From: Chryseobacterium gleum
GTDB taxonomy: Bacteria > Bacteroidota > Bacteroidia > Flavobacteriales > BACL11
DNA: 64,000 nt
Direction: 5' to 3'
Assembly (NCBI GenBank): GCA_945865535.1
Contig: CAMBDW010000006.1
Location: 1-64,000 of the forward strand
Shown here: one piece after another, positions 1 to 64,000 of the stretch
Layout of the letters: each line of letters opens with the position of its first letter
How positions within the stretch are numbered: the first letter of the stretch is position 1
Program-made: the position numbers and the translations under genes
Notes under the pieces: generated by a model
The model's input: only the letters and a program-made list of their open reading frames with translations
Told to the model about the DNA's origin: nothing
Database searches by the model: none

Positions 1-231
1 CCCAGAGAGTAGTAGCTCATCCTTATACTCCAGGAGCTGAGGTCTGGCTATCTCAGAGAGGAGGTAGCTCTTTTTTGTTACCCAGTTAAAGTATTGTTTT
101 AGCGTTCTCCTGTAGAGTAGCTTAGAGCTTAGCTTTACATCCTGAGAGTTTATAAAGCTATCTACTAAATCCTCTATCCTCTGAAAGGTTACTGTAGCTA
201 CATCCTGAGCCTGTTTTACTACTATATCCAT
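1..231 (-). CDS. Tyrosine recombinase/integrase, N-terminal part (runs off the left edge)
   Basis: Reading the minus strand from the ATG at 231 gives 77 open codons up to the window edge. The product starts MDIVVKQAQDVATVTF and continues with FINSQDVKLSSKLLYRRT, LKQYFNWVTKKS and ARPQLLEYKDELLLSG, the pattern of the SAM-like core-binding domain that precedes the catalytic domain in phage/transposon integrases and XerC/D. The catalytic R-H-R-Y part lies outside the window. Base composition (about 41% G+C by hand count) and leucine codons (mainly CTA and CTC, one TTA) differ sharply from the neighbouring TTA-rich genes, which suggests recent acquisition. It lies 40 bp downstream of coxQ on the same strand. 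It could be a XerC/D-like host protein, but the codon use argues for a mobile element. Confidence 0.75.
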   Translation of the reverse strand, partial: MDIVVKQAQDVATVTFQRIEDLVDSFINSQDVKLSSKLLYRRTLKQYFNWVTKKSYLLSEIARPQLLEYKDELLLSG

Positions 232-270
232 ACTTTAGTAATTTACTGTTTACTTTCATAAAAATATAAA

Positions 271-594
271 CTACAGCATTAGGTATGCATGAGCCCCCTC
301 ACTTAACACAATAAAAAGTAAATACGGAACCAATATAAATGCTGGTAAAAGAATGGTCCATTTTAAACTTTTACGCTCAAAACCTAAATGCATAAATGTT
401 AAAACAATATATGCTGCCTTAACTAAAGTTAGCACAATAAATACGTGATTTAATAATTTAGTACCTAAAAAAATTGTCTCATTTAAGAAAACAGGCTTAT
501 ACATTCCCAATAATACTTCAAAAGTTGTTAATCCTAATAAGATCCAGAATACTTTCCAAACCCACCAATTACCTTCATGTTTATTGTCTGTCAT
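271..594 (-). CDS. coxQ: Cytochrome c oxidase subunit IV (COX4_pro family)
   Basis: Small accessory membrane subunit of the aa3-type terminal oxidase in the inner membrane. The 107-residue product has three hydrophobic helices (about 13-31, 47-70, 78-98), the size and topology of prokaryotic subunit IV. It is the last gene of the coxB-coxA-coxP-coxO-coxQ operon, 16 bp behind coxO. The gene symbol follows Bacteroidota operon naming and is less certain than the family. Directly downstream, where Bacteroidota often carry oxidase assembly genes, there is instead the foreign integrase gene. Confidence 0.8.
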   Translation of the reverse strand: MTDNKHEGNWWVWKVFWILLGLTTFEVLLGMYKPVFLNETIFLGTKLLNHVFIVLTLVKAAYIVLTFMHLGFERKSLKWTILLPAFILVPYLLFIVLSEGAHAYLML

Positions 595-610
595 AATTGC
601 TATATTTTAA

Positions 611-1510
611 TTAAACCAAATAAAAAAATGTAAATACAAATACCCACACTAAATCGACAAAATGCCAATAAAGCCCTACTTTTTCCACCATTTCATAATG
701 ACCTCTTTTTTCATATGTGTTTTTGATTACATTAATTAAAATCACAATTAAAATAATAACTCCACTAAATACATGAAAGCCATGAAATCCTGTAATGAAA
801 AAGAAATAATCTGCAAATAATCTATGCCCATATTCATTATCTACTAGATTTGCCCCTAACATAACTTTAGTGGCATTTTTCTTAAGATATTCTATTGATT
901 CTTCATTTGACAAATATTCTTTATCTGCTTTTCTAATATTGTACTCAGTTTGAGTCTGAAGTTTTGCAATAACTTCTTCTACTGTAAAATGATGATGATT
1001 TCCATCATGGCTATCTACACCCATGATAGTATAAACAGAAGATAATTTTTCTCCCTCAGCAATATGCACAACAAATTCTGTTTTTGTATCTATCCCTCCT
1101 TTATCTCCATGTATAAAATGGCCCCATTCCCAAGCCTGAGAACCTAAGAACATACACCCCCCCACAATAGTTAAGGACAGCCATAAAATAACTTTATTCT
1201 TTTGCATTTTATGTCCGTAATTTACAGCTAATACCATGGTAACTGAGCTCATAATAAGTATAAAAGTCATTAAGGCTACGAATAGTAAAGGATGATCCCC
1301 GTGTAAAAATGGGAAATGAGTAAATACATCTTCTGCAATTGGCCAGACATCAGGATACTTAAATCTGCTAAACCCATAAGAAGCTAAAAAGGCTGAAAAT
1401 GTAAGAGTATCTGTAATTAAGAAAAACCACATCATTAGTTTTCCATAGCTAGCTACATATGGCTTATCGTCTCCTTCCCATGCTTTGCCGTGACTTTCTG
1501 TATCTGACAT
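611..1510 (-). CDS. coxO: Cytochrome c oxidase subunit III, long form
   Basis: Heme-copper oxidase subunit III, which packs against subunit I and helps proton uptake. It has 299 residues and about five transmembrane segments (about 24-48, 74-98, 106-133, 232-258, 278-298). The stretch FFFITGFHGFHVFSG and the C-terminal YWHFVDLVWVFVF are family hallmarks. A hydrophilic insert of roughly 90 residues (about 134-226), with the run GNHHHFT and several charged helical stretches, sits between the third and fourth helices. This is the second of two adjacent subunit III-like genes. ATG start at 1510, 70 bp behind coxP. Confidence 0.88.
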   Translation of the reverse strand: MSDTESHGKAWEGDDKPYVASYGKLMMWFFLITDTLTFSAFLASYGFSRFKYPDVWPIAEDVFTHFPFLHGDHPLLFVALMTFILIMSSVTMVLAVNYGHKMQKNKVILWLSLTIVGGCMFLGSQAWEWGHFIHGDKGGIDTKTEFVVHIAEGEKLSSVYTIMGVDSHDGNHHHFTVEEVIAKLQTQTEYNIRKADKEYLSNEESIEYLKKNATKVMLGANLVDNEYGHRLFADYFFFITGFHGFHVFSGVIILIVILINVIKNTYEKRGHYEMVEKVGLYWHFVDLVWVFVFTFFYLV

Positions 1511-1580
1511 AAATTTAAAAATTTAAAAATCTTTACAAAAATAAAGATTTTGTTATTTACTTAAACCCTCTTTCTCATTA

Positions 1581-2129
1581 TTATAAATAGGTTAAGAAGC
1601 AAAATAAGTATACCCATAAGATACTTAAAAAGTGCCAATAAATAGATGCTATTTCTAAGCCTAAATAATTTTCAGAACTGTATTTTTTTCTTTTTGCATT
1701 TATTGCTGTAACTAGTAAAGCTATTACCCCTCCTATTAAATGTACTAGATGGGCAAGGGTTAAGATGTATAAAAATGACCCCGCTACATTACTGCCTTTT
1801 CCTGTTAAATAAATTCCTTTACTTGTTAGCTCATTCCAACCATTAAATTGAAAAAAAGTAAACAATAATCCTAAAACTAAAACTCCTAAAACTAAACTAA
1901 AAATTGATTTATCTTTCTTTATATTTTGCTGGGCTAAAATTAATATCACACTACTAAGTATAATTGTTATGGTGCTGTACCAAAACCAATCTGGCAAAAC
2001 AAATTCAACCCAATTTCCTTCCCCTTTTCGTACAATATATGCAGATGTTAGGCCAGCAAAAAACATTGAAATCGATCCCATACCTACCCAAAGGAGTTGT
2101 TTTAAGGCTCTATTTTGAACTGTAATCAT
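1581..2129 (-). CDS. coxP: Cytochrome c oxidase subunit III, short form
   Basis: Second heme-copper oxidase subunit III-like protein of the operon, 182 residues with five hydrophobic segments. It ends in YWHFLSILWVYLFCFLTYL, the family's final helix, and carries LTLAHLVHLIGG in place of the usual GFHGxHV motif. I place the start at the ATG at 2129 (MITVQNRALKQ), 4 bp after the coxA stop. The open frame continues upstream into coxA, but those 28 extra residues are basic and would overlap coxA by 80 bp. The symbol follows operon position. Confidence 0.85.
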   Translation of the reverse strand: MITVQNRALKQLLWVGMGSISMFFAGLTSAYIVRKGEGNWVEFVLPDWFWYSTITIILSSVILILAQQNIKKDKSIFSLVLGVLVLGLLFTFFQFNGWNELTSKGIYLTGKGSNVAGSFLYILTLAHLVHLIGGVIALLVTAINAKRKKYSSENYLGLEIASIYWHFLSILWVYLFCFLTYL

Positions 2130-2133
2130 ATTA

Positions 2134-3888
2134 TTAATGCTCCTCTTCGCCTTTTTTAAATGGAGTAGTTTGTAGGATAAAATCTTTATCCGCTCCTGGC
2201 TTAGAGTAATCATAAGCCCAGCGCTCTACAACTGGCAATTCCCCTGGCCAATTACCATGTATTCTTTCAATAGGAGTTGTCCACTCTAAAGTATTGGAAT
2301 CCCAAGGATTTTGAGTTGCCTTTGTTCCTTTAAAAATACTGTAGAAGAAATTAAAAAGAAAAATTGTTTGGACTACCGCTCCAGCTAATGCAAAAAAGGT
2401 AATGATACTATTTATATCACTTAATCCGTCAAACATTGGAAATGCACTATTAGTATAATATCTTCTTGGCAATCCAGCTAAACCTAAAAAGTGCATAGGG
2501 AAAAAAACTCCATAAGCACATATAAAAGTCCCCCAAAAATGCAAATATCCTAAATTCTTATTCATCATTCTTCCGTACATTTTAGGGAACCAATGATACA
2601 CCCCAGCAAACATCCCGTATATAGCTGAAAGTCCCATTACAATATGAAAATGTCCAACCACAAAATAAGTATCGTGTACATTTATGTCCAATGCACTATC
2701 TCCAAGAATAAGCCCTGTTAAACCTCCAGTAATAAATGCCGAAACTGTTCCTATAGCAAAAAGCATTGCTGGAGTAAATCGAATATTTGCCCTCCAAAGT
2801 GTAGCTAGCCAATTAAATACCTTAACTGCTGATGGAATTGCAATAAGTAAAGTAGTAAAAGTAAATACTGAGCCTAGAAAAGGATTCATCCCCGTCATAA
2901 ACATATGATGACCCCATACAATAAAGGATAAAAAGGCAATTAATAGAATTGCTCCAACCATAGCTTTATATCCAAAAATTGGTTTCCTTGAATTTACAGC
3001 AATTACTTCAGATACAATCCCTAATGCCGGCAATAAAATAATGTATACCTCTGGATGGCCTAAGAACCAAAATAAGTGTTCAAATAAAATTGGGCTACCT
3101 CCCATATTGTGCAGCATTTCGCCATTAATAATAATATCCGAAAGGTAAAAACTGGTGCCAAAAGATCTGTCAAATATTAATAGTAATCCGCAGGAAAGAA
3201 GTACTGGGAATGAAAGCACTCCTAAAATAGCTGTAACTAAAAGTGCCCAAACAGTTAAAGGTAATCTTTTCATAGACATCCCTTTAGTTCTTAAATTTAA
3301 AACCGTTACGATATAATTTAATCCTCCTAATAAAGATCCCACAACAAAAAGTGTAATACTTACAAGCCATAATGTCATTCCTGTTCCTGACCCAGGAATT
3401 GCTTGAGGCAATGCACTAAGGGGAGGATAAATTGTCCATCCACCAGAGGCAGGCCCGCCCTGAACATATATAGATGAAATTAAAACTATGGTTGCTACAA
3501 AAAAGAACCAATAGGATAACATATTTAAAAATCCTGAAGCCATATCTCTAGCTCCAATCTGAAGCGGAATTAAGAAATTGGCAAAAGTTCCTGAAAGCCC
3601 TGCAGTTAAAACCCAAAAAACTAAAATTGTTCCGTGCATAGTAACTAGTGCCAAATACTTGTCTGGGTTTAAAGCCCCAGCTTCATTTATCCAGCTACCT
3701 GGAAGAAGATTATACAAAATAGAGCTTTCTCCAGGATTTGCAAGTTGGACTCTAAATATTGCAGACATAAGCATTCCAACAACTGCCATAAACATTCCTG
3801 TGATTAAGAATTGTTTTGCAATCATTTTATGATCCTGACAAAAAATGTACTTTGTTATAAATGTTTCTTTATGATGATGATCTGACAT
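2134..3888 (-). CDS. coxA: Cytochrome c oxidase subunit I (A1-type)
   Basis: Catalytic subunit of the aa3-type oxidase: it reduces oxygen at the heme a3-CuB centre and pumps protons. 584 residues, about twelve membrane helices. Visible hallmarks are GHPEVY near residue 278 (CuB His, the D-channel Glu and the cross-linked Tyr, which mark an A1-type enzyme), HHMFMTG with two further CuB histidines, the K-channel Lys in IPSAVKVFNW, and the heme ligands in HDTYFVVGHFHIVMG near residue 400. The N-terminus MSDHHHKETF is His-rich. It follows coxB by 4 bp and is followed directly by coxP. No cyoE lies between them. Confidence 0.97.
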   Translation of the reverse strand: MSDHHHKETFITKYIFCQDHKMIAKQFLITGMFMAVVGMLMSAIFRVQLANPGESSILYNLLPGSWINEAGALNPDKYLALVTMHGTILVFWVLTAGLSGTFANFLIPLQIGARDMASGFLNMLSYWFFFVATIVLISSIYVQGGPASGGWTIYPPLSALPQAIPGSGTGMTLWLVSITLFVVGSLLGGLNYIVTVLNLRTKGMSMKRLPLTVWALLVTAILGVLSFPVLLSCGLLLIFDRSFGTSFYLSDIIINGEMLHNMGGSPILFEHLFWFLGHPEVYIILLPALGIVSEVIAVNSRKPIFGYKAMVGAILLIAFLSFIVWGHHMFMTGMNPFLGSVFTFTTLLIAIPSAVKVFNWLATLWRANIRFTPAMLFAIGTVSAFITGGLTGLILGDSALDINVHDTYFVVGHFHIVMGLSAIYGMFAGVYHWFPKMYGRMMNKNLGYLHFWGTFICAYGVFFPMHFLGLAGLPRRYYTNSAFPMFDGLSDINSIITFFALAGAVVQTIFLFNFFYSIFKGTKATQNPWDSNTLEWTTPIERIHGNWPGELPVVERWAYDYSKPGADKDFILQTTPFKKGEEEH

Positions 3889-3892
3889 CTTA

Positions 3893-4870
3893 TTATTTTT
3901 GGGTTAATAATTTTTCCGATAAGATTTCCTGAGAAGCCACCCAAGCGTCATATTCTTTTTGGGTCTCCACAATAAAACTCATTTGCATATTATAATGTGC
4001 AGCACCACAAATTTTATTACACAATAAAATATATTCAAAATCTTTACCTTCCTGCTCTTTCATTTCAGCAGTTGTTTGAGTAGGAGTAAAGGCAAATTGT
4101 GTCGAAAGACCTGGAACGCAATTCATCTGTACTCTAAAATGTGGTAAAAATGCCGAATGAATCACATCTTGAGATCTGAATTTTAATAATACAGGTTTAT
4201 TTACTACCAAATGCACCTCTCTAACTAATTTATCGTCTATGGCATTTACATCATTCATATTAACCCCTAGGGCATTCTTTCCATTTACTAATGTATAATT
4301 AGCTTTGCCTAATTTATTATCTTCCCCTGAAAGTCTAGCTGTCCACTTAAATTGTTCGGCATAAACCTCTATAACTTTAGCTGTTGAAATATCTGGATTC
4401 ATTGATCTATCCCAAGTTCTTAATCCATACACAATTAAGGCTGTAAGTATAATCGTAGGAACAACTGTCCAAACAACCTCTAATTTATTGTTATGAGCAA
4501 AGAAATAAGCTGTGTTTTTTTGATTTCCTCTATACTTGTAAGCAAAGAAAAAAAGTAGAGGAATTAGCAGAAAAAATGCAATTAAAATTAACCCCATAGA
4601 AACTTGCATTAAAGAATCTATTTCCGCTCCGTGAACAGAGCTTGCTGGGGGCAATAAAAAATGATCCCACGCCACCATTTGCCAAATAACAAATAATATA
4701 AAAGCCCCTCCTACAACTAATGATAAAACTCCTTGGGTTTTATTATCACTATCTGTTACTTTATTAACATCCTGATTTTTAATCTCAGATAGTAACTCAC
4801 CTACTCTTGTAAACTGAACTAAAGTGACAATTACCAGAAATATAACTAGCGCAATTAATATATATATCAT
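3893..4870 (-). CDS. coxB: Cytochrome c oxidase subunit II
   Basis: Subunit II takes electrons from cytochrome c at the CuA centre on the outer face of the inner membrane. The CuA ligands are visible in CNKICGAAHYNM (C-x3-C-x3-H-x2-M) near the C-terminus. No CxxCH heme motif is present, so there is no fused cytochrome c. There are about four hydrophobic segments, two more than the usual pair. I choose the ATG at 4870 (MIYILIALVIFLV, 325 residues). The frame extends to a TTG at 4912, but a -7 promoter element at 4891-4898 lies inside that extension. First gene of the oxidase operon. Confidence 0.93.
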   Translation of the reverse strand: MIYILIALVIFLVIVTLVQFTRVGELLSEIKNQDVNKVTDSDNKTQGVLSLVVGGAFILFVIWQMVAWDHFLLPPASSVHGAEIDSLMQVSMGLILIAFFLLIPLLFFFAYKYRGNQKNTAYFFAHNNKLEVVWTVVPTIILTALIVYGLRTWDRSMNPDISTAKVIEVYAEQFKWTARLSGEDNKLGKANYTLVNGKNALGVNMNDVNAIDDKLVREVHLVVNKPVLLKFRSQDVIHSAFLPHFRVQMNCVPGLSTQFAFTPTQTTAEMKEQEGKDFEYILLCNKICGAAHYNMQMSFIVETQKEYDAWVASQEILSEKLLTQK

Positions 4871-4890
4871 TTTGTAAAATTTTTCGGCTG

Positions 4891-4898
4891 CAAAAATA
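4891..4898 (-). promoter_or_regulatory. -7 promoter element of the cox operon
   Basis: TATTTTTG on the minus strand matches the Bacteroidota sigma-A -7 element TAnnTTTG and ends 20 bp before the coxB ATG at 4870. No clear -33 TTG stands at 19-21 bp. Confidence 0.5.
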
Positions 4899-5001
4899 GA
4901 AAATCCAAGCAATGGAAACTATCAATTCTATCATAATTTTGCGCAGAAGTTATATTTATAATCATTCTATATTATAAGTAATGAAAATTACTTGAAAAAC
5001 T

Positions 5002-5436
5002 CTAATTATCCTCACAATTCCATTCAGCAAAAGAAGTAGCAGTTTCTGAAATTACTACTTTATACAGTTCAATCCCCTCTGGTAATTTACTTTTAATTTT
5101 TAAAGCAAAATCCATAACTAAATTTTCAGAAGTTGGTTGGTAAGGCAAAAAAAACACTTTTTCAAATGCTGAAAAATCAATTTCAGCATGAGGAGAATTT
5201 GCATTTAAAACTAATGAATGATCGTATTTATCAATTATATCGGGCTTTACAATACTCTTTAAAACATCAAAATCCATTACCATGCCATCCTTTTTATGGG
5301 CTTTTTCCTGCCTTACTTTTGCTCTTATGGTTACCCATAATTTATAGGAATGACCATGGATATTTTTACAAAGCCCATCATAGCCATGAAGGGCATGGGC
5401 CATTTCAAATTTGAATTCTTTAGTGATTCTAATCAT
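5002..5436 (-). CDS. queD: 6-carboxytetrahydropterin synthase (QueD/PTPS family)
   Basis: Converts 7,8-dihydroneopterin triphosphate to 6-carboxy-tetrahydropterin in the queuosine precursor pathway; cytoplasmic, Zn-dependent. In the 144 residues the zinc histidines are visible as H14 (EMAHAL) and H27/H29 (IHGHSY), the catalytic Cys as C23 (GLCKNIHGH), the Asp-His pair in DKYDHSLVLN and the C-terminal Glu in SETATS. The Cys spacing favours QueD over eukaryotic-type pyruvoyl-tetrahydropterin synthase. The start overlaps the end of trhO by 8 bp, so the two tRNA-modification genes are translationally coupled. Confidence 0.9.
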   Translation of the reverse strand: MIRITKEFKFEMAHALHGYDGLCKNIHGHSYKLWVTIRAKVRQEKAHKKDGMVMDFDVLKSIVKPDIIDKYDHSLVLNANSPHAEIDFSAFEKVFFLPYQPTSENLVMDFALKIKSKLPEGIELYKVVISETATSFAEWNCEDN

Positions 5437-6481
5437 TGTTTTTTAGATTTAGGTTAACTCTTTTATGACTGTAATACATCTTCTTTTTGCCAGATCCTTT
5501 TCTTATGTCTTTTTGCTGCTCAGTAGGTAAATTGCTAATTTCTATACATTCAATGGAACAACAGTTTTTATATTTAGTCTGACATTTTTCGCATTGCAAA
5601 AATAACAAATTACAGTTTACATTTTTACAATTTACATGTGTGTCAAATGGAGATCCACATTGATGACAGTTACTAATTACATCTTCAGAAATACGCTCTC
5701 CCCTCCTTTCATCAAAAACAAAATTCTTTCCAATATAATTGTTAGATAAACTATCATCTTGCTTTAGCTGTCTTGCATAATCTATTATCCCTCCATGCAA
5801 CTGACTCACATCTTGAAACCCATAATGTTTTAAATATGCAGAAGTCTTTTCACACCTAATTCCTCCGGTGCAATACAAGAGAATTGGCTCTTTCTCTTTT
5901 CCTTTTAGCATGTCTTTTACAGCCGGCAGCTCTTCTTTAAACGTTTCAACATCAGGGCAAATTGCCCATTTAAATTTTCCTATTTCACTTTCATAATGAT
6001 TGCGCATATCAACCACTATTGCTCCATTATCCATGGCTTTGTTCCACTGCCTTGCTGTCAAATGCTTGCCAACATTAGTTACATCATACTCATCAATTTT
6101 AAGTCCATCTGATACTATTTGCTTGCGAACTTTTATTGTTAACTTAAAAAACGAATCTCCCCTATCTTCCACGGCAATTTTAAAAGCCATGTTTAGAAAA
6201 TATTTATTTGCATGTACATTAGTTTGGAAAGCTAGAAAATTATTTTCTGGGACGCTTAATTGTGCATTAATACCTTCATGGGCTAAATAAATTCTGCCCA
6301 AAACACCTAATTCAAGCCAATCTGCATAAAGCTCATCTCTTAATTTATTCGGATTTTCAAGTATTACATAGCGGTAAAAAGAAATTGTTTTTCTTTTAAA
6401 ATCTTCTTGCTTGAGTAATTGCATTCCTTGTTGCTTACTCAATTTGTTAAACATTCCTTTTTTGCCTGTATTTGGATCCAT
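5429..6481 (-). CDS. trhO: tRNA uridine(34) hydroxylase, rhodanese-type (TrhO/YceA)
   Basis: Oxygen-dependent hydroxylase that makes 5-hydroxyuridine at position 34 of tRNAs. 350 residues: an N-terminal ferredoxin-like domain (HEGINAQLSV near residue 65), a rhodanese domain with the catalytic Cys in LLYCTGGIRCEK (about residues 200-212) and a C-terminal cysteine-rich segment (CHQCGSPFDTHVNC and following) that probably binds zinc. ATG at 6481, preceded by a -7 element at 6505-6512. First gene of a two-gene operon with queD, which acts in a related wobble-base pathway. Confidence 0.92.
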   Translation of the reverse strand: MDPNTGKKGMFNKLSKQQGMQLLKQEDFKRKTISFYRYVILENPNKLRDELYADWLELGVLGRIYLAHEGINAQLSVPENNFLAFQTNVHANKYFLNMAFKIAVEDRGDSFFKLTIKVRKQIVSDGLKIDEYDVTNVGKHLTARQWNKAMDNGAIVVDMRNHYESEIGKFKWAICPDVETFKEELPAVKDMLKGKEKEPILLYCTGGIRCEKTSAYLKHYGFQDVSQLHGGIIDYARQLKQDDSLSNNYIGKNFVFDERRGERISEDVISNCHQCGSPFDTHVNCKNVNCNLLFLQCEKCQTKYKNCCSIECIEISNLPTEQQKDIRKGSGKKKMYYSHKRVNLNLKNND

Positions 6482-6504
6482 TTACTAGTTTTACAAAAGT
6501 GATG

Positions 6505-6512
6505 CAAAGATA
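6505..6512 (-). promoter_or_regulatory. -7 promoter element of trhO-queD
   Basis: TATCTTTG on the minus strand, 23 bp before the trhO ATG. It is divergent from the matching element at 6570-6577 that faces the opposite way. Confidence 0.5.
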
Positions 6513-6569
6513 TATAATCTTCAAATTTTATTGTCTTAAAAATAAGCTTATCCAAATAATGTATAATGT

Positions 6570-6577
6570 TATCTTTG
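6570..6577 (+). promoter_or_regulatory. -7 promoter element of the tdh-cysS operon
   Basis: TATCTTTG fits TAnnTTTG and ends 16 bp before the ATG at 6594. No convincing -33 TTG is visible at 19-21 bp. Confidence 0.5.
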
Positions 6578-6593
6578 TCGAAATATTTTTTAG

Positions 6594-7553
6594 ATGCAAG
6601 AAAGAATTTTAATAATAGGTTCTTCAGGCCAGATTGGAACTGAGCTTGTAATGGAGCTTAGAAAAATCTACGGTAATGAAAATGTAATTGCTTCTGATAT
6701 TCGATCTTCATCTGATGAAGTAATGCATTCTGGCCCTTTTGAGCAGTTGGACATCATGAATAAAAGCCTGCTTATAGAGGTTGTTAAAAAACATAAAATT
6801 ACTCAAGTTTATTTACTTGCTGCTCTTCTTTCGGCAACTGCTGAAAAAAATATTGAGCTGGGTTGGGAACTAAACATGCGCTCTCATTCTCATGTTTTGG
6901 ACTTAGCTAAAGACGGGCTAATCAAAAAGATTTTCTGGCCATCTTCAATTGCTGTTTTCGGACCAACAACTCCTAAAGAGCACACTCCACAATATACCAT
7001 AATGGAGCCAAACACAGTTTATGGAATTACAAAACTGGCCGGTGAAAGATGGAATGAATATTATTTTAATAAATTTGGAGTAGATATAAGGAGCCTTAGG
7101 TATCCAGGTCTAATTGGGTGGAAAGGGGCTCCAGGTGGAGGGACAACAGATTATGCAGTAGATATTTTTCATCAAGCTATAAAAACTGGTAAATACGAAA
7201 GTTTTCTATCTGAAAATACCAAGCTACCTATGATGTATATGTCGGATGCCATTCGCGCAACAATTCAGTTAATGGAATCGCCTGCAGAGCAAGTAAAAAT
7301 TAGATCTTCATATAATTTAGCGGGAGTTAGTTTTACTCCAAAAGAAATTGCAGCTGAAGTTTCAAAACATATTCCTAACTTTGAAATGTCTTATAAGAGT
7401 GATTTCAGGCAAAAAATTGCTGATTCTTGGCCATCATCAATTAATGATGAACATGCACAAAACGATTGGGGATGGAAATTAGAATATAGGCTTGAAAAAA
7501 TGACTAAGGATATGATTGTAAATTTGAAAAAGCAATATAAATTAACCCTTTAG
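6594..7553 (+). CDS. NAD-dependent epimerase/dehydratase, L-threonine 3-dehydrogenase-like
   Basis: Extended short-chain dehydrogenase of 319 residues with the NAD-binding loop GSSGQIGTE (residues 8-16) and the catalytic YGITK (near 142-146). Overall features ([44 protein letters not shown]) match the GalE-like L-threonine dehydrogenases described from Bacteroidota such as Flavobacterium, which oxidise threonine to 2-amino-3-ketobutyrate. The stop codon shares one base with the GTG start of cysS, so it heads that operon. UDP-sugar epimerase activity is less likely because of the [16 protein letters not shown] signature. Confidence 0.82.
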
Positions 7554-9022
7554 TGAGTAGAAGAATTCAAATATACAATACCCTTACAAGACAAAAAGAG
7601 GTCTTTAATCCGATAGTTGAAAATCATGTTGGGATGTATGTTTGCGGACCTACTGTTTATGGCGATCCTCATTTAGGACATGCTAGGCCTGCCATTACTT
7701 TTGATATTGTTTTTAGGTATCTCTCGCATGCCCATTACAAAGTAAGATATGTAAGAAACATCACAGATGCCGGACATCTGGAAAATGATGCGGATGCAGG
7801 AGAAGATAAAATAGCTAAAAAAGCAAGATTGGAACAATTAGAGCCCATGGAAATTGTTCAGTTTTACACCCTCAGTTATCATAAAGCTATGGATGCTCTA
7901 AACTGTTTAGCTCCTTCAATTGAGCCAAGAGCAACAGGACATATCATTGAGCAAATAGAAATGGTCAAGCAAATACTAAAAAATGGTTTTGCTTACGAAA
8001 TAAATGGATCGGTTTATTTGGATGTCAATAAATACAATGATAAATATCCGTATGGTATTTTATCGGGTAGAAACATAGAAGATACTTTAGAGGGAACCCG
8101 AGAATTAGATGGTCAATCTGAAAAAAGAAGTTCCGTTGATTTTGCTATTTGGAAAAAGGCAAATCCTGAGCATATTATGAAATGGCCATCTCCTTGGGGT
8201 GAAGGATTTCCGGGTTGGCATATGGAATGTTCGGCAATGAGCGAAAAATATCTTGGGAAAACATTTGATATACATGGCGGGGGAATGGACTTGGTTTTCC
8301 CACATCATGAGGCAGAAATTGCCCAATCCAATGCCTGTAATAATTGTAGTCCGGTTAATTATTGGATCCACAATAACATGATTACTATTGATGGCAAAAA
8401 AATGGGAAAATCTCTTGGTAATTTTATCAATTTGGAAGAATTCTTTACAGGAAACCATGCGAAACTGGATCGAGCATACTCTCCTATGACCATTCGTTTT
8501 TTTATATTACAAGCGCATTACAGAAGTACCCTTGATTTTGGGAATGAAGCTCTTCAAGCGGCTGAAAAAGGATTTTCAAAATTACTAACTGCAATGGAAA
8601 CTTTGCAAAAAGTAAAACCGGTAGAACGCTCAACTTATGATGTAAACGAGCTACAGAGAAAATGCTATAGCGCAATGGATGATGATTTTAATACTCCTAT
8701 TTTAATCGCCCATTTATTTGATGGGGTAAGAATCATCAACTCTGTAAAAGACGGAAAAGAAAGCCTTTGTGCTAGTGATTTAGAAAAATTAAAAACTCTT
8801 TTTAATGCTTTTGTTACGGAAATTTTAGGTCTTATTGCTCCAAAAGAAAGTAGTGGAAACGACCTTACTAATGAAGTTATGGAATTGGTATTAAAATTAA
8901 GAGCAAGTGCTAAATCAACTAAAGATTTTGCAACTGCTGATTTGATTAGAGAGGAATTAAACAAACTCAATATTCAAGTTAAGGATAATCGTGATGGCAG
9001 CAGTTGGGAATTTAATGACTAA
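7553..9022 (+). CDS. cysS: Cysteinyl-tRNA synthetase
   Basis: Class I aminoacyl-tRNA synthetase that charges tRNA-Cys, 489 residues. HLGH (residues 40-43) is the HIGH motif and KKMGKS (near 282-287) is the KMSKS loop. Zinc ligands are visible as C31 (YVCGPT), the Cys in HMECSAMS, and the His/Cys of [12 protein letters not shown]. Translation starts at a GTG (7553) that overlaps the stop of the upstream gene (TAGTG), so coupling is expected. Confidence 0.97.
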
Positions 9023-10001
9023 GCAAATGTTGCGGAATTGTTTTTTTCTTCTTTTTTGCTGTCTTCTTTTTGCTTGCTCCACTGAACCTGAGCAAAAAAC
9101 AAAAGAAGTTCCAAAAGTAAAAATTGAAGTCCCAATTTTTAATCCTGATTCTGCTTATTACTTTGTAGAAAAGCAAGTGAGTTTTGGCCCTAGAGTTATT
9201 TCTTCTAACCCTTGGAAAAACTGTGCTATTTGGTTAGAGAAAAAATTCAAAACTTACACCCCAAATGTTCTTGTACAAGAAGCTCCCATTACAACTTATG
9301 ATGGGAAAAAACATACTCTAAAAAATATTATTGCAAGTTTTTCACCAGAAAAAAATAACCGCATTGCCCTTTTTGCTCATTGGGACAGCCGCCACATTGC
9401 CGACCATGATACCAAAAACCAAGATGCTCCTATTCTAGGGGCTAATGATGGGGGAAGTGGAGTTGGTGTGCTTTTAGAATTAGCCCGTCAATTCAGTATT
9501 AAAAACCCAAATATTGGGGTAGATATCATTCTTTTTGATGCTGAAGATTATGGCCAGCCAGAAGATTCTAAATTTCCAATCATGCAAGATTCTTGGTGCT
9601 TAGGCTCTCAATATTGGAGTAAAAATCTGCATAAACCAAACTACTATGCTCGATATGGTATTTTACTTGATATGGTTGGAGCAAAAAATGCTACTTTTAG
9701 AAAGGAGGAAATCTCATCTTATTATGCTCCAAATATTTTGGAAAAAGTTTGGCGCAAAGCAAATCAATTGGGCTATGGAAACCATTTTGTATTTGAAAAC
9801 GCCAAGCAAATTGTGGACGACCATTTATATGTGAACCAAATTACTGGGATCCCAACTATTGATATTATTGAATACGACCCAGCTACCGAAAGTAACTTTA
9901 ACAAACATTGGCACACCCATAAAGATGATATGGGTAATATCGACAAAAACACTTTAAATGCTGTGGGGCAAACTTTATTGGAAGTTATTTATAATGAATA
10001 A
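9015..10001 (+). CDS. Glutaminyl-peptide cyclotransferase-like M28 lipoprotein
   Basis: Zinc-dependent enzyme of the M28 fold that most resembles type II glutaminyl cyclases, which turn N-terminal Gln into pyroglutamate on exported proteins. The start region [18 protein letters not shown] is a lipoprotein signal with lipobox LFAC, so it should be anchored in the envelope. Metal and active-site motifs in order: [31 protein letters not shown], a Trp-rich SWCLGSQYW, and [10 protein letters not shown] near the C-terminus. I choose the ATG at 9015, which overlaps the cysS stop by 8 bp; the ATG at 9027 is also possible and an upstream ATG at 8991 lies deeper in cysS. An M28 aminopeptidase is the alternative. 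Confidence 0.82.
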
Positions 10002-10482
10002 GCTCTTTTTATTTTCCTTACTATTTTTGTTATTGGCATGCGAAAGTAAAAACCCCGAATATGAAGCAAATTTATCAACTCACAAACAGCTTGTGACTGA
10101 GCTAAATGCTTTTTATTCTAATCCAGATTCAGCCTCCTTAGATATTAGTGATTTTTTTACTGATGATTTTTTATTTTACTATTTCCCAGCTGGTTCTCCT
10201 AAAGGAGTAGAGGCTTCTAAAAGTGAATATTTTGAAATCCTACAGAATCTAAAAAATTCTGGGTTTGTAATAAAAATTGGTCATTCTATTTACTTACCAG
10301 GAATTGATGAACATACTCATAAAGTTGATGGAAGCATTCGCTTGTATTATGGAGTAACTGTTAGAAAAGAAAATAGTGTAGCGCTCTCGGCATACCGAAC
10401 TATTAATTTTGAAAATGGAAAAATTTCTGGCATTTGGGAATGGGCTGATTATGGTGGATTAACCAAGCAGTTATATGATTAA
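9994..10482 (+). CDS. NTF2-like (SnoaL fold) lipoprotein
   Basis: 162-residue envelope lipoprotein: [18 protein letters not shown] has a clean lipobox (LLAC). The mature part looks like an NTF2/SnoaL-type cone fold: an initial helix (LVTELNAFYSN), acidic DFFTDDFLFYYFPAGSPKG, then strands ending GKISGIWEWADYGGLTKQL. Such proteins are often annotated as nuclear transport factor 2 family; substrate unknown. The ATG at 9994 overlaps the previous stop by 8 bp. The open frame extends upstream but only inside the cyclase gene. Confidence 0.7.
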   Translation: MNKLFLFSLLFLLLACESKNPEYEANLSTHKQLVTELNAFYSNPDSASLDISDFFTDDFLFYYFPAGSPKGVEASKSEYFEILQNLKNSGFVIKIGHSIYLPGIDEHTHKVDGSIRLYYGVTVRKENSVALSAYRTINFENGKISGIWEWADYGGLTKQLYD

Positions 10483-10487
10483 CTTTT

Positions 10488-10540
10488 TTAGTTTCTTTTT
10501 AAATAACTTATTTTTTTTCAAAGAAAATTGAAAAAATACA
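10488..10540 (+). repeat. Partial duplicate of the DUF6122 coding sequence
   Basis: About 50 bp here are nearly the same as 10677-10729 inside the next gene, including 20 identical bases (TTTTTTTTCAAAGAAAATTG at 10511-10530 and 10701-10720) and matching flanks (TAGTTnCTTTTT, ATAnCTTA). In this copy the frame is closed by a TGA, so it reads as a decayed fragment of the downstream gene. Low sequence complexity leaves chance open. Confidence 0.4.
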
Positions 10541-10545
10541 CACAA

Positions 10546-10635
10546 ATGCTTGATTACAAACACGTACCTATCCCCAACTTATCAATACTAGATTTACTAT
10601 TTATGGAAGGTCAAAATGCCATAAGTTTTTTCTGA
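10546..10635 (+). CDS. Possible 29-residue leader ORF before DUF6122
   Basis: ATG at 10546 opens 29 codons (MLDYKHVPIPNLSILDLLF, then MEGQNAISFF) ending in a TGA that overlaps the next ATG (TGATG), a typical coupling arrangement. No family recognised. The composition looks protein-like, but the length is too short to be sure. Confidence 0.3.
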   Translation: MLDYKHVPIPNLSILDLLFMEGQNAISFF

Positions 10636-10946
10636 TGATTTTGGCTAAATTCATCATTCATTACGGACTTCATTTTATAGTTCCTTTTTTTATAGCTTAC
10701 TTTTTTTTCAAAGAAAATTGGAAAAAAGTGTACCTTATTTTCTTGGCTTCTATGTTGATTGATTTGGATCATTTACTTGCAGATCCCATTTTTGACAGCT
10801 CTAGATGTAGCATCAATTTTCATCCTTTACACACGTATTATGCTGCAGGAATTTATGCTGTTGGATTGTTTTTTAGAAAAACACAAATCCTTGCCTTTGC
10901 ATTACTTTTCCACTTGCTGACAGATTTTATTGATTGTTATCTCTGA
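10635..10946 (+). CDS. DUF6122 family small membrane protein
   Basis: 103-residue integral membrane protein of unknown function. It has hydrophobic segments at about 8-26, 31-45 and 70-100 and a conserved core MLIDLDHLLADPIFD followed by RCSINFHPLHTYY, whose Asp and His residues resemble the metal-binding pattern of YdjM/membrane metal-hydrolase-like proteins. That resemblance is inference. It follows the NTF2-like gene by about 150 bp holding a decayed duplicate of its own coding sequence. Confidence 0.72.
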   Translation: MILAKFIIHYGLHFIVPFFIAYFFFKENWKKVYLIFLASMLIDLDHLLADPIFDSSRCSINFHPLHTYYAAGIYAVGLFFRKTQILAFALLFHLLTDFIDCYL

Positions 10947-10982
10947 AAAGGGGAAAATTATAATCTTACTTCCCCCATTTTC
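10945..10982 (+). terminator. Candidate stem-loop terminator after DUF6122
   Basis: Imperfect inverted repeat GAAAAGGGGAA / TTCCCC-CA-TTTTC with a 14-nt loop just behind the DUF6122 stop. Its 3' run is T-rich but interrupted. Confidence 0.4.
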
Positions 10983-11007
10983 TCTGCATAGATTTGCCGT
11001 AATTTTT

Positions 11008-11015
11008 TAGATTTG
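11008..11015 (+). promoter_or_regulatory. -7 promoter element of the class V aminotransferase gene
   Basis: TAGATTTG lies only 5 bp before the ATG at 11021, and 26 bp before the next in-frame ATG at 11042. If the first ATG is used the mRNA would be leaderless. Confidence 0.45.
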
Positions 11016-11020
11016 CAAAT

Positions 11021-12190
11021 ATGGAATTAGGAACTAACAGTATGAAATCATTATTTATGTTGGATTCAGATATTACTTATTTGAATCATGGTTCATTTGG
11101 AGCTTGTCCTAAAGAGATTTTTAGTGCTTTAGTGAAATGGCAAGAAGTAATGGAAAAAGATCCAGTAAAACATTTGGCCTTTGATGTTTTTAAACATTTG
11201 GAAAAGTCTAGAGAAGCGCTCTCCTTATATGTAAACTGCCATAAAGACGATCTTGCTTTTTTCCCCAATCCTTCTACTGCTTTAAATACTGCTTTAAGAA
11301 GTTTGGACTTGAAAAAGGGAGATGAAATTCTAACCACCAATCATGAATATGGGGCCATGGATAGGGCTTGGAGATTCTTGTGTAAAAAAACAGGGGCAAT
11401 GTATATCAATCAAAAGATTTCTTTGCCATTAACTTCAAAAGAACAGTTTATTCATGACTTTAAAAAAGGGATAACCAAGAATACTAAAGTGATTTTTTTA
11501 AGTCATATTACTAGCCCTACCGCTTTAATTTTTCCTGTAAAAGAAATTTGCGAAATTGCAAGAGAAAGGAATATAATTACCATTATTGATGGGGCTCATG
11601 CTCCAGCGCAAATAAATGTAGCTATTTTAGATATAAATCCTGATTTTTATTGTGGCGCCTGTCATAAATGGATGTGCTCGCCAAAAGGAGTAGCATTTTT
11701 ATATGTTAAAAAGGAATTTCAAAAACGGATAGAACCTCTTGTAATTAGTTGGGGATATGAAGCGGACAACCCAAGTCACTCGCAATTCTTGGATTATTTG
11801 CAGTGGCAAGGCACCTATGATATGTCTGCCTATTTGACAATCCCGGATACCATTGATTTTTTAAAAAAATACAATTGGAATGAGCTTACACAAAAGTGCC
11901 ATAAACTTAATATTTGGGCGAAAGATAAAATTGTAAGTGAATTGGGAATAGACTCATTATGTAGCGATTCATTTTTAGGCCAAATGAGTAGTTTTTATTT
12001 TGATTTTAAAGATCCTTTAAGCGATCAAAACAAAATGGACTTTTATAATAAGTACCAAATACAAGTTCCGTTTATGAGTTGGAATAACAAAACCCTTTTT
12101 AGAATTTCTATACAAGCTTATAATAACGAGCAAGATATTTACAAATTAATTGAGGCTCTTAAAGATTATCAAAAAGAGAAAAGAGCTTAA
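11021..12190 (+). CDS. Class V aminotransferase-fold PLP enzyme (isopenicillin N epimerase-like)
   Basis: PLP-dependent enzyme of 389 residues. It has the family signature YLNHGSFGACPKEI near the N-terminus, NPSTALN for phosphate binding, IDGAHAPAQ and the Schiff-base Lys in GACHKWMCSPKGVAFLYV (near residue 218). Relatives are annotated as isopenicillin N epimerase-like or cysteine desulfurase-like; the actual substrate cannot be read from sequence and no biosynthetic cluster is nearby. The start is uncertain: ATG 11021 gives eight-residue-longer MELGTNS, while ATG 11042 (MKSLFMLDSDITYL) fits the normal promoter distance better. Confidence 0.85.
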   Translation: MELGTNSMKSLFMLDSDITYLNHGSFGACPKEIFSALVKWQEVMEKDPVKHLAFDVFKHLEKSREALSLYVNCHKDDLAFFPNPSTALNTALRSLDLKKGDEILTTNHEYGAMDRAWRFLCKKTGAMYINQKISLPLTSKEQFIHDFKKGITKNTKVIFLSHITSPTALIFPVKEICEIARERNIITIIDGAHAPAQINVAILDINPDFYCGACHKWMCSPKGVAFLYVKKEFQKRIEPLVISWGYEADNPSHSQFLDYLQWQGTYDMSAYLTIPDTIDFLKKYNWNELTQKCHKLNIWAKDKIVSELGIDSLCSDSFLGQMSSFYFDFKDPLSDQNKMDFYNKYQIQVPFMSWNNKTLFRISIQAYNNEQDIYKLIEALKDYQKEKRA

Positions 12191-12227
12191 TCTTACTACT
12201 CTGATACCTTTCTCTTTATATTTTTAT

Positions 12228-12235
12228 TAAGTTTG
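12228..12235 (+). promoter_or_regulatory. Possible -7 element before the omega-amidase gene
   Basis: TAAGTTTG stands 4 bp before the GTG start at 12240. The upstream gene ends only 50 bp earlier, so readthrough could also supply the transcript. Confidence 0.35.
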
Positions 12236-12239
12236 TTGT

Positions 12240-13016
12240 GTGAAACAAAACCTCAGTATCTCATTAATTCAATCTCATCTATTTTGGCAAGATGTAGCTA
12301 AGAACCTTGCTCATTTTTCAGATTTAATTGCTCCAATAAAACAAACGGATATTATTTTTCTGCCTGAAATGTTCAACACGGCATTTTGCCCTACTTCCAA
12401 TCATTTAGCAGAAAAAATGGATGGAAAAACGGTTAGCTGGATGAAAGAAATTGCCAAACAAAAAAAATGTGCTATTGCTGGTAGTTTAATGATCCAAGAA
12501 AATGAAAAAATCTACAACCGTTTAATTTGGATTTCAAAAAGTGGAGAAATCTCAAGCTATGACAAACGGCACTTATTTTCATTAATTAAAGAAAATGAGT
12601 CGCTATCTCCAGGTAAGGATAGATTAATTGTAGAGGTGGCAGGTTGGAAGATTTGTCCGCTTATTTGTTATGATTTGCGTTTTCCGGTTTTCTCTCGTAA
12701 TAATGTAGATTATGATATTTTAATCTATTTGGCCAATTGGCCAATTAAACGAATTGATGCTTGGGATACCCTTCTAAAAGCTCGAGCGATTGAGAATCAA
12801 TGTTACACTATTGGGGTAAATAGAGTCGGTGATGATGGTAATAAAATCCCTTTTAATGGGCACTCCAAGGTATTTGATGCTTTTGGGAAAGAATTGTTTT
12901 CTGCTGCTGAAAATAAAGAAGAGGTTTTGCAAATTGAACTCTCTTTGGATGATTTAAAACTCAAAAGAAGGCAAATGAATTTTTTACAAGATAGAGATAA
13001 TTTTACTCTTGAATAA
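12240..13016 (+). CDS. Nitrilase-superfamily omega-amidase
   Basis: 258-residue carbon-nitrogen hydrolase. The catalytic triad is visible as E43 (FLPEMFNT), K109 (YDKRHLF) and C143 (LICYDLRFPV). Length and these motifs match omega-amidase (NIT2/YafV type), which hydrolyses alpha-ketoglutaramate and ketosuccinamate left by glutamine/asparagine transaminases. This would fit methionine or kynurenine salvage, but the neighbouring PLP enzyme is not an obvious partner. GTG start at 12240. The end overlaps the convergent Ig-like lipoprotein gene by 14 bp. Confidence 0.88.
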   Translation: MKQNLSISLIQSHLFWQDVAKNLAHFSDLIAPIKQTDIIFLPEMFNTAFCPTSNHLAEKMDGKTVSWMKEIAKQKKCAIAGSLMIQENEKIYNRLIWISKSGEISSYDKRHLFSLIKENESLSPGKDRLIVEVAGWKICPLICYDLRFPVFSRNNVDYDILIYLANWPIKRIDAWDTLLKARAIENQCYTIGVNRVGDDGNKIPFNGHSKVFDAFGKELFSAAENKEEVLQIELSLDDLKLKRRQMNFLQDRDNFTLE

Positions 13017-14085
13017 TCCATTCTAACTCTAAATCCCAATTGGAACGAATGGTAATTTCAGAAGGGTAATTCGCCACTTTTTCTGCTAAGATTCTACTCT
13101 CCCAATTACCCGTATTCCAAATTCTATCTTGGTTGTTATCCACAATGTATTTTAGTTGATATTTTCCTGGCACAATCTCATCCATTAAATATGGTTTTTT
13201 AGAAAAATAAAATTCGGTAATCACTTTTTCATTCTGCAATAATTGAAAAATACAAGGCCCGTTTTCATCAATACTAATTTCTAGTTTTCCTGAAGACAGT
13301 TCTTCTTTTTTAACAATGGAATCAGAAATAATACTATCAGATTTTAATCCCGCAGAATCTGTACTTGTACTGTCCATTGTAAGAATTGGATCAAAAGCAA
13401 AAAGTGAAATAAAACTATCAATTTTAGCATTTATGACTTTATCTAAAAAAGCAATTTTTTCTTTTTCATTATAAATAAAATCAATATCAGTAAGTGCTAC
13501 AATTTTGTAATTTTTGTCTTTTAAATTAGGAAAATGAAAGATCCCTTTTTTGTCTGTTTTTGCAATATAATTAGGCGTTTCTTTAAAAATAAGGGTGTCA
13601 TTTAAATCCTCAGTAAAAAGCATCACCCAAGCATTTTCTAAGGGCTTTAAAGTATACGCATCTTGCAAATTACCACTTAGAACAAGTGTGTCAAAATTAT
13701 CCGTTGTTGAAAATTTATAGTTTAAAGTATCTAAAATATTTCCTTCATTATTATCCTTAATGCAGGAATTTAAAGCAATATAATAAGTGGTGTTTTTATT
13801 TAGAGTATCTTCAATAGTTATGAAAAGCGTTTGTCCTTTTATTTTCTTTTTAACTGTTTTTTTTGTAGGAGGCGAGATATAAAAATATTCTTCAAACTTG
13901 TTTAGTTGGATGTACTCATCAAATTGAAATGAAATAGTTTTGCTAAATTCATTTTTGGAGCTTTCAATAATTGTTGCGTTTAGGAGTTTTGGGGCATCAA
14001 TATCTTTATCTCCTCCAGTTGGGGTAACCATATTTGCGCAACTAGCTAATAGGAAAATTAAAAAAATATTTAGAAAGAATCTCAT
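13003..14085 (-). CDS. Ig-like domain lipoprotein (Big_5 type)
   Basis: 360-residue envelope lipoprotein with signal MRFFLNIFLIFLLASCAN (lipobox LASC). The mature start MVTPTGGDKDIDAPKLLNA is typical of a Bacteroidota family with an N-terminal bacterial Ig-like (Big_5) domain (FDEYIQLNKFEEYFYISPP, NTTYYIALNSCIKDNNEGN) followed by a carboxypeptidase-regulatory-like beta domain (GNLQDAYTLKPLENAWVML, DKKGIFHFPNLKDKNYKIV). The C-terminal part (IRSNWDLELEWII) closes the fold. Function unknown. Start taken at ATG 14085; the frame reaches a GTG six bases earlier. Confidence 0.75.
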   Translation of the reverse strand: MRFFLNIFLIFLLASCANMVTPTGGDKDIDAPKLLNATIIESSKNEFSKTISFQFDEYIQLNKFEEYFYISPPTKKTVKKKIKGQTLFITIEDTLNKNTTYYIALNSCIKDNNEGNILDTLNYKFSTTDNFDTLVLSGNLQDAYTLKPLENAWVMLFTEDLNDTLIFKETPNYIAKTDKKGIFHFPNLKDKNYKIVALTDIDFIYNEKEKIAFLDKVINAKIDSFISLFAFDPILTMDSTSTDSAGLKSDSIISDSIVKKEELSSGKLEISIDENGPCIFQLLQNEKVITEFYFSKKPYLMDEIVPGKYQLKYIVDNNQDRIWNTGNWESRILAEKVANYPSEITIRSNWDLELEWIIQE

Positions 14086-14148
14086 CAGCACAAATAAACG
14101 AATAAAATGCTATAACTGGTATCGGTTAAGCTGATAACTAGAGTTATT

Positions 14149-14832
14149 TTAGGCAACAGCAATTGTTGCAATACTTACTTTTACCTCATCAATTTCTAAC
14201 AGTTTTTGTGCACATGCCTCCAAAGTTGCTCCTGTTGTTACCACATCATCTACTAATAAGATATGTTTCCCTTGTAATTCTAATGGATTTTTTAATGCAA
14301 AAGATTGCATCATATTTTCCCATCTACTAAAACGTTTTCTTTTGGTTTGAGAATCCGTATTTGCTATTCGAATTAATGATTTTTGATCGATCTTTATTTT
14401 GAGTATTTCGCTCATTCCTTTTGCCAAAAAATCGGACTGATTATAGCCTCTTAATTTTTGTTTTTGTTTATGCAGCGGCACAGGAATAATAAGATCCAAA
14501 TCATTAAAAAAATCAGATTCGTTTATTGCGTATGCCAATTGTTTGCCTAAGAAAATACCAATATTCTTACCCTCTTCATATTTTAATGTGTGGATAATTT
14601 TTTGAGCATTACCCTCTTTATTAAAAATAAAAAGCGCAGCAGCATTTTCTAGTTGAACTCTACCCCAAAACCTTTTACTTACTTCATTTTCTTTTACCGT
14701 AAAGCAGTCTGTTTTTGGGGTTTGATGCAAACAAGTGGCGCAAACACATTCTTCATGTTTTAGCAGGCTTTCTTCACAGATTAAACATAACTGAGGGTAA
14801 AATAGTGCAAGAAAGTCATTAAAAAATTTCAT
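14149..14832 (-). CDS. comF: ComF family phosphoribosyltransferase-like protein
   Basis: 227 residues. An N-terminal zinc-ribbon-like cysteine set (CLICEESLLKHEE, CVCATC) is followed by a phosphoribosyltransferase fold with the PRPP loop ILLVDDVVTTGATLEAC near residues 190-206, plus the ComF-typical RGYNQSDFLAKGM and KRKRFSRWENM. ComF/GntX proteins are linked to DNA uptake and may help RecA-loading or primosome proteins; in Bacteroidota the role is unproven. It stands alone between the Ig-like lipoprotein and nrdJ. Confidence 0.88.
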   Translation of the reverse strand: MKFFNDFLALFYPQLCLICEESLLKHEECVCATCLHQTPKTDCFTVKENEVSKRFWGRVQLENAAALFIFNKEGNAQKIIHTLKYEEGKNIGIFLGKQLAYAINESDFFNDLDLIIPVPLHKQKQKLRGYNQSDFLAKGMSEILKIKIDQKSLIRIANTDSQTKRKRFSRWENMMQSFALKNPLELQGKHILLVDDVVTTGATLEACAQKLLEIDEVKVSIATIAVA

Positions 14833-14860
14833 GTAGCAATTTATAAATTAATTGACAATA

Positions 14861-14886
14861 AAAAACCCGCCATATAGCGGGTTTTT
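14861..14886 (-). terminator. Rho-independent terminator of nrdJ
   Basis: Perfect 10-bp inverted repeat AAAAACCCGC/GCGGGTTTTT with a 6-nt loop, 22 bp after the nrdJ stop, ending in T-runs on both strands, so it could act in both directions. Confidence 0.85.
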
Positions 14887-14907
14887 ATAAATCTATTTAG
14901 TATTAGT

Positions 14908-17496
14908 TTATCCACATTTACTATAACCGCAGTTAACACATTTAAGACAGCCTTCTTGATAAACTAAGCAACCAGCAGTACAATCACTACAAATTTTGTC
15001 ATTAACTTGCGTGCCATCAGTAATAAATGTTTTAAGTGCTCTTACAACACCACTTTTCCAAGTATTGATATTTGCGTCATACAGGTTCATTTTTTCAATT
15101 AAATCAACTACATAATGCAAGGGCATTCCGTGCCTTAAAATTCCAGAAATAAGCTTAGCATAATTCCAAAACTCTTTATCAAATGAACGAGATAAACCAC
15201 CCATAGTCACTTTATACCCATCTTTATCTTCATACTGGAAATCATATTGCGAAGAACCATCTTCTCTTCTGTTTTTTATAACCCAGCCATACTCAACAGT
15301 AGGGGGCATATTAAAGACGTCCTCCGTTTTACCAGTAAAAATTTCGTAAGGCCTTCCATTCAATAGCCCTACTACGGCAATCCATTTTTCCTTATTATTT
15401 TTAAAGCGAATAACTTTTGCATCTAATCTTTCTGGTCTTGATGGCGGTTTGGTTTCTTTGAATTCAGTATTTTCCAATACCTCCTCTTTTTTCGCATCTA
15501 CTGATACTAATACCCCAGATCTAGATCCATCACGATAAACCGTAATTCCTTTAGTCCCTTGCTTCCAAGATTCTAAGTAAATATTACTTACCTCATCAAG
15601 AGAAACATCATTTGGTAAATTGATGGTAGAACTAATGGAGTGAGTGACATATTTTTGAACAACAGCTTGCATTTCAACTCTTTTTAGCCAATTAATTTCA
15701 GGAGCAGTACTGCCAGAATAAGGGCTTTTAGTAATATCCGTTTCTCCCGTTACTTCCATCCATGTTTTTAAATTGTGATGGTAGACAGTAAACTCTTGCC
15801 ACTTATCTCCAGAGTCATCAATAAAATCTACTTTTGCTTCTCTATCTTGTTCGTTAAGTTTTCTTCTTCTTTTATAATGAGTCATAAATACAGGCTCAAT
15901 TCCTGAAGAGGTTTGAGCAAGCATACTTAGGGTGCCTGTTGGTGCAACCGTACTAATTGAAATGTTTCTTCTTCCAAATTTCATCATTCTCTCATAAACA
16001 TCAGGAAGTTCTTTTTCCATCATTTGGACAAATTCTGATGTTTTTTCAATTTTTGCATCAAAACCAACAAAACTTCCCCTTGCTAAAGACATGTCAATAG
16101 AACTGTCAAATTCAGCCCTACATTTTTCTTTCATTATTTCTTCTGTTTTCGCAATGGCTTCATCTGAATCAATAGCCATTCCAAGAGCAGCAATCATATC
16201 TGCAAGGGCAGTAAATCCTAATCCTGTTCTCCTGCCTTCAATACCCGTTTTTAATAATAGCTCCCAGGTTTCTTTTTCTACAGCTTTGATTTTTTCTGGT
16301 TCATCATCAGCATCAATTTTTGCCAAAATTCTTCCTATTGCTTCTGTTTCTAAATCCACTAAGTCGTCCATTAATCTTTGTCCTTCATAAGTTGCTTTAT
16401 AGAAATCTTCCATTAAGAATTTAGCCTCTTTAGTAAAAGGCTTCTCCACAAAATTGTAAAGATTGATTGCAATTAATCTACAGCTATCTCCTCCTTGCAT
16501 TGCAATTTCGGAGCATGGGTTCGTTGATGCATTTTTATATTTAGGATATACGGAAGAAGTAGAATACCAGTGTTGGCGATCCCAGAAAATTAAACCCGGC
16601 TCAGCAGTATTATGGGCACACTTAATAATAGTGTCCCAAAGCTCTTTAGCATTTACAGTTTTAGTAAACTTAGGATTGTCTGATTCAATGGGCCATTTAT
16701 GAGTATACTCGGCATTTGCCTCAACAGCGCTCATGAATTCATCAGAAAGTCGAATTGAAATATTTGCTCCGGTTACTTTTTTTAAGTCTTGTTTGATGGT
16801 AATAAAATCCTCTACATCAGGGTGCGCAATATCCATAGATAACATTAAAGCCCCTCTTCTCCCATTTTGAGCCACTTCACGAGTTGTATTTGAAAAGCGA
16901 TTCATAAAGGAAACCGCTCCAGAAGTACTTTTTGCAGCATTAGAAACTCTAGCTCCTGCTGGTCTTAAATTTGAGATATCAACTCCAACCCCACATCTTC
17001 TTTTGAATAACTGAGCCAATTGTTGATCCGTATAAAATACCCCACCATAAGAATCGTGTAAATCAGGAACTACTATACAATTAGATAAAGATGCTAATTG
17101 GTAATAATTTCCCAATGAGCTCATTACGCTTCCTTGTGGAATAATATATCCAAATTCTTTAAAGTAGTTGTATATTTTTTCTTCGCTTAAATCTTGTCTT
17201 TCTTGGCCGTATTTAGATAGGAATTTCGCGCTACCGTTAAGATTGTATTTTAATTTATAGTCCGCCTCAATTCTACCAAATTCCTTAGCCATTCTCTTAT
17301 GCATATCATCAGGAGACTGCTCCACAAACTCACCCGAATCATTTTTCATAGCATATTTATTCATCCAAGTAGTTGCCGCTAATTCATCTCCGTTGAAATA
17401 GGAAATAGATTTTTCCAGAACCTGCTCGTAAGTGTATATTTTTTTATTTTTGGTTTTTGTCGAAAATTCTTTTTGACTTTTTAATGTTGTGGACAT
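14908..17496 (-). CDS. nrdJ: Adenosylcobalamin-dependent (class II) ribonucleotide reductase
   Basis: Makes deoxyribonucleotides from ribonucleotides using adenosylcobalamin as radical source, without oxygen. 862 residues. Visible: SNCIVVPDLHDSYGG with the N-terminal active-site Cys, RRCGVGVDISNLRPAG, the second active-site motif STNPCSEIAM (near 325), APTGTLS, and a C-terminal Cys-rich tail (CSDCTAGCLVYQEGC and CVNCGYSKCG) that combines zinc-like and redox-shuttle cysteines. Single gene without nrdAB partners in view; a hairpin terminator follows. No B12-box or cobalamin riboswitch core is visible in the 240 bp upstream; a pair of tandem 12-mers is found there instead. Confidence 0.95.
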   Translation of the reverse strand: MSTTLKSQKEFSTKTKNKKIYTYEQVLEKSISYFNGDELAATTWMNKYAMKNDSGEFVEQSPDDMHKRMAKEFGRIEADYKLKYNLNGSAKFLSKYGQERQDLSEEKIYNYFKEFGYIIPQGSVMSSLGNYYQLASLSNCIVVPDLHDSYGGVFYTDQQLAQLFKRRCGVGVDISNLRPAGARVSNAAKSTSGAVSFMNRFSNTTREVAQNGRRGALMLSMDIAHPDVEDFITIKQDLKKVTGANISIRLSDEFMSAVEANAEYTHKWPIESDNPKFTKTVNAKELWDTIIKCAHNTAEPGLIFWDRQHWYSTSSVYPKYKNASTNPCSEIAMQGGDSCRLIAINLYNFVEKPFTKEAKFLMEDFYKATYEGQRLMDDLVDLETEAIGRILAKIDADDEPEKIKAVEKETWELLLKTGIEGRRTGLGFTALADMIAALGMAIDSDEAIAKTEEIMKEKCRAEFDSSIDMSLARGSFVGFDAKIEKTSEFVQMMEKELPDVYERMMKFGRRNISISTVAPTGTLSMLAQTSSGIEPVFMTHYKRRRKLNEQDREAKVDFIDDSGDKWQEFTVYHHNLKTWMEVTGETDITKSPYSGSTAPEINWLKRVEMQAVVQKYVTHSISSTINLPNDVSLDEVSNIYLESWKQGTKGITVYRDGSRSGVLVSVDAKKEEVLENTEFKETKPPSRPERLDAKVIRFKNNKEKWIAVVGLLNGRPYEIFTGKTEDVFNMPPTVEYGWVIKNRREDGSSQYDFQYEDKDGYKVTMGGLSRSFDKEFWNYAKLISGILRHGMPLHYVVDLIEKMNLYDANINTWKSGVVRALKTFITDGTQVNDKICSDCTAGCLVYQEGCLKCVNCGYSKCG

Positions 17497-17590
17497 GCGG
17501 CTTCTTCTTTTGAGCGGTTAATTTTGTTTGATTTTTTTTCTGACTACAATTTTAAAAATAAAGTGTCTTGTTTAACTTCATTGAACTGAT

Positions 17591-17646
17591 GGTTCTCAAC
17601 AAGTTTTTCAACAAAAAGTTAAAAAGTGATTTAAGCAATTGAGAAC
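17591..17646 (-). promoter_or_regulatory. Possible nrdJ operator: tandem 12-mers and inverted repeat
   Basis: Read on the plus strand, GGTTCTCAACAA (17591-17602) is followed directly by GTTTTTCAACAA (17603-17614), matching at 10 of 12 positions. GTTCTCAA (17592-17599) also has an exact inverted partner TTGAGAAC at 17639-17646. This lies about 95-150 bp upstream of nrdJ. A regulatory role is inference. Confidence 0.3.
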
Positions 17647-17741
17647 TAATGAAATAAAATTATCGCCTATTTTAAAAAAATGAGATGCCTTAAATACAAG
17701 TAAAAGACTATGAAAATTTATATCTAGTAGATTATAGTTTT

Positions 17742-18431
17742 TTAAGCAAAAACCTCATTTAGAATACTCTCAAATAACAGTCTTCCGTCTTGATTATTTA
17801 GTGCCCCATCAGAAGCTCTTTCGGGGTGAGGCATCATTCCAAATACATTTCTTTCTTTATTACACACTCCCGCAATATTCATAAGTGAACCGTTAGGATT
17901 TGGGTCCTCCGTAATATTACCATCTTTATCGCAATATTTAAATAAAATTTGGTCGTTATCCACTAACAATTTTAAGGTTTTTTCATCTGCAAAATATCTT
18001 CCCTCACCATGGGCAATAGGAATTTTAATCGCACCATTGCCATACTTATTTGTTACCAATGTATTTTTAGTGTTTACTTTTAAGAAAGTGTTTTTACATA
18101 TAAATTTATGCGTTGTATTGTGCAACAGTGCGCCCGGCAACAAACCACTTTCAGTTAAAATCTGAAACCCATTGCATATTCCCATTACATAGCCTCCTGC
18201 ATTTGCAAATCCTATTATTTCTTTCATAATGGGCGAGAATTTTGCAATAGCTCCAGACCTTAAATAATCGCCATAAGAAAATCCTCCAGGCAAGATGACG
18301 AAATCTACTTCTTGTAAGTCAGTGTCTTTATGCCAAAGTTTTACGACTTCTTGCTTCATAATTGTTTCAAGAACATACATCATATCCATGTCACAATTTG
18401 AACCAGGAAATACTACTACACCAAATTTCAT
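17742..18431 (-). CDS. purQ: Phosphoribosylformylglycinamidine synthase, glutaminase subunit PurQ
   Basis: Class I glutamine amidotransferase subunit of the FGAM synthase that provides ammonia in step four of purine synthesis. 229 residues, with FPGSNCD at the start, the nucleophile in MGICNGFQILTE (near residue 88) and the His/Glu pair in MMPHPERASD. A separate PurQ normally goes with a small-type PurL and PurS, neither of which is in this window. ATG at 18431 chosen (canonical MKFGVVVFPG); another ATG lies two codons upstream. A promoter element sits at 18452-18459 inside the end of the upstream gene. Confidence 0.95.
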   Translation of the reverse strand: MKFGVVVFPGSNCDMDMMYVLETIMKQEVVKLWHKDTDLQEVDFVILPGGFSYGDYLRSGAIAKFSPIMKEIIGFANAGGYVMGICNGFQILTESGLLPGALLHNTTHKFICKNTFLKVNTKNTLVTNKYGNGAIKIPIAHGEGRYFADEKTLKLLVDNDQILFKYCDKDGNITEDPNPNGSLMNIAGVCNKERNVFGMMPHPERASDGALNNQDGRLLFESILNEVFA

Positions 18432-18451
18432 AAGCATAAATTATAAGAGTG

Positions 18452-18459
18452 CAAATTTA
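18452..18459 (-). promoter_or_regulatory. -7 promoter element of purQ
   Basis: TAAATTTG on the minus strand, 20 bp before the chosen purQ ATG and overlapping the stop of the DUF6427 gene. Confidence 0.45.
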
Positions 18460-19395
18460 CACATTAAAAGCAATCGCAAATTTATAATAGAGGGAAGAAA
18501 TTACCAACAAAGAAAATAAACGCTCTGCCATTTTTCTTTTTTTAGTGTAGACAAAATAATTACCCAAAATAATTGCTAAGGGCAGGAGCGAGAAGTAAAA
18601 ATATTCCCAACCAGAATAATTAGCAATTAAAATACTAATCATAAAAAACCAAATGATTGTCATAAATGTTCTTCTTGATTTGATGCTTTTTTTATACAGC
18701 CACATAAAGAGTTCAAAAAATGAAAATAATACAACCAATATTAGTGTCGCTAACCAGATTATTTTTGACAAGTGCTCTTCTTTGATAGTTGAAAAACTGA
18801 TTTGGGAGAACTTAAAAAATTTAGGCATAGAAAAAGGAATTTCTGTAACAACTACAAAAACAAAATAAAACAAATAAGGAATGAGCATGCCTAAAAAAAT
18901 AGTAACAAAAATTCGCCAATTGAGATTACCATAATTGATACTAAATATAATCAAAATTAGTATCAAATAAATTAAGTTTGGAAAAATAAAGGTAAGAACG
19001 CCCAATATAATTGAGGCATTAAAATACTGAGAAAACGGCAGATCTTTTTGATAGCTTTCCAGTAAAAAATTAAATAAAAATAAAACCAGAAAAGCAGATA
19101 TCCAAACTTCAACGGTATTAATAAAAGGACTACTAATTAAAATAAATACAACCCCAATTACTAAATTTTCTTTGCGGATAATGTTTTTCTCATAAATAAT
19201 ATTGTTGAGTCCGGTGCTTAAAAAAAATGGAATAGTAAAACCTAACAGAAGTACAATTACAGGCTTCAAATAGGGATGACTAAATACGATATCTATATCA
19301 GATTGGAGTAATGGAAAAAGAACAAATAGCACACAAAAAATAATAAAAAAAAGTATTATTGAAGGTTTTGGATTGATAAGGTGTTTTAAAAACAT
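18457..19395 (-). CDS. DUF6427 family polytopic membrane protein
   Basis: 312 residues, very hydrophobic, with roughly nine to ten membrane helices spread over the whole length (for example 14-32, 41-60, 76-92, 98-115, 130-152, 160-182, 212-235, 242-262, 265-283). No catalytic motif is visible. The position beside a small DUF6341-like gene and purD is the usual neighbourhood of DUF6427 in Flavobacteriia, which is the main basis for the family name. Function unknown. Confidence 0.7.
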   Translation of the reverse strand: MFLKHLINPKPSIILFFIIFCVLFVLFPLLQSDIDIVFSHPYLKPVIVLLLGFTIPFFLSTGLNNIIYEKNIIRKENLVIGVVFILISSPFINTVEVWISAFLVLFLFNFLLESYQKDLPFSQYFNASIILGVLTFIFPNLIYLILILIIFSINYGNLNWRIFVTIFLGMLIPYLFYFVFVVVTEIPFSMPKFFKFSQISFSTIKEEHLSKIIWLATLILVVLFSFFELFMWLYKKSIKSRRTFMTIIWFFMISILIANYSGWEYFYFSLLPLAIILGNYFVYTKKRKMAERLFSLLVISSLYYKFAIAFNV

Positions 19396-19415
19396 GCTGC
19401 TTGCTAAAAAATATT

Positions 19416-19423
19416 TAAATTTG
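19416..19423 (+). promoter_or_regulatory. -7 promoter element of the DUF6341-like gene
   Basis: TAAATTTG ends 24 bp before the ATG at 19448, in the short space divergent from the DUF6427 gene. Confidence 0.45.
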
Positions 19424-19447
19424 CCACAGTAAATTAAAACAAAAATT

Positions 19448-19624
19448 ATGAAAGAAGTATTTTATGCAATCGGTGATTTTTTTGGCTTGATTTTTAATGG
19501 TGTTGAAGTTTTAGGTAATGCCCCAAACTATTTTTATATTGGCGTGATCTTTGCCTTTTTAGTAGTGTGGATAACTAAAATGTTAAAGCACAGAAAAGAT
19601 AATGAAGAGCATGCTTCTTTATAA
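19448..19624 (+). CDS. DUF6341-like 58-residue membrane protein
   Basis: Short gene for a single-span membrane protein: MKEVFYAIGDFFGLIFNG at the N-terminus, a hydrophobic helix at about 29-44 (YFYIGVIFAFLVVWITKM), and a charged tail KHRKDNEEHASL. Length, topology and place between DUF6427 and purD fit DUF6341 of Flavobacteriia. Its stop overlaps the convergent purD stop by 6 bp. Function unknown. Confidence 0.65.
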   Translation: MKEVFYAIGDFFGLIFNGVEVLGNAPNYFYIGVIFAFLVVWITKMLKHRKDNEEHASL

Positions 19625-20887
19625 ATCAAACCCTATATCCTTACGATAGTACTTTCCTTCAAAGGAAATTCTTGCTGCACTTTCAAATGATTTTTCTAGT
19701 GCAATTTCCATTTTTTGTCCAAAAGAAGTTACTGCAATAACTCTCCCTCCATTTGTTTTAATACCGCCATCATTTTTTGTCCCTGCGTGAAAAACAAGAC
19801 TATTTTCAACGGCCTCAATCCCTGATATTGCTTTATTATTTTCATAAGTCTGTGGATAACCTCCAGAAACAAGCATTACTGTTGCGGCAACCTCATCGGT
19901 AATTTCTAAATCTTTTTCGCTAAAAGTTCCATCATTAATCCCTTTAAGTAGATTCAAAAAATCAGAGGTTATTCTAGGTATTACCACCTCAGTTTCAGGA
20001 TCTCCCATTCTTACATTATATTCAATAACTTTTGGCTGTCCTTTTACATTTATAAGCCCAATAAATACAAACCCTTTATAAGTGATGTTGTCTTTTTTAA
20101 GTCCTTCAATTGTGGGTTTTATAATTTCTCGTTCTACTTTTTCAATGTAAAACCTATCAGCAAAAGGAACTGGAGAAATTGCTCCCATTCCTCCAGTATT
20201 TAAACCAGTATCTCCCTCTCCAATTCTTTTGTAATCCTTGGCGGAAGGTAAAATTTTATACGATTCTCCATCTGTTAATACAAAAACGGAAAGCTCAATA
20301 CCTTTTAGAAATTCTTCAATTACCACTGTTGATGACGCTTCCCCAAATTTAGAATCAGCAAGCATAGCTTTTAATTCATTTTTAGCATCTTCAATCTTGT
20401 CAAGAATTAAAACTCCTTTTCCAGAGGCAAGTCCATCCGCTTTTAATACATAAGGAGCTTCTAAACTCTCCAAAAAACCATATCCTTCCTCTAGACTTTC
20501 TTTGGTAAAAGCTTGATATTTGGCAGTAGGTATATCGTGCCGAATCATAAATTCTTTTGCGAATTTCTTACTTCCTTCCAATTGAGCGCCCTGTTTTGAG
20601 GGTCCAATTAATGAGATATTTTTTAACCGCTCATCTTCTTGAAAAAAATCATAAATACCATTAACCAAAGGATCTTCTGGCCCTACCAAAACCAATTCTA
20701 TTTTTTCGGAAATAACAAATTCTTTAATACTTTCAAAATCATTTACACTAATGTTAATATTTGTTCCTACTTTTTCTGTTCCGGCATTTCCAGGAGCAAT
20801 AAATAGTTTATTACAACTGCTGCTTTGTGCTATCTTCCAAGCAAATGCATGCTCTCTCCCTCCGCTTCCTAGTATTAATACATTCAT
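19619..20887 (-). CDS. purD: Phosphoribosylamine-glycine ligase
   Basis: ATP-grasp ligase for the second step of purine synthesis (phosphoribosylamine + glycine to GAR). 422 residues, starting MNVLILGSGGREHAFAWK. It has the ATP-grasp stretch YVLKADGLASGKGV, VVIEEFLKGIELSVF, GDTGLNTGGMGA and the metal/phosphate motif VIEYNVRMGDPET. The ATG shares a base with the stop of the YebC-like gene (TAATG), so it is the last gene of a lepA-yebC-purD operon. Confidence 0.97.
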   Translation of the reverse strand: MNVLILGSGGREHAFAWKIAQSSSCNKLFIAPGNAGTEKVGTNINISVNDFESIKEFVISEKIELVLVGPEDPLVNGIYDFFQEDERLKNISLIGPSKQGAQLEGSKKFAKEFMIRHDIPTAKYQAFTKESLEEGYGFLESLEAPYVLKADGLASGKGVLILDKIEDAKNELKAMLADSKFGEASSTVVIEEFLKGIELSVFVLTDGESYKILPSAKDYKRIGEGDTGLNTGGMGAISPVPFADRFYIEKVEREIIKPTIEGLKKDNITYKGFVFIGLINVKGQPKVIEYNVRMGDPETEVVIPRITSDFLNLLKGINDGTFSEKDLEITDEVAATVMLVSGGYPQTYENNKAISGIEAVENSLVFHAGTKNDGGIKTNGGRVIAVTSFGQKMEIALEKSFESAARISFEGKYYRKDIGFDL

Positions 20888-21636
20888 TATTCGCTTTCCA
20901 TAGCTCTTAAGATCTCCTCTGTTAATTCCATATTATGAAATACCTGCTGTACGTCATCATTTTCTTCTAACAAATCTAAAAGTTTTAATACTTTTTCGGC
21001 TTGTTGGGCAGTAATTGTTTTAAAATTATTTGGGATTCTTTGTAATTCAGAATTTGCAATTTCTATTCCTAATTTCTCTAATTTAGTCTGCATATTATTA
21101 AAATCTGGGAAATCGCAATAAGCTGTTACTGCCTCTTGATCAACATCTAACTCTTCCAGTCCAGCATCTATAAGCTCCATTTCTAGCTCCTCAATAGCCA
21201 TATTTATATGACTAGGGTCAATAGTAAAAACTCCTTTTCTATCAAAAATAAATTCTAATGATCCATTGGTTCCTAATAGGCCATCACATTTGCTAAAATA
21301 AGATCGAACATCAGCAACTGTTCTATTATTATTATTTGTTGCGCAATCAACAAAAACAGCAATGCCATTTAAAGCGTACCCTTCTAATGATATTTCTTCA
21401 TAGTTAGCAGTATTTTTATCACTTGCTTTTTTAATTGCGCGCAATACATTGTCCTTAGGCATATTTGCTGACTTTGCATTTTGCATTACTTGTCTTAACC
21501 TAGAATTAGTATCCGGATAAGGCCCTCCTTCTTTTACAGCCATTACGAGATCTTTCCCAATTCTAGTAAAAACTTTGGCCATTTTTGACCACCTTTTCAT
21601 CTTTCTAGCCTTTCTAAATTCAAATGCTCTCCCCAT
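20887..21636 (-). CDS. YebC/PmpR family protein (TACO1-like)
   Basis: 249 residues of the YebC family. Recognisable are MGRAFEFRKARKMKRWSKMA, the conserved NSRLRQVMQNAKSANMPKDN and YALNGIAVFVDCATNNNNRT, and the late acidic LLEENDDVQQVFHN. Family members were named as transcription regulators (PmpR), and newer work connects YebC/TACO1 to translation of proline-rich stretches. Being directly behind the ribosomal factor gene lepA fits a translation role, which is inference. Confidence 0.93.
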   Translation of the reverse strand: MGRAFEFRKARKMKRWSKMAKVFTRIGKDLVMAVKEGGPYPDTNSRLRQVMQNAKSANMPKDNVLRAIKKASDKNTANYEEISLEGYALNGIAVFVDCATNNNNRTVADVRSYFSKCDGLLGTNGSLEFIFDRKGVFTIDPSHINMAIEELEMELIDAGLEELDVDQEAVTAYCDFPDFNNMQTKLEKLGIEIANSELQRIPNNFKTITAQQAEKVLKLLDLLEENDDVQQVFHNMELTEEILRAMESE

Positions 21637-21646
21637 AATTTATGAC

Positions 21647-23437
21647 TTAATCATCTAATTTTAATACTGATAAAAATGCTTCTTGAGGAATTTCAACATT
21701 ACCTACTTGCCTCATTCTTTTCTTGCCTTTCTTTTGTTTTTCTAAAAGTTTTCGTTTTCTTGAAATATCTCCTCCATAACATTTTGCGGTTACATCTTTT
21801 CTAAGAGCTTTAACTGTTTCTCTAGAAATAATTTTAGCGCCAATTGCTGATTGTATGGCAATATCAAATTGTTGCCTAGGGATGAGCTCTTTTAATTTTG
21901 CACATAACTTTTTGCCTAAATTATAGGAGTTTGTTTTGTGAACCAGTGCAGATAATGCATCAACCGGCTCTCCATTTAATAAAATATCTAGCTTGGCCAA
22001 AACAGATGCTCTGTACTCAATTGGGGAGTAATCAAATGAAGCATATCCTCTAGAAATAGATTTTAATTTATCATAAAAATCAAACACAATCTCACCTAAT
22101 GGCATTTCAAAAGTAAGTTCAACCCTATCAGTTGTTAGGTAAACCTGATTTATCAATTCTCCTCTTTTTGTAATACACAAATTCATTACCGGCCCAATAA
22201 AATCAGACTTTGTAATCACCTGAGCCCGAATATACGGCTCTTCCACGCTCTCTAAAATACTTGGATCAGGATAGTCTGAAGGATTGTGAATTTCTAGTTT
22301 TTTGCCGGTTCTTGTGTATGCATAATAAGACACATTGGGGACAGTAGTAATAACTGTCATGTCGAACTCTCTTTCCAATCGCTCCTGAATAATTTCCATA
22401 TGTAACATTCCTAAAAACCCACATCTAAAGCCAAATCCAAGTGCTGCAGATGATTCTGGCTCAAAAGTTAATGACGCGTCATTTAGTTGTAATTTTTCCA
22501 TAGAGCTTCTAAGCTCTTCAAAATCCTCAGTATCGACAGGATAAATACCTGCAAACACCATTGGTTTTACTTCCTCAAAGCCTTTTATGGCTTCAGTCGC
22601 AGGATTTTCAACAGTTGTAATAGTATCCCCAACTTTTACTTCTGTTGCAGTTTTAATTCCTGAAATAATATACCCAACTTCACCTGCTTTTAATGAATTT
22701 TTTGGAAATTGTTTAAGTCTTAATGCTCCAATTTCATCTGCATGATACTCCATGTCAGTTGCCATGAATTTCACCTTTTGTCCTTTTTTAATTTCGCCAT
22801 TTACTACTTTAAAATAGGCCTCAACTCCCCTAAAAGTATTGTACAGGGAATCAAAAATCATAGCTTGTAATGGAGCATTAGTATCTCCTTTGGGATGCGG
22901 AATCCTTTCTATAATAGCAGCCAAAATAGCTTCAATACCTATTCCAGTTTTAGCGCTTGCAGAGATGATATCTGCTTTTTCACACAAGATTAAATTGGTA
23001 ATTTGATCTTTTACTAATTCCGGTTCAGCCGAAGGCAAATCAATTTTATTCAAAACAGGAATAATTTCTAAATTATTGTCCAATGCTAAATAAAGATTAG
23101 AGATAGTCTGGGCTTGAATTCCTTGCGCTGCATCAACAATTAACAAAGCTCCTTCACAAGCTGCAATCGATCTTGATACTTCATAGGAAAAATCAACATG
23201 CCCAGGAGTATCAATCAAATTTAGTATATAATCTTCTCCTTTATAAGTATATTCCATTTGTATGGCATGACTTTTAATAGTGATTCCTCTTTCTTTTTCA
23301 AGATCCATATTATCAAGTACTTGGGCTTCTGCTTCCCTTTCTGTAACGGCCCCAGTAAATTCTAATAAGCGATCTGCCAAGGTAGATTTTCCATGGTCAA
23401 TGTGTGCAATAATGCAAAAATTCCTAATATTTTTCAT
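21647..23437 (-). CDS. lepA: Elongation factor 4 (LepA)
   Basis: Ribosome-dependent GTPase, 596 residues. GTPase motifs: [13 protein letters not shown] (P-loop, near 12-24), [23 protein letters not shown] and SASAKTG. EF-G-like domains follow, and the LepA-specific C-terminal domain is marked by [33 protein letters not shown] and [16 protein letters not shown]. The frame opens at a TTG (23446), but a -7 promoter element covers it (23444-23451), so the ATG at 23437 ([12 protein letters not shown]) is the start. Heads an operon with the YebC-like gene and purD. Confidence 0.97.
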
Positions 23438-23443
23438 CAAGAG

Positions 23444-23451
23444 CAAAAATA
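23444..23451 (-). promoter_or_regulatory. -7 promoter element of lepA
   Basis: TATTTTTG on the minus strand, ending 6 bp before the lepA ATG. It covers the alternative upstream TTG start and so excludes it. The expected leader is near zero. Confidence 0.45.
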
Positions 23452-23498
23452 CATTTTTTCGCCTATACTAGAATAATTTTTTATAGTAGAAATCTTAT

Positions 23499-23506
23499 TA
23501 TATTTG
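23499..23506 (+). promoter_or_regulatory. -7 promoter element of the DUF2061 gene
   Basis: TATATTTG ends 15 bp before the ATG at 23522 and includes the TTG at 23504 that would otherwise extend the frame. Confidence 0.5.
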
Positions 23507-23521
23507 CTAAAACAAATATCT

Positions 23522-23941
23522 ATGGAAAAAGTAATAATGCGTAGGAGAAGACATTTAGCCAAAGCAATTACCTGGCGCATTATTGGGACATTAGATACAT
23601 TTGTTTTATCTTGGCTTATAACAAAAGAACCATTAACTGCTGGATGGATTGCACTTGTAGAATTAATTACCAAAACCATCCTTTATTATTTTCATGAAAG
23701 AGCTTGGTTTGCATCAAATTTAGGAATAGAAAACAGAAAAAGACATATTTTCAAAACAATTTCTTGGAGAATTATTGGAACGCTAGACACATTGTTGCTT
23801 TCATGGTTAATTACCGGCCAACTTAAACTTGGATTGCTTATAGGTGGTTTTGAAATAGTAACCAAAATGGTGCTATATTATATGCATGAAAGAGTTTGGT
23901 TTGCCTCTAATTGGGGTATTATTAAGCCACCAAAAGATTAA
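23522..23941 (+). CDS. Double DUF2061 membrane protein
   Basis: 139 residues made of two tandem copies of the DUF2061 module. Each copy runs R-R-H-x-x-K-A/T-I-x-W-R-I-I-G-T-L-D-T, then a hydrophobic helix (LSWLIT), and a second helix ending YYxHER-W-FASN-GI. Copy one covers about residues 8-70 and copy two about 74-136. Most family members carry one copy, so this looks like an internal duplication. Predicted small inner-membrane protein; function unknown. Start set at ATG 23522 by the promoter at 23499-23506. Confidence 0.85.
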   Translation: MEKVIMRRRRHLAKAITWRIIGTLDTFVLSWLITKEPLTAGWIALVELITKTILYYFHERAWFASNLGIENRKRHIFKTISWRIIGTLDTLLLSWLITGQLKLGLLIGGFEIVTKMVLYYMHERVWFASNWGIIKPPKD

Positions 23942-24609
23942 GAAGGGCCTTCTTTTTTTGTAATTGTATAGTTTATTTCAATTTTATTTTCTTCAATCTC
24001 CTGTTTTTCTAATTCTTCATCAATTTCCCATTGATACTTTTTAGCTGGAGGGCCCTCATTCCTGTAAAATACAGCCACTAAAATTCCAGCTACAAATCCT
24101 GCTAAATGACCTTCCCATGAGATAGGCTCCTTAGTTGGAATAACTCCCCAGATCATAGATCCATATAAAAATATAATTATCAAACTCACTGCTGCTAGTC
24201 TTGGATTTTTACGAATTACCCCACTAATACATAAAAAAGAAGCAAGAGCATAAATGATTCCACTAGCGCCAATATGAAATGATGGTCTTCCAATAATCCA
24301 AAGCCAAAATCCTGAAATAAAAAATAGCCAAACAAAAATTGGCAATGCTATTTTCCGATATACAGAAAATAATAGTCCGCCAAGAATTAATATCGGATAT
24401 GAATTATTAAATAAATGGGTAAGATCTTTATGAATAAAAGGAGAGAATAAAAGCCCTCTTAATCCTTTTAGTGTTTGTGGAGACACTCCAAATTTAACAA
24501 ATGACAAATCAAACTGCAGTTCAATTAGTTTTACCAACCACATTACTAAAAGAAATAAAAATGGGATAAATAAAATGCTAAAAATTTCTTTTTTTTCTGA
24601 TGTGTTCAT
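23938..24609 (-). CDS. Rhomboid family intramembrane serine protease
   Basis: 223 residues, six or seven hydrophobic segments. The catalytic dyad is visible as the Ser in HIGASGIIYALAS (near 118) and the His in WEGHLAGFVAG (near 170), with an N-terminal FSPFIHKDLTHLFNN loop typical of rhomboids. It cleaves membrane protein segments inside the bilayer; targets unknown. The hydrophilic tail (about 185-223) is cytoplasmic-looking. It ends 4 bp into the convergent DUF2061 gene. Confidence 0.9.
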   Translation of the reverse strand: MNTSEKKEIFSILFIPFLFLLVMWLVKLIELQFDLSFVKFGVSPQTLKGLRGLLFSPFIHKDLTHLFNNSYPILILGGLLFSVYRKIALPIFVWLFFISGFWLWIIGRPSFHIGASGIIYALASFLCISGVIRKNPRLAAVSLIIIFLYGSMIWGVIPTKEPISWEGHLAGFVAGILVAVFYRNEGPPAKKYQWEIDEELEKQEIEENKIEINYTITKKEGPS

Positions 24610-24670
24610 TCTAAATATTAAGTAGTAAAAGTAAGTAAATAATGCCGATAAATTGTATTTTTACATTGAG

Positions 24671-27436
24671 ATGAAAAATGAAAAGAAATTATTTCTTTTA
24701 GATGGTTTTGCTCTTATTTACAGAGCTTATTTTGCCTTTGCTCAAAATCCAAGGATAAATTCAAAAGGGCTTGATACCTCAGCAATGTTTGGATTTACAA
24801 ATACCCTTAATGAAGTTATCCAAAAGGAAAAACCATCACATATTGCAGTAGTTTTTGATAGAAGCGCTCCAACCGAGCGCCATATTGAATATCCGCAATA
24901 TAAAGCGCAAAGAGAAGCAATGCCAGATGGGATTAGAGATGCCCTACCTTATATAGATAAATTGCTAGAAGCGTTTAATATTCCAAAACTTTACAAAGAT
25001 GGTTTTGAGGCAGATGATGTTATTGGCACATTAGCAAAGAAAGCCGAGCAAAAAGGCTATACTACTTTTATGATGACTTCTGATAAAGATTTTGCCCAAT
25101 TAGTTTCTGAAAATATCTTTATGTATCGACCGGGAAATAAATGGCAACCTACAACTATTTGGGGAATTCCTGAAGTCCTTGAAAAATTCAATCTTACAAG
25201 AGTTGATCAGGTGATTGATTTTTTAGGAATGATGGGTGATGCGGCAGATAATATTCCAGGGATTCCAGGAGTTGGGGAAAAAACTGCCCAAAAGTTTTTA
25301 AAGCAATATGATACAATGGAAGGTCTATTTGCAAATTCACATGATTTAAAAGGCAAAATGAGGGAAAATATTGAATCCTCAAAAGAAATAGGCTTGTTAT
25401 GTAAAAAATTAGCCACTATCATTACTGATGTTCCTATCGATCTTGATGAAGATAGCTTAAAGTACGAACCAATAAATACAGAAAAACTAACAACCCTTTT
25501 TGAGGAGCTGGAGTTTAGAACTCTTTTGCAAAGATTAATTGGAAAAAACCCTATACCAAAAATAGCTTCTGAAAGACAAATAATAACAACTGAAAGCTCA
25601 AGCCAATCCTCTCAGTTTGACTTATTTTCTCAAACATACTTAGCAGTGAATGAAAAAGTGAATACTAGTAATTTCATCTTTCTTGAAGATAGTAATCAAT
25701 TTGCAGATCTTGCTAAAAATATCAAAAATTCTAATTCTTTTTCCTTTCATTTAATTACAGATACTGATGACGCTTTAACTTCTAAGCTTACAGGAATTGC
25801 AGTCAGCTTCCTTAGTGATAATGGTTATTACTTTGCTTTTAATAGCTCCAATAAAGAGCTGATAAAAAACCTTTTTGAAGATGAAAAATTGACAGTAATT
25901 GGCTTTGATTTAAAATTTGCAATGAAAATGCTTCTTGCTCAGGATATTCAAATAAACGGAAAACTGTTTGATGTACAAATTGCCCACTACCTTCTGCATC
26001 CTGATATGCGAAATTCATTAGATGTAATTTCTGAAAATTATCTAAAAACCGATTTAAAAGAGGAAAGTATTATTTTAGGAAAAGGAAAGGCAAAAGTTTT
26101 ATTTTCTGAGTTAAAACAGTCTTTAATCACTGATTATGCCTGCCAAAGATCGCTTTCCATTTTTAATCTTTATAAGATTCTTGAAAAAGAAATGGTAGAA
26201 AATGGAGTTATTGATTTGTTTGAAAAAATGGAATTACCCTTATCAAAAGTTCTAGCAAAAATGGAGCTGGAAGGAATCGCACTTGATGTAAAAATGTTAA
26301 ATAATTTTAGTAGTGAGCTTACAAAAAAATTAACCTTCATTACTGCTAAAATTCATGATTTAGCTGGTGAAGATTTTAATATTGCGTCTCCAAAGCAAAT
26401 GGGAGAGCTTCTATTTGAGAAAATGAAACTCAGTAAAAAGCCTAAAAAAACTAAATCGGGGCAATACGCAACATCAGAAGAAGAGCTTCTAAAATTAAAA
26501 GCCTCTCATCCTATCATTGAAGAAATTTTAATTTTTAGAGGTATAAAAAAATTACTTTCAACCTATGTAGATGCCCTTCCAGATTTGTTAAATGTGAAAA
26601 CCCGCAGAATTCACACTACTTTTAACCAATCTGTTGCGGCAACAGGTCGTTTGTCATCAGTAAATCCGAATATTCAAAATATTCCTATTCGAACAGAAAT
26701 AGGCATGAAAGTGCGTGAAGCTTTTATTCCAAGAGATGATAATTTTACTTTAATGTCGGCTGATTATTCCCAAATTGAGCTTAGAATAATGGCCTCTTTA
26801 AGTAAAGATGAAGGAATGCTTAATGCTTTTAATAACGGAATTGATATTCATTCGGCTACTGCTGCTAAAGTTTATAAAGTTCCGCTGGAAGAAGTTGATA
26901 GAACAATGCGTTCAAACGCAAAATCAGTGAATTTTGGAATCATTTATGGTATTTCTGCTTTTGGTTTATCTCAGAATATTGGAGTTAGCCGAAAAGAAGC
27001 ACAAGAAATTATTGATAATTATTTTGAGCAATTTCCTAAAGTGAAAAAATATATGGATTGGTCAATTTCCCAAGCAAGAAGCAAAGAATATGTCGAAACC
27101 ATTATGGGAAGAAGAAGGTATTTAAAAGATATTAATGCCCGAAATGGCATGATAAGAGCAATGGCCGAAAGAAACGCTATAAATGCTCCAATACAAGGAT
27201 CTGCTGCTGATATTATAAAAATTGCAATGATTGCAATAGATAAAGAAATGGGAAAAAGAAAAATGCAATCAAAAATGCTATTGCAAGTGCATGACGAATT
27301 GGTTTTTGATATGCACCAATCAGAAACTATGGAATTAAAAGCTCTTGTAAAAGAGAAAATGGAACAAGCCTTTAATTTGCAAGTACCATTAATTGTGGAT
27401 ATAGGAGAAGGGGCAAATTGGCTAAAAGCCCACTAA
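24671..27436 (+). CDS. polA: DNA polymerase I with an inactivated proofreading domain
   Basis: 921 residues. The 5'-3' exonuclease domain (about 1-290) is intact-looking (LLDGFALIYRAYFAF, KDGFEADDVIGTLA, TSDKDFAQLV, DNIPGIPGVGEKTA). The polymerase domain has DYSQIELRIMAS, RSNAKSVNFGIIYG and LQVHDELVFD. The central 3'-5' exonuclease fold is present, but all four metal-binding carboxylates of Klenow seem lost: the D-x-E motif is H360-L-I362, the position of D424 is A417 (DLKFAMKM) and that of D501 is R493 (YACQRS). Proofreading is therefore predicted to be absent, as in Taq-type enzymes. ATG 24671 chosen over a TTG at 24653. Confidence 0.96.
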   Translation: MKNEKKLFLLDGFALIYRAYFAFAQNPRINSKGLDTSAMFGFTNTLNEVIQKEKPSHIAVVFDRSAPTERHIEYPQYKAQREAMPDGIRDALPYIDKLLEAFNIPKLYKDGFEADDVIGTLAKKAEQKGYTTFMMTSDKDFAQLVSENIFMYRPGNKWQPTTIWGIPEVLEKFNLTRVDQVIDFLGMMGDAADNIPGIPGVGEKTAQKFLKQYDTMEGLFANSHDLKGKMRENIESSKEIGLLCKKLATIITDVPIDLDEDSLKYEPINTEKLTTLFEELEFRTLLQRLIGKNPIPKIASERQIITTESSSQSSQFDLFSQTYLAVNEKVNTSNFIFLEDSNQFADLAKNIKNSNSFSFHLITDTDDALTSKLTGIAVSFLSDNGYYFAFNSSNKELIKNLFEDEKLTVIGFDLKFAMKMLLAQDIQINGKLFDVQIAHYLLHPDMRNSLDVISENYLKTDLKEESIILGKGKAKVLFSELKQSLITDYACQRSLSIFNLYKILEKEMVENGVIDLFEKMELPLSKVLAKMELEGIALDVKMLNNFSSELTKKLTFITAKIHDLAGEDFNIASPKQMGELLFEKMKLSKKPKKTKSGQYATSEEELLKLKASHPIIEEILIFRGIKKLLSTYVDALPDLLNVKTRRIHTTFNQSVAATGRLSSVNPNIQNIPIRTEIGMKVREAFIPRDDNFTLMSADYSQIELRIMASLSKDEGMLNAFNNGIDIHSATAAKVYKVPLEEVDRTMRSNAKSVNFGIIYGISAFGLSQNIGVSRKEAQEIIDNYFEQFPKVKKYMDWSISQARSKEYVETIMGRRRYLKDINARNGMIRAMAERNAINAPIQGSAADIIKIAMIAIDKEMGKRKMQSKMLLQVHDELVFDMHQSETMELKALVKEKMEQAFNLQVPLIVDIGEGANWLKAH

Positions 27437-27651
27437 TCTTTCTTGTTGGTAAAAAGTAAATACAAAACAACAAAAGCAATAACTCCAATAAAAGAAGGCC
27501 CAGCAGCTTGAATATTCCCAACAGGATCCCATCCTAATATTGAAGTATTCCCAATTAATAATTGTACTATAACTCCTATACATAAAAACTGTAGCCCTAT
27601 AGATATGGCTGAGGTTAATATTTTTTTAAGATCTGATAATAGATTATTCAT
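27433..27651 (-). CDS. Two-helix mini membrane protein A
   Basis: 72 residues. Two hydrophobic segments (about 14-33 and 52-68) are separated by a loop with GNTSILGWDPVGNI, and there is a short basic end NKKD. The layout and several positions (LxxGVxVxxLxG, then G-x3-V-x-N-I, then F-x-G) match the neighbour at 27740-27967, so the two look like a tandem paralogous pair. The stop touches the convergent polA end. No known family recognised. Confidence 0.65.
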   Translation of the reverse strand: MNNLLSDLKKILTSAISIGLQFLCIGVIVQLLIGNTSILGWDPVGNIQAAGPSFIGVIAFVVLYLLFTNKKD

Positions 27652-27684
27652 TTAATTGTAATTTAATAGTTGGTAAATATACAG

Positions 27685-27721
27685 AATAAAATAGCCCTAC
27701 AAATTGCAGGGCTATTTTATT
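27685..27721 (-). terminator. Strong stem-loop between the two mini membrane genes
   Basis: Perfect 14-bp inverted repeat AATAAAATAGCCCT / AGGGCTATTTTATT with a 9-nt loop, placed directly after the gene at 27740-27967 in its reading direction. The T-rich 3' arm fits an intrinsic terminator, possibly bidirectional or partly attenuating the second gene. Confidence 0.8.
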
Positions 27722-27739
27722 AAAAATATCTCTATTATT

Positions 27740-27967
27740 TTATTTAGCTGTTAATAGATTCCATAAAATAAGTAGGCAAACTAGTCCTGCAAATCCAGAA
27801 GTTCCAAGACCATTGATAACTCCCATTATGTTTTCAATAACAGAAATTCCCATTAGTGCTCCTCCTCCATAAAGGATTTCTACTGCTACTCCAAGACCTA
27901 AAACTGTTAAGATTAAACCTGTTAGGCCCTTAAAGAACCCGTTCATGTACTTAAATGCTGCTTCCAT
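27740..27967 (-). CDS. Two-helix mini membrane protein B
   Basis: 75 residues: amphipathic start MEAAFKYMNGFFKG, helix one (LTGLILTVLGLGVAVEILYG), a Gly-rich loop GGALMGISVIENIMGVINGLG, helix two (GFAGLVCLLILWNLL). Glycine spacing (GLGV, GGG, GTSGFAG) suggests tight helix packing or oligomer formation. It has its own promoter element (27998-28005), a 14-bp stem terminator, and a paralogue-like neighbour downstream. No family recognised; a structural or channel-like role is only a guess. Confidence 0.65.
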   Translation of the reverse strand: MEAAFKYMNGFFKGLTGLILTVLGLGVAVEILYGGGALMGISVIENIMGVINGLGTSGFAGLVCLLILWNLLTAK

Positions 27968-27997
27968 AATTTAAATTAATTTGGTTAATACTGTTGC

Positions 27998-28005
27998 CAA
28001 ACTTA
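27998..28005 (-). promoter_or_regulatory. -7 promoter element of the mini membrane gene pair
   Basis: TAAGTTTG on the minus strand, 30 bp before the ATG at 27967. The remaining intergenic sequence up to 28261 is AT-rich, and I see no gene or RNA structure in it. Confidence 0.45.
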
Positions 28006-28261
28006 GAACATAATTTACTTGATTTTAAACTAGTTGATGAAAAATCTTTCAAAAAGCAGTTTTATATATATCTTGATTTTTGGCTGATATAATTATTTTT
28101 AAATGTCAGATAATGAGATTGTTACATTTAATTTAGTAATAATAAAGCTACTAAAATCAGGAGGCTTTTAAACAGAAACTTGTTAAAAATTAAGAATAGC
28201 AATAACTAATTGATAATCAATACTAAAATAGGTTTTTATTAGTGAAAAAAGAGGAAACAAA

Positions 28262-28966
28262 CTAATTTATATCAACATCACGAATTGACAGTATATTTTG
28301 ATGAAATTTGGTCTGATTTTGAATGATATAAAGAAATTTTTTGGCTACAATTTTGGTATTTTCTAACTCATTATTGTTGTAATAGCTGGTAAATTTGCTT
28401 AAAAGTGGGAATAAATTAGTGTCCGCCTTCCTTATTTCTGCTTGCATTTGAGTATCAACTATACCTGGATGAACTGAGAAAATTGTTAAATTGCTATATT
28501 TCTCTTCTGCAATAACACATGTTAATCTATCTATTGCAGATTTAGTTGCGCAATAAGTACTCCAAGAGGCAATGTTACTATTAGCCGCTCCAGAACTGAT
28601 ATTAATTATTATCTTTTTGCCATCAAAGGCATTAATAAATCGAGCACATAATATAGTAGGAGAAATAATATTAAGATTATAGTCATTAATAATCTCTGAA
28701 TCTTTTTTAAGGCTTAAAGGAATAATTTTCCCAATTGCAGCTGCATTATTTATCAGTAGCACCTCCGCATTATCAAATTTGGGAAAAGTTAGTTTTTGTA
28801 CTTTTTCTAAATCCGATAAATCAATTTCTGTAAAAGTAAAATTTTGATGCTTGATAGTATTTGTTCTTGAATATCCAAATACAATATAATTTTCATTTAG
28901 TAAAAGTTGAGCAATAGCCTTGCCAATTCCTTTACTGGTGCCTGTTATAAAAGCTACTTTTTGCAA
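28262..28966 (-). CDS. SDR family oxidoreductase (sepiapterin/benzil reductase-like)
   Basis: Classical short-chain dehydrogenase, 234 residues: TGTSKGIGKAIAQLL (cofactor loop, residues 9-23), NNAAAIG, the catalytic Ser in INISSGAAN and the Y-x3-K in STYCATKSAIDR (near 155-159), then SVHPGIVDTQM. The Arg in YSRTN after strand two points to NADPH. The short length and order resemble the YueD/sepiapterin reductase group. It starts with TTG directly adjoining the stop of the upstream PLP gene (TAATTG), so it is translationally coupled to it. Confidence 0.83.
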   Translation of the reverse strand: MQKVAFITGTSKGIGKAIAQLLLNENYIVFGYSRTNTIKHQNFTFTEIDLSDLEKVQKLTFPKFDNAEVLLINNAAAIGKIIPLSLKKDSEIINDYNLNIISPTILCARFINAFDGKKIIINISSGAANSNIASWSTYCATKSAIDRLTCVIAEEKYSNLTIFSVHPGIVDTQMQAEIRKADTNLFPLLSKFTSYYNNNELENTKIVAKKFLYIIQNQTKFHQNILSIRDVDIN

Positions 28967-30112
28967 TTATAATTTTGCTAATGCTTGTTCTAAATCCTCA
29001 ATTAAATCATTAACATCTTCTATTCCAACACTTAATCGGATTAATGAATCAACAACGCCTGTTTTCTCTCTTTCATGTTTTGGAATTGCGGCATGAGTCA
29101 TACTTGCAGGATGCCCACATAATGATTCTACTCCTCCCAAACTTTCAGCAAGAGCGAAATAATGTGTATTAGAGACTACCTTTATAGCATCTTCTAATTT
29201 ATTACCTTTAATGTTGAATGAAACCATGCCTCCAAAATCATCCATTTGTTTTTTGGCAATTTCATGATTTGGGTGCGACTCAAAACCTGGCCAATAAACA
29301 TCACCAACTTTTGGATGATTTTTTAAGAAATTTGCAATTATTTTCCCGTTTTCACAATGTCTTTGCATCCTAATATGCAAAGTCTTGATTCCTCTTAAAA
29401 CCAGAAAAGAATCCATTGGGCCCGGAACAGCTCCACATGAATTTTGAATAAAATACAGTCTTTCAGCTAGAGCATCATCTTTACAAATTGCAGCTCCCAT
29501 TATTACATCAGAGTGACCACCCATATATTTAGTCAGAGAATGCATAACAATATCCGCCCCTAAATCCAAAGGTCTTTGTAAATAAGGAGTTGCAAAAGTA
29601 TTGTCTACTACAAACAGGAGTTTGTGTTTTTTTGATATGTTGCTTAAAGCCTCAATATCAATAATATTAAGCATTGGATTTGTTGGAGTTTCTGCCCATA
29701 GCATTTTAGTGTTTTTATTTATGTATGCTTCAATATTTTTAGCATTACTCATTCCTATAAAATGAAATTTAATTCCGTAATGCTCAAAAATTTTAGTAAA
29801 AATTCGATACGTACCTCCATATAAATCATTAGTTGAAATCACTTCATCACCAGTAGAAAGCAATTTAATAATCGCATCAATAGCTCCAAGCCCACTTCCA
29901 AAACAAAGCCCATATTTCCCATTTTCTAAAGATGCCAAATTTTTCTCTAAAGCATTTCTTGTTGGATTTCCTGTTCTTGAATATTCATACCCTTTATGAT
30001 CTCCAGGAGAAGCCTGAACGTATGTTGAAGTTTGGTAGATTGGTGTCATTATCGCTCCAGTTGTTGGATCAGCTTGCTGTCCTGCATGTATCGTTTTGGT
30101 TCCGAATTTCAT
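28967..30112 (-). CDS. Cys/Met metabolism PLP enzyme (cystathionine gamma-synthase/lyase type)
   Basis: 381 residues of the gamma-family of PLP enzymes. Hallmarks: TKTIHAGQQADPTTGAIM, YQTSTYVQ, YEYSRTGNPTRNALE, SGLGAIDAI, VVDNTFATPYLQRPLDLGAD, the Schiff-base Lys in HSLTKYMGGHSDV (near 195-200) and SLGGVESLCGHPASMTH. Sequence alone does not decide between cystathionine gamma-synthase, beta-lyase and gamma-lyase. Its promoter element at 30138-30145 faces away from that of the EamA gene. The SDR gene follows without a gap. Confidence 0.9.
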   Translation of the reverse strand: MKFGTKTIHAGQQADPTTGAIMTPIYQTSTYVQASPGDHKGYEYSRTGNPTRNALEKNLASLENGKYGLCFGSGLGAIDAIIKLLSTGDEVISTNDLYGGTYRIFTKIFEHYGIKFHFIGMSNAKNIEAYINKNTKMLWAETPTNPMLNIIDIEALSNISKKHKLLFVVDNTFATPYLQRPLDLGADIVMHSLTKYMGGHSDVIMGAAICKDDALAERLYFIQNSCGAVPGPMDSFLVLRGIKTLHIRMQRHCENGKIIANFLKNHPKVGDVYWPGFESHPNHEIAKKQMDDFGGMVSFNIKGNKLEDAIKVVSNTHYFALAESLGGVESLCGHPASMTHAAIPKHEREKTGVVDSLIRLSVGIEDVNDLIEDLEQALAKL

Positions 30113-30137
30113 TTTTTCTGTTTTTATTTTCTTTAAG

Positions 30138-30145
30138 CAAAAGTA
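30138..30145 (-). promoter_or_regulatory. -7 promoter element of the PLP enzyme-SDR operon
   Basis: TACTTTTG on the minus strand, 25 bp before the ATG at 30112. An identical element on the other strand lies at 30169-30176, making a compact divergent promoter pair. Confidence 0.5.
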
Positions 30146-30168
30146 TTAAAAGTTAAGTCATTAAATTT

Positions 30169-30176
30169 TACTTTTG
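30169..30176 (+). promoter_or_regulatory. -7 promoter element of the EamA gene
   Basis: TACTTTTG ends 15 bp before the TTG at 30192 and contains the TTG at 30174, so that upstream TTG cannot be the start. Confidence 0.45.
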
Positions 30177-30191
30177 CTGAAAATACTTCTA

Positions 30192-31097
30192 TTGAATAAA
30201 CCGCTTTTAGCTCACCTATCATTAATTATTGCAAATCTCATTTATGCCCTTAACTTTACTTTTGCAAAAGATGTAATGCCTGATTTTATTATGCCCTCAG
30301 GCTTTATTTTATTAAGAGTAATTGGAGCATTGTCTTTATTTTCCCTATCCTATTTTTTATTTATTAATGAAAAAGTTGAGACAAAAGATATTGTTAGAAT
30401 GGCAATATGTGGGATTTTTGGAGTTGCAATTAATCAACTCTTCTTTTTCGAAGGATTAAACTTAACCACTCCTATCAATGCCTCAATAATAATGGCTATT
30501 AACCCCATTTTGGTAATTTTACTTTCCTTTTTTCTTATTAGGGAGGCCATAACTTTTAGAAAAAGTTTAGGGATTTTGTTAGGATTATTTGGAGCATCTA
30601 TACTAATTTTAAAAGCCGGTGGTGTTGATTTTTCTTCTAATCATCAAACAGGCAATTTATTTGTATTTATTAACGCCTCTAGCTATGGTTTGTATTTAGT
30701 ACTTGTAAAGCCAGTAATCCAAAAATACCATCCAATTACAGTTTTGGTTTATGTTTTTAGCTTTGGGCTTTTGTATGTAATGCCTTTTGGATTTGCCGAT
30801 TTAGCAAATGTAAAATGGGAAATTATTCCCTCTTATATTTATCTAAAGATTATTTTTGTAGTGATTTGCACCACTTTTATTGCCTATTTACTGAATTCAT
30901 TAGCTCTAAAACAACTAAGCCCAACTACAGTAAGTATTTACATTTATTTACAGCCCATTTTGGCCTCAATTTTTGCTATTTTCTGGGGAGTGGATAGCCT
31001 AGATAATCAAAAGATTATCGCAGCTTTGCTTATCTTTTTAGGGGTTTATTTAGTAAGTGTTTGCCCCTTAAAGGAAAGGAAGCAGAAACTTTCCTAA
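30192..31097 (+). CDS. EamA/DMT superfamily transporter
   Basis: 301-residue inner-membrane protein with ten predicted helices in two EamA repeats (about 7-145 and 158-295). Typical landmarks are LIIANLIYALNFTFAKD, FFFEGLNLTTPINASII, ILVILLSFFLIREAI, FGASILIL, and in the second repeat LNSLALKQLSPTTVSIYIYLQPILA. Substrate unknown; relatives export amino acids or metabolites. I set the start at the TTG at 30192 (MNKPLLAHLSL) because the earlier TTG falls inside the promoter element. Confidence 0.86.
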   Translation: MNKPLLAHLSLIIANLIYALNFTFAKDVMPDFIMPSGFILLRVIGALSLFSLSYFLFINEKVETKDIVRMAICGIFGVAINQLFFFEGLNLTTPINASIIMAINPILVILLSFFLIREAITFRKSLGILLGLFGASILILKAGGVDFSSNHQTGNLFVFINASSYGLYLVLVKPVIQKYHPITVLVYVFSFGLLYVMPFGFADLANVKWEIIPSYIYLKIIFVVICTTFIAYLLNSLALKQLSPTTVSIYIYLQPILASIFAIFWGVDSLDNQKIIAALLIFLGVYLVSVCPLKERKQKLS

Positions 31098-31102
31098 ATT
31101 TG
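31095..31102 (+). promoter_or_regulatory. -7 promoter element of the yicC-gmk-nadD operon
   Basis: TAAATTTG overlaps the stop codon of the EamA gene and ends 16 bp before the ATG at 31119. Confidence 0.5.
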
Positions 31103-31118
31103 TAAAAATTTTAATAAG

Positions 31119-31988
31119 ATGATACAATCTATGACAGGCTATGGAAAAGCCGAAATTAATTTACCGAAGGCCAATTTTACTGTTGAAGTAAAATCACTTA
31201 ACGCTAAGCAAATAGATACTACTATAAAAATGTCATCTATATACAGAGATAAAGAAATTGAGCTTAGAAATTTGATCTCAGAAAGGCTGCAAAGAGGTAA
31301 AATTGAGCTTTCAATTTGGAGAGAAAACTCAGAGTCTTTTTCTAGTTACAATTTGAATACTGAAGTAATTAGTGATTACTTTAAACAAATTAAAAAAATC
31401 GCAGAAGAGCTAAATATTAATACTACTGATATTCTACCGAGTCTTTTAAAAATGCCTGATGTAATCCAAAAAGGAGAGGAACAAACAAATGAAATTGAGT
31501 GGGATGAAATACAAAAAGGAATAGATTCTGCAATTGCTAATTTATTGCAATTTCGATTGAATGAGGGTAAAAAGCTAGAAGCCGACATAAAATCAAGAAT
31601 ACATAAACTTGGTGATTTATTGAATGAAATTGCTCCTTTTGCAAAAGCAAGAATTGAAAAAGTGAGAAAAAACTTATCTGAAAAACTGGCAGAGATTGAT
31701 CTTAAAAATATGGATGAGAATAGATTCGAACAAGAACTCATTTATTATTTAGAAAAGCAAGATATTACAGAAGAGCAAGTAAGATTAGATGCTCACCTAA
31801 ATTATTTTACAGAAACCATGATTGCAGAGTCGGTAAATGGTAAAAAATTAGGATTTATAGGACAAGAAATAGGCCGAGAAATCAATACTATTGGATCAAA
31901 ATCATCAGATATAGATATGCAAAAAATTGTAGTGCAAATGAAAGATGAATTAGAAAAGATTAAGGAGCAACTTTTAAATATTTTGTAG
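31119..31988 (+). CDS. YicC family endoribonuclease
   Basis: 289 residues of the YicC/YloC family, shown in other bacteria to be an RNase. Visible are the N-terminal MTGYGKAEI and EVKSLNAKQID, and the conserved C-terminal part RFEQELIYYLEKQDITEEQVRL, LNYFTETM, GKKLGFIGQEIGREINTIGSKSSD. The middle is helical and charged. Its TAG stop overlaps the GTG start of gmk, the usual partner of this gene in many phyla. Confidence 0.92.
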   Translation: MIQSMTGYGKAEINLPKANFTVEVKSLNAKQIDTTIKMSSIYRDKEIELRNLISERLQRGKIELSIWRENSESFSSYNLNTEVISDYFKQIKKIAEELNINTTDILPSLLKMPDVIQKGEEQTNEIEWDEIQKGIDSAIANLLQFRLNEGKKLEADIKSRIHKLGDLLNEIAPFAKARIEKVRKNLSEKLAEIDLKNMDENRFEQELIYYLEKQDITEEQVRLDAHLNYFTETMIAESVNGKKLGFIGQEIGREINTIGSKSSDIDMQKIVVQMKDELEKIKEQLLNIL

Positions 31989-32551
31989 TGAAAAAACTCA
32001 TTGTAATATCAGCCCCATCAGGAGCGGGAAAAACCTCAATTGTTCATTATTTACTGAAAAATATGCCCGAACTTTCTTTTTCAATTTCTGCTTGTAGTAG
32101 AAACAAAAGAGCTAATGAAACAGATGGAAAAGATTATCATTTTTTAGGAGTTGATGGGTTTAAAAATAAAATAAAAGAAAATGCTTTCTTGGAGTGGGAA
32201 GAGGTCTATGAAAATCAATTTTATGGGACATTAAAATCAGAAGTAGAAATAATTTTGAATGAAGGCAAAACAGTAATTTTTGATGTAGATGTAGTTGGAG
32301 GGCTAAATATAAAAAAGCAATACCCTAAAGAAAGCTTGGCCATTTTTATTATGCCCCCATCAATGGATGTATTAAGAGAAAGGTTAAGCGGTAGAGGCTC
32401 GGAATCTGAAGAAAGTTTACAGATCAGATTGGAAAATGCCGAAAAAGAAATTTCAAGAAATAATGAATTTGATACAGTAATATTAAATGACGATTTTAAT
32501 CTTGCTTGTGAAGAAACAAAAGCAGTAATTACAAATTTTATAAACTCTTAA
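31988..32551 (+). CDS. gmk: Guanylate kinase
   Basis: Phosphorylates GMP to GDP with ATP; 187 residues. P-loop SAPSGAGKTS (residues 7-16), GMP-binding SACSRNKRANETDGKDYHFL and EWEEVYENQFYGT, and the lid stretch RLSGRGSESEESLQIRL. Starts with GTG at 31988, one base into the stop of the YicC gene, and ends 2 bp before nadD. Confidence 0.96.
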   Translation: MKKLIVISAPSGAGKTSIVHYLLKNMPELSFSISACSRNKRANETDGKDYHFLGVDGFKNKIKENAFLEWEEVYENQFYGTLKSEVEIILNEGKTVIFDVDVVGGLNIKKQYPKESLAIFIMPPSMDVLRERLSGRGSESEESLQIRLENAEKEISRNNEFDTVILNDDFNLACEETKAVITNFINS

Positions 32552-32553
32552 AA

Positions 32554-33123
32554 ATGAAAATTGGATTGTTTTTTGGAAGTTTTAATCCTATGCATATAGG
32601 CCATAAAATTATTGCCTCTTATATGGCGGAATTTTCGGACTTAGATAAAGTAATGTTTGTAGTATCTCCTCAGAATCCATTAAAAGATAAACAATCTTTG
32701 CTGGATCAACATCAAAGGCTAATGATAATAAGAATGGAAATTGAGGATAATCCGAAATTGCAAGTTTCAGATGTTGAATTTAGTCTGCCCCAACCATCTT
32801 ACACCATTGATACCTTGGTTAGATTGAAAGAAAAAAATCCTACAAATGAGTATGCCCTTATAATGGGAGCCGATAATTTGCAAAATTTTCATAAGTGGAA
32901 AAATTACCAACAGATTTTACAGGATTATGCTATATATGTATTTCCAAGACCTGGATTTGAAATAAATGGAGCCCATAAAAATATCCATATTGTAAAAGAC
33001 GTTCCTGAAATGGAAATATCCGCCTCTTTTATCAGAAATTCTATAAAGGAAGGTAAAGATGTTTCTTATTTAATGCCAGAAAAGGCATGGAAATATACTG
33101 ATGAAATGAATTTGTACAGATAA
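32554..33123 (+). CDS. nadD: Nicotinate-nucleotide adenylyltransferase
   Basis: Forms nicotinate adenine dinucleotide in NAD synthesis. 189 residues: GSFNPMHIGHKIIA (residues 8-21) holds the HxGH nucleotidyltransferase motif, SLPQPSYTIDTLV and IMGADNLQNFHKWKNY are family-typical, and ISASFIRNSIKEGKDVSYLM carries the SxxxIR motif. It sits between gmk and a lipoprotein gene, whose ATG follows its stop directly. Confidence 0.95.
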   Translation: MKIGLFFGSFNPMHIGHKIIASYMAEFSDLDKVMFVVSPQNPLKDKQSLLDQHQRLMIIRMEIEDNPKLQVSDVEFSLPQPSYTIDTLVRLKEKNPTNEYALIMGADNLQNFHKWKNYQQILQDYAIYVFPRPGFEINGAHKNIHIVKDVPEMEISASFIRNSIKEGKDVSYLMPEKAWKYTDEMNLYR

Positions 33124-33525
33124 ATGACTTTTAAAAAACACATAATTATTTGTATTGGGACAATACTTTTTTCTTCTTGCTTGGTCCAAATGAAAATGGA
33201 CGCATCAAAAGAAGGGGAACAAGAAAAAAGGGAAATCGAAATTAGTGTAGAAAGCACTACAGAAAAAAACTATAAAGGTTGGTGGGTGTATGGAGAAGGC
33301 CAGCATATTTTTAAAGATGAAGAGACGCTTGAAGAATATACTTTGGAATTCCCAAATGAAGACATGACAGAATTACAAGCCTTATATTTAGCTGTATGTG
33401 AAATGGAATATTTCCCAATGGAATGTGCTATGACAGGACATATAAAGAAGGAGCTTATAAAGAAACAAAATACACTTATAGTTTCGGAGTTTGAAATTCT
33501 TTATATCCAAGGATGTGGAGAGTAA
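33124..33525 (+). CDS. Hypothetical lipoprotein, 133 residues
   Basis: Short envelope lipoprotein: MTFKKHIIICIGTILFSSCL has a lipobox (FSSC). The mature part shows KGWWVYGEGQHIFKDEET, an acidic middle, MECAMTGHIKKE and a C-terminal TLIVSEFEILYIQGCGE with paired cysteines. The end looks like a small beta-barrel (OB-like) fold, which is inference. No family recognised. The ATG follows the nadD stop without a gap, so it belongs to that operon. Confidence 0.65.
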   Translation: MTFKKHIIICIGTILFSSCLVQMKMDASKEGEQEKREIEISVESTTEKNYKGWWVYGEGQHIFKDEETLEEYTLEFPNEDMTELQALYLAVCEMEYFPMECAMTGHIKKELIKKQNTLIVSEFEILYIQGCGE

Positions 33526-33560
33526 TCTCCTCTTTTGCTTCTTATCCAATCTATTTAAGC

Positions 33561-33568
33561 TAACTTTG
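33561..33568 (+). promoter_or_regulatory. -7 promoter element of the RhlE-like helicase gene
   Basis: TAACTTTG ends 27 bp before the ATG at 33596. A TTG at 33535-33537 stands 23 bp upstream of it, slightly further than the usual -33 spacing. Confidence 0.45.
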
Positions 33569-33595
33569 TAAAAAATCCCCATAAAGGAATCCTAC

Positions 33596-34828
33596 ATGAA
33601 ATTTGAAGATTTAAGCTTACATCCAACTTTACTAAAAGCGATAAAAGACCAAAACTATATTACTCCAACTGCAATCCAAATCCAAGCAATTCCATTAATA
33701 CTTAACAGTAAAGATGTGCTTGGATCTGCACAAACGGGCACTGGCAAAACTGCTGCCTTTGCACTACCTATTTTACACCATTTAATACATGAAAAGCAAG
33801 ACAATTCCAAACCAAAAATAAAAGCCCTGATCGTTACTCCAACTCGTGAGCTAGCTATTCAGATTGGGGAGAATTTTACCGCTTATTCAAAGTATACTAA
33901 TATTAGAAATACTGTAGTCTTTGGCGGAGTAAATCAAGGGCCTCAAACCGATATGCTTAATAAAGGAGTTGATATTTTAATTGCTACAACCGGAAGATTG
34001 CTGGATTTGATGGGGCAAGGATTTATTTCTTTAAAAGATGTTTCTTATTTTGTGTTAGATGAGGCGGACAGAATGCTCGATATGGGATTTATTCATGATA
34101 TTAAAAAACTATTGGAAAAACTCCCAAGAGAACGACAGTCATTGTTTTTTTCTGCAACTATGCCGGATACTATTTTAAAGCTCTCCAACACAATTTTAAA
34201 ACACCCCGAAAAAGTTGCTGCACATCAAGTTTCTACTACTGCCGAAACAATTAAACAATTTATTTATTACACTAATAAAAATGATAAAAAGGACTTATTA
34301 CATCATATTCTGAAAGATAAAAACATAAAACAAATTTTGGTGTTTTCAAGAACCAAGCATGGCGCAGACAGGATTGCTAAAAATTTAAAAACCCAAAATA
34401 TTAATACGGCAGCAATTCATGGAGATAAAACACAAACTCAGCGACAAAAAGCGTTACAAGCTTTTAAAAATGCTGAGGTCAGGGTATTAGTAGCTACCGA
34501 TATTGCAGCAAGAGGAATTGATATTGATAAATTAAGCTATGTACTTAATTATGATATCCCTAATGAGCCGGAAACCTATGTTCACAGGATAGGAAGATGC
34601 GGAAGGGCTGGAGAGCAGGGGGTTTCTATTTCCATTTGTGAGACAGAGGAAAATGGATATGCAAAAGATATTGAAAAGTTAATAAAGCAAAAAATAGAGG
34701 AGGTAAAAAACCATCCTTTTCCTCAAACCGATAGCCCTATGAACGCTCAGCAGAAAAAAGAGTTCGAGAAGGAAAAGCAAAAAAGGAAACAAGATTTTTT
34801 CGCCAATAGAAATAAAAAAAGAAAATGA
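33596..34828 (+). CDS. DEAD-box RNA helicase (RhlE-like)
   Basis: ATP-dependent RNA helicase, 410 residues. Motifs in order: TPTAIQIQAIPL (Q motif), AQTGTGKTAAF (I), PTRELAIQ (Ia), TTGRLLDLM, DEADRML (II), FSATMP (III), then LVFSRTKHGADR (IV), VLVATDIAARGIDI (V) and HRIGRCGRAG (VI). The basic C-terminal tail (KEFEKEKQKRKQDFFANRN) is like RhlE proteins that act in ribosome assembly or RNA decay. Its stop overlaps the next ATG (ATGA). Confidence 0.94.
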   Translation: MKFEDLSLHPTLLKAIKDQNYITPTAIQIQAIPLILNSKDVLGSAQTGTGKTAAFALPILHHLIHEKQDNSKPKIKALIVTPTRELAIQIGENFTAYSKYTNIRNTVVFGGVNQGPQTDMLNKGVDILIATTGRLLDLMGQGFISLKDVSYFVLDEADRMLDMGFIHDIKKLLEKLPRERQSLFFSATMPDTILKLSNTILKHPEKVAAHQVSTTAETIKQFIYYTNKNDKKDLLHHILKDKNIKQILVFSRTKHGADRIAKNLKTQNINTAAIHGDKTQTQRQKALQAFKNAEVRVLVATDIAARGIDIDKLSYVLNYDIPNEPETYVHRIGRCGRAGEQGVSISICETEENGYAKDIEKLIKQKIEEVKNHPFPQTDSPMNAQQKKEFEKEKQKRKQDFFANRNKKRK

Positions 34829-35484
34829 ATTTCAATTTAATTGGAGTAATTTCTGCTACGATTTTTTCATTAGGAATTACTTTTCTTTTTACTGGCTGTT
34901 CAAGCACGAATATTACAACAAGCACAAGTAATAATCACGAACTACAAAAATTTTCTAGTTTTCTTATCGGTGAATTTTCTAGCAAAGACCAAGCTGAAGA
35001 GGATAGCGCATATTTCAATATTTATTTATCCATGAGCAGAATCTGGGAAAATGACAAAGAAGCAATATGGCTCTATGTGGAACAAGCAATGGATGAAAGA
35101 AAAGATAAGCCCTATCGCCAAAGGGTATATAAACTTGGGAATCCCCAGAAAAATGTCTTCACAAGCGACATTTACACCATCCGAAATCAAGAGCTATTTA
35201 TCGGTTTGCAAAATGACAAAACAAAAAAAGATTCGCTTATCCCAAGCATGATAGAACTAAAAGAAGGGTGTACGGTGACAATGAAAAAAATGATTGGCCT
35301 GTATTCCGGTGGAACTGATGCAGATAAATGTCCTTCCAATTTAAGAGGTGCATCCTTTGCGACAACCAAGATCACATTAAAAGAAAATACTCTTGAGTCA
35401 TGGGATCAAGGTTTCGACAAGAACGGTGTTCAAGTGTGGGGTGCTACAAAAGGAGGATATAGATTCGTTAGAATTAAGAATTAG
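34825..35484 (+). CDS. CpcT/CpeT-like (DUF1001) lipoprotein
   Basis: 219 residues: signal with lipobox (FTGCSS), then a domain with the CpcT/CpeT signature: LIGEFSSKDQAEEDSAYFNI, MSRIWENDKEAIWLYVEQA, PYRQRVYKLG, and late SNLRGASFATTKITL. In cyanobacteria this family attaches bilins to phycobiliproteins. Here it is an exported lipoprotein in an organism without any phycobilisome gene in view, so the lyase role is unlikely; a lipocalin-like ligand-binding role is more plausible (inference). Overlaps the helicase stop by 4 bp. Confidence 0.82.
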   Translation: MNFNLIGVISATIFSLGITFLFTGCSSTNITTSTSNNHELQKFSSFLIGEFSSKDQAEEDSAYFNIYLSMSRIWENDKEAIWLYVEQAMDERKDKPYRQRVYKLGNPQKNVFTSDIYTIRNQELFIGLQNDKTKKDSLIPSMIELKEGCTVTMKKMIGLYSGGTDADKCPSNLRGASFATTKITLKENTLESWDQGFDKNGVQVWGATKGGYRFVRIKN

Positions 35485-35509
35485 GAAAACCAAGAAAATC
35501 CATTAAATT

Positions 35510-36799
35510 CTAACTATTCATCAACTCTTCTATTTCTTCTGCCTCAATCGGAATATTTTTCATTAAGTCGTCAGGTCCATTTGCCCTAACTAAAATATCA
35601 TTTTCCAATCTAATTCCTAAACCTTCTTCTTGAATGTAAATTCCAGGTTCGCAGGTAAATACCATACCTTCTTTCATTGGCCAGTCCAAATTGCCCACAT
35701 CATGCACGTCTAAACCTAAATAATGTGAGGTTCCGTGCATAAAGTACTTTTTGTACAATGGTTTTTCGCCATCTTGTTTTTGAACATCATGCTTGTCCAA
35801 AAGGCCTAATTTTATAAGCTCTAATTCCATTATTCTTCCTACTTCTTTATTATAATCTTTAAACATTGTACCTGGAGTAAGCATTTTGATTGCTTCTTTC
35901 ATTACATGCAGCACTGAATTATACACTGCTTTTTGCCTTTGTGAAAACCTACCATTTACCGGTACAGTTCTGGTAAAATCAGATGCGTAATTGGCATATT
36001 CAGCCCCAAAATCCATCAGCACCATATCGCCATCTTTACATTCTTTGTTGTTTTCTATATAATGTAAAACACAAGAATCAATACCGGATCCAATAATTGG
36101 TTGGAAAGCAAATCCATTGGATCTATTGCTTAAAAATTCATGGATTAATTCTGCTTCAATTTCATATTCCATAACCCCTGGCTTAATCATTGGCAAAATT
36201 CTTCTAAATCCTTTTTCGGTAATGTTACAAGCATTTTGAATTAACTCAATCTCTACTTCTGATTTTATCGATCTTAATTCGTGCATAATTGGAGCAACTT
36301 CTTTTATCAGTTTATTGGAAAATTTTTCCCCAATCATATTTCTAAACCTATCATCTCTTGTTTGTACTTTAGATGCGGCGCGGATATGGATGTTTTTATT
36401 AAGGTAAATAGCATCTGCTTTTGAGATGAGTTCAGCAAGCTTATCATCTAACTCATTTAACCAAAAAACTGTTTTTATACCAGATGTTTTTAGGGCTCCT
36501 TCTTTGGTGAGTTTTGCGCCCTCCCAAATTGCAATGTGCTCATTAGTTTCCTTTAAAAATAAAACTTCCCGCATATTTTTATAAGGATGATTTGGGGAAA
36601 TTATTAGAACGCTTTCCTCTTGATCTACCCCACTTAACCAAAACAAATCATTATTTTGTCTAAAAGGCATGGTGCCATCAGCATTGGTAGGCATTATATC
36701 ATTGGCATTAAAAATAGCGATATCATTGCCTGTTATTTTAGTATTAAATAATCCTCTATTTTTTATAAATAATTGATTGTTAATTGGTAAGTATTTCAT
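35510..36799 (-). CDS. pepP: Aminopeptidase P (Xaa-Pro aminopeptidase)
   Basis: Dinuclear-metal M24B peptidase that removes N-terminal residues before proline, 429 residues. The N-terminal creatinase-like domain (MPFRQNNDLFWLSGVDQEES) is followed by the pita-bread domain with metal ligands in LMDFGAEYANYASDFTRTV (two Asp), HGTSHYLGLDVHDVG (His), TCEPGIYI (Glu) and GIRLENDILV (Glu). No signal peptide, so cytoplasmic. The promoter element lies at 36821-36828. Confidence 0.93.
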   Translation of the reverse strand: MKYLPINNQLFIKNRGLFNTKITGNDIAIFNANDIMPTNADGTMPFRQNNDLFWLSGVDQEESVLIISPNHPYKNMREVLFLKETNEHIAIWEGAKLTKEGALKTSGIKTVFWLNELDDKLAELISKADAIYLNKNIHIRAASKVQTRDDRFRNMIGEKFSNKLIKEVAPIMHELRSIKSEVEIELIQNACNITEKGFRRILPMIKPGVMEYEIEAELIHEFLSNRSNGFAFQPIIGSGIDSCVLHYIENNKECKDGDMVLMDFGAEYANYASDFTRTVPVNGRFSQRQKAVYNSVLHVMKEAIKMLTPGTMFKDYNKEVGRIMELELIKLGLLDKHDVQKQDGEKPLYKKYFMHGTSHYLGLDVHDVGNLDWPMKEGMVFTCEPGIYIQEEGLGIRLENDILVRANGPDDLMKNIPIEAEEIEELMNS

Positions 36800-36820
36800 T
36801 GTTGTAAGATTTTAAAGCCT

Positions 36821-36828
36821 CAAAAATA
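36821..36828 (-). promoter_or_regulatory. -7 promoter element of pepP
   Basis: TATTTTTG on the minus strand, 21 bp before the ATG at 36799. Confidence 0.45.
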
Positions 36829-36909
36829 ATTAAAATCTTCAGTAATCTGTAATCATTCGGTATTAGAATTTATGTACTATAGAATAAGTGTTTTTAAAAT
36901 TTTGAGCCG

Positions 36910-36917
36910 TATATTTG
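36910..36917 (+). promoter_or_regulatory. -7 promoter element of sdhCAB
   Basis: TATATTTG ends 25 bp before the sdhC ATG at 36943. Confidence 0.5.
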
Positions 36918-36942
36918 CCTTTTAATATTATAACTTTATAAA

Positions 36943-37623
36943 ATGAGTAATGGATTATCAACTTCTTCTATAGGAAGAAAATTTTTAATGGCTCTTTCTG
37001 GTTTTTTTATGTTGTTATTTTTAACGCAACATTTAGTAATTAACTTACTTTCTGTCATTAGCCCAAATTCTTTTAATAATACCGCTCATTTTATGGGAAC
37101 CAATCCCCTTATTCAATTTGTGATGCAGCCAATATTAATACTGGGGTTTTTATTTCATCTAGCTATGGGGATGTATTTGGACTTTAAAAATCGTGCGGCT
37201 AGACCAATAAAATACGCTATGGATAACCCATCTGAAAATTCTAATTGGATGAGTAGAAATATGTTGATTACTGGAATTATGGTACTGCTTTTTCTAGGGC
37301 TTCATTTTTATGATTTCTGGATTCCTGAAATAAACACAAAATTTATTCAAGGCGATTGGTCGGGATTACAAAATGGGGAGTTTAGATATTGGGAAGAGTT
37401 ACATCATAAATTTCAGAACTCCATTAGAGTTGCAATCTATTGTGGTGCTTTTGTCTTTCTTGGTTTGCATTTAGCCCATGGATTTCAATCCGCTTTTCAG
37501 TCAGTTGGATTTAACCATAATCAATATACTCCATTAATTAAAAAATTAGCAAACATCTATGCAGTCTTAGTGCCAGCTGGATTTATTTTTATTGCACTAT
37601 TTCATAACCTTACTTCATACTAA
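36943..37623 (+). CDS. sdhC: Succinate dehydrogenase cytochrome b subunit
   Basis: Membrane anchor that binds heme b and quinone. 226 residues with five helices (about 10-35, 55-85, 100-122, 158-185, 200-222) and helix histidines ([34 protein letters not shown]), the pattern of the single-subunit di-heme type B anchor found in Bacteroidota and Epsilonproteobacteria. First gene of sdhCAB; the sdhA ATG follows 10 bp after its stop. Confidence 0.93.
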
Positions 37624-37633
37624 AAAGTATACT

Positions 37634-39649
37634 ATGTCAATTTTAGATTCTAAAATACCCGCAGGCCCTTTAAAAGATAAGTGGACAAGTCATAAAAATA
37701 ATATCAATTTAGTTAGCCCAGCAAATAAGCGAAACATTGATATTATTGTTGTGGGCACAGGTTTAGCAGGCGCATCTGCAGCTGCATCTCTTGCGGAAAT
37801 GGGATATAATGTAAAAGCGTTTTGCTACCAAGATTCTCCAAGAAGAGCTCATTCAATTGCAGCCCAAGGAGGAATAAATGCCGCTAAGAACTACCAAAAT
37901 GACGGAGATTCTATTTACCGTCTTTTTTATGATACCGTTAAAGGAGGAGATTACAGATCTAGAGAGGCAAATGTTCATAGATTAGCGGAGGTTTCAGGCA
38001 ATATTATTGATCAATGTGTTGCTCAGGGAGTCCCTTTTGGAAGAGATTATGGAGGGCTTTTAGATAATCGTTCATTTGGAGGAGTTTTAGTATCTAGAAC
38101 TTTTTATGCTAAAGGACAAACAGGTCAGCAGCTTTTACTTGGTGCTTATTCAGCTATGAATAGGCAAATTGGAAAAGGCAAGATTAAAATGTTTAATAGA
38201 CATGAAATGGTTGAGCTTGTAAAAGTAGATGGTAAGGCTAGAGGAATTATTGCAAGGGATTTAGAAACAGGAGCCTTAGAACGACATTCGGCTCATGCAG
38301 TTGTTATTGCAAGTGGAGGATATGGAAATGTATTTTTCTTATCTACAAATGCTATGGGATCTAATGCGTCTGCTGCTTGGAAAATACATAAAAAAGGTGC
38401 TTATTTTGCCAATCCTTGCTATACTCAAATTCATCCAACTTGCATTCCAAGAAGTGGGGAACATCAATCAAAACTTACCTTAATGTCGGAGTCTTTAAGA
38501 AATGACGGCAGAATATGGGTTCCTAAAAATATAGAGGATGCTAGATCAATAAGAGAAGGAAAATTAAAACCCACCGATATAACTGAAGAAAATAGAGATT
38601 ATTACTTAGAGAGAAGATATCCTGCATTTGGGAATTTAGTGCCTAGAGATATCGCATCAAGAGCTGCAAAAGAAATATGTGATGCTGGTTATGGGATTAA
38701 TAATACTGGAGAAGCTGTCTATTTAGATTTTGCTTCAGCAATTAAAAGGTATGGAGAACAACAAGCAGCAATTTCAAGATTAGAAAATCCATCAGAAGAA
38801 GCGATTTTAAAATTAGGGGAGACTATAATTGCAGCAAAATATGGAAATCTTTTTCAGATGTATGAAAAAATTGTTGCGGAAAATCCTTATAAAACTCCAA
38901 TGATGATTTATCCTGCTGTACATTACACTATGGGAGGCGTTTGGGTGGATTACAATTTGATGACGACTATAGAGGGATGTTATTGTATTGGAGAAGCCAA
39001 TTTTTCAGAGCATGGAGCTAACCGATTAGGAGCTTCTGCACTCATGCAAGGATTAGCAGATGGTTATTTTGTTTTGCCTTACACAATAGGAGATTATCTT
39101 TCCAATGAAATTAGAACTGGAAAAATAGCTACAGATACCCCTGAGTTTATTTCAGCTGAGAAGGAAGTTTCAGATAGAATTGAACGATTAATGGCTGTTA
39201 AAGGGACTAAATCGGTAGATTATTTTCACAAACTTTTAGGTAAAATAATGTGGGATTATGTTGGCATGGCAAGAAATGAAGAGGGGCTTAACAAAGCAAT
39301 ACTTGAGATAAAAAAAATCCGAAATGATTTTTGGAATGATGTTAGAATTCCAGGAGATAAAAATTCGTTAAATGCAGAATTAGACAAAGCAGGGAGAGTG
39401 GCTGATTTTTTAGAATTAGGAGAGCTTTTTGCAAAAGATGCACTACATAGAAAAGAAAGTTGTGGTGGGCATTTTCGAGAAGAGTCAGTGGAATTAGATG
39501 GTCCCCAAAAAGGAGAGGCTAAACGAAATGACAAAGATTTCTCATATGTTGCCGCTTGGGAATATAAAGACAACCCCTCAAATGCGATAATTCATAAAGA
39601 AGAATTAACGTTTAATGATATTGAATTAAAACAAAGATCTTATAAATAG
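37634..39649 (+). CDS. sdhA: Succinate dehydrogenase flavoprotein subunit
   Basis: Oxidises succinate to fumarate with covalent FAD. 671 residues: dinucleotide fold [20 protein letters not shown] (about 38-57), the FAD-attachment His in [18 protein letters not shown], substrate-site HPTCIPRSG and the [20 protein letters not shown] loop. The ATG at 37634 ([14 protein letters not shown]) is taken; the open frame extends back into sdhC by 14 codons. Confidence 0.97.
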
Positions 39650-39654
39650 AAATT

Positions 39655-40401
39655 ATGAATTTCACTTTAAAAGTTTGGAGACAAAAAAATAGAGAAGAAA
39701 AAGGCGGATTGGAAAGCTATAATATTTCGGGAATTTCTGAACATTCTTCATTTTTAGAAATGCTAGATGTTATGAATGAACAGCTGATAAGTGAAGGAAA
39801 TACCCCAATTGCTTTTGATCACGATTGTCGAGAAGGAATATGTGGAAGCTGTTCCCTTTACATAAATGGAGAGGCTCATGGTCCTGACAGAAAAGTTACT
39901 ACTTGTCAATTGCATATGCGTATGTTTAAAGATGGTGAAACTATTTATATTGAACCATGGCGTTCTGCCGCAATGCCAATAATTAAGGATCTAGTTGTGG
40001 ATCGATCTTCTTTTGATAGAATTCAGCAAGCAGGAGGATTCATTTCGGTAAATACTTCTGGGAACACTCAAGATGCCAATGCATTACCCATTCCTAAAAT
40101 GAATGCAGATAAAGCATTTGATGTTGCCGCATGTATTGGTTGTGGGGCTTGTGTTGCTACTTGTAAAAATTCTTCTGCAATGTTATTTGTAGCTGCTAAA
40201 GTTTCTCAATTTGCATACTTACCTCAAGGTCAAGTTGAAGCAAAACAGAGAGTTTTAAATATGGTAGAACAAATGGATAAAGAAGGATTTGGTAATTGTA
40301 CCAACACTGGAGCATGTGAAATTGAATGCCCAAAAAGTATCTCTATTGAATATATCGCTAAAATGAATAGGGAATATTTATCAGCTTCTTATTCAGAATA
40401 A
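39655..40401 (+). CDS. sdhB: Succinate dehydrogenase iron-sulfur subunit
   Basis: Electron-transfer subunit, 248 residues. Cysteines for the [2Fe-2S] cluster lie in [14 protein letters not shown] with a fourth in KVTTCQLHM; the [4Fe-4S] and [3Fe-4S] ligands lie in [15 protein letters not shown] and [18 protein letters not shown] 5 bp after the sdhA stop. The protein works together with the Fe-S assembly genes encoded 4 kb downstream. Confidence 0.97.
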
Positions 40402-40452
40402 TAACTAGATTGAAATCTTACTTATGCTGACTTTTTTCTCATAATTTTTCTA

Positions 40453-40460
40453 TACGTTTG
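40453..40460 (+). promoter_or_regulatory. -7 promoter element of hupE, leaderless spacing
   Basis: TACGTTTG ends only 4 bp before the ATG at 40465. The signal peptide fixes this start, so the mRNA should have almost no 5' leader. Confidence 0.5.
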
Positions 40461-40464
40461 CTCT

Positions 40465-41295
40465 ATGAAAAAACTATCACTACTTCTACTACTTTTTATC
40501 CCTTTGCTTGGATGGTCTCATGGGGTCCCAGAATCAACAATTAATGCCATGGCTGATGCCTCATTAATTGATTTTATTTTTTTTGGTGCAGAACATATGC
40601 TTACGGGCTATGATCATATTTTATTTCTTATTGGGGTAGTATTTTTTCTCACCAATTTCCTTGATATTTTTAAATTCATAACCGCCTTTACGGTGGCACA
40701 TTGTATCGTACTTATTTTTGCTACTTTTTACGGCATTACAGCCAATGCTTATTTAATTGATGCAGTTATTGCTTTTAGTGTTATCTACAAAGGATTTGAA
40801 AACCTAGATGGCTTTAAAAAATGGTTTTCTATCAATGCTCCAAATTTAGTTTTAATGGTTTTTGTATTTGGCTTAATTCACGGATTTGGGCTATCTACAA
40901 AATTACAAGAGGTGGCAGCTGCAACAAGCATTCACTTATCTCTATCTCAAATATTATGCTTTAATTTAGGAGTTGAGGTAGGGCAAATTGCAGTATTAAT
41001 AATCGTTTTTCCACTACTTTCAATGGTTAGGGGGAAGCTGTTTGACAAAGTTTCAAATTGGATATTAGTGGCAGCAGGAGTGTTATTGTTAATCTATCAA
41101 CTTAATGGTTTTTTTACTGATAAAGGAAATCATCAACATCCCGTAAAAGAGCCCATTGAGCATTTCGAGCTCAATCATCACGAACATTCCCATGATGAAT
41201 TACCTCATCAACATCACGCAGAAGATTCTGTTGAGCATCATGAGCACGATCATAACGAGCATTCCCATGGTGATGGGCATTCGCATAGTCATTAG
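40465..41295 (+). CDS. HupE/UreJ family metal permease-like protein with His-rich tail
   Basis: 276 residues: signal peptide MKKLSLLLLLFIPLLGWSHG, then five or six helices with the family motifs FGAEHMLTGYDHILFLIG, FTVAHCIVLI, GLIHGFGLS and LGVEVGQIAVL. From about residue 226 the tail is packed with histidines (HHEHSHDELPHQHHAED, HHEHDHNEHSHGDGHSHSH), a likely metal buffer. HupE/UreJ proteins move nickel, cobalt or other metal ions. No hydrogenase or urease gene is in view, so the metal is unknown. A hairpin follows at 41402-41425. Confidence 0.88.
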   Translation: MKKLSLLLLLFIPLLGWSHGVPESTINAMADASLIDFIFFGAEHMLTGYDHILFLIGVVFFLTNFLDIFKFITAFTVAHCIVLIFATFYGITANAYLIDAVIAFSVIYKGFENLDGFKKWFSINAPNLVLMVFVFGLIHGFGLSTKLQEVAAATSIHLSLSQILCFNLGVEVGQIAVLIIVFPLLSMVRGKLFDKVSNWILVAAGVLLLIYQLNGFFTDKGNHQHPVKEPIEHFELNHHEHSHDELPHQHHAEDSVEHHEHDHNEHSHGDGHSHSH

Positions 41296-41401
41296 AACGA
41301 CTGATTCTAACCCGTTGTTATTTTATCTTTGATCGAAAGAACTTTTTTAGAGGAATATTTTGTTTTAGTTTGTAATTTACTACCCCTACTTTTTTAAATA
41401 A

Positions 41402-41425
41402 AAACCCACTCATTTGAGTGGGTTT
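41402..41425 (+). terminator. Hairpin after hupE (repeat copy A)
   Basis: AAACCCACTC / GAGTGGGTTT, a perfect 10-bp stem with a 4-nt loop, followed by T-rich sequence. The hairpin plus its tail is repeated at 42916-42952. Confidence 0.8.
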
Positions 41426-41443
41426 ATTGTTAAGTGGGTCCTT
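41405..41443 (+). repeat. Dispersed hairpin repeat, copy A
   Basis: The 39-nt unit runs CCCACTC, 4-nt loop, GAGTGGGTTTATT, then a spacer and GTGGGTCCTT. It aligns with copy B (42916-42952) with three substitutions and two one-base gaps, in the same orientation 1.5 kb apart. The pair brackets the YceI-HxlR cassette. Confidence 0.75.
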
Positions 41444-41574
41444 TTATAAATTGTTAGTTATTGTGTCTTATTTTGCTGCTCCAATAAAACTATATCTTCT
41501 TTTGATAAATACATATACAATAATATAAATAACCTCTTTAATGAATCAAGGGTTGATATTAATAATTACTTAGT
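41444..41574. other. Intergenic stretch without recognisable gene
   Basis: AT-rich sequence between the hairpin behind hupE and a small minus-strand ORF. I see no ORF, repeat or RNA structure here. Confidence 0.5.
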
Positions 41575-41751
41575 TTAACTATTAACGGTATAGCTCCCTT
41601 GTGGATACTTACTTAGCCATCTACTTAATTGTTGTTGATTCCTTAAAGTAACAATAAGTTTATCAACCTTAAAAATAATAAGTGGCTTTATTGCCTTTAA
41701 TTTTTGAAGATTTTTAATTTTTGTAGACTTTGAAATTCTTTTTTTTGACAT
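41575..41751 (-). CDS. Possible 58-residue basic protein
   Basis: ATG at 41751 opens 58 codons. The product has a Lys-rich start (MSKKRISKSTKIKNLQKLKA), a short hydrophobic strand (KPLIIFKVDKLIVTL) and RNQQQLSRWLSKYPQGSY near the end. The composition looks like a real small nucleic-acid-binding or regulatory protein rather than noise. It lies 35 bp behind the YceI gene on the same strand, so it could be co-transcribed. No family recognised. Confidence 0.45.
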   Translation of the reverse strand: MSKKRISKSTKIKNLQKLKAIKPLIIFKVDKLIVTLRNQQQLSRWLSKYPQGSYTVNS

Positions 41752-41786
41752 ACTATTTTTTTACAAATTCTGGTCTCTTCAAAAGC

Positions 41787-42464
41787 TTAGAATGAAAGAT
41801 TTATATTTAAATCAAATTCATCATAAATCATATTGTCCCCTAAACCATCAAAGAAACTTCCAGAACCATATTTAACATTAAATTTTGTTCGATCAATTTT
41901 AATTTTTGCAGTTGCACTATTTTTATTAAGTGTTGTATTAAATTGCACAACTTCTGTTTTACCCTTTATTGTTATGTCTGCTGTGCATTCATATATATTT
42001 CCTTTCTGTTTTATAACTTTCTTAATTTTTAGAGTTGCAGTTGGGAACTTTGTTACACCAAAAAAATCATCAGATTTCAAGTGTCCCTCTAATTTTCCTT
42101 TATATTCTCCAGAAAGATCTGTACAAACTAAACTATTCATATCAATCTCAAATTCTCCTCCAATTAGTTCCTCCTTATTAAATTTAAGTAAACCTGACTT
42201 TATCTTTATTACACCTTCATGACTTCCTGTAACTTTATTTCCTTTCCATAATACAGTACTATTCTTGGTATTTATTTCTTTATCATTTTTAGGTGTGATA
42301 GTTATTGCATACGATATTGATGAGAATAAGATCGATATTATCAATACTATAGATTTTAGTGCATTTTTCATATCTAAATGAGACCCATCACAATTTCCAT
42401 TTGGATCTTTTGTTTTTCCACATTGACATTTGTTCCTTTTTTTTAGATTAAATAAATTTTTCAT
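41787..42464 (-). CDS. YceI domain protein with an N-terminal CDGSH-like motif
   Basis: 225 residues in three parts. Residues 13-29 (CQCGKTKDPNGNCDGSH) match the CDGSH [2Fe-2S] pattern C-x-C-...-C-D-G-S-H, with one residue more than usual between the second and third Cys. Residues 32-53 (MKNALKSIVLIISILFSS) form a signal peptide or membrane helix. The rest is a YceI-type lipocalin (VLWKGNKVTGSHEGVIKIKS, GHLKSDDFFGVTKFPTATL, CTADITIKGKTEVVQFN) of the kind that binds polyisoprenoids in the periplasm. Translation from the second ATG (M32) would give a plain exported YceI, so the fusion depends on which start is used. Divergent from an HxlR regulator. Confidence 0.83.
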   Translation of the reverse strand: MKNLFNLKKRNKCQCGKTKDPNGNCDGSHLDMKNALKSIVLIISILFSSISYAITITPKNDKEINTKNSTVLWKGNKVTGSHEGVIKIKSGLLKFNKEELIGGEFEIDMNSLVCTDLSGEYKGKLEGHLKSDDFFGVTKFPTATLKIKKVIKQKGNIYECTADITIKGKTEVVQFNTTLNKNSATAKIKIDRTKFNVKYGSGSFFDGLGDNMIYDEFDLNINLSF

Positions 42465-42504
42465 TTTTTTCTTATTTATGTTATTATTAGTTATTAGTTT
42501 TGCA

Positions 42505-42581
42505 AAGTAACTAATAAAAGAAATATAAAGTAACTGTCACTTTTTAGTTACTAATAAAAAACTAGTAACATTTAAGTAACT
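42505..42581. promoter_or_regulatory. Array of AGTAACT boxes between the YceI and HxlR genes
   Basis: The heptamer AGTAACT (or its inverse) occurs at 42506-42512, 42529-42535, 42546-42552 (inverted, AGTTACT) and 42575-42581, with a one-mismatch copy at 42564-42570. Three copies extend to AGTnACTAATAA. The 42529/42546 pair forms an inverted repeat with a 10-bp spacer. This is the shape expected for an HxlR dimer operator controlling both divergent genes; binding is inference. Confidence 0.6.
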
Positions 42582-42597
42582 AATAAGATAGGGACTA

Positions 42598-42914
42598 TGA
42601 ATAAAGAAAATAAATTGTGTACTGCAAGTATTTTTACAGAAAAATTGGGTGGTAAGTGGAAATTGGCAATAATATATCATCTTAGTAATAAAAGTTTAAG
42701 ATTTGGTCAACTTGCAGTTGTAATTGATGGGATTTCTAGAAAAGTATTGACTGATCATTTAAATCAGTTGGTTGATGATAATTTAATAAGTAGGGAGTCA
42801 TTTAAGGAAACTCCACCTAGAGTAGAGTATTCTTTAACTAATGCTGCAAAAAAATTACAACCCGTGCTTAAATCTATTGATAGTTGGGTTAGAGATAGCT
42901 ATGCTAAAACATAA
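42598..42914 (+). CDS. HxlR family winged-helix regulator
   Basis: 105-residue MarR-like winged-helix repressor/activator. It has the HxlR core: C8 at the conserved N-terminal position, LGGKWKLAIIYHL, LRFGQLAVVIDGISRKVLTDHLNQL (recognition helix) and the wing PPRVEYSLTNAAKKL. In other bacteria that single Cys senses quinones, aldehydes or hypochlorite (YodB, HypR). It most likely controls the divergent CDGSH-YceI gene and itself through the AGTAACT boxes upstream. Hairpin copy B begins at its stop codon. Confidence 0.92.
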
Positions 42915-42915
42915 C

Positions 42916-42952
42916 CCCACTCAAATGAGTGGGTTTATTATTAGTGGGCCTT
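42916..42952 (+). repeat. Dispersed hairpin repeat, copy B
   Basis: Second copy of the 41405-41443 unit (CCCACTC, loop AAAT, GAGTGGGTTTATT, then AGTGGGCCTT). It begins 2 bp after the HxlR stop and probably terminates that gene. A further small stem TGGGC/GCCCA at 42945-42959 follows. Confidence 0.75.
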
Positions 42953-42981
42953 ACGCCCAAGTACTAACTTTAGTAGTCAGC

Positions 42982-43092
42982 CTAATAATCGAGTAAATAA
43001 GCAAAAATTAGTGGTACAACAATAGTTGCATCAGATTCAATTATAAATTTTGGGGTATCAAGATCCAATTTTCCCCATGTTATTTTTTCATC
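42982..43092 (-). pseudogene. 3' remnant of a deoxyhypusine synthase-like gene
   Basis: The minus strand encodes DEKITWGKLDLDTPKFII followed by ESDATIVVPLIFAYLLDY and a stop (42982-42984). This is the C-terminal end of the bacterial deoxyhypusine synthase family, including the SWGK-like motif and the closing DATIVxPL segment. Only 36 codons remain. Upstream the same frame enters the thiL coding sequence, which is read in another frame, and then hits a TGA. So the gene has lost about nine tenths of its length, and the break lies next to the last codons of thiL. Confidence 0.72.
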
Positions 43093-44132
43093 CCATCCCA
43101 GCCCTGTGCAGTTAAAGGATGAGAACTTCCGTCATTGGCTATAAAATTATTTCCTTCCGATATATCGCTAACAAAACCTATAATTGTAAAATCAGGATCT
43201 TTCTTTAATTTTTCATAATGATCTTGGCTTACTGTAAATAATAGTTCATAATCTTCACCCCCATTTAAAGCGCACACAATAGGATTCAAATTAAACTCAT
43301 TAGCTAAATTCATAGCAGTATAATCTACTGGTATTTTGTCTTCATGTATTGTAATACCAACATTTGAAGATTTTGAAATATGCAAAACTTCTGAAGAAAG
43401 TCCATCAGAAATATCAATCATTGATGTAGGCACAATTCCCAACTCTTTTAAAATTTTGATATATTTTGTTCCTGCTTCTGGCTTTAGTTGCCTTTTAAGC
43501 ACATAATCATTGCCGTGTAAATCGGGTTGCATTGTTGGATTTTCTTTAAACATGACATTCTCTCTATTTAAAAGCTGCAATCCTAAATAAGCCGCCCCCA
43601 AATCTCCGGTACATACTACTAAATCATGAACCTTTGCCCCACTTCTAAAAGTGATTTTATCCTTTTCAACTTCGCCCAAAACCGTAACGCTTATCATTAA
43701 TCCAGAAGTTGAAGAAGTGGTATCCCCTCCCACTAAATCCACCCCATAATTTTCGCAGGCCAATTTAATTCCATCATACAATTCTTCAAGAGCCTCAACT
43801 GTAAATCGGTTACTCATTGCAAGTCCAACAGTAATTTGCTTAGCCGCACCATTCATAGCGCAGATATCAGAAACATTTACAGCAACAGTTTTGTACCCCA
43901 AATGTTTTAATGGCACATAAGCCAAATCAAAATGGACTCCCTCAACTAGCAAATCCGTGCTTACTACCTGGTATTTATCTCCCATATCTATAACGGCCGC
44001 ATCATCACCAATTCCAAGAATTGAGCTCTCATTTTTAAGCTTAATATCTTTTGTAAGATGGTCAATCAAGCCAAATTCTCCCAAGCTTTCAATGGATGTA
44101 ATATTCACTCCTTTTTCTTCAAATATATTCAT
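43080..44132 (-). CDS. thiL: Thiamine-monophosphate kinase
   Basis: Phosphorylates thiamine phosphate to thiamine pyrophosphate. 350 residues with GDDAAVIDMGDKYQVVSTDLLVEGVHFDL, the metal-binding DLVGGDTTSS and VLGEV, SMIDISDGLSSE and CALNGGEDYELLF. The start is fixed by NITSIESLGEFGLIDHL. The usual family end (HPLTAQGW) is reached, but the final codons D-G-M-K-K and the stop seem to come from the start of the fused deoxyhypusine synthase remnant in another frame. Confidence 0.95.
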   Translation of the reverse strand: MNIFEEKGVNITSIESLGEFGLIDHLTKDIKLKNESSILGIGDDAAVIDMGDKYQVVSTDLLVEGVHFDLAYVPLKHLGYKTVAVNVSDICAMNGAAKQITVGLAMSNRFTVEALEELYDGIKLACENYGVDLVGGDTTSSTSGLMISVTVLGEVEKDKITFRSGAKVHDLVVCTGDLGAAYLGLQLLNRENVMFKENPTMQPDLHGNDYVLKRQLKPEAGTKYIKILKELGIVPTSMIDISDGLSSEVLHISKSSNVGITIHEDKIPVDYTAMNLANEFNLNPIVCALNGGEDYELLFTVSQDHYEKLKKDPDFTIIGFVSDISEGNNFIANDGSSHPLTAQGWDGMKK

Positions 44133-44136
44133 GACA

Positions 44137-44144
44137 CAAAGATA
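44137..44144 (-). promoter_or_regulatory. -7 promoter element of thiL, leaderless spacing
   Basis: TATCTTTG on the minus strand ends 4 bp before the thiL ATG, so transcription should begin at or next to the start codon. No TPP riboswitch could fit in such a leader. Confidence 0.5.
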
Positions 44145-44184
44145 TACAAATCTGCTCTTTATTTCGTATTATTGCCGCCCTAAA

Positions 44185-44197
44185 TAGAACCATTCTA
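44185..44197. promoter_or_regulatory. Small palindrome before the suf operon
   Basis: TAGAA-CCA-TTCTA, 7 bp before the first suf ATG. A near-consensus -7 element (TATTATTG, 44167-44174) lies just upstream. It could be an operator for an Fe-S or redox regulator; only position supports this. Confidence 0.3.
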
Positions 44198-44203
44198 AAT
44201 AAA

Positions 44204-44527
44204 ATGATAAACATTAGTAATACTGCAAAAGAAAGATTGTTTTATCTGCTAGATAAAGACAATGAAAAAAAACAATTTGTAAGGGTTGGCGTGGAAAGTG
44301 GCGGCTGCTCAGGTTTAAGCTATAAATTAGACTTTGACGACAAAAAAAATGATGATGATGAGCTAATTGAGGACAATGGCATTAAACTTTTAGTAAATAA
44401 AAAAAGCTTTTTATACCTAGTTGGAACAACTTTAGAGTTTTCTGACGGATTAAATGGCAAGGGATTTGTATTTAATAATCCAAATGCAAACAGAACTTGC
44501 GGATGCGGAGAAAGTTTTTCTCTATAA
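44204..44527 (+). CDS. Fe-S assembly scaffold/carrier of the IscA/SufA family
   Basis: A-type carrier, 107 residues. The three conserved cysteines are visible: ESGGCSGLSYKLDF and the C-terminal RTCGCGESF. It accepts clusters made on SufBCD and passes them on to client proteins. First gene of the suf operon, 12 bp before sufB, divergent from thiL. Confidence 0.92.
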   Translation: MINISNTAKERLFYLLDKDNEKKQFVRVGVESGGCSGLSYKLDFDDKKNDDDELIEDNGIKLLVNKKSFLYLVGTTLEFSDGLNGKGFVFNNPNANRTCGCGESFSL

Positions 44528-44539
44528 TAATTTACAAAA

Positions 44540-45997
44540 ATGAGTGAGAAAAAAAAGCAATCAGAGGATGAGTTATTAGAAAAAGTAACATCATCTGAAT
44601 ACAAATACGGATTTACAACCGATATTGAATCAGATACTATCCCAAAAGGACTTTCTGAACAAGTAGTTCGTACTATTTCGGCCAAGAAAAATGAGCCGGA
44701 ATGGATGTTAGACTATCGGCTTAATGCTTATACGGCTTGGCTCGAAATGCAAGAGCCGGACTGGGCTAATGTTTCTTACCAAAAACCAAATTATCAGGAT
44801 GTAATTTATTATTCTGCTCCTAAACAAAAACCAGTTTTAGATAGTTTGGACGACCTAGATCCAGAAATGAAAAAAACTTTTGATAAGCTTGGTATTTCTA
44901 TTGATGAACAAAATAGACTTGCAAATGTTGCTGTTGATATCGTAATGGACTCTGTTTCTGTAGCAACATCTTTTAAAAAAACTCTTGGGGAAAAAGGAAT
45001 CATTTTCTGCTCTATTTCAGATGCAATTCAGGATCACCCAGAATTAGTTAAAAAATACTTAAGCAGTGTTGTGCCTGTAAGAGATAACTTTTTTTCTGCA
45101 CTTAATTCGGCTGTCTTTTCTGACGGATCCTTTTGTTATATCCCAAAAGGAGTAAAATGCCCTATGGAGCTTTCCACTTATTTCAGAATTAATCAAGCGG
45201 GGACGGGTCAATTTGAACGAACGCTTTTAATTGCGGATGAAGGTTCTCAAGTCAGTTATTTAGAAGGCTGTACCGCCCCTATGAGAGATGAAAATCAGCT
45301 ACATGCAGCTGTGGTAGAACTTATTGCTTTAGATGGTGCAGATATAAAATATTCTACTGTTCAAAATTGGTATCCTGGAAATGACCAAGGAGTTGGAGGA
45401 GTTTTCAACTTTGTAACAAAAAGAGGTATCTGCTATAAAAATGCTAAAATCTCTTGGACACAAGTGGAAACCGGTTCGGCAGTTACTTGGAAATATCCTT
45501 CCTGTATTTTGAAGGGAGATAATTCTATTGGAGAATTTTTCTCAGTTGCAGTTACAAATAACTATCAACAAGCAGATACAGGCACAAAAATGATACACCT
45601 TGGGAAAAACACTAAGAGTACTATTATCGCTAAAGGAATTTCAGCAGGCAAAAGTAATGGGAATTACAGAGGATTAGTGAAAATCGCTAAAGGAGCAACA
45701 AACTCTAGAAACTTTTCGCAATGCGATTCATTATTAATGGGAGATAAATGCGGTTCACATACTTTCCCATATATAGAGGTGAAAAATAGCTCTTCAAAAG
45801 TAGAGCATGAGGCAACAACTTCAAAAATTGGAGAAGATCAAATCTTTTATTGTAATCAAAGAGGGATTGGAACTGAAGCTGCAATTGCACTTATTGTTAA
45901 TGGATACTGCAAAGACGTTTTAAATCAGTTGCCAATGGAATTTGCCATAGAAGCACAAAAATTATTAGAAATCAGCCTTGAGGGATCTGTAGGCTAA
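44540..45997 (+). CDS. sufB: Fe-S cluster assembly protein SufB
   Basis: Scaffold subunit of the SufBCD complex, on which clusters are built; cytoplasmic. 485 residues with a right-handed beta-helix. Family stretches include [83 protein letters not shown] (split here by motif) and [19 protein letters not shown]. The conserved Cys in [10 protein letters not shown] is present. 10 bp before sufC. Confidence 0.96.
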
Positions 45998-46007
45998 AAA
46001 AGAAAAC

Positions 46008-46763
46008 ATGTTAAAAATAAAAGATTTAAAAGCGGGGATTGAGGACAATCAAATTTTGAGAGGACTAACCCTAGAAGTTAAGGCAGGTGAAGTTCATGCT
46101 ATTATGGGTCCAAATGGATCTGGGAAAAGCACCTTATCAGCTGTAATTGCTGGAAAAGAAGAGTATGAGGTGGAAAATGGATCTATAGAATTTGAGGGTG
46201 AAAATTTATTAGATTTATCTCCAGAAGAAAGAGCCCATAAAGGAATTTTTCTTTCCTTTCAATATCCTGTAGAAATACCTGGTATTTCTGTTTCTAACTT
46301 TATAAAAACATCTATAAATGAAAGAAGAAAAGCAAAAGGATTAGATTCAATGCCTACACCAGAATTACTTAAGATAATGAAAGAGAAAATGGAATTATTA
46401 AGTATCAAAAGCGGATATTTATCTAGAAATATGAATGAGGGATTTTCTGGCGGGGAAAAAAAGAGAAATGAAATTTTTCAAATGGCAATGCTAGAGCCAA
46501 AACTTTCAATACTAGATGAAACAGACTCAGGATTAGATATTGACGCCCTTAGAATTGTTGCAAATGGAGTGAATAAACTAAAATCAAAAAATAATGCGAC
46601 AATAATTATTACCCACTACCAAAGATTATTAGATTATATTATTCCTGACTTTGTACATGTATTGCATGATGGGAAAATTATAAAGTCGGGAGGAAAAGAA
46701 TTGGCCCACGAACTTGAAGAAAAAGGATACGATTGGATAACAAAAGAAGCAGATAAAAAGTGA
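46008..46763 (+). CDS. sufC: Fe-S cluster assembly ATPase SufC
   Basis: ABC-type ATPase that drives SufB/SufD rearrangement. 251 residues: Walker A GPNGSGKSTL (near 36-45), Q-loop LSFQYP, signature FSGGEKKRNEIFQ, Walker B LSILDETDSGLD and the H-loop ITHYQRLL. Its TGA overlaps the GTG start of sufD (GTGA). Confidence 0.97.
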   Translation: MLKIKDLKAGIEDNQILRGLTLEVKAGEVHAIMGPNGSGKSTLSAVIAGKEEYEVENGSIEFEGENLLDLSPEERAHKGIFLSFQYPVEIPGISVSNFIKTSINERRKAKGLDSMPTPELLKIMKEKMELLSIKSGYLSRNMNEGFSGGEKKRNEIFQMAMLEPKLSILDETDSGLDIDALRIVANGVNKLKSKNNATIIITHYQRLLDYIIPDFVHVLHDGKIIKSGGKELAHELEEKGYDWITKEADKK

Positions 46764-47980
46764 GTTTAGTAGAAAAAATAAAAGAGTATTCAAAAAAAGC
46801 AAGTATTTCCTCTGATAAACAAGAAAAATTAATCTCTTTTTTAAATGAGGGGTTTCCAACAATTAAAGATGAAGAGTGGAAATACACTTCATTAAAAAAT
46901 ATTGTTTCTGAAGATTACTCAATTAGCGCTATTGGAAAAAATATTTCTAGTGAGCAAATCAATAAGCACAGTTTAGGATTTAATGATAAGATAGTTTTTG
47001 TAGATGGTATTTTAGTTGCAAAACCAACTATTAAAAATGTTTTAATTGCAGACTATTCTGAATTTAAAACCAATGAAATTGATTCCATTTCAAAACTAAA
47101 TTATTCTCTTGCCAAAAGTGGGTATACAATTTCAATATCTGATAATGCTATAATTGAAAGTCCTATAGAAATTTTATTTTTCAATACCGTGGAGGGGAAT
47201 TTTACCCAATACCGAAACTTGCTTTCTATTGGCAAAAATTCAGAAGTTAAGTTTATTGAAAAAATCCAAAATATTGATTGTAGCTCTTCTTTTATAAATC
47301 ATTTTACTCAGATAGATTGCGGGAAAAATTCAAAAGTAGAATACAATAAAATTCAAAATAACAGCTCTAAATCAAGACTTATTGATACCATGGATATCTA
47401 TCAAAATCAGGATTCTGTATGCAATATCAATACACTTATTTTTGGAGGAGAATTTGTAAGAAATAACTTGAATTTTGAGCAAAACGGAACAAATGCAGAA
47501 AGCAATATGAATGGAGTCTCGGTTTTAAATAATTCTCAATTAGCAGATAATCATACTTTTATAGATCATAAAAGCGCTCATTGTAGATCAAACGAAATGT
47601 ATAAGGGGGTTTACTTAGATGAATCAAAAGGTGTTTTTAATGGCAAAATAATGGTACGTCAAGATTCTCAGAAAATTGATGCCTTTCAAGCCAACAATAC
47701 CCTTTTATTAAGCGAAAATGCTACTATTAATAGCAAGCCTCAATTAGAAATATATGCTGATGATGTAAAATGTAGTCATGGCTGTACTATCGGACAATTA
47801 GATAAAGAGGCCTTGTTTTATATGAGAAGTAGAGGAATAGGAATTAAGGAAGCTCAAGCTGTATTAACATATGCATTTGCTTCACAGGCAATCAATAATA
47901 TTACCATTGATGAGGTTGTTTTATTGGCTAAGAAACTATTGGCTAAAAAGCTAAATGTTGATCTGGACTTTGCATTATAA
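46760..47980 (+). CDS. sufD: Fe-S cluster assembly protein SufD
   Basis: Partner of SufB in the scaffold, 406 residues. The N-terminal helix region contains DEEWKYTSLKNI and a beta-helix core follows (DTMDIYQNQDSVCNINTL, HTFIDHKSAHCRSNEMYKGV, KIDAFQANNTLLLSENA). The end CSHGCTIGQLDKEALFYMRSR (conserved Cys-His) is typical. GTG start at 46760 overlapping sufC; the stop overlaps the sufS ATG (TAATG). Confidence 0.95.
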   Translation: MSLVEKIKEYSKKASISSDKQEKLISFLNEGFPTIKDEEWKYTSLKNIVSEDYSISAIGKNISSEQINKHSLGFNDKIVFVDGILVAKPTIKNVLIADYSEFKTNEIDSISKLNYSLAKSGYTISISDNAIIESPIEILFFNTVEGNFTQYRNLLSIGKNSEVKFIEKIQNIDCSSSFINHFTQIDCGKNSKVEYNKIQNNSSKSRLIDTMDIYQNQDSVCNINTLIFGGEFVRNNLNFEQNGTNAESNMNGVSVLNNSQLADNHTFIDHKSAHCRSNEMYKGVYLDESKGVFNGKIMVRQDSQKIDAFQANNTLLLSENATINSKPQLEIYADDVKCSHGCTIGQLDKEALFYMRSRGIGIKEAQAVLTYAFASQAINNITIDEVVLLAKKLLAKKLNVDLDFAL

Positions 47981-49194
47981 TGTTAAATATCAAAGAAATA
48001 CGGGCTCAATTTCCTATCCTAAATCGTAAAGTTAATGGAAACGATTTAATTTATTTTGATAATGGAGCAACAACACAAAAACCTCAAGTAGTAATTGATG
48101 AAATTGCGAATTATTATAAAAATGAAAATGCCAATGTTCATAGAGGAGTCCATTTTTTAAGTGGGCTTGCAACTGATAAATTCGAACAGACAAGAAATAC
48201 AATAAAAGAGTTTATCGGTGCAAAACACAATTATGAAATCATCTTTACCAAAGGGGCTACTGATTCTATAAATTTAGTGGCAAATGGATATCGTTCACTG
48301 CTTAAAAAAGGAGATGAGATTATTATATCCGAATTGGAGCATCATTCCAATATTGTTCCCTGGCAAATATGCTCTGAAATTAGTGGGGCAAGTTTAAAAG
48401 TTATTCCTCTTACTGATGAGGGGGAGCTAAATATGAATGAATTTGATAATTTACTTAATTCAAAGACAAAACTTATTGCTGTATCGCATATATCCAACAC
48501 CCTTGGCACCATAAATCCAATCAAATATATCATTGAAAAAGCTCATAAAATGGGAGCAAAAGTGCTGATTGATGGAGCTCAGGCAGCTTCTCATATTCCT
48601 TTGAATATGGAAACATTAGGAGCTGATTTCTATGTCTTTTCTGCTCATAAACTTTATGGCCCAACCGGAGTGGGGGTGTTGTACGGCAAAGAAGATGCGT
48701 TAAACAAGCTTCCTGTCTATCAAGGAGGTGGAGAAATGATAAAAGACGTTCGTTTTACTGGAACTACTTATGCAGATTTACCTCATAAATTTGAGGCAGG
48801 AACTCCAAATATTGCTGGCGTAATAGCATTTAAAACTGCAATTGATTTTATATCACAATTAGGCCTAAAAAATATAGTAGCCCATGAAGACACATTGCTG
48901 CAATATGCAACGAGTGAATTATTGAAAATTGAAGGAGTAAAAATTTACGGAACAGCTAAACAAAAAACTGGAATTATCTCTTTTAATATTGACGGTATAC
49001 ATCCTTATGATATTGGAGTCATTGTAGATAAATTAGGTGTTGCCATACGAACGGGTCATCATTGCACGCAACCTATAATGGAGCGATATAATATTCCAGG
49101 AACTGCTAGAATTTCTTTTGCAATATATAATACTAAAGAAGAAATCGATATTTGTATAGCAGCCATTAAACAGGCAAAGAAAATGTTGTCCTAA
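47980..49194 (+). CDS. sufS: Cysteine desulfurase SufS
   Basis: PLP enzyme that takes sulfur from cysteine for cluster building, 404 residues. ATTQKP, the PLP Lys in FSAHKLYGPTGVGVLYG (near 226) and the persulfide Cys in RTGHHCTQPIMERY (near 363) are visible. The single Cys and short loop mark the group II (SufS) type that works with SufE. ATG overlaps the sufD stop. Confidence 0.96.
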   Translation: MLNIKEIRAQFPILNRKVNGNDLIYFDNGATTQKPQVVIDEIANYYKNENANVHRGVHFLSGLATDKFEQTRNTIKEFIGAKHNYEIIFTKGATDSINLVANGYRSLLKKGDEIIISELEHHSNIVPWQICSEISGASLKVIPLTDEGELNMNEFDNLLNSKTKLIAVSHISNTLGTINPIKYIIEKAHKMGAKVLIDGAQAASHIPLNMETLGADFYVFSAHKLYGPTGVGVLYGKEDALNKLPVYQGGGEMIKDVRFTGTTYADLPHKFEAGTPNIAGVIAFKTAIDFISQLGLKNIVAHEDTLLQYATSELLKIEGVKIYGTAKQKTGIISFNIDGIHPYDIGVIVDKLGVAIRTGHHCTQPIMERYNIPGTARISFAIYNTKEEIDICIAAIKQAKKMLS

Positions 49195-49611
49195 ATGAAC
49201 ACTATTAAAGAAATACAAGAAGAAATAATTGGGGAATTCAATATGTTTGATGATTGGATGCAGAAGTATGAATACCTTATTGATTTAGGAAAAGAGCTCC
49301 CGGTTATTGATGCAAAATATAAAACGGATGACAATATAATAAAAGGATGTCAAAGTAGAGTTTGGCTACATGCAGAAAAAAAGAATGAAAAAATAATTTA
49401 CACTGCCGATAGTGATGCTATTATGACAAAAGGAATAATTGCTATTTTAATTAGAGTACTTTCAAATCAAAATCCATCAGAAATAACTAAAGCAGATTTA
49501 ATATTTATTGATGAGATTGGGCTAAAAGAACAGCTCTCTCCCACTCGCGCAAATGGACTTGTTTCTATGATAAAACAAATGAAAATATATGCCTTAGCAT
49601 ATAATCAATAA
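49195..49611 (+). CDS. sufE: Sulfur acceptor SufE
   Basis: 138 residues. The acceptor Cys is in IIKGCQSRVWL (near residue 51), followed by the SufE pattern DSDAIMTKGIIAILIRV and LSPTRANGLVSMI. It relays persulfide sulfur from SufS to SufB. The ATG follows the sufS stop directly. Confidence 0.95.
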   Translation: MNTIKEIQEEIIGEFNMFDDWMQKYEYLIDLGKELPVIDAKYKTDDNIIKGCQSRVWLHAEKKNEKIIYTADSDAIMTKGIIAILIRVLSNQNPSEITKADLIFIDEIGLKEQLSPTRANGLVSMIKQMKIYALAYNQ

Positions 49612-49612
49612 G

Positions 49613-49936
49613 ATGAAAACAGAAGAAGAATTACAAAAAATAGGAGAAGAAGTAGTTGAGGTGCTCTGTGAGATTTACGATCCTGAAATTCCTGTAAATA
49701 TTTATGCCCTTGGGCTTATTTATGATGTGCAGGTGAGTGAGGATTGTGATGTAAATATTACTATGACTCTTACTTCTCCAAATTGTCCAGTTGCCGAAAC
49801 CCTTCCTGTAGAAGTAGAAGAAAAAGTAAAGGTTATCTCAGCTGTAAAAAAAGTGAAAGTAGAAATTGTATTCGAACCAACTTGGAATAAGGATATGATG
49901 AGCGAAGAGGCAAAATTAGAATTAGGAATGCTTTAA
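49613..49936 (+). CDS. DUF59/MIP18 family protein (SufT-like)
   Basis: 107 residues of the MIP18/PaaD-like family: YDPEIPVNIYALGLIYDVQV, MTLTSPNCPVAETLP (reactive Cys) and FEPTWNKDMMSEEAKLELG. Such proteins, called SufT in several bacteria, help mature Fe-S proteins, and their place at this point of the suf operon is the common one in Bacteroidota. Confidence 0.92.
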   Translation: MKTEEELQKIGEEVVEVLCEIYDPEIPVNIYALGLIYDVQVSEDCDVNITMTLTSPNCPVAETLPVEVEEKVKVISAVKKVKVEIVFEPTWNKDMMSEEAKLELGML

Positions 49937-49938
49937 CA

Positions 49939-50448
49939 ATGAGTGAAGAAATTATAAATAGAGTTGCCAATTCTGACTTAATCACTATTGATTTAACAGA
50001 TTACGCCCCTAATATACAAATTTTAGAACTTGACATAAAACACTTTTTATTTGAAGGATTCATTCTTAAAGAGAAAGATTTTAGGGCTTCTCTAAAAGAA
50101 TTTGACTTTAGTGGCTATGAAAATAAAGTGGTTGCTGTTTTTTGCAGTAGTGATTGCATTATTCCTATGTGGGCTTTTATGCTTGTAACTTCCTGTCTTA
50201 ATAATGTGGCTTCCAAAATTTATTCTGGCAATAAAAACACTGTGTTTCAACAACTTTTTTTGCGGAATATAGAAAATATCAAAACTTTAAAATTTAAAAA
50301 TAAAAAAGTGATTGTAAAGGGCTGTGGACAAATTCCCCTTAGCGCCAATCTTTATGTGGCAATTACAAAAAAATTACAAAATATCGTAACTAGTTTAATG
50401 TTTGGGGAAGCATGCTCGGCAGTCCCCGTTTTTAAAAAGCAAAAATGA
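49939..50448 (+). CDS. DUF2480 family protein
   Basis: 169-residue soluble protein of unknown function. It has LITIDLTDYAPNIQILELDIKHFLFEG in its first quarter (shown here by position 15-42), VVAVFCSSDCIIPMWAFML and KVIVKGCGQIPLSANLYVA. Two Cys-containing motifs (SSDC, KGCG) are conserved-looking, and DUF2480 genes usually accompany Bacteroidota suf genes, so a role in Fe-S biogenesis is likely but unproven. Starts 2 bp after the DUF59 gene. Confidence 0.8.
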   Translation: MSEEIINRVANSDLITIDLTDYAPNIQILELDIKHFLFEGFILKEKDFRASLKEFDFSGYENKVVAVFCSSDCIIPMWAFMLVTSCLNNVASKIYSGNKNTVFQQLFLRNIENIKTLKFKNKKVIVKGCGQIPLSANLYVAITKKLQNIVTSLMFGEACSAVPVFKKQK

Positions 50449-51185
50449 ATCCAAAAATTTTAGAAATCAATAATAATATCCTTCCCTACAAACAAGAAGT
50501 TGTAAATCACTCTTTATATAAAAAGTTAAATAGTGTTTCAGATATTGCCGTTTTAATGGAGCATCATGTTTATGCTGTTTGGGATTTTATGTCTTTATTG
50601 AAAGCCCTTCAGTCTATTCTAACATGTACTTCTCCACCATGGAGGCCTGTGGGAGATAAAAAAATAAGACGATTAATAAACAGCATTGTTTTAGAAGAAG
50701 AAAGTGATGTAGATCAAGATGGAAATCCATCATCTCATTTTGAAATGTATTTAGATGCTATGAAGCAATGCGGAGCCAACACATCTCCAATAGAAAATTT
50801 TGTACATAATGTTAGAAAAAATAATATCCCAAATGTGAATGAAGGAGTTGATGAGTTTCTAAAATCTACTTTTGATGTTATTGATAGTGGTGAAGCTCAC
50901 AAAATTGCAGCAGCATTTACTTTTGGACGTGAGGATTTAATCCCAGATATGTTTACTGCTATTGTAAATGAGTACAATACAGCTAATAAACTTAATAAAT
51001 TTGTTTATTACTTAGAAAGGCACATCCAATTAGATGGTGGAGAACATGGTCCTCTTGCCTTAGAACTAATTGCTGATTTATGTGGTGACAACCATCAAAA
51101 ATGGAAAGAAGTTGAAGAAACAGCTGTAACGTGTTTAATTGCACGAAAGAAATTATGGGATACTATTTTAACTAAACTTAACTAA
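50445..51185 (+). CDS. DUF3050 family protein (heme oxygenase-like fold expected)
   Basis: 246 residues. The sequence MEHHVYAVWDFMSLLKALQ, VLEEESDVDQ, HFEMYLDAM, AAAFTFGREDLIPDMF and LERHIQLDGGEHGPLAL places histidines and glutamates in helices, as in heme oxygenase/TENA-like di-metal proteins. Family match is DUF3050; function unknown. It overlaps DUF2480 by 4 bp (ATGA) and so ends the suf operon. The ligand set HHVYxxW, EExxD, ERHIxxDxxEH would suit a di-iron site (inference). Confidence 0.8.
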   Translation: MNPKILEINNNILPYKQEVVNHSLYKKLNSVSDIAVLMEHHVYAVWDFMSLLKALQSILTCTSPPWRPVGDKKIRRLINSIVLEEESDVDQDGNPSSHFEMYLDAMKQCGANTSPIENFVHNVRKNNIPNVNEGVDEFLKSTFDVIDSGEAHKIAAAFTFGREDLIPDMFTAIVNEYNTANKLNKFVYYLERHIQLDGGEHGPLALELIADLCGDNHQKWKEVEETAVTCLIARKKLWDTILTKLN

Positions 51186-51925
51186 TCGCCTAATTCAAAT
51201 GTTTTAATTGAGTGCTCTACTGCTTGATTGATTTGATTTAATTCTTTATCCGTAAAATCTCTATAAGTTCCAACAGGAATATCCAATTTAATATTCATTA
51301 TTCTTACTCGTTTTAATTTTTTCACATCATATTCTAAATGCTCACACATTCTTCTAATCTGTCGGTTTAATCCTTGTTTTAAGATAATTTTAAATTTCTT
51401 TTTATCCATCTGTTTTACGAAACATTTATGTGTAATAGTATCTAAAATAGGTACTCCACTTGCCATAGCCTCAATAAATTCTTTGGTTACTGGCTTATCT
51501 ACAGAAACTTCATATTCTTTTTCGTGATTATTACGAGCTCGCAAAATTTTATTAACGATATCTCCATCATTAGTAAGAAAGATAAGCCCCTCTGAGAGTT
51601 TGTCTAATCTCCCAATAGGAAAAATTCTTACAGGATAATTTATAAAATCAATGATATTATTTTTTTCTCTTTTATTATCTGTCGTGCAAACAACTCCAGT
51701 GGGCTTATTAAAAGCAAGATAAACCATCTTTTTTTTCTTTGCTTTATGTACAATCTCTCCATTTACACTTACCTCATCTTCAGAGGTAATTTTAGTCCCC
51801 ATTAATGGTACTTCTCCATTAATTTTTACCCTGCCTTGGTCAATAAGTTTGTCGGCCTCTCTTCTTGAACAGTAACCTATTTCTGATAAAAATTTATTTA
51901 TTCGGGTACGATTTTCTTCACTCAT
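51182..51925 (-). CDS. 23S rRNA pseudouridine synthase (RluF/RluB family)
   Basis: 247 residues: an S4 RNA-binding domain (RINKFLSEIGYCSRREADKL, residues 7-26, and GRVKINGEV) followed by the RsuA-type catalytic domain with the catalytic Asp in IGRLDKLSEGLIFLTNDG (near 104) and the late LKQGLNRQIRRMCEHL. The C-terminal rest best fits RluF-like enzymes, though RluB is not excluded. It converges with the DUF3050 gene, overlapping by 4 bp. Confidence 0.92.
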   Translation of the reverse strand: MSEENRTRINKFLSEIGYCSRREADKLIDQGRVKINGEVPLMGTKITSEDEVSVNGEIVHKAKKKKMVYLAFNKPTGVVCTTDNKREKNNIIDFINYPVRIFPIGRLDKLSEGLIFLTNDGDIVNKILRARNNHEKEYEVSVDKPVTKEFIEAMASGVPILDTITHKCFVKQMDKKKFKIILKQGLNRQIRRMCEHLEYDVKKLKRVRIMNIKLDIPVGTYRDFTDKELNQINQAVEHSIKTFELGD

Positions 51926-51933
51926 AAGGATAA

Positions 51934-51941
51934 CAAAAATA
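51934..51941 (-). promoter_or_regulatory. -7 promoter element of the pseudouridine synthase gene
   Basis: TATTTTTG on the minus strand, 8 bp before the ATG at 51925, implying a very short leader. Confidence 0.4.
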
Positions 51942-52011
51942 CATTAAAATATTGTTAACATCTATCTTTAAAAATTGACAAAATTGAATTTAACAACCTA
52001 AAGTGTTTCAT

Positions 52012-52019
52012 TACATTTG
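52012..52019 (+). promoter_or_regulatory. -7 promoter element of the S46 peptidase gene
   Basis: TACATTTG ends 22 bp before the ATG at 52042. A TTG at 51984-51986 is 25 bp upstream, longer than the usual -33 spacing. Confidence 0.45.
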
Positions 52020-52041
52020 TGACAATTAAAAAATAACTACA

Positions 52042-54435
52042 ATGACAAAGAAATTTCTATCAATTATTATAGCCGGATTTTTCTCATTTTCAGCTATTGC
52101 TGATGAGGGAATGTGGCTACCACAACTATTAAAAGCAATGAATGAATCCGTTATGCAAGCTAAAGGGCTAAAACTTACTGCAGAAGATTTATACAGTGTA
52201 AATAATTCATCTCTCAAGGATGCAATTGTATCTTTTGGGGGAGGCTCATGTACGGCCGAAATGATTTCATCTGAAGGATTAATGCTTACCAATCATCATT
52301 GTGGTTATGATGAAATCCAAAAACACTCAAGTGTCACTAATGATTATTTGGAAAATGGATTTTGGGCTATGAGCCGTGATGAAGAATTGCCAAATGAGGG
52401 GTTAACTGCATCATTTTTAGTCAGTATTGAAGATGTAAGCGCAAGAATATTGGCTGAACTTAATGATGCTATGAGCGAAAAAGAAAGAAATGCAAAAATT
52501 AAAGAAATCTCTAAAATAATTATTGATGAAAAAACAGCAGGAACAAATTACAACGCAAACGTAAAATCTTTTTTTGGGGGTAATGATTTTTACATCTTAA
52601 CTTATGAAACATTTAAAGATGTGCGTTTAGTAGGAGCCCCACCATCATCAATTGGCAAGTTTGGTGGAGATACTGATAATTGGATGTGGCCAAGACATAC
52701 TGGAGATTTTTCATTATTCCGCATATATTGTGCTCCTGACGGAACTCCAGCTGAGTACTCTGTAGGCAATGTCCCTTATAAACCAAAACATCATTTGCCT
52801 ATCCAGCTAGAAGGAGTTGAAAATGGAGATTATACTATGATTTTTGGCTACCCAGGAACAACAGACAGGTACTTAACTTCTTTTGGGGTGCAACAAACTT
52901 TAGATATTACCAATCCCGCTATTATTGATATTCGTGATGAAAAATTAGCAATTATGAAAGCAGGCATGGATGCTTCTAAAAAAACTGAAATCCAATATGC
53001 TGCAAAATATGCGAGTACTGCTAATTACTGGAAAAAATATATAGGTGAATCAAAAGGATTAAAAGCTATGAAAGTAGCTGACAAAAAAGTAGTTATTGAA
53101 GATGAGTTTAGAGCTTGGGTTGCGGCAGATGCAACTAGGGGGGAAAAGTATGGAGAGGCGTTAGATTTAATTGAAAGTGCTTATCAAACTAATAAAAATA
53201 TTGAGCTTAGTCGTACTTACCTAAATGAAGCTATATTTGGTGGGGCTGAAATTATGTATTGGTCATTTATGATGCATGATGCAATTGCTGCATTGCCAAA
53301 AGAAGGCAAGGCAAGAAATGAGGCACTAAGAGAGTTAAAAAAAGAAGCTAACGAATTCTATAAAAATTATAATGCCGCAATTGACCAAGAATTATTTGCC
53401 TCTATGCTAGAAATGTACTACTATAATGTACCAAAAACACAACATGCTAAAATCTTTAAGCAAATTGAGAATCAGCTTTTCAAAAAATTGAATTTTGATT
53501 GGTATGCTAAAAATGCCTTCAAAAGATCCGTTTTTGGCTCAAAAGAAAAGTTTTTTGCATTCTTAGAAAGGCCTGTTATTGCAACAATACAGAGAGACCC
53601 TGCTTACAAAACTATGATGTCTATTTACAATCAGTACATTGAACAAATCTCTCCTAAAAGAACAATTGTGAGAGAGGAATTAACCAAAGGAAATAGATTG
53701 TTTATTGCTGGACTTAGAGAAATGAACCCTGATAAAAACTACTACCCAGATGCTAATTCAACTATGCGTGTAACTTATGGTAATGTGGGAGATTATAATC
53801 CTGGTGAAGCAATGCACTATGCTTACTACACAACTATTGATGGTGTTATGCAAAAGGAAGATGCTACTAATGAAGAGTTTCGGGTTCCTGATAAGTTGAA
53901 AGAATTATACGAGATTGGTGATTACGGACAATATGCTGATAAAGACGGAAACTTAAGGGTCAATTTTATCTCAAATAATGATATTACCGGGGGGAACTCT
54001 GGTTCGCCAGTAATAAATGCTTGGGGTGAAATTGTTGGAACTGCCTTTGATGGTAACTGGGAAGGAATGAGTGGGGATATTGCTTTTGAAAATGATATTC
54101 AAAGAACTATTTCTGTAGATATCAGATATACTATGTTCCTAATTGATAAATTTGCTGGAGCAACTCACCTGATTAATGAAATGACAATAGCTCCAAAACA
54201 TGCTGAAAAAATGACAACAAAGGAATTGTCTGTTTCAGAAATGGAAACAGCAATTAAAGACCCTAATACAATTGTGAAAGTATTAGAAATGAAAAAATAT
54301 CTAGGAGTGTCTTTGCCTGTAATGGATATCCATTCATTTGGTTCAGCTTTTGATCTGGCAGTTGAGCAATACGGTTCATCAAAAAACAAAAGATTCTGGT
54401 GGCATGGAAGGGTTTATACTACTGAGAAAAGATAA
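52042..54435 (+). CDS. S46 family dipeptidyl-peptidase (DPP7-like)
   Basis: Periplasmic serine exopeptidase releasing dipeptides, 797 residues with a signal peptide (MTKKFLSIIIAGFFSFSAIA). Catalytic His is in MLTNHHCGYDE (near 85), Asp in DNWMWPRHTGDFSLFRIY (near 227) and Ser653 in TGGNSGSPVINAWG. Eighteen residues after the Ser the position that decides P1 specificity is Gly (FDGNWE), as in DPP7 with hydrophobic P1, not the Arg of DPP11. About 80 residues (after LINEM) extend beyond the usual C-terminus. A strong terminator follows. Confidence 0.92.
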   Translation: MTKKFLSIIIAGFFSFSAIADEGMWLPQLLKAMNESVMQAKGLKLTAEDLYSVNNSSLKDAIVSFGGGSCTAEMISSEGLMLTNHHCGYDEIQKHSSVTNDYLENGFWAMSRDEELPNEGLTASFLVSIEDVSARILAELNDAMSEKERNAKIKEISKIIIDEKTAGTNYNANVKSFFGGNDFYILTYETFKDVRLVGAPPSSIGKFGGDTDNWMWPRHTGDFSLFRIYCAPDGTPAEYSVGNVPYKPKHHLPIQLEGVENGDYTMIFGYPGTTDRYLTSFGVQQTLDITNPAIIDIRDEKLAIMKAGMDASKKTEIQYAAKYASTANYWKKYIGESKGLKAMKVADKKVVIEDEFRAWVAADATRGEKYGEALDLIESAYQTNKNIELSRTYLNEAIFGGAEIMYWSFMMHDAIAALPKEGKARNEALRELKKEANEFYKNYNAAIDQELFASMLEMYYYNVPKTQHAKIFKQIENQLFKKLNFDWYAKNAFKRSVFGSKEKFFAFLERPVIATIQRDPAYKTMMSIYNQYIEQISPKRTIVREELTKGNRLFIAGLREMNPDKNYYPDANSTMRVTYGNVGDYNPGEAMHYAYYTTIDGVMQKEDATNEEFRVPDKLKELYEIGDYGQYADKDGNLRVNFISNNDITGGNSGSPVINAWGEIVGTAFDGNWEGMSGDIAFENDIQRTISVDIRYTMFLIDKFAGATHLINEMTIAPKHAEKMTTKELSVSEMETAIKDPNTIVKVLEMKKYLGVSLPVMDIHSFGSAFDLAVEQYGSSKNKRFWWHGRVYTTEKR

Positions 54436-54452
54436 ATTTGGCTTATCATTTA

Positions 54453-54490
54453 AATTAAAATCCCTGCCTTTTTTGGCAGGGATTTTAATT
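54453..54490. terminator. Terminator between the S46 peptidase and purF
   Basis: Perfect 16-bp inverted repeat AATTAAAATCCCTGCC / GGCAGGGATTTTAATT with a 6-nt T loop, then TTTTT. It lies between two convergent genes and should work for both. Confidence 0.88.
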
Positions 54491-54543
54491 TTTTAAGCAA
54501 AATATAAGTATCCTTTATCCGCTATTTGAATTGATATAATTAT

Positions 54544-56439
54544 TTAGTAAGCTCTTTTATTCTTACCTTCCATATAATTCATAAAAGCTTTGTTAACCAC
54601 TTTAACTCCTCCTGGAGTTGGATAATTTCCTGTAAAATACCAATCACCTAAATGGTCAGGACAAGAAGCGTGCAAATCAGAAATAGATTGATAGATAATT
54701 TCTACCTCAGCATTTGTTCCTTCAGGAGTTAGCAATTGAGATATTTTAGTTGAGATTTCATCAGCTGTAAAAGGATTATAAATATCTTGAACATAATTTA
54801 CCATTTCTTCTTTTGGAAGGTTCTCCTGAGCTTTACATTTATTATATGTAGCTACCATAAGTTTTTCTTGATTGGTATCTTTTAATAAAGCAACTGCCGC
54901 CTGAAAAGCAATAAAATCTCCCATTTTTGCCATATCAATACCATAGCAATCTGGGAATCTAATCTGTGGTGCAGAAGATACAACTACGATTTTCTTAGGA
55001 TTTAATCTGTCTAATATTCTGATAATCGATTTTTTTAAGGTTGTTCCTCTAACAATACTATCATCAATCACAACCAAATTATCAGTAGATTTTACTTGGC
55101 CGTAAGTTACATCATAAACGTGGGCAACTAAATCATCTCTACCTATATCAGAAGCAATAAAAGTTCTGAGTTTTGCATCCTTAATGGCAATCTTCTCAGC
55201 CCTTGGAGATATCTCCATTATTTTTGCAATCTCATCATGAGATGGATGATCTCCTAGCTCTTGAATCTTTTTTGTTTTTACTTGATTTAAGTAAGAATTA
55301 CAGCTTTTTAAAAGTCCGAAATAACTAACCTCAGCTGTATTTGGGATATAGGAGAAAACGGTATTTTTTAAATCATTATCAATTGCCTCTAAAACTTTTG
55401 GAAAAACTCTTTTCCCAAGCTCTAATCGTTCATTATAAATATCCTTATCATTACCTCTACTAAAATAAATTCTTTCAAAGGAACAAGAGGTTTTTTCTAG
55501 TGGTTCGCGAACTTGTTTTTCTTCTACCCTTCCATCTTTTCTGATAATTAAGGCATGACCTCTTTTTATCTCATGCACTTTATCTGCCGTAAGATTGAAT
55601 GCGGTTTGTATTACGGGTCTTTCAGATGCAACAACAACTACTTCATCATCTTTATAATAATATGCAGGGCGGATTGCATTTGGATCTCTAAGAGCAAAAG
55701 AGTCCCCGTGACCCAAAAGCCCACATATTACATAGCCCCCATCCCAATATTTTGCTGCCTGAACCAATATTTCTTGTAAATCAAGTCCATCTTCAATTAC
55801 TTGTGTAATCTCTTTTTTACTAAACTTATCTTTGTTCTTGTAATAAATAGCGTCATTCTCTTGATCTAAGAAATGTCCAATTTTTTCTAAGATTGTTACA
55901 GTATCTGACATTTCTTTTGGGTGCTGACCAAGATCTACTAACTGCTGGAAAAGTTCATCAACATTTGTCATGTTAAAGTTCCCTGCAAGCACTAAGTTTC
56001 TAGTTTTCCAATTATTTTGGCGTAAAAAGGGATGACACTGTTCTATCGTGTTGCCTCCAAAAGTTCCATATCTTAAATGACCTAAAAATAATTCCCCAGT
56101 AAAAGGCAAATTTTCCTTCATCCACTGAGGATCTTTTAACTTATCAGGATCATTTTTTTCTAATTCCACAAATCTTTTATTGGCTTGTTGAAACACATCT
56201 TGTAAAGGGTTTGTAGCAACCGATCTTTTGCGACTTATATATCTTTTCCCAACCTCTACATCTAGCTTTACGTTGGCCAAACCTACTCCATCTTGACCCC
56301 TATTGTGCTGCTTTTCCATCAATAAATACATCTTTTTTAATCCGTAGAGGGATGTCCCATATTTCTTATGATAAAATTCTAATGGTTTTAGCAATCTTAA
56401 CAGCGCTACACCGCATTCATGCTTAATTGAATCACTCAT
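54544..56439 (-). CDS. purF: Amidophosphoribosyltransferase, long Bacteroidota form
   Basis: First step of purine synthesis: glutamine plus PRPP to phosphoribosylamine. 631 residues, longer than the roughly 500 of E. coli PurF. After a short propeptide the N-terminal nucleophile is the Cys of HECGVALLR (residue 9); KQHNRGQDGVGLA and GHLRYGTFGG belong to the glutaminase domain, and VVIDDSIVRGTTLKKSI is the PRPP loop. Extra sequence is spread over the glutaminase domain (for example GHFLDQENDAIYYKNKDK). Own promoter at 56459-56466. Confidence 0.93.
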   Translation of the reverse strand: MSDSIKHECGVALLRLLKPLEFYHKKYGTSLYGLKKMYLLMEKQHNRGQDGVGLANVKLDVEVGKRYISRKRSVATNPLQDVFQQANKRFVELEKNDPDKLKDPQWMKENLPFTGELFLGHLRYGTFGGNTIEQCHPFLRQNNWKTRNLVLAGNFNMTNVDELFQQLVDLGQHPKEMSDTVTILEKIGHFLDQENDAIYYKNKDKFSKKEITQVIEDGLDLQEILVQAAKYWDGGYVICGLLGHGDSFALRDPNAIRPAYYYKDDEVVVVASERPVIQTAFNLTADKVHEIKRGHALIIRKDGRVEEKQVREPLEKTSCSFERIYFSRGNDKDIYNERLELGKRVFPKVLEAIDNDLKNTVFSYIPNTAEVSYFGLLKSCNSYLNQVKTKKIQELGDHPSHDEIAKIMEISPRAEKIAIKDAKLRTFIASDIGRDDLVAHVYDVTYGQVKSTDNLVVIDDSIVRGTTLKKSIIRILDRLNPKKIVVVSSAPQIRFPDCYGIDMAKMGDFIAFQAAVALLKDTNQEKLMVATYNKCKAQENLPKEEMVNYVQDIYNPFTADEISTKISQLLTPEGTNAEVEIIYQSISDLHASCPDHLGDWYFTGNYPTPGGVKVVNKAFMNYMEGKNKRAY

Positions 56440-56458
56440 TTGCTAGATTTTAAGGCTG

Positions 56459-56466
56459 CAAAAATA
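56459..56466 (-). promoter_or_regulatory. -7 promoter element of purF
   Basis: TATTTTTG on the minus strand, 19 bp before the purF ATG, in the gap behind the glutaredoxin-like gene. Confidence 0.45.
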
Positions 56467-56470
56467 GTTT

Positions 56471-56704
56471 TTATTGTGCGATAATTTTCATTAATCCATT
56501 AATTCCTGGATTTGTATGGATTTCTCCATCAATATCTAATGTTGGTATAATTCTTTTCCCATTATTTACCTTCTCTAAAAAAACAATGGCGTCATTATTA
56601 TCAGTAATAACAATATATTCAAAAGCTATCCCTTTTGAATTTAAGAAATTTTTTGCGTGAATACAGTCTGAGCACCAATCCGCGCCATACATTTTAATAT
56701 TCAT
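56471..56704 (-). CDS. Glutaredoxin-like protein with CSDC motif
   Basis: 77-residue thioredoxin fold: MNIKMYGADWCSDCIHAKNFL (C11-S-D-C14 redox pair), then the cis-Pro loop KRIIPTLDIDG and the C-terminal helix NGLMKIIAQ. Resembles NrdH/glutaredoxin-family small redoxins. The ATG lies 11 bp inside the end of the upstream 89-residue gene, so it is coupled to it. Confidence 0.88.
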   Translation of the reverse strand: MNIKMYGADWCSDCIHAKNFLNSKGIAFEYIVITDNNDAIVFLEKVNNGKRIIPTLDIDGEIHTNPGINGLMKIIAQ

Positions 56705-56963
56705 TAGTGTAAAATTTAAAAATTTGTTTGTTTTGTATTATTGTACATTCCTTACAATGTGAAAGGTAAGTAAATTCATATGTCGAGTTGATGTCAAATG
56801 AGTTTGGTTTTGCTTGAAAAAGTCTTGAACATTCCAATTCTCCTTCTGGAGAAAATCTTTCAATTCTATAAAGGTCTTTTTCAGTAGCTATAGTAAACCA
56901 TGAGCTCGCTCCAATTCCTTCAATTAACTGCGCTTTTTGTGATATATTTTTAGGGATTTCCAT
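56694..56963 (-). CDS. Hypothetical 89-residue protein
   Basis: Small beta-rich cytoplasmic protein without signal or membrane segment: IGASSWFTIATEKDLYRIER, SPEGELECSRLFQAKP, YEFTYLSHCKECTIIQNKQI. The CxxC-like HCKEC might bind a metal. No family recognised. It overlaps the DUF6695 gene by one base (TAATG) and the glutaredoxin-like gene by 11 bp, so the three are expressed together. Confidence 0.65.
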   Translation of the reverse strand: MEIPKNISQKAQLIEGIGASSWFTIATEKDLYRIERFSPEGELECSRLFQAKPNSFDINSTYEFTYLSHCKECTIIQNKQIFKFYTNEY

Positions 56964-57610
56964 TATTGCTCAATACTGCTAAAATAGGCTTGCAATTTGC
57001 TTTTTTTCACCTCAACACAAGTGCCGTTTTCCACAATATAATAATGATGATTCGTAATACTCACATTTCTTTTGGGAGATGGCGAAATACAAAATGGAAA
57101 CTTCAATCTTAGTTTTTTAATAAAAGAAGGGCCAGCTGAGCCTATAACAGAAGCAACAAAACGAGCGCAATTGGTTCCTTTTTTTGTAAAAGGACCATAA
57201 GCTAACATTCCTTTTTCCTGTATACTTTTAGCGGCAGAAAATGCAGCTTCAAAATTCACATCTATGATTAAAGATGCGTACATTTTGCCTTCACCATGAG
57301 TTGCTTTCATCTTTGATAATTGCAATAAAATCTCTTTAACATTTACCACTTTATCATTTTGAATTTCCGGATCCATCACAGCTACATCTGCATCTGTTTC
57401 TTTATCTCTTGCTCTGCCGTAACCCTTTGGAGTGTGATATCTACCAAAATCAAAGTAATGTGATTTTTTTGTTTCCGCATTTATGAGTACTATAGCTGAA
57501 TGCCCTACCCGATACTTCCCATTACTGGATGCAATTTTATCATACCATGATCCTGGAGCTATTACCAGCCCCTCAGGCCACGCTAAAGTTATAATAAAGT
57601 CATTTTGCAT
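56963..57610 (-). CDS. DUF6695 family protein
   Basis: 215 residues without signal peptide. Characteristic are TLAWPEGLVIAPGSWYDKIA, GKYRVGHSAIVLINAETK, HYFDFGRYHTPKGYGRARD and the active-site-like GPFTKKGTNCARFVASVIGS, followed by KLRLKFPFCISPSPKRNVSI. The conserved Cys after N and the earlier GHSA/DFGRYH stretch recall an NlpC/P60 or papain-like arrangement (inference). Function unknown. Lies 16 bp behind the decarboxylase gene. Confidence 0.75.
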   Translation of the reverse strand: MQNDFIITLAWPEGLVIAPGSWYDKIASSNGKYRVGHSAIVLINAETKKSHYFDFGRYHTPKGYGRARDKETDADVAVMDPEIQNDKVVNVKEILLQLSKMKATHGEGKMYASLIIDVNFEAAFSAAKSIQEKGMLAYGPFTKKGTNCARFVASVIGSAGPSFIKKLRLKFPFCISPSPKRNVSITNHHYYIVENGTCVEVKKSKLQAYFSSIEQ

Positions 57611-57626
57611 ATAGTAAATATCCAGC

Positions 57627-59015
57627 TTAAATCTTTTTGATCAAATGTTTATTTTGCTGAGTAAATTCTTCTAATACTGTAAAGAATTGCATCAAATCAT
57701 CAAGTGAATTCTCACAATTAACAACTACTAATCTTATAAATCTTTTGTTTTTAAAATGGCCAAAACCTACCATCAAAGTATTGCTTTCATATAATTTGGT
57801 ACACAAATCTTCTGGATCAAAATCTTTATAGTTAAAGCAAATAGAAAGCGATTCTTCAAAGCTATAAAGTTTATAATCTGTATTGCTGCTAACATAATCT
57901 CTTGCTGCATCAGCTAATTTAAACTCCTGCTCAACAATATCAGCAATACCATTTGTTCCAATTGCTTTCCACATTGTCCATAATTTAAGTGCATTATTTC
58001 TTCTTCCGCACTCAAAGGAAGTTTGTCCTAAATTAAAATCCTCATCATGTGTTTGATACAAGTAAGAAGCGCTATTGTTAAAGGAGTTGTATAAATCATG
58101 TTTATCCTTAACTACCAAAACTGATGTGCTTAAAGGCGCCCCAAGTGTTTTATGTGCATTAAAACAAAAAGAATTTGTTAGATTAATTCCATCAACTAAA
58201 TACTTATATCTATCTGAAAAAATTACAGGGCCTCCAAAAGCACCGTCTAAGTGAAGCCAAATATTATATTTGTTGCAAATTGGAGCTAGCCCTGCAACAT
58301 CATCAAATGCACACATAACAGTTGTTCCTGCAATTGCATTTAAATAAAAAGGAGTAAATCCATTTGCCAAATCAAGATGAACTTGCTTTTCAAATTCTGA
58401 AATATTTATCTTGCCATATTCGTCAGATTTTATCTGTCTAACATTTGCTTTTCCTAAGCCTGTAAAAGAAGCATTCTTAGATATCGAATAATGTGCTTCT
58501 TCTGATGTATATGCAACAATCTTTTGAGAAATTCCCTGATCCTTAATCGCTAGATTTACTTTATCTCTTGCCATAACTAAGGACATAAAATTAGACATTG
58601 AGCCTCCTGTTGGAAAGGTTCCGCCACAACCTTCAGGATAGCCAATTAAGTTATTTACTTGTTTAATTATCTCCTTTTCAACAGCAACTTGAGGGCCAGC
58701 AATCTTGTAAGTAGCCATACTATTATTAAGCATCACTGCTAATAAATCTCCTAAAACAGCCTTACTATGTCTCCCGCCAAACAATTGATTGAAAAAAGAT
58801 TTGGATGATGATTTGGGGCTTTTTAAAAGTAGCTGTTTTAATGAATTTTTAAATTCGCTATCTACCATCCCTTCTTTTCCTAACTTAATATCAAGGGAAG
58901 ACTCTACTTTATTAGGGCTTATATATTCTGTTACAGGATTTTGAAGTTCATCTTCTAAAAAAACAGCAATAAGCTCATTAAAAAGTATTAAATCTTCTTT
59001 AATATTATTTGGCAT
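57627..59015 (-). CDS. Group II PLP-dependent decarboxylase
   Basis: 462 residues of the glutamate/2,4-diaminobutyrate/sulfinoalanine decarboxylase group. Visible: GGTFPTGGSMSNFMSLVMARD, SEEAHYSISKNA, NAIAGTTVMCAFDD, the PLP Asp region WLHLDGAFGGPVIF and the Schiff-base Lys in CFNAHKTLGAPLSTS (near 290). The substrate cannot be decided from sequence. First gene of an operon with DUF6695, the 89-residue protein and the glutaredoxin-like gene. ATG at 59015, promoter element at 59039-59046. Confidence 0.88.
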   Translation of the reverse strand: MPNNIKEDLILFNELIAVFLEDELQNPVTEYISPNKVESSLDIKLGKEGMVDSEFKNSLKQLLLKSPKSSSKSFFNQLFGGRHSKAVLGDLLAVMLNNSMATYKIAGPQVAVEKEIIKQVNNLIGYPEGCGGTFPTGGSMSNFMSLVMARDKVNLAIKDQGISQKIVAYTSEEAHYSISKNASFTGLGKANVRQIKSDEYGKINISEFEKQVHLDLANGFTPFYLNAIAGTTVMCAFDDVAGLAPICNKYNIWLHLDGAFGGPVIFSDRYKYLVDGINLTNSFCFNAHKTLGAPLSTSVLVVKDKHDLYNSFNNSASYLYQTHDEDFNLGQTSFECGRRNNALKLWTMWKAIGTNGIADIVEQEFKLADAARDYVSSNTDYKLYSFEESLSICFNYKDFDPEDLCTKLYESNTLMVGFGHFKNKRFIRLVVVNCENSLDDLMQFFTVLEEFTQQNKHLIKKI

Positions 59016-59038
59016 TTCTGTTTGAATAAATTAAAGCG

Positions 59039-59046
59039 CAAAAGTA
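59039..59046 (-). promoter_or_regulatory. -7 promoter element of the decarboxylase operon
   Basis: TACTTTTG on the minus strand, 23 bp before the ATG at 59015. Confidence 0.45.
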
Positions 59047-59140
59047 GAAAAATAGTTTACTTTATGATTTTTACATTTGTAATATATTTTAGAAAAGCAC
59101 GAAATTAATTTTAAATAACATCATTCTTTTGGTTATTTTG

Positions 59141-59148
59141 TATTTTTG
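59141..59148 (+). promoter_or_regulatory. -7 promoter element of the CotH surface-protein gene, leaderless spacing
   Basis: TATTTTTG ends 4 bp before the ATG at 59153, where a clear signal peptide begins, so the mRNA should be leaderless. Confidence 0.5.
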
Positions 59149-59152
59149 TAGC

Positions 59153-62100
59153 ATGAAAAATCTATTCTCTGCCTTAATAATTAGCATTACTTGTATATTA
59201 CAAACTAATGCTCAGATAGTTATTAACGAATATTCAGCTGCTAATTACGATACTTATACCGATAATTATGGTGAGTATGAGGATTGGGTAGAGCTTTATA
59301 ATCCTAATGCCGCTCCAATTGATATTAGTGGTTGGTATTTAACAGATAACCCAACAAATCCTACAAAATGGATGGTTCCGTCATCTTTTATTATTCCTTC
59401 TATGGGGGTGAAAATCATTTATTGTTCTAGCAGAGATGAGTTAATTGGTGGAAATGCACACTCCAATTTTAAAATTACCCAAACAAAAGGGGATGAAGTA
59501 CTTATGCTTACTGATGCGGGGAATGTCTTTCAAGATTCTATACAAGTATTACCAAATCAGAATTCTCATACAAGAGGCAGACAAACTAATGGTTCTGTAA
59601 TTTGGAGCGTATTTTTAAATGGAACTCCAAATTCTCCTAATGTTGGAGCAATGCAAGAATATGCAACAACACCGGTGTTCTCTCAAGCTGGAGGATATAA
59701 TTCTGCAGCTGTAAATCTTACATTAAGTTCCCCTGATCTAAATGTCACAATATATTATACAACAAATGGAAATGAGCCCAATAATACTTCAACAGTATAT
59801 GCTGGCCCTATAAACATTGCAGCAACAGCTGTTGTAAAAGCAATTTGCTATAGCTCAGACCCAACAATTCCTTCTAGTTTTATTGATTATCACACCTTTT
59901 TTATTAATGACAATCATACCATACCAATAGTTTCTATTTCTGGAAACCAAGTAGATAATCTATTAAATGGGAGTGGATGGCTAGAGCCTGAAGGCACCAT
60001 TGAATTCTTTGATGAAAATGGGATTCTGCTTGATAAAGGTACTGGTGAATACAATAAGCACGGAAATGATTCTTGGGCCTACGATCAAAGAGGTTTCGAT
60101 TATATAATGCGTGATGAATTCGGATATAACTATGCCATACAAGATAAATTATTTATGACTAAAGATCGTGATAAATTTCAAAGAGTTATCCTAAAAGCTG
60201 CTGCAAATGATAACTATCCTGAGTCTAATGGAGGAGCTCATATTCGGGATTCTTATGTGCATCATTTATCTCAATTGGGAGATTTAAGAATGGATGAGCG
60301 TTCTCACACTTCTTGTATTCTGTATTTAAATGGGGCTTATTGGGGAGTTTATGATTTAAGAGAAAAGGCTGATGACCATGATTTTACAGATTATTATTAC
60401 GATCAAGATAAAAATAACTTACAATATTTGAAAACTTGGGGGGCGACTTGGTCAGAATACGGTGGTCCTGCAGCTCAAAACGATTGGGATACTTTTAAAA
60501 ATTGGGTGCTTGCTAATCCTATGTCAAATCAAGCAAATTACATTCAAGCAAAAAGCGAATACAACACTGGTAGTTTAATTGATTATTTCCTTCTAAATTC
60601 TTATGTAGTCTGTTCGGATTGGTTAAATTGGAACACGGCTTGGTGGAGAGGCATGGATCCTAATGGAGGGGCAAAAAGGTGGCGCTATGCGTTATGGGAT
60701 ATGGATGCTACTTTTGATCACTATATCAACTATACCGGAGTTCCAAGCACATCTCCTACTGCTGAGCCCTGCGATCCCAGTTCTTTAAATGACCCTGGAG
60801 GACAAGGGCATGTGCCTATTTGGAATGCTATGCTTACCAATCAAGAATTTCATGATGACTACATTAATAGGTGGCAGGACTTAGCAAATGGGCCTTTATC
60901 GTGCAATTATATGATCAATCTTTTAGATAGTATGATTGCTGTAATAGATCCTGAAATGCCAAGACATATATCAACTTGGGGGGGGACATATGCGGGCTGG
61001 CAAAATAATGTAACAGATTTAAGAGATTTCATTTTAGCAAGATGTGATAGTATGAATTCTGGATTTGTTGACTGTGACACCGCAATTACGGGCATCTTTG
61101 ATGTTACTGTTGAAATTATCGGAATTGGTGAAGTTGAAATGAGTAATGGTAATATTATTAATAATTTTAATACCCCTTTTTCCGATCAAAGATTTGGAGG
61201 TATTGATTTGCCTTTTAAAGTGGTGAGCGGTACTTTTGATCATTGGGAAGTCGTATCAACTTCTGCATATGTTTATGATCCAAATGTTGATACGTTATTG
61301 CTAAATTTACAAAGTGATGTTGTTGTAAAAGCCTATTTTGGAGAAAGTAGGGCCATTGTGTATGATATTATTCCTTATGGAACTACAACTTCAATAAATA
61401 TTAATGGGACTATTGTAAGCGCGTTTCCATATCCGACCTCATTATTAGTAGGAGAAAATATTGGATTAACCCCAATAATTGATCCTTTATATGGTTTTGA
61501 TTCTTGGAGTTCAGATAGCAATCTCCTGTCTCCAAATACATTAACCCAAACAATCTCTTTTAATGTTGCTTATAGCGATACTATAAAACTTCATTTGTAT
61601 CAAAAACCTACAATTGTGTACAATGTTAGCCCTTCAGGAACAACAACTTCAATAAATATTAATGGAGTAAATAGAATTATATTCCCATATTCTGAAACTG
61701 TATTTATTGATGATTTAAATACTATAAGCCCAAATATTGATCCAAATTATGGGTTTGGATTTTGGAGCGCTAATAATAATTTCCTTTTAAATGGGGGCTC
61801 TATAAACAACTCCTTTTATGGTGTTTATAGTGATACAATTACCCTCAATCTTTCTTCTGTTTCGGCATTTATTGCTGGAAATGATACCGTCTGCGAAAAT
61901 GCTCAAGATGAGGCTGAAGTAAGCGTATCATTTATCGGAATTAGCCCATTTACCTTTGTTTATGCAATAAATGGAGCAATGCAACCATCAATAACAACTA
62001 CTGTTAACCCTCACATTATTAAAACAAAAGAGGCTGGTGATTATTCTTTAGTTTTGTACAATGACGCAAATGAATTTGGAAGTCTTAGTGGCCAAGCAAT

Positions 62101-62671
62101 TGTAACCATACTTACCCCTCCAATTGCCCAGTTTAAGGCACAACCTGACAGTATGACTGTCCTATTTACTACCACGCAACTAGTTGACAAATCGTTAGGA
62201 AATATTACTGCTTGGGAGTGGAATTTTGGTGATAATACATCGAATGAATTTATTCAAAATCCTTATCATACTTATAAAGATTCTATAGGAATGTATCAAA
62301 TTAGTTTAATTGTATCTGATGATCAAGGGTGTGCTGATACAGCACAACATTTAATCACTATTACTGATGATTATTGGATATATATTCCAAATTCATTTAC
62401 TCCCGACCTTGATGGTATAAACGATAGGTTTTGTTTATCCTATAATGGAATTAGGGAAGCTACTTTTACTTTCAATGTATTTGATAGATTTAGCAATTTG
62501 GTTTATGCAACTAATAATATTCAAGATTTGTCTTGCGAAAATGGTTGGGATGGCAAACATTATCAAACTGATAAAGACTTACCTATGGGAGCCTATATCT
62601 ACCAAATTTATTACCAAGATTTTGAGGGGTGGAAACATCAGGAAACATCTGAATTAATCATTGTCCGTTAA
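59153..62671 (+). CDS. Secreted CotH-kinase/lamin-tail protein with type B gliding C-terminal domain
   Basis: 1172 residues. In order: signal peptide MKNLFSALIISITCILQTNAQ; lamin tail domain (IVINEYSAANYDTYTDNYGE to about 150, with WVELYNP and ISGWYLTDNP); a chitobiase/HEX-C-like beta domain (IYYTTNGNEPNNTSTVYAGP, about 155-240); a CotH kinase-like domain (HGNDSWAYDQRGFDY, LKAAANDNYPESNGGAHIRD, LREKADDHDFTDYYY, WRYALWDMDATFDHYINYTG; about 265-600); two tandem beta repeats (YGTTTSININGT and SGTTTSININGV, about 745-915); a PKD domain (WEWNFGDNTSNEF); and the CHU_C-type sorting domain (YIPNSFTPDLDGINDRFCLS to SELIIVR). Probably exported by type IX secretion and attached to the cell surface. Start chosen by signal peptide; the frame extends 8 codons upstream. 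Confidence 0.92.
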   Translation: MKNLFSALIISITCILQTNAQIVINEYSAANYDTYTDNYGEYEDWVELYNPNAAPIDISGWYLTDNPTNPTKWMVPSSFIIPSMGVKIIYCSSRDELIGGNAHSNFKITQTKGDEVLMLTDAGNVFQDSIQVLPNQNSHTRGRQTNGSVIWSVFLNGTPNSPNVGAMQEYATTPVFSQAGGYNSAAVNLTLSSPDLNVTIYYTTNGNEPNNTSTVYAGPINIAATAVVKAICYSSDPTIPSSFIDYHTFFINDNHTIPIVSISGNQVDNLLNGSGWLEPEGTIEFFDENGILLDKGTGEYNKHGNDSWAYDQRGFDYIMRDEFGYNYAIQDKLFMTKDRDKFQRVILKAAANDNYPESNGGAHIRDSYVHHLSQLGDLRMDERSHTSCILYLNGAYWGVYDLREKADDHDFTDYYYDQDKNNLQYLKTWGATWSEYGGPAAQNDWDTFKNWVLANPMSNQANYIQAKSEYNTGSLIDYFLLNSYVVCSDWLNWNTAWWRGMDPNGGAKRWRYALWDMDATFDHYINYTGVPSTSPTAEPCDPSSLNDPGGQGHVPIWNAMLTNQEFHDDYINRWQDLANGPLSCNYMINLLDSMIAVIDPEMPRHISTWGGTYAGWQNNVTDLRDFILARCDSMNSGFVDCDTAITGIFDVTVEIIGIGEVEMSNGNIINNFNTPFSDQRFGGIDLPFKVVSGTFDHWEVVSTSAYVYDPNVDTLLLNLQSDVVVKAYFGESRAIVYDIIPYGTTTSININGTIVSAFPYPTSLLVGENIGLTPIIDPLYGFDSWSSDSNLLSPNTLTQTISFNVAYSDTIKLHLYQKPTIVYNVSPSGTTTSININGVNRIIFPYSETVFIDDLNTISPNIDPNYGFGFWSANNNFLLNGGSINNSFYGVYSDTITLNLSSVSAFIAGNDTVCENAQDEAEVSVSFIGISPFTFVYAINGAMQPSITTTVNPHIIKTKEAGDYSLVLYNDANEFGSLSGQAIVTILTPPIAQFKAQPDSMTVLFTTTQLVDKSLGNITAWEWNFGDNTSNEFIQNPYHTYKDSIGMYQISLIVSDDQGCADTAQHLITITDDYWIYIPNSFTPDLDGINDRFCLSYNGIREATFTFNVFDRFSNLVYATNNIQDLSCENGWDGKHYQTDKDLPMGAYIYQIYYQDFEGWKHQETSELIIVR

Positions 62672-62706
62672 AGGATTACTCTTCTTTTTTTAATCTGCTT
62701 TTGAAA

Positions 62707-62737
62707 TTGTCTATTTTAAATCCAAAAACTATATTTG
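62707..62737 (+). promoter_or_regulatory. ileS promoter with -33 and -7 elements
   Basis: TTG (62707-62709) and TATATTTG (62730-62737) are separated by 20 bp, the spacing of the Bacteroidota consensus. The ATG follows 24 bp after the -7 element. It is the only promoter in the window where both parts fit. Confidence 0.6.
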
Positions 62738-62761
62738 TCGGCAATATGTTTTGCATAACAA

Positions 62762-64000
62762 ATGAGTAAATTTAAGGAATATAAGCAATTAAGTTTATCT
62801 AACATTCACAAAGAAGTGTTAGATAATTGGAGAAAATCTGATGTTTTTACTCAAAGTATTGAGAGTAGAAAAGGAAATCCAACATTTACTTTTTATGAAG
62901 GGCCTCCATCTGCAAATGGAATGCCTGGTATTCATCATGTGATTTCGCGTACTATAAAAGATCTTTTTTGCAGATACAAAACCCTTAAAGGATTTCAAGT
63001 AAATCGAAGGGCAGGCTGGGATACCCATGGCTTGCCCATTGAGCTTAGTGTAGAAAAAGAACTGGGTATTACTAAAGAAGATATTGGATCTAAAATATCT
63101 GTTGAAGATTATAACAAAGCTTGCCGTACCAATGTAATGAAATACAAAGGCAAATGGGAAGATATCACTGAGCAAATAGGATATTGGGTGAATATGAAGA
63201 CTCCCTATGTGACTTATGACAATAAATATATCGAAAGTGTTTGGTGGCTTCTTGGGCAAATGCATCAAAAAGGATTGCTTTATAAGGGGCATACTATTCA
63301 GCCTTTTTCTCCAAAAGCAGGCACAGGCTTAAGCACACACGAACTCAATCAACCGGGTTGTTATCGTGATGTAAAAGACACCTCAGCGGTAGCTCAGTTT
63401 AAAGTAGTAAAAAATGCAGATTCTGAATTTCTTTTTAAAACAACTTCAAATGATATTTACCTTTTAGCTTGGACCACCACTCCTTGGACATTGCCCTCAA
63501 ATACTGCATTAGCAGTAGGCCAAAAAATTGAATATCTATTAGTTGAAACAGTAAATCAATATACCGGGAAATTAATTGCTGTAGTAATTGCAAAAAATTT
63601 AGCCCATAAATATTTTAAAGCTGAAAACTTAGAACTGCAATTTGAAGATTATGAAATAGGAAATAAAAACCTCCCTTTTAAAATTATATCAGAATTTAAG
63701 GGTAAGCAACTTCAAAACATCCGATACGAGCAGCTGTTGCCATATGCTCAACCAGAAGATGGAGATGGGTTTAAGGTGTTGTTAGGTGATTTTGTAACTA
63801 CTGAAGATGGGACGGGAATTGTTCATTTAGCCCCAAGTTTCGGTGCGGATGATAATAGAGTAGCCAAACAAAATGGAATAGGTAGTTTAACTCTAGTAAA
63901 TAAACAAGGAAAGTTTGTTGATGAAGTTACCGATTTTGCTGGAATGTATGTAAAAGATGAATATTATACTGAAGGAGAAGAAAAACCAAAACTATCGGTA
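62762..64000 (+). CDS. ileS: Isoleucyl-tRNA synthetase, N-terminal part (runs off the right edge)
   Basis: 413 codons open to the window end. The class I HIGH motif is in GMPGIHHVISRTIKDL (HIGH position read as GIHH), followed by NRRAGWDTHGLPIELSVEK and YSVxWWLLGQMHQKGLLYKG-type sequence (shown here by position near 160-185). The editing domain begins with LLAWTTTPWTLPSNTALAVG and contains GTGIVHLAPSFGADD. The KMSKS loop and C-terminal half lie outside the window. ATG at 62762. Confidence 0.95.
   Translation, partial: MSKFKEYKQLSLSNIHKEVLDNWRKSDVFTQSIESRKGNPTFTFYEGPPSANGMPGIHHVISRTIKDLFCRYKTLKGFQVNRRAGWDTHGLPIELSVEKELGITKEDIGSKISVEDYNKACRTNVMKYKGKWEDITEQIGYWVNMKTPYVTYDNKYIESVWWLLGQMHQKGLLYKGHTIQPFSPKAGTGLSTHELNQPGCYRDVKDTSAVAQFKVVKNADSEFLFKTTSNDIYLLAWTTTPWTLPSNTALAVGQKIEYLLVETVNQYTGKLIAVVIAKNLAHKYFKAENLELQFEDYEIGNKNLPFKIISEFKGKQLQNIRYEQLLPYAQPEDGDGFKVLLGDFVTTEDGTGIVHLAPSFGADDNRVAKQNGIGSLTLVNKQGKFVDEVTDFAGMYVKDEYYTEGEEKPKLSV

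Follow-up and report, generated by a model that had tools for sequence, protein, structure and literature searches.

The window analyzed here, 64,000 nucleotides in length (G000:C6:1-64000), probably opens with the left edge of a plasmid-type mobile element that has inserted between the cytochrome c oxidase gene cox4 and SCO1, the element being represented by bases 1-254. The fragment is foreign to its host and akin to genes of small plasmids, it ends at a sharp boundary, and the continuity of cox4 and SCO1 is broken in this genome. The remainder of the plasmid would continue leftward, and integration was probably carried out by the element's own recombinase.

Base 1 of the window is the first base of a 107-kb contig (C6) in a draft, apparently metagenome-derived genome of 1.51 Mb in 30 contigs. 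On the minus strand, an open frame runs from base 231 to base 1 (77 codons without a stop) and continues past the contig start. The G+C content of these 231 bases is 41.1%, against a mean of 32.9% for the 64-kb window, and only 1.0% of the 231-base windows within the 64 kb reach that value. The 12 leucine codons of the fragment comprise five CTC, five CTA, one TTA and one CTG; the four cox genes use 88 TTA and no CTC. The original prediction had placed a piece of a foreign tyrosine recombinase on the minus strand of the first 231 bases, with a G+C content of about 41% and leucines dominated by CTA and CTC (10 of 12 by our count), unlike its neighbors. All of this agrees with the open frame, with its similarity to a complete recombinase described below, and with a codon use and G+C content that set it apart from the host cox genes.

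Compared on its own with Pfam, PHROG, NCBIfam and PDB, the fragment gave no significant match, the nearest relevant one being an XerD-type NCBIfam model (E = 0.08). Despite this absent domain match, its similarity marks it as an unmistakable recombinase N-terminus, because its 77 residues align throughout, at 91% identity, with a complete protein of 313 amino acids encoded on the contig L005 (94% DNA identity, L005:518-748), which matches Phage_integrase (5e-27) and Phage_int_SAM_1 (2e-4, residues 36-98, just under the curated cut-off). The fragment is the counterpart of residues 1-77 of this protein and, judged by the alignment, takes in the N-terminal arm together with roughly two thirds of the SAM-like core-binding domain. 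The catalytic R-H-R-Y residues are seen in the aligned complete relatives, L005 included; in the window's gene, the contig stops before that region. Among solved structures, XerD is the best relative of the L005 protein, and the L005 gene has a G+C content of 41% and a leucine codon use similar to that of the fragment. Further relatives, from Tenacibaculum and elsewhere, are 58-64% identical to the fragment (58-61% for the Tenacibaculum contigs).

L005 is a 6.2-kb contig at 2.4x coverage from another metagenome, filed under a Planctomycetales bin, where it was probably misbinned. Behind its recombinase gene follow genes for a protein of 165 residues without a known family, a primase-helicase of the DnaG-DnaB type (807 residues), ParA and small DNA-binding proteins. 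At the start of this contig, upstream of the recombinase (L005:1-130), a 22-base unit, ATTTGTCGAGATATTAGTAGCT, occurs five times in tandem; the repeats are iteron-like and perhaps belong to a plasmid origin. The pair of recombinase and primase-helicase recurs on Tenacibaculum contigs and on other metagenome contigs, and it occurs with ParA on a circular Tenacibaculum finnmarkense plasmid of 22,587 bases and on a Flavobacterium plasmid of 19,861 bases, a complete circle. A contig filed as Patescibacteria (L010, JAGPKW010000005.1) also carries the pair; its 17,935 bases look like a circle of 8,846 bases read twice (2 x 8,846 + 243), and it is probably a complete small plasmid of this family. More distant relatives of the recombinase were found on small plasmids of Staphylococcus, Lactobacillus and Streptococcus, and none in phages and viral contigs.

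The closest relatives of the fragment are thus the genes of L005-L011 and those on complete circular plasmids. Since these relatives lie on plasmids next to a primase-helicase and none was found in phages or viral contigs, we assign bases 1-231 (minus strand) by homology to the 5′ part of a plasmid-type XerD-like recombinase gene, cut by the contig end, rather than to a phage integrase. The mobile-element integrase that had been proposed therefore stands as a foreign tyrosine recombinase, but its relatives are plasmid-borne, beside a DnaG-DnaB fusion and often ParA, and are not integrases of phages or genomic islands. A sample of 396 genomes of the order, searched at the strict threshold of E ≤ 1e-60, yielded no copy of the recombinase, a negative of limited weight.

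Some of the Tenacibaculum copies lack the usual neighbors. In T. finnmarkense TNO006 (L008), a second, truncated recombinase start of 66 codons (3656-3856) lies about 1 kb from the full gene (4729-5670), and the AGTAAACAG motif stands upstream of both copies; a ParA frame lies downstream and the primase-helicase is missing. Two large T. finnmarkense replicons of 154 and 131 kb (L069, CP116296.1, and L070, CP116298.1) likewise encode the recombinase and lack the primase-helicase; genes for toxin-antitoxin systems and type VI secretion lie close to it, and these replicons are possibly sites of fused or decayed plasmid copies.

The junction between the foreign and host sequences could be placed precisely. 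Aligned from the start codon, identity to L005 is 94% within the gene and 96% over the 23 preceding bases (22 of 23), then falls to 28%, the level of chance. The maximum-likelihood change point lies at 254/255, within about 2 bases, 23 nucleotides upstream of the recombinase ATG. It falls inside the interval 231-270 in which the boundary of the element had been predicted. The leader of the recombinase gene (232-254, minus strand) is thus element sequence, and it contains AGTAAACAGTAAATTA at 254-239, so that the junction reads ATGAA|AGTAAACAGTAAATTA on the minus strand. Beyond it lie, on the same strand, cox4 (271-594; cytochrome c oxidase subunit IV, COX4_pro; PF03626, 53 bits), which is the intact host gene closest to the junction, and the gene for subunit III of the host cox operon (611-1510; PF00510).

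The edge of the homology falls on the AGTAAACAGTAAAT motif. The junction holds the sole exact copy of the AGTAAACAGTAAATTA motif in the genome, and similar motifs flank the recombinase promoter on the related plasmids, in inverted orientation. By our reading, the L005 promoter is of the Bacteroidota type (TTG-N18-TATCTTTG), with a -7 box kept in Tenacibaculum and L011. On the plasmids, this promoter sits just upstream of the junction point; here it is absent, and the tail of cox4 stands in its place. The motif also precedes the gene for the small DNA-binding protein behind ParA on the plasmids. For this reason, AGTAAACAGTAAAT was not accepted as a proven att core, and, from its placement, the boundary motif may serve as a repressor operator, as a recombination site, or in both roles.

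We then compared the locus with that of related genomes. Wherever the flank could be read, in 29 of 29 relatives, SCO1 comes after cox4, mostly within a few tens of bases, and the flank read beyond SCO1 holds a small conserved gene and, in many of them, CyoE. This recombinase gene does not stand on the 3′ side of cox4 in any of these 29. The foreign fragment thus stands where the relatives have the cox assembly genes (SCO1, CyoE, CtaA), as predicted, its gene is not shared by the relatives, and a sharp boundary between foreign and host sequence here is matched by an uninterrupted locus there. The one genome of the same genus that was compared (G001) yielded neither cox4 nor SCO1.

In the genome under study, SCO1, the small gene, CyoE and CtaA open another contig (C2) behind 483 bases, and these 483 bases were not found at the cox4-SCO1 position in any relative. 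The cox locus of this genome is therefore broken up, each side of the gap ending in foreign or unplaced DNA. The ATGAA beside the junction (255-259, minus strand) coincides in position with the beginning of SCO1 in relatives such as L027, and the first few codons seem to be missing from the SCO1 gene of C2, which probably puts the break in the SCO1 start. Its spacing from the cox4 stop, compared with that of the SCO1 start in L027 and L030, makes ATGAA a probable remnant of the original SCO1 start codon.

The head of C2 (C2:1-483, L050) could possibly be the other edge of the element. Its G+C content of 28% is host-like, and no match to the plasmids was found. A search of the first 6,000 bases of C2 for the boundary motif, with up to two mismatches, returned no copy, although the att core may be a different sequence, and the other edge of the element may fall outside C2. 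This head contains a MORN-repeat-like tail, a kinase-like start of 30 residues (MITLEGYKIIKKIGSGGMGDVYLGD) and a membrane-protein-like frame of 73 residues, whose stop overlaps the SCO1 start (TGATG). A search of 296 genomes of the order gave the 73-residue frame a single weak relative, and the frame belongs to no Pfam family.

Several observations favor the insertion of a plasmid-type element: the change point falls on a motif that recurs at the recombinase promoters of the family; relatives of the recombinase lie on complete circular plasmids; cox4-SCO1 is intact in all 29 related genomes; the codon use and G+C content of the fragment match those of L005; and neither a second copy of the fragment nor a primase-helicase of the module is present in the bin. 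Against it, only 254 bases of the element are seen, in assembled sequence and not in reads, which makes a rare chimera at the contig end possible. In addition, the second edge is not recognized, because the head of C2 has host-like G+C, no match to the plasmids and no motif; and no attB/attP pair can be read, the motif possibly being a repressor operator.

If the insertion is real, the element would carry the XerD-like recombinase of the small primase-helicase/ParA plasmid kind. Its entry into the start of SCO1 would have been by recombination at a point that separates the recombinase promoter from the coding region, either on AGTAAACAGTAAAT or next to it. The inserted recombinase gene would thereby lose its own promoter and end up at the tail of the cox operon, pointing the same way as the cox genes; it would be read, if at all, from that operon. 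SCO1 would be split off behind the element and would need another promoter. The exchange site, the length of the element, its second edge and the effect on expression are what we infer rather than observe.

The most serious alternative, though we judge it unlikely, is an assembly chimera, in which the assembler fused plasmid reads of another community member to a chromosomal contig end, and the gap between cox4 and SCO1 is an unrelated contig break. Such an artifact would fit a foreign piece at the extreme end of a contig in a draft, apparently metagenome-derived genome, its composition unlike that of the host, a closest relative on a 2.4x-coverage contig filed under an unrelated phylum, and the absence of the remaining module from the bin, where searches by recombinase, primase-helicase, boundary motif and contig ends found nothing of the rest of the element. 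To evaluate the assembly, both ends of all 30 contigs were read for shared overlaps. In six pairs of contig ends the shared stretch is exactly 149 bases long, so this is the overlap length of the assembler, and the 254 foreign bases were accordingly rejected as a de Bruijn k-1 overlap. A mere contact at a repeat would give about 149 bases, where the start of C6 carries 254 foreign bases without a partner in the bin; the foreign stretch being longer than the overlap, the junction lies on its own path in the graph. This makes a graph-overlap artifact less likely and favors a real junction without proving it. Moreover, no long word was found in common between the host side and L005 that could seed a false join, the boundary falls on a recurrent plasmid motif beside the recombinase promoter, and a cox4-SCO1 break with unmatched sequence on its other side would require a second coincidence.

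Less probable still is a degraded relic, an old and inactive insertion reduced to the 5′ part of the recombinase and some scrambled DNA between cox4 and SCO1. The truncated recombinase start in T. finnmarkense L008, with no primase-helicase behind it, shows similar decay, and the gene scraps at the head of C2 (the MORN-like tail and the short kinase-like start) would suit such a history. However, the open frame is kept, the DNA is 94% identical to an intact gene, and its G+C content has not drifted toward that of the host, which points to a recent arrival. An ordinary XerC/XerD-like gene of the host, conserved and of host composition, is very improbable even with XerD as the best solved relative of the complete homologue, as synteny and composition contradict it: codon use is foreign, the family is plasmid-borne, and the host carries three complete tyrosine recombinases on other parts of its genome.

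Returning to the inserted plasmid, a further-reaching proposal can be put forward only tentatively, and in its entirety it is doubtful. The element may be an integrative plasmid with its recombination site between the recombinase promoter and coding region and with the SCO1 start as attachment site. Integration would then sever the recombinase from its promoter, place it under the cox operon, cut the copper-insertion gene SCO1 from that operon, and tie excision to the expression of respiratory genes. If the insertion is real, a type of small primase-helicase/ParA plasmid that usually forms free circles has entered a chromosome, with the conserved respiratory operon of a reduced-genome flavobacterium as its target. 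This would suggest that a plasmid recombinase, first expected to resolve multimers, could also integrate plasmids. The exact junction given here is at present one edge of one element.

Among known systems, the closest are the Tenacibaculum and Flavobacterium plasmids with a DnaG-DnaB fusion and ParA (NZ_CP116302.1 and NZ_CP110004.1), which carry the same recombinase family and share with L005 the gene order of recombinase, primase-helicase, ParA and small DNA-binding protein. Unlike theirs, the window's gene abuts a host cox operon, lacks the plasmid promoter region and is assembled over its first 77 codons only. XerD (PDB 1a0p) has in common with the complete homologue the fold family and the R-H-R-Y catalytic layout, whereas the window's recombinase is plasmid-type and foreign to its host. 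Small circular plasmids of Gram-positive bacteria (Streptococcus thermophilus pSMQ-316 and Staphylococcus epidermidis pHD26-2_2) encode recombinases about 40% identical to the L005 protein, and pSMQ-316 also has a DnaB-like helicase; these plasmids differ in being distant, in having other replication proteins and in that no chromosomal insertion was seen. Chlamydial plasmids, which encode the helicase Pgp1, the ParA protein Pgp5 and the integrase Pgp7/8, are built around a comparable core of genes, and these genes are described as frequently integrated into chromosomes (PMC7846284). The likeness is one of analogy and not of membership, as the description places Pgp7/8 in an integrase clade of its own, restricted to chlamydiae and viral in origin (PMC7846284).
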